Shown: piece by piece, positions 1-35,935 of the stretch
Layout: each line of letters begins with the position of its first letter
How positions within the stretch are numbered: position 1 is the first letter of the stretch
NCBI GenBank assembly: GCA_903923175.1
Contig: CAIXWQ010000770.1
Coordinates: forward strand, 1-35,935
Length of the DNA: 35,935 nt
Source of the DNA: an uncultured delta proteobacterium
Lineage (GTDB): Bacteria > Myxococcota_A > Polyangia > Polyangiales > JADJMO01
Reading direction: 5' to 3'
Made by a program: the position numbers and the translations under genes
The notes under the pieces: generated by a model
What the model was told of the DNA's origin: nothing
What the model saw: only the letters and a program-made list of their open reading frames with translations
The model's database searches: none

Positions 1-278
1 AGGCCAGCGGCCTCGGCGCCATCCTCGAGGAGTCGGCGCTCGATGCCCTCGTCGACGAGCCCTTCCGCGTGTTCGCCGAACGCCTCGGCGACGACGCGCG
101 CAGGCTCGTGCTCGCGGGCGGAGAGGACTACGCGCTCGTCGCGGCCGTCGCCCCCGGCGTGGCGCTCGCCGCGGGCCTGCGCGAAATCGGCGCGTTCGCC
201 GCGGGCGGCGGGGTGCACGTGCGCGGGCGTGACGGCGCCTTGCGCGACGCGCCAGCCGGATTTAGGCACTCCACGTGA
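1..278 (+). CDS. thiL: Thiamine-monophosphate kinase, C-terminal part (start outside window)
   Basis: The frame is open from base 3 to the TGA at 276-278 and gives about 91 residues. They contain the sequence GGEDYALV, which matches the GG(D/E)DYEL motif of the C-terminal domain of ThiL (AIR-synthase-like fold), preceded by a Leu/Ala-rich helix and followed by a short tail ending in GF-x-H as in the family. ThiL phosphorylates thiamine monophosphate to thiamine diphosphate, the cofactor of, among others, the E1 alpha dehydrogenase encoded later in the window. The N-terminal ATP- and Mg-binding half lies upstream of base 1. The stop overlaps the next GTG start by four bases (GTGA). The motif is clear but only a third of the protein is visible. 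Confidence 0.82.
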   Translation, partial: ASGLGAILEESALDALVDEPFRVFAERLGDDARRLVLAGGEDYALVAAVAPGVALAAGLREIGAFAAGGGVHVRGRDGALRDAPAGFRHST

Positions 279-592
279 CCGAAGCCCTGTTGATGCTCAT
301 CGGCGCGACAGCCCTGCTCGCGGGGCTCTACGTCGTCGCCGACCGCGGGCGCACGTTCGCAGTCTGCCGCATCGAGCGAGGGCGCATGCGGGTGGTGCGC
401 GGCAAGCTGCCGGCGCGCGTGCGTGCCGAGCTCGAGGAGGTCGTCGCGCGCTCCGGGCTGAGCGGCGGCGGGTTCTCCATCAAGCGCGAGGACCGCCGCC
501 CGACGCTGTTCGTGCACGGCATCGCCGACGAAAACGTCGTCCAGCGGCTCCGCAACGTGGTGGGGCGCTTCCGCTCGGCCGAGATGCGCTGA
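275..592 (+). CDS. Small membrane-anchored DUF3634-like protein
   Basis: A 105-residue protein starting with GTG inside the thiL stop (GTGA), so probably translated from the same message. Residues 1-22 form one hydrophobic segment (MTEALLMLIGATALLAGLYV), followed by a basic stretch and a cytoplasmic domain. The pattern 'F-x-[VI]-x-x-I-x-x-G-x-[ML]-x-V-x-x-G-K-[LI]-P' and the later 'V-x-x-R-L-R-N-V-V-G' resemble DUF3634, a family of small single-TM proteins of unknown function. The family call is from remembered consensus, not a search. The next gene, sctR, is 64 bases downstream on the same strand. Confidence 0.65.
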   Translation: MTEALLMLIGATALLAGLYVVADRGRTFAVCRIERGRMRVVRGKLPARVRAELEEVVARSGLSGGGFSIKREDRRPTLFVHGIADENVVQRLRNVVGRFRSAEMR

Positions 593-656
593 GCGGCCGC
601 CCTCCGCCGAACTCGACCGTAGACGCGCGCGAGGAGCCGCGCGATCGAGCGCGGCC

Positions 657-1433
657 ATGCGGGCGAAGCGAGCATTCGCGGTGGCGATCCCGGCGATTTC
701 GGCGGCCGGGCTCGCTTGGTCGGGGGCGGCCCTCGCCGCGCCGGGCGCCTCCGTGGTGCCCGCGCCTGCCGGCGACGCGCTCTCGCGGCCGATCTTCCTG
801 GTCGTGCTGCTCGCGGCGCTGTCGCTCGTCCCGGTCGTGCTGATGGCGACCACCGCGTTCGTGAAGATCTCGACCGTGCTGCAGATCGCCCGCAACGCGA
901 TCGGCGCGCAGAACGTCCCCTCCAACACCGTCATCCTCGCGCTCGCGGCGGTGCTCTCGGCCGTGGCGATGGCGCCGGTCGGCAACGCCATCGCCGCGCG
1001 CGGCGCCGAGCTGCTGGCGCACGCAGGCGAGCTCGACACGCCAGCGCTCGTGACGCAGGGGGCGAAGGCCGTGGGAGAGCCGCTCCGGAACTTCCTCGAG
1101 GCCAACGCCGCGCCCAAGGAGAAGGCGCGCTTCCTCGCGCTCGCGAAGGCCGCACGAAGAACCGAAGCGCAGCCCGACGTGCGCGAGACCGACCTCGCGG
1201 TCATCGTCCCCGCGTTCGTCGTGAGCGAGCTCGATCGCGCGTTCGCGCTCGGCGTCGCGGTGTTCCTGCCGTTCCTCGTGCTCGACCTCGTCGTCGCCAA
1301 CGTGCTGGTCGCGGCGGGGCTCGCCTCGCTCTCGCCGTCGCAGGTGTCGCTCCCGCTGAAGCTGCTGCTCTTCCTCGCGGTCGACGGGTGGGGCCTGCTC
1401 GCGAAGGCGCTGGTCCTCGGCTACCGCTTCTGA
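657..1433 (+). CDS. sctR: Type III secretion export apparatus subunit SctR (FliP/YscR family)
   Basis: 258 residues, close to the family length. SctR/FliP forms the pentameric core of the export gate in the inner membrane. Residues 1-28 look like a cleavable signal peptide ending AALAAPG. Then come TM1 (about 46-66), the block FVKIS-x-V-L-x-x-A-R-N-A-I-G-A-Q-x-V-P, TM2 ending MAPVGNA, a soluble loop with the conserved P-A-F-V-V-S-E-L, and the terminal hairpin LPFLVLDLVVANVL plus SLPLKLLLFLAVDGW. FVKIS and MAPVG fit YscR/SctR better than FliP, which usually has FTRI. No other secretion or flagellar gene is present in the window, so this is an isolated gene. Secretin-less non-flagellar systems are known in Myxococcales. 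It converges on the sigma-partner gene. Confidence 0.88.
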   Translation: MRAKRAFAVAIPAISAAGLAWSGAALAAPGASVVPAPAGDALSRPIFLVVLLAALSLVPVVLMATTAFVKISTVLQIARNAIGAQNVPSNTVILALAAVLSAVAMAPVGNAIAARGAELLAHAGELDTPALVTQGAKAVGEPLRNFLEANAAPKEKARFLALAKAARRTEAQPDVRETDLAVIVPAFVVSELDRAFALGVAVFLPFLVLDLVVANVLVAAGLASLSPSQVSLPLKLLLFLAVDGWGLLAKALVLGYRF

Positions 1434-1473
1434 CGCTTCCGGGCGGCCGTCGGCGAGGCGCCCGCGAGCGAGC

Positions 1474-2604
1474 TCAGCGCGTGTCGGACACGACCGCGTA
1501 GCCCGTGCCACCCAGCCGCGAGGGGTCGACGCGGGCCGTCGAGAACGCCTTCTTGATGCACGCCTCGGCGCCGGTCCCCTTGGCGGGTCCGTCGGTCACC
1601 ACGACGCCCGTCACGGTCCCGGAGGGCCCGAACGAGATCGTGACGCGCGACTCGCCGGCGACGCCCACGACGCAGGCGTTCGCGGCCGCCATCCGGAAGT
1701 TGACCGCGCTGCGCACGTCCATCGGCTCCGGGCGCTCGGCCACGTACGGCGGCGGCGCCGTCGCGGTGGCGGTCGGCGCCACCGTCGCCGTGCCTAGCGC
1801 GGTCGCGGTGCTCGGCGGCGACGCGGTGCCGACCGGCACCGTCGTGAACGGCTTCGGGGGGGCCACCATCGGCAACGGCTTGGAGGGCGAGCCGGTCGTG
1901 TCGCCCGCGGTCGTCGTCGGTCGCTCGAGCACGGCGACCGTCGGCGCCGCGCTGTCGCTCGGCGAAGGGGGCCCGGGCGGCGTGACGGTCGCGAGCGCGA
2001 GCGAGTCGGCCGGCTTCGGCGCGAGCGCGCTCGCCTGGGTCGATTCGTTCCTGTTCGCGCTCGAGGATCCGCGCGGCTCGCGCAGCGCGACGCCGAACAG
2101 CCCGATCAGCGCCGCTGCCGCCAGCGCGAGCCCGGCGATCCAGCCACCGTTTCGGCGGTCGGTGCGCCGCGCGGCGGGCGCCGCACCTCCGGCAGGCGCG
2201 CTCGGGAGCTCCGCGTCGTGCAGCGAAATCCGCGCGAGGTGCCGCGGCTCCTTCGCGTGGTCGGAGGCGTGCGAGGCGATCGCGCCATGATCGTCGTGCG
2301 CGGCGTCCTCCGCCTCCTCGTCCGCGCGCCACGGCTCGTCGAGATCGCTCGCGCCCAGCTCGTCGAGCGCGCGGGGCTCGCCGTCGACGCTCCCCTCGGG
2401 GCAGGGCGGCGCGAGCAGCGCGTCGAGCGCCAGGCCAGCGCGCCCTTCGTCGAACAGCTGCCCGGCGACCTCGGGCACCTCCGCCTCCGCCACGCCGATG
2501 GCCCCGAGGGCGCGCGACAACCAGCGCACGTCGTCGTCGCCGGCAGCCTGCTCCAGCACCGCGCCTCGAAGCGCACGATCGAGCGGATCGTCCTTCACGC
2601 TCAC
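1474..2604 (-). CDS. Putative anti-sigma/membrane regulator with His-rich segment and AgmX/TonB-like C-terminus
   Basis: 376 residues from a GTG that overlaps the sigma-factor stop (GTGA), with a GGGAGG ribosome site just upstream. Residues 1-100 are acidic and probably cytoplasmic. Residues 103-129 carry six His (HDDH-x5-H-x3-H-x5-H-x6-H). TM is about 154-174 (WIAGLALAAAALIGLFGVAL). Residues 180-290 are a Pro/Thr/Ser/Ala linker. The last 85 residues end in a small domain with GTVTGVVV and two Cys (NACV, EACIKKAF), resembling the AgmX/PglI or TonB-like C-terminal domain common in myxobacterial envelope proteins. Position and topology suggest it holds the upstream ECF sigma factor at the membrane. 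I see no canonical H-x3-C-x2-C zinc anti-sigma motif. Function is inferred from context. Confidence 0.7.
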   Translation of the reverse strand: MSVKDDPLDRALRGAVLEQAAGDDDVRWLSRALGAIGVAEAEVPEVAGQLFDEGRAGLALDALLAPPCPEGSVDGEPRALDELGASDLDEPWRADEEAEDAAHDDHGAIASHASDHAKEPRHLARISLHDAELPSAPAGGAAPAARRTDRRNGGWIAGLALAAAALIGLFGVALREPRGSSSANRNESTQASALAPKPADSLALATVTPPGPPSPSDSAAPTVAVLERPTTTAGDTTGSPSKPLPMVAPPKPFTTVPVGTASPPSTATALGTATVAPTATATAPPPYVAERPEPMDVRSAVNFRMAAANACVVGVAGESRVTISFGPSGTVTGVVVTDGPAKGTGAEACIKKAFSTARVDPSRLGGTGYAVVSDTR

Positions 2605-3233
2605 CGGGCACCTCCCTTCTTCGCGCGGTCGCCGCCGAGCTCGTCGACGGCCTCCTCGAGCCCGCGTCCGCGCAGCTTCTCGCGCAGCCGCTTGCGGGCC
2701 TCGTGCACGCGCCACGCCACCGTACCCGCCGAGCAGCCGAGGATCGCCGCGGCGTCCTCCTGCGGCACCCCATCCACGCACACGAGCAGCAGCGTGGCGC
2801 GCAGCCCCTCGGGCAGCGCGTCGACCTCGTCGAGCAGCGCGCGCGCGACGCGCTGACGGTCGAGCGCGCTCCCGGGATCTCCCGGTCCGGCGGGCCGCTC
2901 CGCGAGCACGCCCTCGACGCCGGGATCGTCGACGTCGACGTGACGCCGGACGGCGAGCGAGCGTGCGCGGTTGAGCGAGAGGTTCACGGCGATCCGGTAG
3001 ATCCAGGTGAAGAACTCGCTGCGACCGTCGAAGCGAGGGAGCGCTTGGTGGGCGCGGACGAACGCCTCCTGGGCGACGTCGTCGGCGTCGGCGTGGCCGC
3101 GCACCAGCTGCCGGGCGAGGCGCCGGACGCGCGGGCCGTAGCGCCGGACGAGCTCCGTGAAGGCCGCGCCATCGCCGGCGCGCGCGCGATCCACGAGCTC
3201 GCGATCGCTGACTGCGCTGTCGTCTTGCGCCAT
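2601..3233 (-). CDS. ECF-type RNA polymerase sigma factor (RpoE-like)
   Basis: 210 residues from ATG at 3233 ([20 protein letters not shown]), the usual N-terminus of ECF sigma factors. Region 2 includes the core-binding and -10 recognition segment [14 protein letters not shown] then F[10 protein letters not shown]. Region 4 includes [11 protein letters not shown] and the helix-turn-helix [22 protein letters not shown]. The short linker is typical, with no region 3. The frame stays open upstream to 3428, but those residues do not look like the family and no strong ribosome site decides the start. Its stop overlaps the start of the membrane partner, so the pair is probably co-translated and autoregulated. 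Regulon unknown. Confidence 0.9.
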
Positions 3234-3502
3234 CCGGTGCGCGGTTCGTAGGGCACGTCCTATGGAACCGCGCGGGTAGCATAGCTTGGTCGGCGCCCGA
3301 GCGGATCCGCACTCGTTGCAAGCGTCCAATTCCAGTGGAAACCCGCTGTACGCGGCGGCTGCGCAACCATTTCGCAGTCGGCCGAGACGTCGGACATCCG
3401 CGTCACGCCGACCTGCGTTCGCAGCCAAAACCCGCAGCTTCTCGCGCGAGACGAGCGCGGGATGTGGACGCGCTCGGCGTGGGTCGCTACCTATCGCAGC
3501 CG

Positions 3503-4459
3503 ATGTACTTCCAGGATCTCATCCTCACGCTGCAGAGCTTCTGGGCCCAGCGTGGCTGCCTGATCGTCCAGCCCTACAACTCGGAGGTCGGCGCGGGGAC
3601 GTACAACCCGGCGACGTTCCTACGCGCGCTCGGCCCCGAGCCGTGGAACGTGGCGTTCGTGGAGCCCTCGCGTCGCCCCACCGACGGCCGCTACGGCGAC
3701 AACCCCAACCGGCTGCAGCAGTTCCACCAGTTCCAGGTGATCCTGAAGCCGAGCCCGCTGAACATCCAGCAGACCTATCTCGACTCGCTCGTCGCGCTCG
3801 GCACCAACCCGCTCGAGCACGACCTGCGCTTCCTCGAGGACGACTGGGAATCGCCCACGCTCGGCGCCTGGGGGCTCGGCTGGCAGGTCTGGATCGACGG
3901 CCTCGAGATCTCGCAGTTCACGTACTTCCAGCAGGTCGGCGGCTTCGACTGCAAGCCGGTGAGCGGTGAGCTCACCTATGGCCTCGAGCGCATCGCGATG
4001 TACCTGCAGGACGTCGACAACGTGTACGACGTCGAGTTCGCGAAGGGCGTGAAATACGGCGAGATCTACAAGCGCGCCGAGTGGGAGTGGTCGACCTACA
4101 ACTTCGAGGAGGCCGACGTCGAGAAGCACTTCGCGACGTTCGACACCTGCGAGACCGAGGCGAAGCGGCTCCTCCAGCGCGGCAGCAAGCTCGTGAAGGA
4201 GAAGGTCAAGGACAAGGACGTCGAGCGCCTGATCCTCGATCCGAAGGCCGCGCTCGTACTCCCGGCGTACGACTTCGTCGTGAAGGCCGCGCACGCGTTC
4301 AACGTCCTCGACGCGCGCGGCGCCATCAGCGTCACCGAGCGTCAGCGCTTCATCGGCCGCGTTCGCGCGCTCGCGCGCGGGGTCGCCGAGGCGTACCTCG
4401 CGCAGCGCGAGGCGCTCGGCTTCCCGCTGCTCGCCGCGGCCGACACGGCCGCGGAGTAG
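3503..4459 (+). CDS. glyQ: Glycyl-tRNA synthetase alpha subunit
   Basis: 318 residues from ATG at 3503 ([19 protein letters not shown]), which matches the family N-terminus. The open frame extends upstream to 3335 but those residues are not homologous; a GTG at 3479 is the only close alternative. Family blocks are all present: [70 protein letters not shown] and [12 protein letters not shown], then [15 protein letters not shown][13 protein letters not shown]. GlyQ supplies the aminoacylation site of the alpha2-beta2 enzyme. The segment before LPAYD (roughly residues 225-248) holds a charged insertion of about 20 residues not expected from other GlyQ. glyS, normally next door, is absent: the gene converges on a lipoprotein gene 23 bases away. 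Confidence 0.96.
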
Positions 4460-4482
4460 TCGCCGAGGCGCAGCGGGGGCAC

Positions 4483-4983
4483 TCAGCCGGGCGAGCCGTC
4501 GCTCGAGGCGCGGGCGCCCGCATCGCCTGCCTCGCCCGGTTCGCCGCCGTCGCGGCCCGCGTCGGCCTCCACACCGCATGCCTGGAAGCCGACGACGGTG
4601 GTCGCGTCGCGCATGCAGCGAAAGTCCGTCGCCGGCATCACGCGCCCCGCGCAGCGCTTGACCCAGGCGTCGGTCTCCGCGCGCATCTTCTGGCGAAGCG
4701 CGGCCTCGACCTCGAGCTTCTCGCCCGCGTCGGCGAACGCCGGGGAGCCTCCGTCGGGGGTGAAGGCCTCGTCGACCGCGATCTCGATCTGGCGATCCCG
4801 CAGCGACTCGCAGTCCTGGCGGCTGAGCACCCGTAGATCGTCGTAGCCCGGGCCGGCCGGGGCCGGCGGCATGGCCGGACGCTTTTCGTCGGCACACGCG
4901 ATCAGCGCGAGCGCGACGAGCGCCGGCGTGCAGAGCATCGAGAGCGTCGAGACGATTCGCGCGGCGCGGCTCAGTCGAGGCAT
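4483..4983 (-). CDS. Small lipoprotein with conserved Cys pattern (paralogue of neighbour)
   Basis: 166 residues from ATG at 4983, overlapping the end of the preceding lipoprotein gene by 13 bases. The N-terminus has basic residues, a hydrophobic run and a lipobox ALIAC, so it is a predicted lipoprotein. The mature part has a DC near residue 56, then a long helix-rich stretch, then C-x11-C-x12-C (CAGRVM, RCMRDA, GFQAC) and an Asp/Gly/Ala-rich tail. The spacing C-x11-C-x3-A-x5-F-x2-C is identical to that in the neighbouring lipoprotein (4971-5234), so the two are probably paralogues; this copy has about 24 extra residues between Cys 1 and Cys 2. No known domain recognised. Third gene of a probable operon starting with E1 alpha. 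Confidence 0.75.
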   Translation of the reverse strand: MPRLSRAARIVSTLSMLCTPALVALALIACADEKRPAMPPAPAGPGYDDLRVLSRQDCESLRDRQIEIAVDEAFTPDGGSPAFADAGEKLEVEAALRQKMRAETDAWVKRCAGRVMPATDFRCMRDATTVVGFQACGVEADAGRDGGEPGEAGDAGARASSDGSPG

Positions 4984-5234
4984 TGGAAGAACGAGACCTC
5001 GTCGCTCGCCTTCTCGAGGCACTCGTGGGTGCGGCGCGAGATGACCGTCCCCGGGCACGACTTGGTGAACTTCTCAGCCGCTTCCTTCGACTGCTTCCCC
5101 TTGGCCTTGGCCCACGCCTCGAGCTTGACGCGGTACTCCTCGCAGTCGGGCTGCGTGAGGGTGTAGCTGCGGCACGCGGCCGTCGACGACGCGAGGCCGA
5201 GGAGCAACAGGAGCCGCGCGCGGGCGCGCGTCAT
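4971..5234 (-). CDS. Very small four-Cys lipoprotein overlapping E1 alpha
   Basis: 87 residues from ATG at 5234, whose first bases form the stop of the E1 alpha gene (ATGA). The signal sequence is rich in Leu and ends in the lipobox STAAC. The mature chain has a DC motif, a Lys-rich helix (KLEAWAKAKGKQSKEAAEKF), then SCPG, HEC and FFQC with spacing C-x11-C-x12-C. It is the short sister of the next lipoprotein. The even number of mature Cys beyond the lipid-bearing one would allow two disulfides in the periplasm. The function is not recognisable; the tight coupling to a cytoplasmic dehydrogenase gene may simply reflect operon packing. Confidence 0.72.
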   Translation of the reverse strand: MTRARARLLLLLGLASSTAACRSYTLTQPDCEEYRVKLEAWAKAKGKQSKEAAEKFTKSCPGTVISRRTHECLEKASDEVSFFQCLD

Positions 5235-6376
5235 CCGTGGCCCCCACCGTGCGGGACGGCCGGCGGCGTTCGCATCAGCTCGTCGCGCTGCTCTCGCAGG
5301 TGCCAGGGGAGCTCGGCGTAGACGTCGTCGAAGAGCGTCTCGCGCGCCGGGTTCGGCAGCGGCTCGACCTCCTTGATCGCCGCGATCACCTCTTTGTCGA
5401 GCTCGGCCTCGAGCTCCGCGCGGCGCGCGTCGCTGGTGAGCCCCTTCGCGACCATCCAGGCGTGAAAGCGCTCGACCGGGTCGCGCTGGCGCCACTTCTC
5501 GACCTCGGCCTCGCTCCGGTAGCGCGTGGGATCGTCCGACGTCGAGTGCGCGCCGATGCGGTAGGTGACCGCCTCGACGAACGTGGGGCCGCCGCCGGCG
5601 CGCGCCTTGTCGCAGGCCTTGTTCACGACGTCGTACACGGCCAGCACGTCGTTGCCGTCGACGCGCACCGACTCGACGCCGTACGCCCTCCCTTTGATCG
5701 CGATGGTCGCGGAGACGGTCTGGCGCGCGGTCGGGACGCTGATCGACCAGTGGTTGTTCTGGCAGACGATCACGCTCGGCGTCTTGTAGACGCCTGCGAA
5801 CGTCATCGCCGCGTGGAAGTCGGGCTCGCTGGTGGCGCCGTCGCCGTGGAAGCCGAGCACGACGTCGTCGGTGTGGCGGAGCTTCGCGGCCCACGCGGCG
5901 CCCACCGCCTGCGGCACCTGCGGGCCGATGACCGACGACCAGGAGACCTGGTTCACCGAGCGGCCGCTCATGTGCGACGGCATCTGGCGCCCCTTGAGCA
6001 CGTCGCCGGAGTTGCCGAACACCTGCGCGATGAACTGCGTGAGCGGGAAGCCGCGCACCAGCATGATGGCCTGCTCGCGGAGCGCGGGGAACACCCAGTC
6101 GCTCTTGCGCGTCGCGAAGCCGCACCCGATCGGCACGGCTTCCTGGCCCGTCGCCGCGCCATAGAAGCCCACGCGCCCCTGGCGCTGCAGGACGATCATC
6201 CGCGCGTCGAGGACGCGCACGCGGAGCAGCTCGCGGTGCATGCCGAGCAGCGTCTCGGTCGGGAGGTCGACCGAGCGTGTCTCGGTCGCTCCCTCCATCC
6301 CCATGACGGTGACGAGGCCGAGCGCGGGATCGACGGACGGAGCGACCGCAGCGGCGGGCAGAGGGGCAGGGGCCAT
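5231..6376 (-). CDS. bkdA: Branched-chain 2-oxo acid dehydrogenase-type E1 component, alpha subunit
   Basis: 381 residues, full length for the family. E1 decarboxylates branched-chain 2-oxo acids (from Val, Leu, Ile) with thiamine diphosphate and passes the acyl group to lipoyl-E2. Visible motifs: GRVGFYGAATGQEA, KGRQMPSHM, the ThDP motif starting GDGATSEPDFHAA and ending CQNN, then RVDGNDVLAVYD, YRIGAHSTSDDPTRYR and the tail LFDDVYAELPWHLREQ. HSTSDD and the tail fit BCKDH rather than pyruvate dehydrogenase, which has a different loop. The beta subunit and E2 are not in the window, so it may pair with a distant E1 beta or belong to a second set. In Myxococcus xanthus the esg locus (BCKDH) makes branched-chain acyl-CoA needed for development; a similar role here is only a possibility. 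Confidence 0.85.
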   Translation of the reverse strand: MAPAPLPAAAVAPSVDPALGLVTVMGMEGATETRSVDLPTETLLGMHRELLRVRVLDARMIVLQRQGRVGFYGAATGQEAVPIGCGFATRKSDWVFPALREQAIMLVRGFPLTQFIAQVFGNSGDVLKGRQMPSHMSGRSVNQVSWSSVIGPQVPQAVGAAWAAKLRHTDDVVLGFHGDGATSEPDFHAAMTFAGVYKTPSVIVCQNNHWSISVPTARQTVSATIAIKGRAYGVESVRVDGNDVLAVYDVVNKACDKARAGGGPTFVEAVTYRIGAHSTSDDPTRYRSEAEVEKWRQRDPVERFHAWMVAKGLTSDARRAELEAELDKEVIAAIKEVEPLPNPARETLFDDVYAELPWHLREQRDELMRTPPAVPHGGGHG

Positions 6377-6446
6377 CGAAGGTGCCCGTAGCCTACCCGA
6401 CGTCGGGTGGCATCAGGCGGAGCCGCGCGGCGCGCGACGCAGGACG

Positions 6447-9896
<3,450 letters not shown>

Positions 9897-10018
9897 GACG
9901 CAGCGCGGTAGCAGGTCCGCGCGTTCGCGACCACCGGCAAGGACCTCCGGGCGCGCCGCGCCGTGGGGCTTTACGTCGCGCGCGGGCTTGGCGATGGTGG
10001 CGGCTTCTCGCGGACCCC

Positions 10019-10492
10019 ATGCGACGGCTGATCTTCGCGGCGATGCTGGGTGTGCTCGCGGCCTGCGCGCGGCGGCTCCCCGACGGGACGCCCGAAGGGG
10101 CGTTCGACCTGTTCCTGCGCGCGATGGAGGAGACGCCCTACGATCCGCAGGCCGCGGGGCGGGCCTACCACCTGCTCGCACCGCGGGCGCGCGACGCCAT
10201 CAAGGCGCAGGCGGCCCGTGCCCAGCAGATCACAGGCAAGGCCCCGACCCCCGAAGCGATGTTCACGCCGACGTGGGCGCCGCTCCGCTTCCCGGTCGAT
10301 CGCACGCACGCCGTCATCGACTCCGAGGGGCAGCACGCCATCCTGGAGGTCTACGGCGTCGAACCGCAGACGCAGCACGTACGGGTGCCCATGGTCCGCG
10401 AGGGCGACGCCTGGCGCCTCGAGATCGAGATCCCGCCCGCGAGCGACGCGCCTGCCGCCCCCGGCGCAGCGTCGGCGAACACGCGCCCCTGA
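10019..10492 (+). CDS. Small lipoprotein, NTF2-like candidate
   Basis: 157 residues. The N-terminus [17 protein letters not shown] is a lipoprotein signal with lipobox LAAC. The mature part begins with a helical segment '[17 protein letters not shown]...[20 protein letters not shown]', followed by beta-rich sequence with [26 protein letters not shown] and an Ala/Pro tail. The helix-then-sheet order and 'V-R-E-G-D-A-W-R-L' resemble DUF4878/NTF2-like lipoproteins, where the final strands fold over a helix pair; this is pattern similarity only. It is divergent from carB (122 bases between starts) and converges on the phosphatidyltransferase gene with four bases between stops. Confidence 0.72.
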
Positions 10493-10493
10493 A

Positions 10494-10519
10494 GGCTCAC
10501 GGGCTCGGGCGCGTGAGCC
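10494..10519. terminator. Inverted repeat at convergent gene ends
   Basis: GGCTCACG (10494-10501) and CGTGAGCC (10512-10519) form a perfect 8-bp stem with a 10-base loop exactly where two convergent genes end (stops at 10492 and 10497). It could stop or stabilise transcripts from both sides. There is no T-tract on either side, so an intrinsic terminator is not proven. Confidence 0.35.
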
Positions 10520-11051
10520 GCGCGACCTCCCGCCGCACGTAGTGGAGCGCGGCCACCGCGCCGAGCAGCGACGTCGCCACGAGCACCGGCAGCAGCGCGC
10601 GCGGCGCGAGCAGCGAGAGGGAGACCGCGAGGAACTGGAGCGCGGTGGTGGCCTTGCCGTAGCCGTCGGCGGAGGGGAGCGGCGCGCCTCGCCGGCGACG
10701 CGCATGGCTCAGCAGGAACCAGCCGAGCAGCGCCAGCTCGCCGAGCTCGCGCGTGGCGAGCGCGAGCAGCCCGGGCCAGCCGAGGCGCCCGAAGGCGACG
10801 AGCCCGTACGCGACGCAAGCGACGAAGAGCTTGTCCGCGACGCCGTCGATGAGCGCACCCGTCGCGTTGGCGAGGCGCAACCGCCGCGCGAGCCAGCCGT
10901 CCAGCACGTCGGTGAGGGCGGCCACCACGAGCACGGCGAAGGCGGTCCACGGCTGCGTGCAGACCGAGATGAAGACGACGCCGAGCGGCACGCGCGACGC
11001 GCTCAGGTAGCTCGGCAGGTGCAGCGCGTCGGCGAGCCGGTAGCGCCGCAT
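10497..11051 (-). CDS. CDP-alcohol phosphatidyltransferase family membrane protein
   Basis: 184 residues from ATG at 11051 (MRRYRLADALHLPSYLSASR); an in-frame ATG at 11126 would add 25 low-complexity residues. The signature D-G-x2-A-R-x8-G-x3-D-x3-D is complete (DVLDGWLARRLRLANATGA, then LIDGVADK) and supplies the metal-binding aspartates. About five or six hydrophobic segments surround it. Such enzymes move a phosphatidyl group from CDP-diacylglycerol to an alcohol such as glycerol 3-phosphate or inositol, at the inner membrane. The substrate cannot be told from the sequence; PgsA-like is plausible. Upstream is the acyl-CoA dehydrogenase-like gene, 113 bases away on the same strand, giving a lipid-related context. 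Confidence 0.85.
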   Translation of the reverse strand: MRRYRLADALHLPSYLSASRVPLGVVFISVCTQPWTAFAVLVVAALTDVLDGWLARRLRLANATGALIDGVADKLFVACVAYGLVAFGRLGWPGLLALATRELGELALLGWFLLSHARRRRGAPLPSADGYGKATTALQFLAVSLSLLAPRALLPVLVATSLLGAVAALHYVRREVARLTRPSP

Positions 11052-11164
11052 GCGCGCCCGAGAGGCCCGCGCCGCGTGGCGGCCGTGCCGCGCCGGGGGC
11101 GACGGAAACGAAACCGCGGAGCGCATGGCTCCGGGCGCTGCGAGAGTCGTGCCGGTAGGGGCGC

Positions 11165-12883
11165 CTAGAGGACGTCGAAGGGGTAGCCGCCGTCGCCGTA
11201 GGTTCGCGTCGCGATCCCTTTGAAAAGCTCGTCGTCGTTGCGCTCGAGGGCGCGGAGGTTCTGCGCCATCCGCTCCTGCGCCTGCGTTCCGAACGCCGTC
11301 GTGAGCTCGATCTCGCGCCGCGCTCCTTCCTCTCCCTTGCGCTCGATCGCGCGCGTCGTGCGCGCGAGGCACGCCGCGAGCGCGTACAGATCGATCGCGA
11401 GATCGGCCACGCGACGCTGCGTGTACTGCATCTCCGCGATCTCGCTCCCGTGCTTGCGGAGCGCACGGTCGACCTGCTTGGCGAGCTCGGCGACGTGCTC
11501 CTCGAAGAGCACCGTCTCCTTGTTGAGGATCGGGTGCACGCGGTGCACGCGTTCGCGCCCGAGCGCCGACTTCGCGCGCCGGAGGGCGAAATCGGAGAGC
11601 AGGCCGAACCCCTTGATCGGCTCGCGCATGGCCCGCGAGACCTCCGCGAGCGCGCGCCCCGGCCCCTGCATCCCGGAGAGCGCGATGAAGCAACGCAGGA
11701 TCTCGTTGGTGCCCGCGAAGAACAGGTTCAACCGCGCGTCGCGCATGAGGCGCTCCCACGGCAAGGCGCCGGAGTAGCCCGGGCCCGCCGCGATCTGCGC
11801 CGACTCGTGCGCGACGCGGTGGAGCGTCTCGCTCCCCAGCACCTTGCAGATCGCGCTCTCGAGCGAGTAGTCGGCGAGGCGCGCGTCGACCAGGCCGGTC
11901 GTCAGATAGACGGCGCTCTCGAGGGCATAGATCTCCACGACCATCCGCGAGATCTTGTCCTTGATCAGGCCGAATTCGCCGATCGCCCGCCCGAACGCGC
12001 GACGCTGCTGCGCGTGCGCGATCGCGAGCTCGAGGAGCCGACGGCTCTGCCCCACGCAGGCCCCCGCGAGCGAAACGCGGCCGAGGTTCAAGACCTCCAT
12101 GGCGACCTTGAAGCCGCGACCGACGTCGCCGAGGACGTTGCCGGCGGGGACCTTGGCTGCGTCGAACGAGAGGTTCGCGGTGGCCGAGCCGCGCACGCCG
12201 TGGGTCGCGAGCCGCGCGCCGCTCCGGACGCCGTGGCTGCGCTCGACCACGAACGAAGTCAGGCGCGGCTTCGTCCCCTGGTCGGCCGGCGAGGTGCGCG
12301 CGAAGACGGTGAACAGATCGGCGATGGCGCCGTTGGTCACCCAGGCCTTCTTGCCGCTGAGCACCCACCCTTCGCCGTCGACGGCGCGGTCGGCGCGGAG
12401 CTGGATCGCCGCCGCATCGCTCCCCGCCGAGGGCTCGCTCAACGCGAAGGCGGCGATCGACTCGCCGCGCGCGAGGCGGGGCAGGTACTTGCGCCGCTGC
12501 ATGTCGCTGCCGAACAGCAGCAGGCCGGTGGTGCCGAGCGCGCCGTGACCGGCCAGCGTGAAGGCGAGCGAGGGGTCGATGCTGGCGACCTCCTGCATCA
12601 CGCGCACGCTGCCCGAGGTCGACAGCGACAGCCCGCCTTGCTCGCGCGCGATGCGCAGCCCGAAGAGCCCCTGCGCCTTGGCGAACGCCAGCACCGGCTC
12701 GGGGATCACCCCCTCGCGGTCGATGGCGGCGGAGTCGATCGAGACCTGCGCGAACTTCCGCAGTCGATCGAGGAGAGGATCGACGACCTCGCGGTCCTCC
12801 GGTGGGACGTCGGGGTAGGGCGAGATCAGCTCCTCCGCGAGAACCCCGTGGAAGAGCGACTTCATGAAGCTCTGGTCGGACAT
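11165..12883 (-). CDS. Acyl-CoA dehydrogenase-like protein (VLCAD/ACAD9 type), catalytic Glu absent
   Basis: 572 residues: an N-terminal helical domain, a beta domain with ALSEPSAGSDAAAI and GKKAWVTNGAIAD, a C-terminal helical domain with RRAFGRAIGEFGLIKDKI, and a further 150-residue helical extension as in very-long-chain and ACAD9 enzymes. The family oxidises acyl-CoA to enoyl-CoA with FAD. Where VLCAD and MCAD have the catalytic base in (F/Y)EGT, this protein reads FFAGTNEIL, with Ala at residue 390. The alternative base position used by isovaleryl-CoA dehydrogenase (LDLER) reads LNLGR here, with Gly. So neither known base is in place, while FAD-binding motifs look intact. It may be a structural or assembly protein, as ACAD9 partly is, or use another residue. 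The start MSDQSFMKSLFHG agrees with family N-termini. Confidence 0.86.
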   Translation of the reverse strand: MSDQSFMKSLFHGVLAEELISPYPDVPPEDREVVDPLLDRLRKFAQVSIDSAAIDREGVIPEPVLAFAKAQGLFGLRIAREQGGLSLSTSGSVRVMQEVASIDPSLAFTLAGHGALGTTGLLLFGSDMQRRKYLPRLARGESIAAFALSEPSAGSDAAAIQLRADRAVDGEGWVLSGKKAWVTNGAIADLFTVFARTSPADQGTKPRLTSFVVERSHGVRSGARLATHGVRGSATANLSFDAAKVPAGNVLGDVGRGFKVAMEVLNLGRVSLAGACVGQSRRLLELAIAHAQQRRAFGRAIGEFGLIKDKISRMVVEIYALESAVYLTTGLVDARLADYSLESAICKVLGSETLHRVAHESAQIAAGPGYSGALPWERLMRDARLNLFFAGTNEILRCFIALSGMQGPGRALAEVSRAMREPIKGFGLLSDFALRRAKSALGRERVHRVHPILNKETVLFEEHVAELAKQVDRALRKHGSEIAEMQYTQRRVADLAIDLYALAACLARTTRAIERKGEEGARREIELTTAFGTQAQERMAQNLRALERNDDELFKGIATRTYGDGGYPFDVL

Positions 12884-12946
12884 CGGCGCGACCGAGGAGG
12901 TTAGCAGGACGCCCGCGATTGGGCCCGCCCGCGAACGGGCTCGCGC

Positions 12947-14659
12947 TCACGATCGCGGAGGCAGCCGAACCAGCTTGCCGGCGGAGCGCGCGCCGCTCTT
13001 CTCGGCGTCGCTCTTCTCGGCGTCGCGCTTCTCGGCGTCGCGCTGCCACGGGTACTTGATGCGCCCGTGGTAGACGTTGACGAGCGTGTCGGCCATGCGA
13101 CCGACCACCAGCCGCAGATCGGCCGTCGACAGCCCCGACTCGTCGAGCTGACCGGACTTCAGCTTGCCGAAGATCACGCGCTGGATCATCTCCTCGAACT
13201 TGGCGCGCTCAGGCGGCTCCACCGTGCGCGAGGCGGCCTCGATCGCGTCGACCACCATCAGGATCGCGGTCTCGCGCGTGCGCGGCTTCATGCCGGGGTA
13301 GCGAAAATCGTCCGGGCGGAGCCCCTCGGCGTTCCCGCGCTCCTGCTGCTTGTGCCAGAAATACTCGACGACCTGCGTGCCGTGGTGCGTGTACGCGAAC
13401 TCGACGACCGGCTCCGGCACGCCCCCCTCGCGGAGGATCTTCGTCCCTTCGACGACGTGCGCCATGATGGCGTCGGCCGACACGTGCGGCGCGAGCGCCT
13501 CGTGCGGCGAGCGCTCCCCCGGGCCCAGGTTCTCCACGAAATACTTCGGCTGAACCGACTTTCCGAGGTCGTGGTAGTACGCCCCCGCGCGCACCAGCAG
13601 CGCGTCCGCGCCGATCGCCGACGCCGCCGCCTCGGCGAGGTTCGCCATCGCGCGGCAGTGCTCCCACGTTCCGGGCGCCTCGCGGGCCATGCGCTGCAGC
13701 AGCGGCTGCTCCAGATCGACGAGGTCGAGCAGGCGGTCGCGCCCGACGGCCCCCAGCACCCGCTCGGCGATCTCGCGGAACACGAACGCGAGCAGCCCCG
13801 CCGCGATCCCGCCGCCCGCGCAGGCGAGCAGGTTCGAGCGGGCAGGGTGCGTGAGATCGTCGAGGACCGAGAACCCTGCGTCGAACGCGAACGAGGCGGC
13901 CGCGAAGATCACCGCCGCCGGGATCCCACCGAGCAGGCCGGCGAGGATCATCTGGCGTGGGTGCTTGCGATCCTGGAACGCGAGCGACGAGGCCAGGCCG
14001 CGCACCAACACCACCCCGGGCAGCAGGATGTCGAAGCGCACGAAGCTCGAGGCGAAGAACGCCACGACGACGTTGAGCATGAACGCCGTACGTCGATCGA
14101 GGTAGAGCACGCCCCAGAGGGGCACGACCGCGAACGGCACCCAGTAGACCGGGATCGCGGTGAGCATGAGCAGCGCCTTCGCGGTCGCGAGCACGCCCAC
14201 CAGCAGCACGAAGATGCCGACCTGCGGCCGCAGCAGGCGCGCCGCGCTCGGCGCGAAGCGGCGCATGTACGTCGTGAGCAAGAGGCTGAGCGTCAGGTAG
14301 ATGGCGCCGACCCCCGCGACGCGGCCGAACCGCCCGAACGGCCCGCTTGCGCTGGTCGCCTCGTGCGCGAGCGCCAGCCGATGATCGGCGATCGCCTCGT
14401 CCAGCAGCGTCCCTCGCGGCACGATCACCGCGCGCTGCTCGTAGCGGAGCGTCGAGGCGCCGGGGCTCGTCGGCAGGAAGCGCGGCGCGTTCGGCACCCG
14501 CAGCGTGACGGGCGTGATCTCTCCGTAGCGCAGCTCGCCGCGGCCGACCGCCGCGCGCACGATCAGATCGGCCGAGGCGACGAGCGTCAGGAGCGCCGCG
14601 AAGACGACGCTGAGGACGACGCCGGCGGTCGCGCCAGCCGGGATGCGCGTGCGCAGCAC
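12947..14659 (-). CDS. 7TM-HD family phosphohydrolase (PgpH-like, cyclic dinucleotide phosphodiesterase candidate)
   Basis: 570 residues from GTG at 14659. One N-terminal TM (about 8-30), a short periplasmic segment of about 80 residues (shorter than the large extracellular domain of Listeria PgpH), then six or seven TMs (about 110-310), then a cytoplasmic HD domain. The HD motif is AYYHDLGK near residue 362, with a conserved SPHEALAPHVSADAIMAHVV and AYTHHGT downstream, as in PgpH, which hydrolyses cyclic di-AMP. The C-terminal tail has three DAEK(R/S) units and is strongly charged. A role in second-messenger turnover is likely by homology; the substrate is not proven. Next gene downstream is the acyl-CoA dehydrogenase-like gene 63 bases away. 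Confidence 0.87.
   Translation of the reverse strand: MLRTRIPAGATAGVVLSVVFAALLTLVASADLIVRAAVGRGELRYGEITPVTLRVPNAPRFLPTSPGASTLRYEQRAVIVPRGTLLDEAIADHRLALAHEATSASGPFGRFGRVAGVGAIYLTLSLLLTTYMRRFAPSAARLLRPQVGIFVLLVGVLATAKALLMLTAIPVYWVPFAVVPLWGVLYLDRRTAFMLNVVVAFFASSFVRFDILLPGVVLVRGLASSLAFQDRKHPRQMILAGLLGGIPAAVIFAAASFAFDAGFSVLDDLTHPARSNLLACAGGGIAAGLLAFVFREIAERVLGAVGRDRLLDLVDLEQPLLQRMAREAPGTWEHCRAMANLAEAAASAIGADALLVRAGAYYHDLGKSVQPKYFVENLGPGERSPHEALAPHVSADAIMAHVVEGTKILREGGVPEPVVEFAYTHHGTQVVEYFWHKQQERGNAEGLRPDDFRYPGMKPRTRETAILMVVDAIEAASRTVEPPERAKFEEMIQRVIFGKLKSGQLDESGLSTADLRLVVGRMADTLVNVYHGRIKYPWQRDAEKRDAEKSDAEKSGARSAGKLVRLPPRS
12998..13042 (-). repeat. Three 15-bp tandem repeats in the C-terminal tail of the HD protein
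   Basis: Three nearly identical units of CTTCTCGGCGTCGC(G/T) on the plus strand (12998-13012, 13013-13027, 13028-13042) encode DAEK(R/S) three times on the minus strand. In-frame repeats of this size can change copy number by slippage without breaking the frame. They fall after the HD domain, in a tail that probably has no catalytic role. Confidence 0.85.
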
Positions 14660-14703
14660 GTGGGTCGACTAGCTTGGCGCTCGGGAGGAGGCCAGCCGCT
14701 CGC

Positions 14704-15891
<1,188 letters not shown>

Positions 15892-15974
15892 GGGTGGAGG
15901 GATGTCTACGATAGCGGACGGGTTTCGTCGAGAGGGGGAGGCCGTCCACGCACGCGCCGTCACCTCGTCCGGAC

Positions 15975-16010
15975 AAAAGCGACGAGGCCACCTCGCGAGC
16001 GGCGGCCTCG
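15975..16010 (-). terminator. Rho-independent terminator of the TPR gene
   Basis: On the minus strand CGAGGCC (16010-16004) pairs with GGCCTCG (15989-15983) across a 14-base loop that can pair further, and is followed by TCGCTTTTGTCC. The short T-run (15978-15975) and its position 17 bases after the stop at 16027 fit an intrinsic terminator of the upstream gene, separating it from the rhodanese-MoeB gene. Confidence 0.6.
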
Positions 16011-16026
16011 AAGCCCGAGCGAAGGC

Positions 16027-16974
16027 TCAGAACGAGCCGGCGATGCCGATGCCCGCGAAGCCCGGCCCCGGGGTGATCTGGAGGGAGGCGGCGTCCTTCT
16101 TCTTGTCGCCGCCCATCACGTAGAGCCCGACGCCGACACCGGCCGCGACCACGCCGAGGCCCGTCATCACGACGCCGACCGTACGGGTCGACTTCGCGCT
16201 GTTGCCGTCGTTGGCGATCGGCGTGCACTTCGCCGTGAGCGCCGCGTCCCAGACCGGCGCCTTGCAGCCGGCGTTGGTGTAGTCGTTCGAGAGCGACTTC
16301 ACCTTGCCGTTCTCCACGATCCACAGGATGCCGCCGATGAGGGCGACGCCGCCGCCGCCGGCCATGAAGCCGATGGGAAGCGCCTTGGAGCCGCCCGAGG
16401 GGGGCGCGCTGCCGGTGGGCGCCGTGGTCGCCGTGCCGGTGGGCGCGGTCGTGCCGGTGGGCGCCGTGGTCGTGGTGCCCGTGGGCGCGGTCGTGCCGGT
16501 GCCCGTCGGCGCGGTGGTCCCGGTGCCGGTCGGCGCCGTGGTCGTCGCGGTCGGGTTGACCTTCTTCTGCAGGTTCCCGATCGTCGCGTCGAGCTGATCG
16601 AGCTCCTCGCCGGTCGGTTTTCCGCGCACGCGGTACAGCTGGTAGACCTCGATCGCGGCAGTGATCTGCCCGTCCGCGGCGAGCGCCTTGCCCAGGTTCT
16701 TGAGGAAGATGTGCTTGTCGCAGGCCTTGCGATAGCCGTCCTTCCAGTACTTGATGGCGTCCGGGAAGTTCGAGATCTTCCAGGCCTGATCGCCCAGCTC
16801 GAACAGGGTCTTCGCCTGGTCGAGGTCGACCTTCGACGGTTTGCAGGCGGCCCCTTCGGGCGGCGGCCAACCAGGCTCCCTGATCGCATTCTGAGCGAGG
16901 ACGGGGCCGATGCCGGCACCGCCGAGGGCCGTCGCGGTGACCAGCAGCCAAGGCACGAAACGTCCGACGCGCAT
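16027..16974 (-). CDS. Secreted TPR-like protein with Thr/Pro/Gly repeat and C-terminal hydrophobic segments
   Basis: 315 residues from ATG at 16974, with a good ribosome site (TTGGAGGT) nine bases upstream. Signal peptide: MRVGRFVPWLLVTATALGG through PVLAQN. Residues 50-135 are helical repeats typical of TPR (AKTLFELGDQAWKISNFPDA, then a second unit ending AAIEVYQLYRVRG). Residues 146-188 are the low-complexity APTGTxTT repeat. Two hydrophobic Gly-rich segments follow (IGFMAGGGGVALIGGILWIV and VGVVMTGLGVVAAGVGVGLYV), flanking a loop with two Cys. The C-terminus ends in GFAGIGIAGSF. This arrangement (TPR, PEGA-like position, repeat, two TMs) is common in myxobacterial envelope proteins of unknown function. 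It is divergent from the sigma-54 regulator gene. Confidence 0.75.
   Translation of the reverse strand: MRVGRFVPWLLVTATALGGAGIGPVLAQNAIREPGWPPPEGAACKPSKVDLDQAKTLFELGDQAWKISNFPDAIKYWKDGYRKACDKHIFLKNLGKALAADGQITAAIEVYQLYRVRGKPTGEELDQLDATIGNLQKKVNPTATTTAPTGTGTTAPTGTGTTAPTGTTTTAPTGTTAPTGTATTAPTGSAPPSGGSKALPIGFMAGGGGVALIGGILWIVENGKVKSLSNDYTNAGCKAPVWDAALTAKCTPIANDGNSAKSTRTVGVVMTGLGVVAAGVGVGLYVMGGDKKKDAASLQITPGPGFAGIGIAGSF
16411..16536 (-). repeat. APTGTxTT coding minisatellite
   Basis: Six in-frame copies of the unit Ala-Pro-Thr-Gly, mostly in the form APTGTGTT or APTGTTTT with 24-base spacing and one shorter 18-base unit, encoded on the minus strand. The bases are imperfect copies of GCGCCCACCGGCACC. 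It lies between the TPR and TM regions and likely forms an extended, possibly O-glycosylated linker; copy number may vary between strains. Confidence 0.85.
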
Positions 16975-16996
16975 CGAAGCGACCTCCAAGCTCTTT

Positions 16997-17022
16997 CGCC
17001 CGAGTCCGGGGTGTCTCGGGCG
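16997..17022 (-). promoter_or_regulatory. Leader hairpin upstream of the TPR gene
   Basis: CGCCCGAG (16997-17004) and CTCGGGCG (17015-17022) form a perfect 8-bp stem with a 10-base loop, ending nine bases before the GGAGGT ribosome site (16983-16988, minus strand). GAGTC (17002-17006) can alternatively pair with GACTC (17022-17026). It may be an operator or an RNA leader structure affecting translation, but chance is possible at this GC content. Confidence 0.4.
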
Positions 17023-17240
17023 ACTCGTATCACACCTGCGCAGGCCGTAGAAAGCTCCGCGCTTGCGCGGCGCACGACGGGCGCGGATCGCGGTGCGGGC
17101 AGCGTTTCTCGCGGAGGACGGGGCGACGCGCGCGCGGACGGGCTCGCCGCCCTGCGCAGGTCGGGGTACAGGAGCGCCGTTCCGCGGGGGCACCCCCGAG
17201 GTGCAAACTCGCAATCCGCACGAGACTCGAGGGTCGGCCG

Positions 17241-18683
<1,443 letters not shown>

Positions 18684-18708
18684 GCCACGCGCTCGCCAGA
18701 GCCGCACG

Positions 18709-20271
18709 ATGGATCTCCTGGCGGGCGCAGCCTTCGCCGAGTGCGGCGTCTACGTCATACTCGCGGCCTATTTCTTCCTGTTCTCGTTCCGCAAGGCGCC
18801 GGAGTCGCTCGAGTTCCGGCTCTTCGCGCTCGCGTGCGTCGGCATGGCGGTCTACGCCGTGTTCGTCGGCCTCCACTTCCGCGTGCCCGACGACGCGCGC
18901 GCCGCCGACTGGATCGCCCGGACGGTGTACCCCGCGGCCGTCGTCGCCGCGGCCTCGCTCCACGTCACGCTGCTCTACGCGGAGGTCGAGCCGCGCCTGC
19001 GCCGAGGGATCGCGCGCGCGGCCTGGGTGCTCGCGCCGCTGATGGCGGGCGCGCAGGCCGCGGGGCTCCTCTTCACGCACACGCCGCGCACGCGCGTCGT
19101 CGTGCTCGGCTCGCTCTCGCACGCGAGCCGGTGGTGGCAGCCGCGGCCTTCGATGTTCGTGCTCCACGGCTTCCTGCTGCTGTGCGCCGCGCTCGCCGTC
19201 GCCGCGCTCTTCAAGGCCATCCGCGACGGCAAGCGCGAGGCGCGCTTCGCGATCTTCGGCGCCGGCGTGATGGCGATCGCGGTCGTGAACGACGTGCTGG
19301 TCGCGCAGGACGTCGTTCACGGGATCTCGGTCACCGAGCACGCGTTCGCGATCTTCGCGTTCGGGCTCTCGTACACGCTCCTCGCCCGCTACGTGCGCTT
19401 CGCCGAGGCGCTCGACGTCAAGGGGGCCGAGCTGCGCAAGCGCGCGCAGAAGCTCCGGCGCGCGTACGAGGAGCTGCGCGCGGCGCAGGAAGAGCTCGTC
19501 CGCAAGGAGCAGCTCGCGGTGATCGGCGAGCTCGCCGCGGTCGTCTCGCACGAGGTCCGCAACCCGCTCGCGATCATCCGCAACGCGGTCGCCGGGCTGC
19601 GCCGCGCAGGCGCGAGCGACGAGGACCGCGAGATGCTCCTCGGCATCCTCGACGAGGAGACGGCGCACCTGAATCACCTCGTCGGCGACCTGCTCCGCTA
19701 CGCGCGGCCCATCCACATCGAGCGACAGCGGCTCGACCTGGACACGCTCGTCGGCAAGGCGTGCGAGCTCGCCGCCGGCCACCAGAAGGTCAAGCTCGAG
19801 CGCGTCGGGCGCGGCGCCGATCTGCCGGACGCGCAGGGCGACGCGAACCTGATCCGCCAGGTCCTCGACAACCTCGTCCAGAACGCCTGCCAGGCGATGC
19901 CCGAGGGCGGCACGCTCACCGTGCGCCTGGTCGCCGCGAGCGAAGAGGGGCGCGACGGCGTCGCCGTGGAGGTCGCGGACACCGGCGAAGGGATGGACAC
20001 CATCGTTCGCTCCCGAGCGCGCACGCCGTTCTTCACCACGCGCCCCGCCGGCACGGGGCTCGGCCTCGCGATCTGCGACCGCATCGTCACGGCCCACGGC
20101 GGCCTGCTGGCGATCAAGAGCCGGGCGCTCGAGGGGACGGTCGTGCGCGTGTTCCTCCCCGCGGGCACCGGAATCCAGACGCCCGAGCCGATGCGCAGCT
20201 CGGCGCCGCCGCCGAGCTCGCGGAGCGTATCCGAGCGGCTCGAATCGGCCTACGCAGCCCCCCGCCGATGA
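18709..20271 (+). CDS. Seven-TM sensor histidine kinase
   Basis: 520 residues. Seven hydrophobic segments fill residues 5-235 (starting AECGVYVILAAYFFLFSF and ending AFAIFAFGLSYTLLARYV), with almost no periplasmic domain, then a coiled coil (about 240-270) and the kinase core. H-box SHEVRNPLAII with His 281; N-box DNLVQNACQAMP; G1 DTGEGM; G2 GTGLGLAIC. The 7TM N-terminus without PAS or HAMP suggests the membrane region itself senses a signal, lipid state or a partner protein. Adjacent to the NtrC-type regulator, likely its partner. The stop overlaps the start of rlmE (ATGA), so rRNA methylation is coupled to this signalling operon by translation at least. Confidence 0.92.
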   Translation: MDLLAGAAFAECGVYVILAAYFFLFSFRKAPESLEFRLFALACVGMAVYAVFVGLHFRVPDDARAADWIARTVYPAAVVAAASLHVTLLYAEVEPRLRRGIARAAWVLAPLMAGAQAAGLLFTHTPRTRVVVLGSLSHASRWWQPRPSMFVLHGFLLLCAALAVAALFKAIRDGKREARFAIFGAGVMAIAVVNDVLVAQDVVHGISVTEHAFAIFAFGLSYTLLARYVRFAEALDVKGAELRKRAQKLRRAYEELRAAQEELVRKEQLAVIGELAAVVSHEVRNPLAIIRNAVAGLRRAGASDEDREMLLGILDEETAHLNHLVGDLLRYARPIHIERQRLDLDTLVGKACELAAGHQKVKLERVGRGADLPDAQGDANLIRQVLDNLVQNACQAMPEGGTLTVRLVAASEEGRDGVAVEVADTGEGMDTIVRSRARTPFFTTRPAGTGLGLAICDRIVTAHGGLLAIKSRALEGTVVRVFLPAGTGIQTPEPMRSSAPPPSSRSVSERLESAYAAPRR

Positions 20272-20900
20272 GCCGCAAGTCGCCCAAAGACTCCTACGCC
20301 CGCCCCGACGCCTTCTCCAAGCGCGCGAAGGCCGAGGGCTACCCCGCGCGTTCCATCTACAAGCTCGAGGAGATCGACCAGCGCTGCGCCTTGCTGCGCC
20401 CCGGCCAGCGCGTGCTCGACCTCGGGTGCGCCCCGGGCTCGTGGCTGCTCTACGCCGCCAAGCGCGTGGGGCCGAAGGGGAGCGTCCGCGGCGTCGATCT
20501 CACGCCGCTCGCGATCGGGCTCCCGAGCAACGCCGTGTCGCTCGCCGGCGACGCGTTCGAGCCGAGCGGGCCGACCTACGACTTCATCCGGGAGGGGGCG
20601 CCGTACGACGCGGTGGTCTCCGACATGGCCCCTTCGACCACCGGCAACCGCTTCACCGATCAGGTCCGCAGCGCCGATCTCGTGCGCCGGACCCTGGAGA
20701 TCGCCGGCGAGTTCCTCGCGCCTGGCGGCGCATGGGTGGCGAAGATATTCATGAGCGAGGAGCTGGTCTCCATCCGCAAGCGTGTGCGCGAGCTCTTCGA
20801 CGAAGAGCGCATCATCCGCCCGGAGGGGACTCGGCAGATCAGCTACGAGGTCTTCCTGGTCGGCCTGCGCCGGAGGCCCGAGGCGCCCCCGACGGGCTGA
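20268..20900 (+). CDS. rlmE: 23S rRNA (uridine-2'-O)-methyltransferase RlmE (FtsJ/RrmJ)
   Basis: 210 residues, the usual length, starting at the ATG inside the kinase stop. N-terminus [21 protein letters not shown] then SIYKLEEID (Lys of the catalytic tetrad). SAM motif I is [14 protein letters not shown]. The other tetrad residues are visible: Asp in [13 protein letters not shown], Lys in WVAKIF and Glu in ISYEVFLV. RlmE methylates the ribose of U2552 (E. coli numbering) in 23S rRNA of the 50S subunit, late in assembly. metK, which makes the SAM substrate, follows after a 223-base gap on the same strand. Confidence 0.95.
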
Positions 20901-20990
20901 GGGCCCCGCGCCGCGGCGGCGAAGTGGCGGCGCCGCGAGGCGTTCCGCCCGCACGTTCGGGCCGGGGCCGACGTTGACGGGGGAGGGCGC

Positions 20991-21095
20991 GCGTCGTACA
21001 CGACGCCGCCCCGCTGCCGCGCACGTAGTCGTGCGCCGCGTCGGGGCGAGTGAACCAAGGCGCCCGGTGGCGCCCCGGCGGTGCAGGTCACCGCC
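20991..21095 (+). promoter_or_regulatory. Structured leader upstream of metK: four consecutive perfect hairpins
   Basis: In the 105 bases before the metK ribosome site there are four perfect inverted repeats: GCGTCGT/ACGACGC with a 2-base centre (20991-21006), GCGCACG-TAGT-CGTGCGC (21019-21036), GGCGCC-CGGT-GGCGCC (21059-21074) and GGCGGTG-CAGGT-CACCGCC (21077-21095). Three have four- or five-base loops. They end 17 bases before AAGGAG. The arrangement suggests an RNA leader or cis-regulatory element. It does not match the SAM or SAH riboswitch consensus I can recall. Function is inference. Confidence 0.5.
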
Positions 21096-21123
21096 CAAGA
21101 TTCAGACGCGAAAAGGAGCTGCG

Positions 21124-22368
21124 ATGAGCCGTTATCAGTTCACCTCGGAGTCGGTCACCGAGGGACATCCCGACAAAATCTGCGACCAGATCAGCGACGC
21201 GATCCTCGACGGCATCATCAAGCAGGACAAGAAGGCGCGCGTCGCCTGCGAGACCCTGGTCAAGACGGGCATGGCCGTCGTCGCGGGTGAGATCACCACG
21301 AAGGCGTGGATCGACCTCCCCGTCGTGATCCGCCAGACGATCGCGGAGATCGGCTACACCGACTCGTCGATGGGCTTCGACGCGCACACCTGCGCGGTCC
21401 TCGCGGCGATCGAGAAGCAGTCGCCGGACATCTCGCAGGGCGTGACCGAGGGCGAGGGGCTCCACAAGGAGCAGGGCGCCGGCGATCAGGGCCTCATGTT
21501 CGGCTTCGCCTGCGACGAGACCCCCGAGCTGATGCCGCTGCCGATCCAGACGGCGCACGCGCTCGCGCGTCGGCTCGCCGCGGTCCGCAAGAACGGCGAC
21601 CTGAAGTGGCTCCGCCCCGACGGCAAGACGCAGGTGACCGTCGAGTACGAGGACGACGGCAAGCCCTCGCGCATCGACGCGATCGTCGTCTCGACGCAGC
21701 ACTCCGAGGACGTGAAGTACAAGACCCTCAAGGAGGCGGTCATCGAGACCGTCGTCAAGAAGGTCGTCCCGGCGCGCCTCATCGACAACAAGACGAAGAT
21801 CTACATCAACCCGACGGGCCGCTTCGTCATCGGCGGCCCCTACGGCGACGCCGGCGTCACCGGCCGCAAGATCATCGTCGACACCTACGGCGGCATGGGC
21901 CGTCACGGCGGCGGCGCGTTCTCTGGCAAGGACCCGTCGAAGGTCGACCGCTCGGCCGCGTACTACGCGCGCTACGTGGCGAAGAACATCGTCGCCTCGA
22001 AGCTCGCCAAGCGCTGCGAGGTCCAGATCGCGTACGCGATCGGCGTCGCGCAGCCGGTCGGCGTCTACGTCCGCACGATGGGCACCGGCGTCGTGAGCGA
22101 CGACGCGCTGAGCGCGTGGGTCCTCAAGAACTTCGACATGCGCCCCAAGGCGATCATCGACCAGCTCGACCTCCTGCGGCCGATCTACAAGTCGACCGCC
22201 GCCTACGGCCACTTCGGCCGCAAGGAGTTCACCTGGGAGAAGACCGACCGGGCCGACCAGCTCGCGCACGCCTTCGCCAAGCAGGTGAAGGGCGCTGCCG
22301 ACGCCGCGAAGGCCACGTCGAAGACCGCCCCCAAGGGGCGCGCGCCGGCGAAGTCGAAGCGCGGCTGA
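21124..22368 (+). CDS. metK: S-adenosylmethionine synthetase
   Basis: 414 residues from ATG at 21124, with ribosome site AAGGAG five bases upstream; the frame stays open upstream but the family begins [20 protein letters not shown]. Conserved blocks: ATP/methionine motif [29 protein letters not shown], the phosphate loop [19 protein letters not shown] and the tail YGHFGR. MetK joins methionine and ATP to give SAM, the methyl donor for RlmE and others. The last 25 residues are a Lys/Ala/Pro-rich tail (from [12 protein letters not shown] to KSKRG) not needed in typical MetK. The long upstream leader with hairpins and the strong terminator downstream suggest a monocistronic unit. Confidence 0.97.
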
Positions 22369-22385
22369 CGAGCCCACGTCCGAGT

Positions 22386-22430
22386 CGAGGCGAGGCGGCG
22401 AGCGATCGCGCCTCGCCTCGCTCGTTTTGT
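22386..22430 (+). terminator. Rho-independent terminator after metK
   Basis: CGAGGCGAGGCG (22386-22397) pairs perfectly with CGCCTCGCCTCG (22409-22420): a 12-bp GC stem with an 11-base loop, followed by CTCGTTTTGT. It begins 18 bases after the metK stop. It is the clearest terminator in the window. The tail TTTTGTC is shared with the terminator after the TPR gene. Confidence 0.85.
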
Positions 22431-22585
22431 CGTGCGGCCTCGGGCGCGGGCGGACGCGAGCACACGCGTCCGAGGCGGCGCGGGCTCGCAGGGTGCGTGA
22501 AGGTGCGCACGATCCAGCCGCAGAAGCGGCCCGCCGGCGCGATCGTTCTCTGTAGAAACAGACAGGCGCCTGGTACTTTTGTTTC

Positions 22586-26371
<3,786 letters not shown>

Positions 26372-26408
26372 TCGGAATTCGCCGATGTCACGCAGCGTTT
26401 GGCCGCGC

Positions 26409-27230
26409 TCAGACCCAAGCGTTGTTCAGCAGCTCGCCGACGCCGCCGGCGCCCGGCACGATGTACTGGTGCGAGTCGAGCCCGCGCTCCTCGTCCCAGC
26501 GCGCGCCAGGCACGGTCGCGAGCACGTCGGCCGGCGACAGGCCGCGGTCGATCCGGAATGCGTAGACCTCCACGGCGGGGTGGTTCTGCGTGATCGTCCG
26601 CAGGTACTCCGGCGTGACGATCAGGTTGAGCGCCATGATCTTCTTCGGCTTGCCGGAGAGGGCCGTCTCGTAGTGCCGGATGGCGCTCGACATCGAGGAG
26701 CCGGTCGCGCCCATCGGATCGGGGAGGATCACGATCCGGTCGTCGACGTCGCGTCCGATCTTGGCGTCGTGCCAGGTCGCGCCGGTGACCTCGCCCGCCT
26801 CGTTCGTGGTGCGGCTCATGAAGAGGTGGTCCTGCCGCACGAGCGACGGATCGAGGAGCTCGTTGAGCTGCTCGTAACAGATCTGCGAGGGGGTCGTCCC
26901 CGCGCGGGCGATGCCGACCGTGACGACCTTGGTCGCCCGCGCGAGCGCGACGCCGCGATAGACCGCCTGCGGCGACGACGAGACCATGCGCGTCGGAACG
27001 TCGACGCGGCCGCGCGGCAGCTCCGCTGCGAACACGGTGCGGCACATCATCTCGTAGAGCGAGCGAACGAGCCGGCCGACCTCCGGCTGCCCGGTCGTCT
27101 CGCGCGCGCAGAGCCGCGCGAGCAGCGTCCACGCGACCGGATCGTCGATCAGGTGCACGTGCTCGCCGTAGCGATGCTCGATCTCGGGGGCTCGGTATCT
27201 CGACGTCGCGTATGCGCTCTCGACCGCCAT
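26409..27230 (-). CDS. upp: Uracil phosphoribosyltransferase-like protein, extended form
   Basis: 273 residues against about 210 in E. coli Upp. Family features: an Arg-Ala-Gly segment GIARAGTTPS, the PRPP-binding loop DPMGATGSS (usual DPMLATGGS), HPAVEVYAFRIDRGL and the uracil-binding-like terminus YIVPGAGGVGELLNN. Upp converts uracil and PRPP to UMP in pyrimidine salvage. Extra sequence lies at the N-terminus (about 40 residues) and before the terminal motif (SPADVLATVPGARWDEE), and the DPM loop has Gly for Leu and Ser for Gly, so activity or base specificity may differ. Last gene of a row with gmk, yicC and the epimerase; it converges on the protease gene 37 bases away. Confidence 0.78.
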   Translation of the reverse strand: MAVESAYATSRYRAPEIEHRYGEHVHLIDDPVAWTLLARLCARETTGQPEVGRLVRSLYEMMCRTVFAAELPRGRVDVPTRMVSSSPQAVYRGVALARATKVVTVGIARAGTTPSQICYEQLNELLDPSLVRQDHLFMSRTTNEAGEVTGATWHDAKIGRDVDDRIVILPDPMGATGSSMSSAIRHYETALSGKPKKIMALNLIVTPEYLRTITQNHPAVEVYAFRIDRGLSPADVLATVPGARWDEERGLDSHQYIVPGAGGVGELLNNAWV

Positions 27231-27293
27231 GCGCGGCGTCCTAACGCTGCGGCGAGGCGCCGTCGACCGACCACGCGGCGACGTCGTGCGGCG

Positions 27294-27962
27294 TCAGAGT
27301 CGGCCGCGGCGCAGCAGCGACTCGGCGAGGGCCGACTTGCGCATCCGGCGCGCGCTCTCGGCGACGAGGATCGACTTCATGCGCTCGAAGGCCTTCTCGA
27401 GATCGTCGTTCACCACGAGGTAGTCGAACATCGAATAGTTCGAGATCTCGAGCTTCGCCTTCGCGAGCCGGCGCTGCACGGTGGGCTCGTCTTCGCTGGC
27501 GCGCGAGCGCAGGCGACGCTCGAGCTCCTCCATCGAGGGGGGGAGGATGAACACCGAGATGACCTCGGGCACGCGCGCGCGGATCTGCCGCGCCCCCTGG
27601 AAGTCGATGTCGAACAGGATGCCGAGCGACCCGGCCTGCCGCGCCCGCTCGATCTCGGCGAGGGACGTCCCGTACAGGTTGCCGTGCACTTCGGCCCACT
27701 CCGCGAAGGCGTCTTCCTCGACGAGCTTGCGGAAGTCGGGCTCCTCGACGAAGTGGTACTCGCGGCTGTCCAGCTCGCCCGTGCGCGGCTTGCGCGTCGT
27801 GTGCGAGACGGAGAAGGCGAGGGCGGGGAACTCCTTGCGCAGCTTGCTGCAGAGGGTCGTCTTCCCGGCGCCCGAGGGCGACGAGAGGATCATCATCAGG
27901 AAGTCGTCCGAGCCCGCTCGCAGCTCCGCCATCACGTCGCGCAACATGGCCCCCCTATCCAT
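27294..27962 (-). CDS. gmk: Guanylate kinase
   Basis: 222 residues if started at the ATG at 27962; a second in-frame ATG at 27947, just after AGGGGGG, is equally possible. P-loop SSPSGAGKTT, then the GMP-binding segment HTTRKPRTGE and REYHFV, WAEVHGNLYGTS, LFDIDFQGARQI and the lid region RLRSRASEDEPTVQRRL. It phosphorylates GMP to GDP with ATP. The protein starts with about 20 residues before the usual FLMMILS core. It follows yicC with a 60-base gap, the common bacterial yicC-gmk order. Confidence 0.96.
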   Translation of the reverse strand: MDRGAMLRDVMAELRAGSDDFLMMILSSPSGAGKTTLCSKLRKEFPALAFSVSHTTRKPRTGELDSREYHFVEEPDFRKLVEEDAFAEWAEVHGNLYGTSLAEIERARQAGSLGILFDIDFQGARQIRARVPEVISVFILPPSMEELERRLRSRASEDEPTVQRRLAKAKLEISNYSMFDYLVVNDDLEKAFERMKSILVAESARRMRKSALAESLLRRGRL

Positions 27963-28022
27963 GCAAGCCGGCGGGGCCGCAATCAGCGCGACGTCGGTCG
28001 CGACGATCGGCGGGCGCCGGGC

Positions 28023-28892
28023 TCACTCGACGTTCTGGACCTGCTCGCGCATGCGTTCGAGCTCGCTCTTCACGTCGACGACGAGATGCGCGACCTCCGC
28101 GTCCTGCGCCTTCGACCCGATGGTGTTGACCTCGCGGACCATCTCCTGGAGGAGGAAGTCGAGCCGACGGCCCACCGCGTCGCCGCCGTCGAGCAGCGAC
28201 TCGTACTGGATGCAATGCGAGGAGAGGCGCGTCAGCTCCTCGGAGACGTCGGCTCGATCGGCGAGCAGCGCCGTCTCCTGCTCGAGCCGGCCCGGATCGA
28301 GCTGGATCCCCTCGCCGAGGAGGCGTCCGACGCGCTGCTTGAGGCGCTTCTGATAGGCCTCGACGATCACGGGGCCGCGCGAGGCGATGGCGTCGGCGCC
28401 CCTGCGCACGGCGCCGAGGCGTGCGCGGAGGTCCTCCGCGAGCACGCGCCCCTCGTCGCGACGCATGGAGTCGAGGGCCGAGAGCGCGCGCTCGAAGCAG
28501 GCGCGGCACGCGGCGCGCAGCGCATCACGCTGCTGCTCGCTCGAGGACACGAAGAGATCCGGCACCACCGCGAGCAGCGAGAGCGGCACGTCGCTGCCGG
28601 GCGAGAGCTCGTCACGCAGCGCGCACAGCGAGCGATACGCGGCCCGCGCCCGCTCCGCGTCGAGCGTGATCGAGGCGCCCGTGCCGCCGTCGAGCCGCAC
28701 GCCGACCTCGATGCGGCCGCGCACGAGGCGCTCGCGCGCGAGCTGCTCGGCAAAGGGGACGAGATCGGCCAGCTCCCGGGGCGCGCGTACGCGCACGTCG
28801 AGGAACCGGTGGTTGACCGCGCGGATCTCGACCGCGAGCCGGCCCGCCGGCGTCGGTGCCTCGCCGACGCCGTACCCCGTCATGCTCCTCAC
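28023..28892 (-). CDS. yicC: YicC family endoribonuclease-like protein
   Basis: 289 residues from GTG at 28892, giving VRSMTGYG, the family's standard MIRSMTGFG N-terminus; the GTG overlaps the epimerase stop (GTGA). Other family blocks: EIRAVNHRFLDV-x-VRAPREL, RGRIEVGV, and a C-terminal helical region with EVNTIGSKAQDAEVAHLVVDVKSELERMREQVQN, with the conserved Asn-Thr and Lys residues. E. coli YicC is described as an endoribonuclease affecting small RNA stability; the role here is by homology. Its position before gmk is conserved across many bacteria. Confidence 0.92.
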   Translation of the reverse strand: MRSMTGYGVGEAPTPAGRLAVEIRAVNHRFLDVRVRAPRELADLVPFAEQLARERLVRGRIEVGVRLDGGTGASITLDAERARAAYRSLCALRDELSPGSDVPLSLLAVVPDLFVSSSEQQRDALRAACRACFERALSALDSMRRDEGRVLAEDLRARLGAVRRGADAIASRGPVIVEAYQKRLKQRVGRLLGEGIQLDPGRLEQETALLADRADVSEELTRLSSHCIQYESLLDGGDAVGRRLDFLLQEMVREVNTIGSKAQDAEVAHLVVDVKSELERMREQVQNVE

Positions 28893-29833
28893 GGCCGCTG
28901 CTCCGCGCGCAGGGCGGCGACGGTGCGCTTGAGCCCCTCACGCCAGAAGACCTGTGGTTCGTAGCCGATCAGCGCGCGCGCCCGCGAGATGTCCGCGAGC
29001 GAGTCGCGCACGTCTCCGGCGCGCGACGGCCCGTGCACGCGCTCCACGTTGCCGCCGACCTCCTCGGCGATCGCGTCTGCGAGCTGCAGGAGGCTGACCG
29101 ACTCGCCGCACGAGACGTTGACGATCTCCCCCGCGAGCTTTCGCGACGTCGCGGCGGCGAGCAGGTTCGCGTGGACGACGTTCTGGATGTAGCCGAAGTC
29201 ACGCGTCTGGCCGCCGTCGCCGTGGATGTTGATCGGCTTCTTGTCGAGCGCCGCCTCGATCCAACGCGGGATGACGGCGGCGTAGGCGCCGTTGGGGTCC
29301 TGGCGCGGCCCGAAGACGTTGAAGTAGCGGATCGTGAGGGTCTCGAGCCCGTGCAGCTGGGCGTAGACGCGCAGATAGTGCTCGCCCGCGACCTTCGCGA
29401 CCGCGTACGGCGAGAGCGGGTCGTTCGGGAGATCTTCGCGCTTGGGCGAGACGCTCGTGTTGCCGTAGGCGCTCGAGCTGCCCGCGAACATGAGGCGGCG
29501 GACGCCGGCCTGACGGGCGGCCTCGAGCACCATCAGCGTGCCGTGCACGTTCACGCGGTCCGAGTCGAGCGGCGCTTCGATGCTGCGCGGGACCGAGGGG
29601 AGCGCGGCTTCGTGGAAGACGACCTCGACCCCCTCGACGGCCCGGCGGAGCGCGGCCTCGTCGGTGATGCTCCCCTCGATCAGCTCGACGTCGAGGCCGA
29701 TGAGGTTGGAGCGGCGGCCGGTCGCGAAGTTGTCGAGCACGCGCACCTTCTCGCCGCGGGCGAGGAGCGCCTCAGCAATGTGCGACCCGATGAAACCACC
29801 ACCGCCCGTGACCAGAAAGCGCGGATGCGACAT
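28889..29833 (-). CDS. NAD-dependent sugar-nucleotide epimerase/dehydratase (extended SDR)
   Basis: 314 residues. Rossmann motif TGGGGFIGSH (9-18), the catalytic Ser in AGSSSAYGN and the Tyr/Lys pair in SPYAVAK, then RYFNVFGPRQDPNGAYAAVIPRW and a C-terminal substrate half with DFGYIQNVVHANL. The pattern fits UDP-glucose or UDP-GlcNAc 4-epimerases of the WbpP/TviC branch, but the substrate cannot be settled from sequence. Such enzymes supply sugars for lipopolysaccharide or exopolysaccharide. No glycosyltransferase is nearby. The stop overlaps the yicC start. Confidence 0.88.
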   Translation of the reverse strand: MSHPRFLVTGGGGFIGSHIAEALLARGEKVRVLDNFATGRRSNLIGLDVELIEGSITDEAALRRAVEGVEVVFHEAALPSVPRSIEAPLDSDRVNVHGTLMVLEAARQAGVRRLMFAGSSSAYGNTSVSPKREDLPNDPLSPYAVAKVAGEHYLRVYAQLHGLETLTIRYFNVFGPRQDPNGAYAAVIPRWIEAALDKKPINIHGDGGQTRDFGYIQNVVHANLLAAATSRKLAGEIVNVSCGESVSLLQLADAIAEEVGGNVERVHGPSRAGDVRDSLADISRARALIGYEPQVFWREGLKRTVAALRAEQRP

Positions 29834-29995
29834 CCAGGCGAGGGTAGTCGGTCGCGCCGTTGGCGGGGAGGGGGGTTGTCGGCGCCGCGGGCGTACCGAT
29901 CCGGGACCGGCCCGAGGCCGCCACGGAAGGTGTGCTCGCTCGGCAAGGCCCGCGTCCGAGCGCGACGACTGCGGGGCGCTAGCGCAGCGGGCGGC

Positions 29996-30508
29996 TCACT
30001 TCAGTCCAGAGCCACGCTTCACGGTCTCGAGCACCTTCGTGTACTCGATTTCCCAGGCCGGAGTCCCCTCTTCGACGTGCCGAATGCGGCCGCGGACCTC
30101 GCGATCGAGCTCCTCGTCCACCTGCATGTGCTTCTTCACGATCGGCGCCATCTTGCGGCGCAGATCGACGTCGGCGGCGAAGACCTCGTCGACGTTGTTG
30201 GAGTAGAGGAAGGCCTCGACGATCTGGTCGAGCAGGTAGTCGACGACGTCCTCGCCGACCTTCAGCCCCTTCTGCTCGGCGACCGACTTCTTCACGCGCC
30301 CGAACTCCGAGGCGGGCAGCTTGCGGCCGTCCATCAACTCGCGGGTCTTGGCGTTCACCTCACGCTCGAGGCGGAGGTACTCGTTCAGCACGGCCTCGAC
30401 GTCTTTGGCGACCTCGGTCGGAGACTCCGCCTCGAGGTCGCTGTCGGCGACGAGCTTGCGGACGATCTCCGTGGCGATGACCGGGACCTTGGAAGTGAAG
30501 AGGCGCAT
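29996..30508 (-). CDS. DUF507 family protein
   Basis: 170 residues, mostly helical and charged, starting MRLFTSKVPVIATEIVRKLV and containing VAKDVEAVLNEYLRLEREVN, MDGRKLPASEFGRVKKSVAEQ and a second half with DLRRKMAPIVKKHMQVDEELDREVR. The layout (two similar helical halves, N-terminus MRL, 'E-x-x-L-x-D-x-I-V-E-A-F') matches DUF507, a family of unknown function found in Deltaproteobacteria, Aquificae and others. No signal or TM. Single gene, divergent from the Ser/Thr kinase, with a 288-base spacer. Confidence 0.85.
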   Translation of the reverse strand: MRLFTSKVPVIATEIVRKLVADSDLEAESPTEVAKDVEAVLNEYLRLEREVNAKTRELMDGRKLPASEFGRVKKSVAEQKGLKVGEDVVDYLLDQIVEAFLYSNNVDEVFAADVDLRRKMAPIVKKHMQVDEELDREVRGRIRHVEEGTPAWEIEYTKVLETVKRGSGLK

Positions 30509-30549
30509 GGTGTTTCGAGCCCGCAGCAGCGCTGCGGAGTTACGTCACG

Positions 30550-30590
30550 GTCGTATGTCGTGGGGCCCCTCGTCAAATAAAAAGGGGTCC
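30550..30590 (-). promoter_or_regulatory. Candidate promoter with AT-rich hairpin upstream of DUF507 gene
   Basis: The only A/T-rich island of this gap (TTTTTATTTGACG on the minus strand). CGTCAA at 30571-30576 reads TTGACG on the minus strand, a good -35 box; a weak -10 (TACGAC, 30555-30550) follows 15 bases later, and the ATG is 42 bases further. The same place holds GGGCCCCT/AGGGGTCC (30563-30570 and 30583-30590, one G-T mismatch) around the A/T core, a possible operator. Weak evidence. Confidence 0.3.
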
Positions 30591-30796
30591 GGCCTCGACG
30601 GAGGGGCCACGACTCCGCTCGGCGAGCCCGCGGGGGGTCCCTCGCGTCGAGGGGCGCGTCGACGTGGAGCCCGAGCAGGCGCGACCGCTCCGCGTCGGAG
30701 CGCACGTCGCACAGAAGCACACGCGTGCGCGCACCGCAGGCGCCCCCTCGCATCCGCGTTGCCTCCGCGCGACCGTCGGGCGATTCTGGTCAGTCA

Positions 30797-32659
30797 ATGA
30801 CCTCGCGCGAGCAGGACGGCGGCAAGGCGCCGCGCTCTTCTCGGTACCCGGGCCTCGGGACCGGGGGCATGCGCGAAGAGCTGCGCGCGTCGCTACTGAA
30901 GATCTTCCTGCTCAAGGTCCGCGAGGTGCGTGGCGAGGAGGCGGCGCGTGACCTGCTCGTCGGCGCGGGGATCGATCCACAGCTGCTCGACCACGAGACG
31001 GCCTGGCTCTCGGTCGACGCCGCGCACCGCATCCTGCTCGCGATCAGCGAGGAGATCGGCGCGGCCGCGATGCACGACGTCTCGGCGTTCGTCGCGAACC
31101 CCGAGGCGCTCGGGCCGTTCGTGCGCATGGTTCGCGAGGTTCGCGAGCCGCTCGCCGCCTACCGCTACATCGCCGCGCACGCGCCCGAGCAGACGCGGGT
31201 CGGCGAATACGAGCTCGAAGACCTCGCGCCGCCGAAGGAGGGGAAGCCCAGCGACACGCACAAGCTCCGCGTGACGTACAAGCCGCGCCCGGAGGAGCCG
31301 GGCGAGAGCGACGATCTCCTCTGCACGGTGCGAGAAGGGCAGCTCGCGGGGCTCACCACGCTCTGGGGGCTCCCGGCGGCGACCATCGAGCACGAGAGCT
31401 GCCTGGCGAAGGGCGGCGACGCCTGCCGTTACCTGGTCAGCTGGAGCGAGGTCGACCCGACCGCGAGGCGCGCGCCCCTGCTCGCGATCGGCGCCGCGCT
31501 CGGGACGTTCGCCGTGACGGCCCCGTTCCACTGGATCGGCGGCACCGTGTCGGGGCTCGTGGCGGGCGGGCTCGGCTACGGCCTCGGCGTGCTCCTCGCG
31601 CGCAGCAAGCGCACGGAGCGCGATCGCACCTACGAGCGCACGCGCATCGCGACGCTCGAGCGAGGCCTCGAGCTGCGCGGCGACTCCGCCAACGTCGTGC
31701 CCGGCGATCTCGTCGGCACCGTGCTCGCCGGCAAGTACCGGATCGGCAAGCGAATCGGGTCGGGCGGCATCGGCGTGGTGCACGCGGCCGAGCACATCGG
31801 GCTCGGTACGCAGGTGGCCGTGAAGGTGCTGCGCGGCGCCGCGGCGAAGGACGGCGCGGAGATCGCGCGGCTTCGTCGCGAGGCGCAGGTCTCGAGCGCG
31901 CTCGATCACCCCAACGTGGTGAAGGTGCTCGACCTCGATCAGCTCCAGGACGGCTCGATCTTCGTGGTGATGGAGCTCCTGCGCGGTCGCTCGCTCGCCG
32001 AGAAGCTCCACCGCGAGGGGCCGCTCGGCCCCGGGTACGCCATCCACGTGTTCCGGCAGGTCTGCCTCGCGCTCGCCGCGGCGCACGACATCGGCGTGGT
32101 GCACCGTGACCTCAAGCCCGGCAACGTCTTCCTGTGCGACGACGGCATGACCGCGAAGGTCCTCGACTTCGGCATGTCGAAGCTCGCCGCCGACACGATG
32201 GGCGGCGGCACCGAGAAGCTCACCCAAGACGGCTACACGCTCGGCACGCCGGAATACATGGCGCCCGAGCAGTGCATCGGCGCGGCCGTCGAGCCACGCA
32301 CCGACCTCTACGAGCTCGGCGTGCTCATGTACGAGGCGCTGACGGGCGATCTCCCGATCAAGAGCGCGAACCGCCGCGAGCTGCTCGACCTGCACCAGCG
32401 ACAGGTGCCGCCGGGGATGCGCCAGAAGCGGCCCGATCTCCCGATCCCCCAGGCGCTCGACGACGCAGTGCTCACGTGCCTGCGCAAGAAGCCGCACGAC
32501 CGCCCGGCCGACGCGCGCGCGTTCGAGGCGATGCTCGCCGCGGTCCCCCTTGAGGGCGTGCCGATGCACTACCCGCGCAACGTCGGGCGCACGGCGTCGT
32601 CGCGACGGGTGGTGTTCGAGGAGCCTCGCCCGACCGAGAAGGCGCGCCCGGGGCCCTGA
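30797..32659 (+). CDS. Membrane Ser/Thr protein kinase with N-terminal V4R-like domain
   Basis: 620 residues from ATG at 30797; ATG at 30869 (MREELRASLLK) is an alternative and nearer to the first conserved helix. Residues 25-210 form a domain ending in ESCLAKGGDACRYLVSW; the C-x5-GD-x2-C-x-Y signature resembles V4R (4-vinyl reductase-like) sensor domains, which can bind small hydrophobic molecules or zinc. Residues 225-270 form a hairpin of two TMs (GAALGTFAVTAPF and GLVAGGLGYGLGVLLA). The kinase domain spans about 315-590: glycine loop GSGGIGVVHAAE, VAVKVL, HRDLKPGNVF (436), DFGMSK (457) and GTPEYMAPEQ. So both ends face the cytoplasm: an inside-sensing kinase. No PASTA repeats. Myxobacteria have very many such kinases. 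Confidence 0.9.
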   Translation: MTSREQDGGKAPRSSRYPGLGTGGMREELRASLLKIFLLKVREVRGEEAARDLLVGAGIDPQLLDHETAWLSVDAAHRILLAISEEIGAAAMHDVSAFVANPEALGPFVRMVREVREPLAAYRYIAAHAPEQTRVGEYELEDLAPPKEGKPSDTHKLRVTYKPRPEEPGESDDLLCTVREGQLAGLTTLWGLPAATIEHESCLAKGGDACRYLVSWSEVDPTARRAPLLAIGAALGTFAVTAPFHWIGGTVSGLVAGGLGYGLGVLLARSKRTERDRTYERTRIATLERGLELRGDSANVVPGDLVGTVLAGKYRIGKRIGSGGIGVVHAAEHIGLGTQVAVKVLRGAAAKDGAEIARLRREAQVSSALDHPNVVKVLDLDQLQDGSIFVVMELLRGRSLAEKLHREGPLGPGYAIHVFRQVCLALAAAHDIGVVHRDLKPGNVFLCDDGMTAKVLDFGMSKLAADTMGGGTEKLTQDGYTLGTPEYMAPEQCIGAAVEPRTDLYELGVLMYEALTGDLPIKSANRRELLDLHQRQVPPGMRQKRPDLPIPQALDDAVLTCLRKKPHDRPADARAFEAMLAAVPLEGVPMHYPRNVGRTASSRRVVFEEPRPTEKARPGP

Positions 32660-32721
32660 GGCCACGACGCCGCCGACGCGCGGCGCTCTCGGCGCCCCTC
32701 CCGACGGGGGCCCACGACGAG

Positions 32722-33807
32722 CTAGAGCTTCTTGAACTCCTCGACGAACTCCCAATCGGCGATGAGGTGCTTGCGCAAGAGCAGCGAGAGCAGCGCGGCG
32801 AAGAGCTTCTCCCAGCGAGGGTTCTCTCCGAGCACCTCGGTCGGCTCGGCGCCTTGCGCGACGGCGCGCAGCGCGGCGACGAGATCGCGCGCGGTGAGCT
32901 GCGTCTCGTGCTCGGCGGGCTCGCCGTTCGGCTCTTCCTCGGGCTCCGGCGCCGCCTTGCGCGCGCCGCGGGGCGAGGGGAGCGATATCGTGGTGCCGTC
33001 GAGGAAGGTGAGTGCGATCGATCGCCCCTGCTTCGCCTTGCGCGGCGGGAGCTGGATGGAGACCGCCTCGATCTCGGGCGAGTCGTCGTAGCTCGGCGCC
33101 TCGGCGGTGGGAGCGGCCGCGAGCGGCGGCGTGGCTCGAGGGGCGACGGGCGCGGGAGGCGCCAACGGCACGAGCGCCGCGGTCGCGACCACGTTCGGGG
33201 CGGCGGGCGGAGAGGCCGCCGGCTCCGGCGCGAGCTCGACCCGACCGACGGGCAGCCCCTCGCTCGGGGGGCTCGCGACCGCGGCCCTCGGCGTGATGTC
33301 GACGATGACCGGCGCAGGCGGCGCGACGGGCGCGGCTCCGAGGCGCTCGCCCCCGTAATAGACGCGAATCGCGTGTCGGATGTCGCTCGCAGACGCGATC
33401 ATCGCGCGCACCGGGAGCCCGGCGTAAGCGGCGGCGCGCTTGAGGCCATCCTCGTTCGTGGGGTCGTCGGTCGCGACGTAGAGCGTATCGCCCTGGCTGC
33501 GGACGTGGCGGACGTAGACAGGGATGAGCCCGTAGCTCTCGGCGACCTCGCGCGGCACCAGGTTGAGCAGCTGGCGCGAGAAATCGACGTGGTAGAGCGA
33601 GACCCAGGGGACCGAGAGGTGGCGGCCGAGCTGCTGGGTGAGCGAGGTCTCGTCGATGAACCCGCACTCGACGAGGAGCTTGCCGAGGCGACGCTTGCCC
33701 CCCTCGTCCTTCTGGATGCGCAACGCCTCGGTCAAGCGCTCCTGCGTCAGGGCGCCGGCCTGGACCAAGAGCTCTCCGAGCCGCACGCGCGTCGTCTCCG
33801 TCGCCAT
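32722..33807 (-). CDS. Stand-alone MshEN-like (GspE N-terminal) protein, no ATPase domain
   Basis: 361 residues. The first 70 contain two tandem motifs of R-L-G-x2-L-x3-G-x(I/L)-x5-L-x3-L (RLGELLVQAGALTQERLTEA, RLGKLLVECGFIDETSLTQQ), the pattern of the MshEN/T2SSE N-terminal domain that can bind cyclic di-GMP, then HLSVPWVSLYHVDFSRQLLNLVPRE and VATDDPTNED as in GspE/PilB ATPases. After residue 150 the protein is a long Pro/Ala linker, then SIALTFLDGTTISLP (a small beta domain) and a C-terminal helical segment (AALRAVAQ then LFAALLSLLLRKHLI). The AAA ATPase expected in PilB or GspE is absent. Possibly a c-di-GMP-responsive adaptor for motility or secretion. It converges on the kinase gene. Confidence 0.82.
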   Translation of the reverse strand: MATETTRVRLGELLVQAGALTQERLTEALRIQKDEGGKRRLGKLLVECGFIDETSLTQQLGRHLSVPWVSLYHVDFSRQLLNLVPREVAESYGLIPVYVRHVRSQGDTLYVATDDPTNEDGLKRAAAYAGLPVRAMIASASDIRHAIRVYYGGERLGAAPVAPPAPVIVDITPRAAVASPPSEGLPVGRVELAPEPAASPPAAPNVVATAALVPLAPPAPVAPRATPPLAAAPTAEAPSYDDSPEIEAVSIQLPPRKAKQGRSIALTFLDGTTISLPSPRGARKAAPEPEEEPNGEPAEHETQLTARDLVAALRAVAQGAEPTEVLGENPRWEKLFAALLSLLLRKHLIADWEFVEEFKKL

Positions 33808-33976
33808 CGGCTCCGTACGTTAGCGCAGCGGCCGCCGGCTGCGTGGGCCGCGCGCTGCTCTGCGGTGCTTTTGGGCCGTGGGCGGGGAGCGCGCGCGCTC
33901 GACACTCGAAACCGGCCCGAGTACACGCGTTGACCGCCGTCGGTCACCCCGTGTGCCCTCCGCGGAGCGAGCACGC

Positions 33977-34168
33977 ATGGTGGAACGACTCGACAAGCTC
34001 AGGACGGCCGCCGCCCTCGTCGCCGGGGACGACGGGGAGGTCCACGTCGTCACGAGCTCGCCCGAGCCCGGCCCCATCACCAAGCGCCTGCAGGCGCGCT
34101 ACTTCGAAGTCGTCGAGCGATCGGACGACGCGCACCCGGAGTGGTACACGACGTACGGAAGCCCATGA
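33977..34168 (+). CDS. Small hypothetical protein translationally coupled to der
   Basis: 63 residues from ATG at 33977 (MVERLDKLRTAAALVAGDDG) to the TGA whose bases form part of the der start (ATGA). The sequence is soluble, with EVHVVTSSPEPGPITKRLQA, RYFEVVERSDD and WYTTYGSP, and no signal or TM. It is not a domain I know. The overlap with der and clean coding pattern argue that it is real; a regulatory leader peptide is less likely given its normal composition. Confidence 0.6.
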   Translation: MVERLDKLRTAAALVAGDDGEVHVVTSSPEPGPITKRLQARYFEVVERSDDAHPEWYTTYGSP

Positions 34169-35610
34169 CCCGCCATTATTCGAAGAGCCCTCTGCGCGAC
34201 GACCCGATACCCGCGAGCGCCCGCGCCCACGTCGCCGCGCGCCCCCTGGTGGCGATCGTCGGACGGCCCAACGTCGGCAAATCGACGCTCTTCAACCGCC
34301 TCGCCGGTTCGAAGATCGCCATCGTGCACGACGAGCCCGGCGTCACCCGCGACCGCAGCTACGCCGACGCCTTCGCCCGCGGCCGCGAGTACCTGCTGGT
34401 CGACACCGGCGGCTTCGACCCCGAGAGCGACGACCCCATGCAGCAGGGTATCGCGAGGCACGTGAACGCCGCGATCGCCGAGGCCGACGTCGTGATCTGC
34501 GTGCTCGACGGCACCTGCGACGTGCACCCCGCCGACCGCGAAGCCGTGCGGCTGCTGCGCAACAGCAAGAAGCCGGTCATCTTCGCGGCCAACAAGGCCG
34601 ACTCGCCGAGCGTCGACGCGCTCGCCTTCGACGCCTACCGGCTCGGCATCCCGGAGATCTTCCCGGTCTCGGCGCTGCATGGCCGCGGCATGGCGCAGCT
34701 CGAAGAGGCCGTCGTGGCGGCGATGCCCGACGAGGACGACTCGGTCCCCGATCCGTTCGCCGGGCTCGGCGACGTGCCGCGAATCGCGCTCATCGGGCGC
34801 CCGAACGCGGGCAAGTCCTCGCTGCTGAACCGCCTCGTCGGGGCGGAGCGCTCGCTCGTCGACTCTCGCCCCGGCACCACGCGCGACACGGTCGACGCGC
34901 TGGTCCGCTACTCGGTGAAGCGCGACGGCGGGCACGTCGAGATCCCGCTCATCGTGCTCGACACCGCCGGCATCCGGAAGAAGGCGAAGGTCGACGACGC
35001 GGTCGAGTCCGCGAGCGTGATGCGCGCGATCCGCGCCATCGAGCGCGCCGAGATCGTCGTGCTGATGTGCGACGCCAAGGAGGGGGTCGCCGAGCAGGAC
35101 GCGAAGATCCTCGGCCTCGCGGTCGATCGCGGGCGCGGCGTGGTGGTCGCGCTCAACAAGTCCGACCTGCTCGATCCGGCCGAGGCCAAGAAGGCCGAGC
35201 AGATCGCGCGCGACACGCTCTCGTTCACGCCGTGGGCGCCGGTCGTCCGGCTCAGCGCCAAGACCGGCCGCGGCGTCTCGCAGCTGGTCGACACCATCTC
35301 CAAGGTGCGCGAGGCGTGGGCCGGCCGCGTCTCCACGGGCGAGCTGAATCGCTTCTTCGAGGAGGTGCTGGAGACCCACCCGCCGCCGACGATGGGCGGC
35401 CGGGCGACGCGCCTCTACTACGTGACCCAGGCCGAGTCGCGGCCGCCGACGTTCGTCGTGGTCACCAACGCGCCCGAGCACGTCCACTTCAGCTACCAGC
35501 GCTACATCCAGAACACGATCCGCAAGCGGTTCGGGTTCGACGGCACGCCGATCCGGATCCGCTACCGCGCGAAGCGAAAGCGGCCCGTGGACGGCGGCGA
35601 AGCGACGTAG
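34165..35610 (+). CDS. der: Ribosome-associated GTPase Der (EngA)
   Basis: 481 residues from ATG at 34165, which shares bases with the preceding stop. Two G domains: first about 30-190 with GRPNVGKST, DTGGFD and NKAD; second about 208-375 with GRPNAGKSS, DTAGIRKKAKV and NKSD; then a C-terminal KH-like domain (about 380-470) with RATRLYYVTQAESRPPTFV and RYIQNTIRKRFGFDGTPIRI. Der is essential for 50S subunit assembly. It begins with about 28 extra residues (HYSKSPLRDDPIPASARAHV) before the first G domain. A possible terminator follows at 35667. Confidence 0.97.
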   Translation: MTRHYSKSPLRDDPIPASARAHVAARPLVAIVGRPNVGKSTLFNRLAGSKIAIVHDEPGVTRDRSYADAFARGREYLLVDTGGFDPESDDPMQQGIARHVNAAIAEADVVICVLDGTCDVHPADREAVRLLRNSKKPVIFAANKADSPSVDALAFDAYRLGIPEIFPVSALHGRGMAQLEEAVVAAMPDEDDSVPDPFAGLGDVPRIALIGRPNAGKSSLLNRLVGAERSLVDSRPGTTRDTVDALVRYSVKRDGGHVEIPLIVLDTAGIRKKAKVDDAVESASVMRAIRAIERAEIVVLMCDAKEGVAEQDAKILGLAVDRGRGVVVALNKSDLLDPAEAKKAEQIARDTLSFTPWAPVVRLSAKTGRGVSQLVDTISKVREAWAGRVSTGELNRFFEEVLETHPPPTMGGRATRLYYVTQAESRPPTFVVVTNAPEHVHFSYQRYIQNTIRKRFGFDGTPIRIRYRAKRKRPVDGGEAT

Positions 35611-35666
35611 CGCGCGCGTCTGCGGCCGCGGCCTGCCCGTAGCGTGCGACCGTCGAACCGAGCGGT

Positions 35667-35699
35667 CCGAGCTCGTCGCGCGCGAGCTCGGGCTTCTTC
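35667..35699 (+). terminator. Inverted repeat downstream of der
   Basis: CCGAGCTCG (35667-35675) and CGAGCTCGG (35683-35691) form a perfect 9-bp stem with a 7-base loop 57 bases after the der stop, followed by GCTTCTTCG. The T content is low for a strong terminator, yet the position between der and the next gene fits. Confidence 0.5.
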
Positions 35700-35745
35700 G
35701 AGAGATCGGCGCGGCCCGCGCGCCGCAGCCTGCTAGCCTCGAACC

Positions 35746-35935
35746 GTGCGCCGCACCGCCGTCGCCCTCGCGCTCGTCACTGCGCCGCTGCTGTTCGCAG
35801 GGTGTCCGTCGCGTCGGCCTGCGCCCGGTGCGAACGCGTCGACCTCGAGCTCCGGGAGCGCGTCGGCGAGCGGGCCGGCGTCGGCCAGCGTCGCGGCGTC
35901 GGCCCCGGCGAGCGCGAGCGCGAGCGCGAAGCCCG
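35746..35935 (+). CDS. Lipoprotein with Ser/Ala-rich linker, N-terminal part (runs off the window)
   Basis: From GTG at 35746 the frame is open to the last base (63 codons). It reads VRRTAVALALVTAPLLFAGC, a lipoprotein signal peptide with lipobox LFAGC, followed by a low-complexity linker rich in Ser, Ala and Pro (SASGPASASV and onward). This is a common design for surface-anchored proteins with a distal domain. No functional domain is reached. There is no strong ribosome site, and the start was chosen for the signal peptide. Confidence 0.7.
   Translation, partial: MRRTAVALALVTAPLLFAGCPSRRPAPGANASTSSSGSASASGPASASVAASAPASASASAKP

Follow-up and report, generated by a model that had tools for sequence, protein, structure and literature searches.

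Tandem four-cysteine lipoproteins behind a dehydrogenase E1 alpha gene belong to a family widespread in Myxococcota

Introduction

The closest described systems to the proteins considered here are of three kinds. CHCH or twin CX9C proteins are disulfide hairpins, to which the likeness is one of general idea, and DsbC and CcmG are envelope substrates of DsbD. The NCBIfam model TIGR04454 (Lepto_4Cys, 'TIGR04454 family lipoprotein', of the type hypoth_equivalog), whose name points to Leptospira, describes a small lipoprotein with four cysteines, as A and B are below. Literature searches on TIGR04454 and on disulfides of Polyangiales lipoproteins found nothing, and the available portions of PMC4758666 and PMC3493377 do not name the family reported here.

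Here we compare with these systems two short genes, A and B, in the window, by which we mean the whole stretch of DNA analysed (35,935 nucleotides). It makes up one entire contig in a genome of 10.7 Mb and 1422 contigs. Comparisons were made within the window's own taxonomic family (f1; five genomes, G000-G004, the window's genome included) and with another taxonomic family of the phylum (f2), which is presumably Polyangiaceae. A first-pass annotation of the DNA had described A and B as a pair of tandem lipoproteins of a family that it did not recognise, coupled to a BCKDH E1 alpha gene.

Results

A and B lie on the reverse strand in an overlapping unit whose first gene (5231..6376, (-)) encodes the E1 alpha subunit of a 2-oxoacid dehydrogenase of PDH or BCKDH type. 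The match of this neighbour to E1_dh (PF00676, 4.2e-82) bears out its identification as an E1 dehydrogenase, but not specifically as BCKDH, the best NCBIfam model being that of PDH E1-alpha (TIGR03181) at 392.1 bits, under the cut-off of 411.35. The TGA of E1 alpha (5231-5233) overlaps the ATG of A (5232-5234) as ATGA, and A and B share 13 nt (4971-4983), as had been proposed from the open reading frames. Convergent to this unit is a glycyl-tRNA synthetase alpha gene, which from its sequence we take to be glyQ (3503..4459, (+)), with its stop 23 nt from that of B.

Lipoprotein A (4971..5234, (-); 87 aa) has its core cysteines at C31, C60, C72 and C85 and a candidate lipid cysteine at C21, while lipoprotein B (4483..4983, (-); 166 aa), which was aligned with three orthologues, has core cysteines at C58, C111, C123 and C136, a candidate lipid cysteine at C30, a 27-residue linker and an unstructured tail. 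The predicted signal peptides, taken through the presumed lipid cysteine, cover 5172..5234 (-) in A (from sequence and alignment) and 4894..4983 (-) in B (from sequence); judged by eye, the lipobox is ALIAC in B and an imperfect STAAC in A, with LAGC in two orthologues. The four-Cys cores, delimited by translation and model, span 4980..5144 (-) in A (C31 to C85) and 4576..4812 (-) in B (C58 to C136). The tail pattern given in the first-pass annotation, C-x11-C-x3-A-x5-F-x2-C, is exact in both proteins, the first core cysteine follows an aspartate in each (QPDC in A, RQDC in B), and the 24-residue length difference was recovered as a C1-C2 spacing of 28 in A versus 52 in B. Both genes look coding on the evidence of their third-codon-position GC (0.95 in A, 0.89 in B).

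Elsewhere in the window, an ECF sigma factor gene (2601-3428, (-); Sigma70_r2, 1.6e-19) precedes a gene that matches nothing in Pfam and may encode its anti-sigma factor (1474-2607, (-)), and a fliP-like gene (657-1433, (+); PF00813, 5.9e-55) lies close to the contig end. A 7TM receptor with an HD hydrolase domain (12947-14659, (-); PF01966, PF07698) is, we assume from knowledge of its family, likely to be a cyclic-dinucleotide phosphodiesterase.

Within f1, A sits directly in the E1 alpha unit in all five genomes (in G001 the contig ends within A), and the translational unit proposed for the window is present in each. The two genes are tandem, as had been claimed, but are not merely a pair: in three of the five genomes (G002, G003 and G004) a third tandem four-Cys lipoprotein gene, C, with the spacing C-x10-C-x12-C, stands between E1 alpha and A (L095:5860-6156; L096:9271-9573; L097:7950-8222), and the two genomes from the window's genus (G000, G001) lack C. 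The overlaps recur in L096 and L097 (4 nt between C and A, 13 nt between A and B), and L095 has short gaps. Around the unit, each of the five genomes has carB upstream of E1 alpha, and glyQ is convergent in all four loci that reach it. The window's genome holds further copies of the family on contigs C684, C1208 and C1168. Two proteins contain two four-Cys domains each, L086:5943-6509 in G004 and L192:5530-6534 on C1208; they are 48% identical, and no other neighbour is common to these two loci. A single-protein scan of genome contigs with A returned 267 pattern stretches, none of them a relative, and a scan with the B alignment (A2) returned three loci, all in Deltaproteobacteria-labelled MAGs judged to be duplicates of G002, G003 and G004.

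Searches across the phylum showed how much larger the family is. Relatives were found in at least 27 of 282 phylum genomes with a profile built from A, B and C (A1, E <= 0.1) and in at least 43 with a 43-row profile (A5, E <= 0.01), both counts being lower bounds, since scoring covered the top 14 or 19 candidates in each genome. A single f2 protein used as query found relatives in 100 of 108 f2 genomes (E <= 0.001), mostly as a tandem pair. On plasmids, tblastn with the f2 type 1 domain and with A gave chance matches alone (E 3 or worse).

Of the 55 f2 loci that we examined, the phylum search supplied 18; the other 37 were taken at about one per genus from the 100 positive genomes. Their proteins fall into two types, with type 1 (t1) in 53 loci, type 2 (t2) in 41 and both in 39; two of the loci, L080 and L081, lack type 1 and are second loci. 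A type 1 protein runs from a cysteine through usually eight residues to C1, then 38-46 residues to C2, 11 to C3, 12 or 13 to C4, and usually two more to the stop; the cysteine stands at most 14 residues before C1 in 52 of 53 rows, and the remaining row has masked letters. The type 2 spacing is C2-x10-C3-x12-C4, and its 42 rows comprise 30 with a cysteine at most 14 residues before C1, ten without and two that are pieces of one split frame. Rows without this anchor cysteine often show a TM-like stretch, and from the sequences the lipid anchor thus seems replaceable in type 2 while the four-Cys core is retained. At L076, L083, L099, L118, L128, L130 and L134, type 2 members lack the anchor cysteine and begin with what resembles a membrane helix. 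At L132:5714-5952 the type 2 gene is in two frames, through a frameshift or a sequencing error.

In the A5 alignment the four core cysteines are the sole invariant positions, with the anchor cysteine and one alanine nearly so. Loss of the pattern in orthologues had been named as an argument against the family; all four core cysteines are present in 130 of 141 profile matches over all loci examined, a conservation that is partly built in, the matches being partly redundant and collected with a Cys-rich profile. No paired loss of cysteines that might hint at disulfide connectivity was seen in these 141 matches. At L169 (G231:C65), on a contig with six matches, one protein carries three four-Cys repeats or more.

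By sequence comparison, A and B are true paralogues, as the first-pass annotation had proposed in giving them one shared four-Cys core. The cores align by blastp with 30.6% identity over 49 aa (E 1e-5, without filtering or composition adjustment). HMMs of types 1 and 2, built solely from f2 rows and containing no f1 sequence, list 11 and 9 f1 members, respectively, above every non-member among 1335 frames from five f1 loci; the window's A is the weakest f1 member listed (E 0.018 and 0.14). Shuffles with the cysteines held fixed reached the real score in 0 of 500 cases for A and 0 of 500 for B with either HMM, and together with the HMM ranking this indicates that the similarity exceeds shared cysteine spacing. 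In a tree of 103 short rows, in which half of the inner branches are open and the bootstrap is not settled, B groups with type 1 (88/97), and A and C are unplaced on the type 2 side.

AlphaFold, run with proteins from the window and L095-L097 only, gave models with pLDDT 80.0 and pTM 0.61 for A and pLDDT 73.9 and pTM 0.55 for B, the core of B reaching about 84-96. The predicted elements follow an identical order in A (E23-25 H28-44 H50-59 E64-66 H67-75 H79-86) and B (E50-52 H55-74 H86-111 E115-117 H118-126 H130-135), making one beta-alpha-alpha-beta-alpha-alpha domain in which the 24-residue insertion of B between C1 and C2 would lengthen the helical hairpin. Comparison with the PDB gave no clear structural match among those listed. 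In a fold search, the best VIA among the matches listed was Z 4.5 for A (rmsd 3.5, 61 aligned) and Z 4.2 for B (rmsd 6.5, 75 aligned); Foldseek against the PDB gave no match at E <= 0.001 for either protein among the matches listed, and a PDB profile search returned 0 sequences at E <= 5.

The gene neighbourhood differs between the two families. Among the 55 f2 loci, a TPR gene is a neighbour in 49, DsbD in 37, glyQ in 14 and E1 alpha in none, so the coupling to E1 alpha claimed for the window stands in all five f1 genomes and is confined to f1. Clustering of open reading frames over the 53 type 1 loci, 48 of which extend at least 3.5 kb upstream, gave a TPR cluster in 39, DsbD in 37, glyQ in 14 and any other cluster in at most 12; these counts come from related genomes and so are not independent. 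DsbD is divergent from type 1 in 36 of 37 loci, and its match to DsbD_TM (8.6e-47) together with a thioredoxin-like domain match identifies it as a real DsbD type. At L069:3775-5966, and likewise at 36 more f2 loci, the genes for DsbD-type and TPR proteins stand divergent from the lipoprotein pair. In f1, DsbD-like and TPR relatives occur in all five genomes, apart from each other and from A and B. The DsbD link is thus strong in f2, absent in f1 and, with DsbD elsewhere in f1 genomes, not obligatory. By tblastn between loci, glyQ alone among the neighbours was seen to accompany the family in f1 as well as in f2.

A different setting is seen at L092:3100-9398 and L093:5967-10756, where genes for a TonB-dependent receptor and for small lipoprotein-like products adjoin that of a four-Cys protein in an operon-like arrangement; ExbB and ExbD are also present at L092, and L084:564-6999 shares those gene clusters. 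A stretch resembling MGYRDPAL marks this TonB-associated four-Cys subfamily and recurs in L162-L165. These copies suggest an envelope domain of general use, employed in several settings.

In line with the first-pass annotation's failure to recognise the family, no Pfam family is common to more than one of the 43 A5 members. A match to an already characterised domain had been named as a finding that would speak against novelty, and what was found is a sub-threshold similarity to TIGR04454, whose own function is unassigned: 9 of the 43 members match at E <= 0.1 (best 8.2e-5), the next families having at most two members, and one member matches Lepto_8Cys. C of L096 aligns over residues 2-78 with positions 20-91 of 92 (20.9 bits) and type 1 of L069 over positions 22-85 of 92 (23.0 bits), so that similarity is detectable along most of the model. 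The 35-bit cut-off was reached in 0 of 106 f2 genomes (best 28.7 bits) and 0 of 5 f1 genomes (best 17.2 bits), A and B themselves gave no TIGR04454 match at E <= 1, and control genomes too gave matches at the level of noise, 4 of 14 at E <= 1 and 1 of 14 at E <= 0.01.

Discussion

The four-Cys lipoprotein family is real, widespread in Myxococcota and of undescribed function. That a family present in 100 of 108 genomes of f2, a large family of myxobacteria, has no Pfam model marks a sizeable gap in envelope biology, for which the conserved DsbD and TPR neighbours provide a concrete, testable starting point.

The reading towards which we lean, with modest confidence, is that A and B are tethered miniproteins held by two disulfides and acting as a non-catalytic envelope binding module, in which we infer both the disulfides and a ligand. 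By sequence, each protein comprises a signal peptide with a candidate lipid cysteine, a short linker and a single domain with four near-invariant cysteines; this domain is predicted to combine a short pair of beta strands with four helices. Under the oxidising conditions of the envelope, these cysteines may close into two disulfides that staple the small fold. The tandem copies may act jointly, perhaps as partners in a heteromer, in binding or scaffolding at the membrane surface, with an anchor in the inner membrane or in the periplasmic face of the outer membrane. In f2, the divergent DsbD-type protein would be a likely caretaker of the correct disulfide state, and in f1, E1 alpha would give position and translational coupling, with no shared pathway. 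This reading is supported by an anchor that varies while the four core cysteines are constant, by the tight spacing and by the usual end of the protein two residues past C4; it is weakened by the DsbD and TPR orthologues of f1 lying at other loci and by the non-canonical lipobox of A. The binding-module role is the default for a small non-enzymatic domain and not a result.

It is tempting to speculate that the tandem lipoproteins form a client or relay system dedicated to the DsbD-type transporter in Polyangiaceae, later split from DsbD and re-set behind E1 alpha in the window's family. We regard this idea as doubtful; if true, myxobacteria would have an envelope pathway for thiols or oxidative folding that is as yet undescribed. 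Unlikely, in our judgment, is a role as a redox-active thiol pair, in which the lipoproteins would accept or donate electrons for DsbD in a periplasmic thiol relay: the four conserved cysteines and the position of DsbD, beside a conserved TPR gene, at 37 of 55 f2 loci would suit such a relay, but the core has no CXXC or close cysteine pair (spacings of 10-13 and at least 28), f1 keeps the family without an adjoining DsbD, and at 16 of 53 type 1 loci no DsbD lies in the stretch examined, some stretches ending early. Binding of a metal, haem or small ligand through the four cysteines, as part of uptake systems, is similarly improbable. The operon-like runs with TonB-dependent receptor genes at L092, L093 and, less clearly, L084, and ExbB/ExbD at L092 and L084, would fit it, but the TonB-linked copies belong to other subfamilies than A and B, no TonB/Exb-type genes flank the f1 or f2 loci, and the core lacks a conserved His or Met.

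The link to E1 alpha invites the thought that the lipoproteins serve the dehydrogenase, for instance as a membrane tether or regulator of the PDH/BCKDH complex. Despite adjoining, overlapping genes in all five f1 genomes, this is very unlikely: the signal peptides would direct the lipoproteins to a different compartment from E1, none of the 55 f2 loci has E1 alpha, and carB and glyQ are equally conserved around A and B in f1, which speaks for general synteny. On compartment and the f2 loci, coupling to E1 alpha as a function was rejected; from the latter, the link is lineage-specific, and it is probably incidental local gene order in f1. We give virtually no credence to spurious open reading frames, which short genes, high GC and overlaps might suggest, but which would leave the third-position GC, the orthologues in five f1 genomes and the independent HMM matches unaccounted for.

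Set against known systems, the favoured reading of A and B as disulfide-held, tethered miniproteins shares with CHCH and twin CX9C proteins the idea of a small helical domain with two disulfides, which would apply to A and B by inference. The family differs in its spacing (x28 or more, x10-11, x12-13, and not two CX9C) and in its predicted beta pair and four helices. Like the substrates DsbC and CcmG, it has a tie to DsbD, which it adjoins in f2, but the hallmarks of DsbD partners are not seen, in that the models are helical without a thioredoxin fold and the core cysteines form no CXXC. The nearest named family is TIGR04454, compared here through the NCBIfam model alone, and the sequence similarity makes distant kinship, not membership, probable. 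Weak as it is, this connection to a lipoprotein family named for Leptospira suggests that a four-Cys domain of the envelope is ancient and common to several phyla.

What the first reader, a model, noticed from the sequence alone, without database searches (positions are those of the whole stretch)
20901..21123. Hairpin-rich leader before metK: a candidate cis-acting RNA element
Four perfect inverted repeats (7, 7, 6 and 7 bp), three with four- or five-base loops, follow each other within 105 bases and end just before the ribosome site of metK. MetK is often controlled by SAM-sensing RNAs, but the segment does not match the SAM or SAH riboswitch cores I can recall. Each hairpin could arise by chance at this GC content; four in a row is less likely.
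Basis: partly seen in the sequence, partly recalled or inferred. Interest (0 to 1): 0.6.

Follow-up and report, generated by a model that had tools for sequence, protein, structure and literature searches.

The report
Conserved UAGU hairpin in metK leader
In one family of large-genome (probably myxo-)bacteria, the message for the SAM-making enzyme MetK starts with an unusually long, folded leader carrying a conserved hairpin that matches no catalogued RNA, so it is probably a new, narrowly distributed control element whose trigger is unknown.

Summary
The hairpins are real. Four perfect stem-loops in 112 nt occur in 0 of 4000 shuffles, and this is the only such stretch among 5118 segments of the window. 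The reading needs correction. The first hairpin (20991-21006) coincides with the -10 box (TTGACG 20974, N17, TACACG 20997) and is not conserved, so transcription probably starts near 21008. The real leader is about 116 nt and holds hairpins A (21008-21047), B and C.

Hairpin A is conserved upstream of metK in all five held genomes of this family (three genera). CGTAGTCG is the only 8-mer common to the five leaders (0 of 3000 shuffles). It always forms the hairpin apex with a UAGU loop, while the outer stem changes with compensation (4 of 6 pairs in one genus). B and C are confined to the window's genus.

Other families of the order mostly have short metK leaders without it. No Rfam family matches. 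In genus g3 a good intrinsic terminator follows A, with a possible antiterminator.

Best reading: a new, family-restricted cis-acting metK leader RNA, effector unknown. Evidence for a SAM riboswitch specifically is absent, and a DNA operator is not fully excluded. The base is only five genomes.

The parts
20268..20900 (+). upstream gene rlmE/ftsJ (23S rRNA methyltransferase family)
   Evidence: Pfam FtsJ E 5e-40; translation
20974..20979 (+). -35 element TTGACG
   Evidence: TTGACG-N17-TA before metK in all five genomes of the family; TTGAC-N16..18-TA before 34 of 46 other metK genes of the order
21008..21047 (+). hairpin A: 16 bp with two single mismatches and UAGU loop; begins at the inferred transcription start (about 21007-21010)
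   Evidence: conserved in five genomes with compensatory changes
21024..21031 (+). invariant apex CGTAGTCG (UAGU loop 21026-21029 closed by two C-G/G-C pairs)
   Evidence: only 8-mer shared by all five leaders; 0 of 3000 shuffles
21059..21074 (+). hairpin B, stem identical in G001, loop changed
   Evidence: not found in genera g2, g3
21077..21095 (+). hairpin C, stem identical in G001, one loop change; no U-run follows
21113..21118 (+). Shine-Dalgarno AAGGAG
   Evidence: conserved 14/14 to the ATG in G001
21124..22368 (+). metK, S-adenosylmethionine synthetase, 414 aa
   Evidence: Pfam S-AdoMet_synt N, M, C

Best explanation
metK in this bacterial family is transcribed from a sigma-70-type promoter (TTGACG-N17-TACACG in the window), giving an unusually long folded leader of about 116 nt. 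Its conserved part is hairpin A, which displays an invariant C-G-UAGU-C-G apex on a stem whose sequence drifts but whose pairing is kept. The most likely role is a cis-acting recognition hairpin: a trans-acting factor (an RNA-binding protein or RNase, less likely a small metabolite) recognises the apex and tunes metK expression through lineage-specific downstream structures. In genus g3 that platform looks like transcription attenuation, because an intrinsic terminator follows A and the 3' arm of A can instead pair with the terminator's 5' arm. In the window's genus the platform would be hairpins B and C. Shown by sequence: the promoter, the conservation of A, compensatory pairing, the g3 terminator. 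Inferred: that the leader is transcribed, that A regulates, and what recognises it.
For: All five family genomes have TTGACG-N17-TA and leaders of 108-160 nt; 34 other order members with a recognisable promoter have a median of 32 nt. CGTAGTCG is the only 8-mer common to the five leaders, 0 of 3000 shuffles. It is the apex of the predicted hairpin in all five, with identical local MFE structures for G002 and G004. Outer stem of G002/G004: 6 of 6 pairs kept, 4 with both sides changed, against 0-1 in slid controls. Inner stem over five sequences: 91% paired, two pairs with double changes, slid controls at most 49% paired. The loop TAGT is not palindromic yet invariant, which suits RNA better than a symmetric DNA operator. 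Distance of the apex from the -10 box varies between genera (about 20 to 70 nt), unlike a promoter operator. G003 terminator: 8-bp stem plus ATTTTT, 0.2 expected in shuffles; competing pairing appears in truncated folds.
Against: There are only five sequences and three genera, so covariation is below what a formal test such as R-scape would call significant; shuffle control (a) for the g2 pair is 32 of 500. The hairpin-A fold is not unusual against shuffles in G003 (71/1000) or G004 (271/1000). The downstream structures differ between genera, and no terminator is visible in the window's leader. Predicted Shine-Dalgarno accessibility does not change consistently when A is blocked. No second gene with the motif was found, so there is no regulon to support a sensor. 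The transcription start is inferred from sequence only.
Confidence: 0.5

Rival explanations
1. A palindromic DNA operator (CGNNCG-TAGT-CGNNCG) just downstream of the promoter, bound by a repressor of metK; the RNA hairpin is a by-product of the palindrome.
For: The conserved core is a near-perfect palindrome with invariant CG steps and lies close downstream of the promoter in the window's genus.
Against: The centre TAGT is invariant but not symmetric; the distance to the promoter varies by tens of bases; the outer stem in G002/G004 changes sequence with compensation, offset by a 3x1 internal loop, which no operator needs. No SahR/SamR-like ATC-N10-GAT and no MetJ box in the region. No convincing second site in the genome.
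Confidence: 0.2
2. A 5'-terminal stabilising hairpin that protects metK mRNA from 5'-end-dependent decay, without sensing anything.
For: In the window and G001 hairpin A begins at the inferred first nucleotide.
Against: In G003 A starts about 15 nt, and in g2 more than 45 nt, from the inferred start; mere stability does not require an invariant loop sequence.
Confidence: 0.15
3. A new SAM- or SAH-sensing riboswitch class.
For: Position before metK; leader with alternative structures and, in G003, a terminator with a possible antiterminator.
Against: Only about eight invariant nucleotides on a simple hairpin with a 4-nt loop, smaller and simpler than the known SAM-binding folds (own knowledge); no pseudoknot or conserved junction found; no match to any Rfam family; not found at other methionine-cycle genes.
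Confidence: 0.08
4. Chance hairpins in GC-rich intergenic DNA.
For: GC-rich genome; the R1 model gives chance hits up to 41 bits in coding DNA; two of the four reported hairpins occur only in the window's genus and one lies on the promoter.
Against: 0 of 4000 shuffles for the four hairpins; conservation of A in three genera at the same gene.
Confidence: 0.07

Closest known systems
SAM-SAH riboswitch (RF01727), before metK in Rhodobacterales
   Same: small leader RNA directly upstream of metK
   Different: H-type pseudoknot with a larger conserved core; no match by covariance search here; other phylum
SAM-II, SAM-V, SAM-III (SMK), SAM-VI and SAM-I riboswitches
   Same: leaders of SAM/methionine genes, with termination or translation platforms
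   Different: no match in Rfam scans of the five metK loci; the element here is one hairpin with a 4-nt loop
Leader hairpins recognised by RNA-binding proteins (for example ribosomal-protein autoregulatory leaders)
   Same: stem kept by compensation, short invariant loop, lineage-specific platform
   Different: binding protein unknown; the downstream gene is a metabolic enzyme
SahR/SamR operators of Proteobacteria (PMC4239095)
   Same: palindromic sequence at metK
   Different: SahR/SamR consensus ATC-N10-GAT absent; asymmetric invariant centre; variable distance to promoter

Membership tests
Known SAM/SAH riboswitch families (Rfam RF00162, RF01057, RF01727, SAM-II, III, IV, V, VI) | score above the family's covariance-model cut-off | tested here: not met
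   0 matches at gathering score in the window and in the relatives' metK loci; permissive scan of 551 nt around the leader gives only unrelated eukaryotic/archaeal names
SAM-sensing riboswitch (as a kind) | direct binding of SAM or SAH | not testable with these tools
   needs in-line probing or ITC
SAM-sensing riboswitch (as a kind) | recurrence upstream of several methionine/SAM genes (usual, not obligatory) | tested here: not met
   model R1 finds no convincing second copy in the five genomes; the top background hits lie in long open frames
Structured cis-regulatory leader RNA | stem conserved through compensatory changes with conserved loop | tested here: met
   4 of 6 outer pairs double-changed in G002/G004, invariant UAGU apex in five genomes; small sample
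Structured cis-regulatory leader RNA | transcribed as part of the metK mRNA | tested here: inconclusive
   promoter conserved and placed upstream of A; no transcript data
Transcription attenuator | intrinsic terminator with competing antiterminator | tested here: inconclusive
   present in G003; no terminator in the window's leader
SahR/SamR or MetJ operator | ATC-N10-GAT or AGACGTCT box | tested here: not met
   none in 20901-21123

The most novel reading that the evidence does not exclude
A new, family-restricted regulatory RNA class at metK in which an invariant UAGU-capped hairpin senses SAM status, directly or through a dedicated protein, and switches lineage-specific platforms (terminator in one genus, other structures in the others).
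Probability: 0.15. Interest if true: 0.7.

Novelty: new variant of a known kind. Interest (0 to 1): 0.42.

Why it matters
SAM synthetase control in myxobacteria is not described in the papers I could search. If real, this would be an uncatalogued leader RNA at a central metabolic gene, with a small, testable core (UAGU apex) and a natural series of platforms in related genera, useful for finding the factor that recognises it.

Tried and rejected
BLAST hits of the leader elsewhere in the own genome (C1339, C705) look like chance matches in coding-like GC-rich DNA. The second-best model hit in the own genome (C913, 40.7 bits) is antisense inside an FG-GAP-type coding sequence; the other top background hits also lie in long open frames. 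Leader as an N-terminal extension of MetK: the frame is open back to 20782, but the leaders of the relatives differ by indels not divisible by three (13 nt to G001), so rejected. Conserved upstream ORF: none seen. Shine-Dalgarno sequestration controlled by A: no consistent effect. Repeat element: hairpin C has one exact copy in the own genome and one in G001, both at metK. Spread beyond the family: no R1 hit at metK in 377 genomes of the phylum (with strict filters). Literature: no paper on such a leader found. The single genome-contig scan was saturated by distant metK genes and gave no further family member. The SAH-family search had no positive control, so it does not show absence.

Full report
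Observation. The four stem-loops are present at the stated place. Dinucleotide shuffles of 20989-21100 never gave four non-overlapping perfect hairpins (0 of 4000), and of 5118 segments of equal length in the window only this one has four. The folding energy of 20990-21100 is well below shuffles (z = -4.0), whereas the wider 20901-21140 is not remarkable (z = -1.1). The second hairpin is the apex of a longer one, 21008-21047, with 16 pairs and two single mismatches.

Promoter and true leader. Comparing metK upstream regions across the order shows a recurrent TTGAC-N16..18-TA promoter (34 of 46 non-family members by a simple rule). In all five genomes of the window's family it reads TTGACG-N17-TA. 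In the window it is TTGACG at 20974 and TACACG at 20997, so transcription should begin about 21007-21010. The leader is thus about 116 nt. Leaders in the other family members are 108-160 nt; in 34 other members of the order the median is 32 nt.

Conservation of hairpin A. Only five genomes of the family are held. In all of them the metK leader contains CGTAGTCG, the only 8-mer common to the five; no shuffle set shared any 8-mer (0 of 3000). It forms the apex of a predicted hairpin in each. The two members of genus g2 share a 20-nt apex exactly, and their outer six pairs are all kept although four changed on both sides; slid controls have 0-1 such pairs. Over five sequences the inner seven pairs are 91% paired. 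In g1 and g3 the 16-pair version is 92% paired, with two double changes. The sample is small and this is not a formal covariation test.

Hairpins B and C. Their stems are identical in the congener while loops and linkers changed, but they do not occur in g2 or g3. Hairpin C has one exact copy in the own genome and one in G001, both at metK. They may be a genus-specific platform or local constraint; there is no covariation to judge by.

Downstream platform. In G003 an 8-bp hairpin followed by ATTTTT lies between A and the gene, and folds of partial transcripts show the 3' arm of A pairing with the terminator's 5' arm. That is the anatomy of an attenuator, predicted only. In the window no terminator is seen. 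Blocking A does not change predicted Shine-Dalgarno accessibility in a consistent way.

Distribution. A covariance model of A (R1) finds the five metK copies; the other hits in the family's genomes that I checked lie in long open frames, including a 40.7-bit one antisense to an FG-GAP-like gene. In 377 genomes of the phylum no hit outside the family sits at metK: for genomes of the order this was read off by comparing the hit places with the metK places (strict filters lose weak matches; hits in genomes outside the order were not checked for metK one by one). So, as far as tested, the element is single-locus and family-restricted.

Known families. Rfam scans of the window and of the four relatives' loci give nothing at gathering scores, and a permissive scan near the leader gives only unrelated names. 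SAM-I (RF00162) is not found in the own genome, with working positive controls; the SAH search had no working control. The SahR/SamR and MetJ consensus boxes are absent (consensus for SahR/SamR from PMC4239095; MetJ box from my own knowledge). Searches of the paper library found no description of this leader.

Interpretation. An invariant, asymmetric loop on a stem kept by compensation, at a variable distance from the promoter, is better explained by an RNA recognition hairpin than by a DNA operator. What recognises it is unknown. A direct SAM sensor is possible but the conserved core is very small; a protein or RNase partner is more likely. I put about 0.75 on A being a conserved RNA structure, 0.5 on the regulatory reading given as best explanation, 0.08 on a SAM/SAH riboswitch.

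Taxonomy.

Noticed in passing
window 20782-21123: The metK reading frame is open upstream to 20782, so a gene finder could call a false 528-aa MetK; relatives' indels show the leader is not coding.
   Followed up: yes
window 22586-26371 (+): Downstream of metK lies a 1261-aa subtilase-like protein with FG-GAP/VCBS-like repeats and a C-terminus resembling a MYXO-CTERM sorting signal (by eye).
   Followed up: no
window 17241-20271 (+): An NtrC-like response regulator (17241-18683) is followed by a histidine kinase (18709-20271) upstream of rlmE (by eye).
   Followed up: no
L225 1501-1607 (genome G002, C2:42034-42140, minus strand): G002 has a SAM-I riboswitch match over Rfam's cut-off (50.2 bits) in an unexpected setting near a DUF262-like and an AAA-ATPase-like gene; none in the other four family genomes.
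   Followed up: partly
L007 1436-1458: Intrinsic terminator inside the metK leader of G003, with a competing antiterminator pairing.
   Followed up: yes
L014 (G027), within about 250 bases upstream of metK: Long inverted repeats lie upstream of metK in this other-family genome (CATGACTGC...GCAGTCATG; CTACTGCCGGGGAGTTCCCGGCAGTAG), seen by eye.
   Followed up: no
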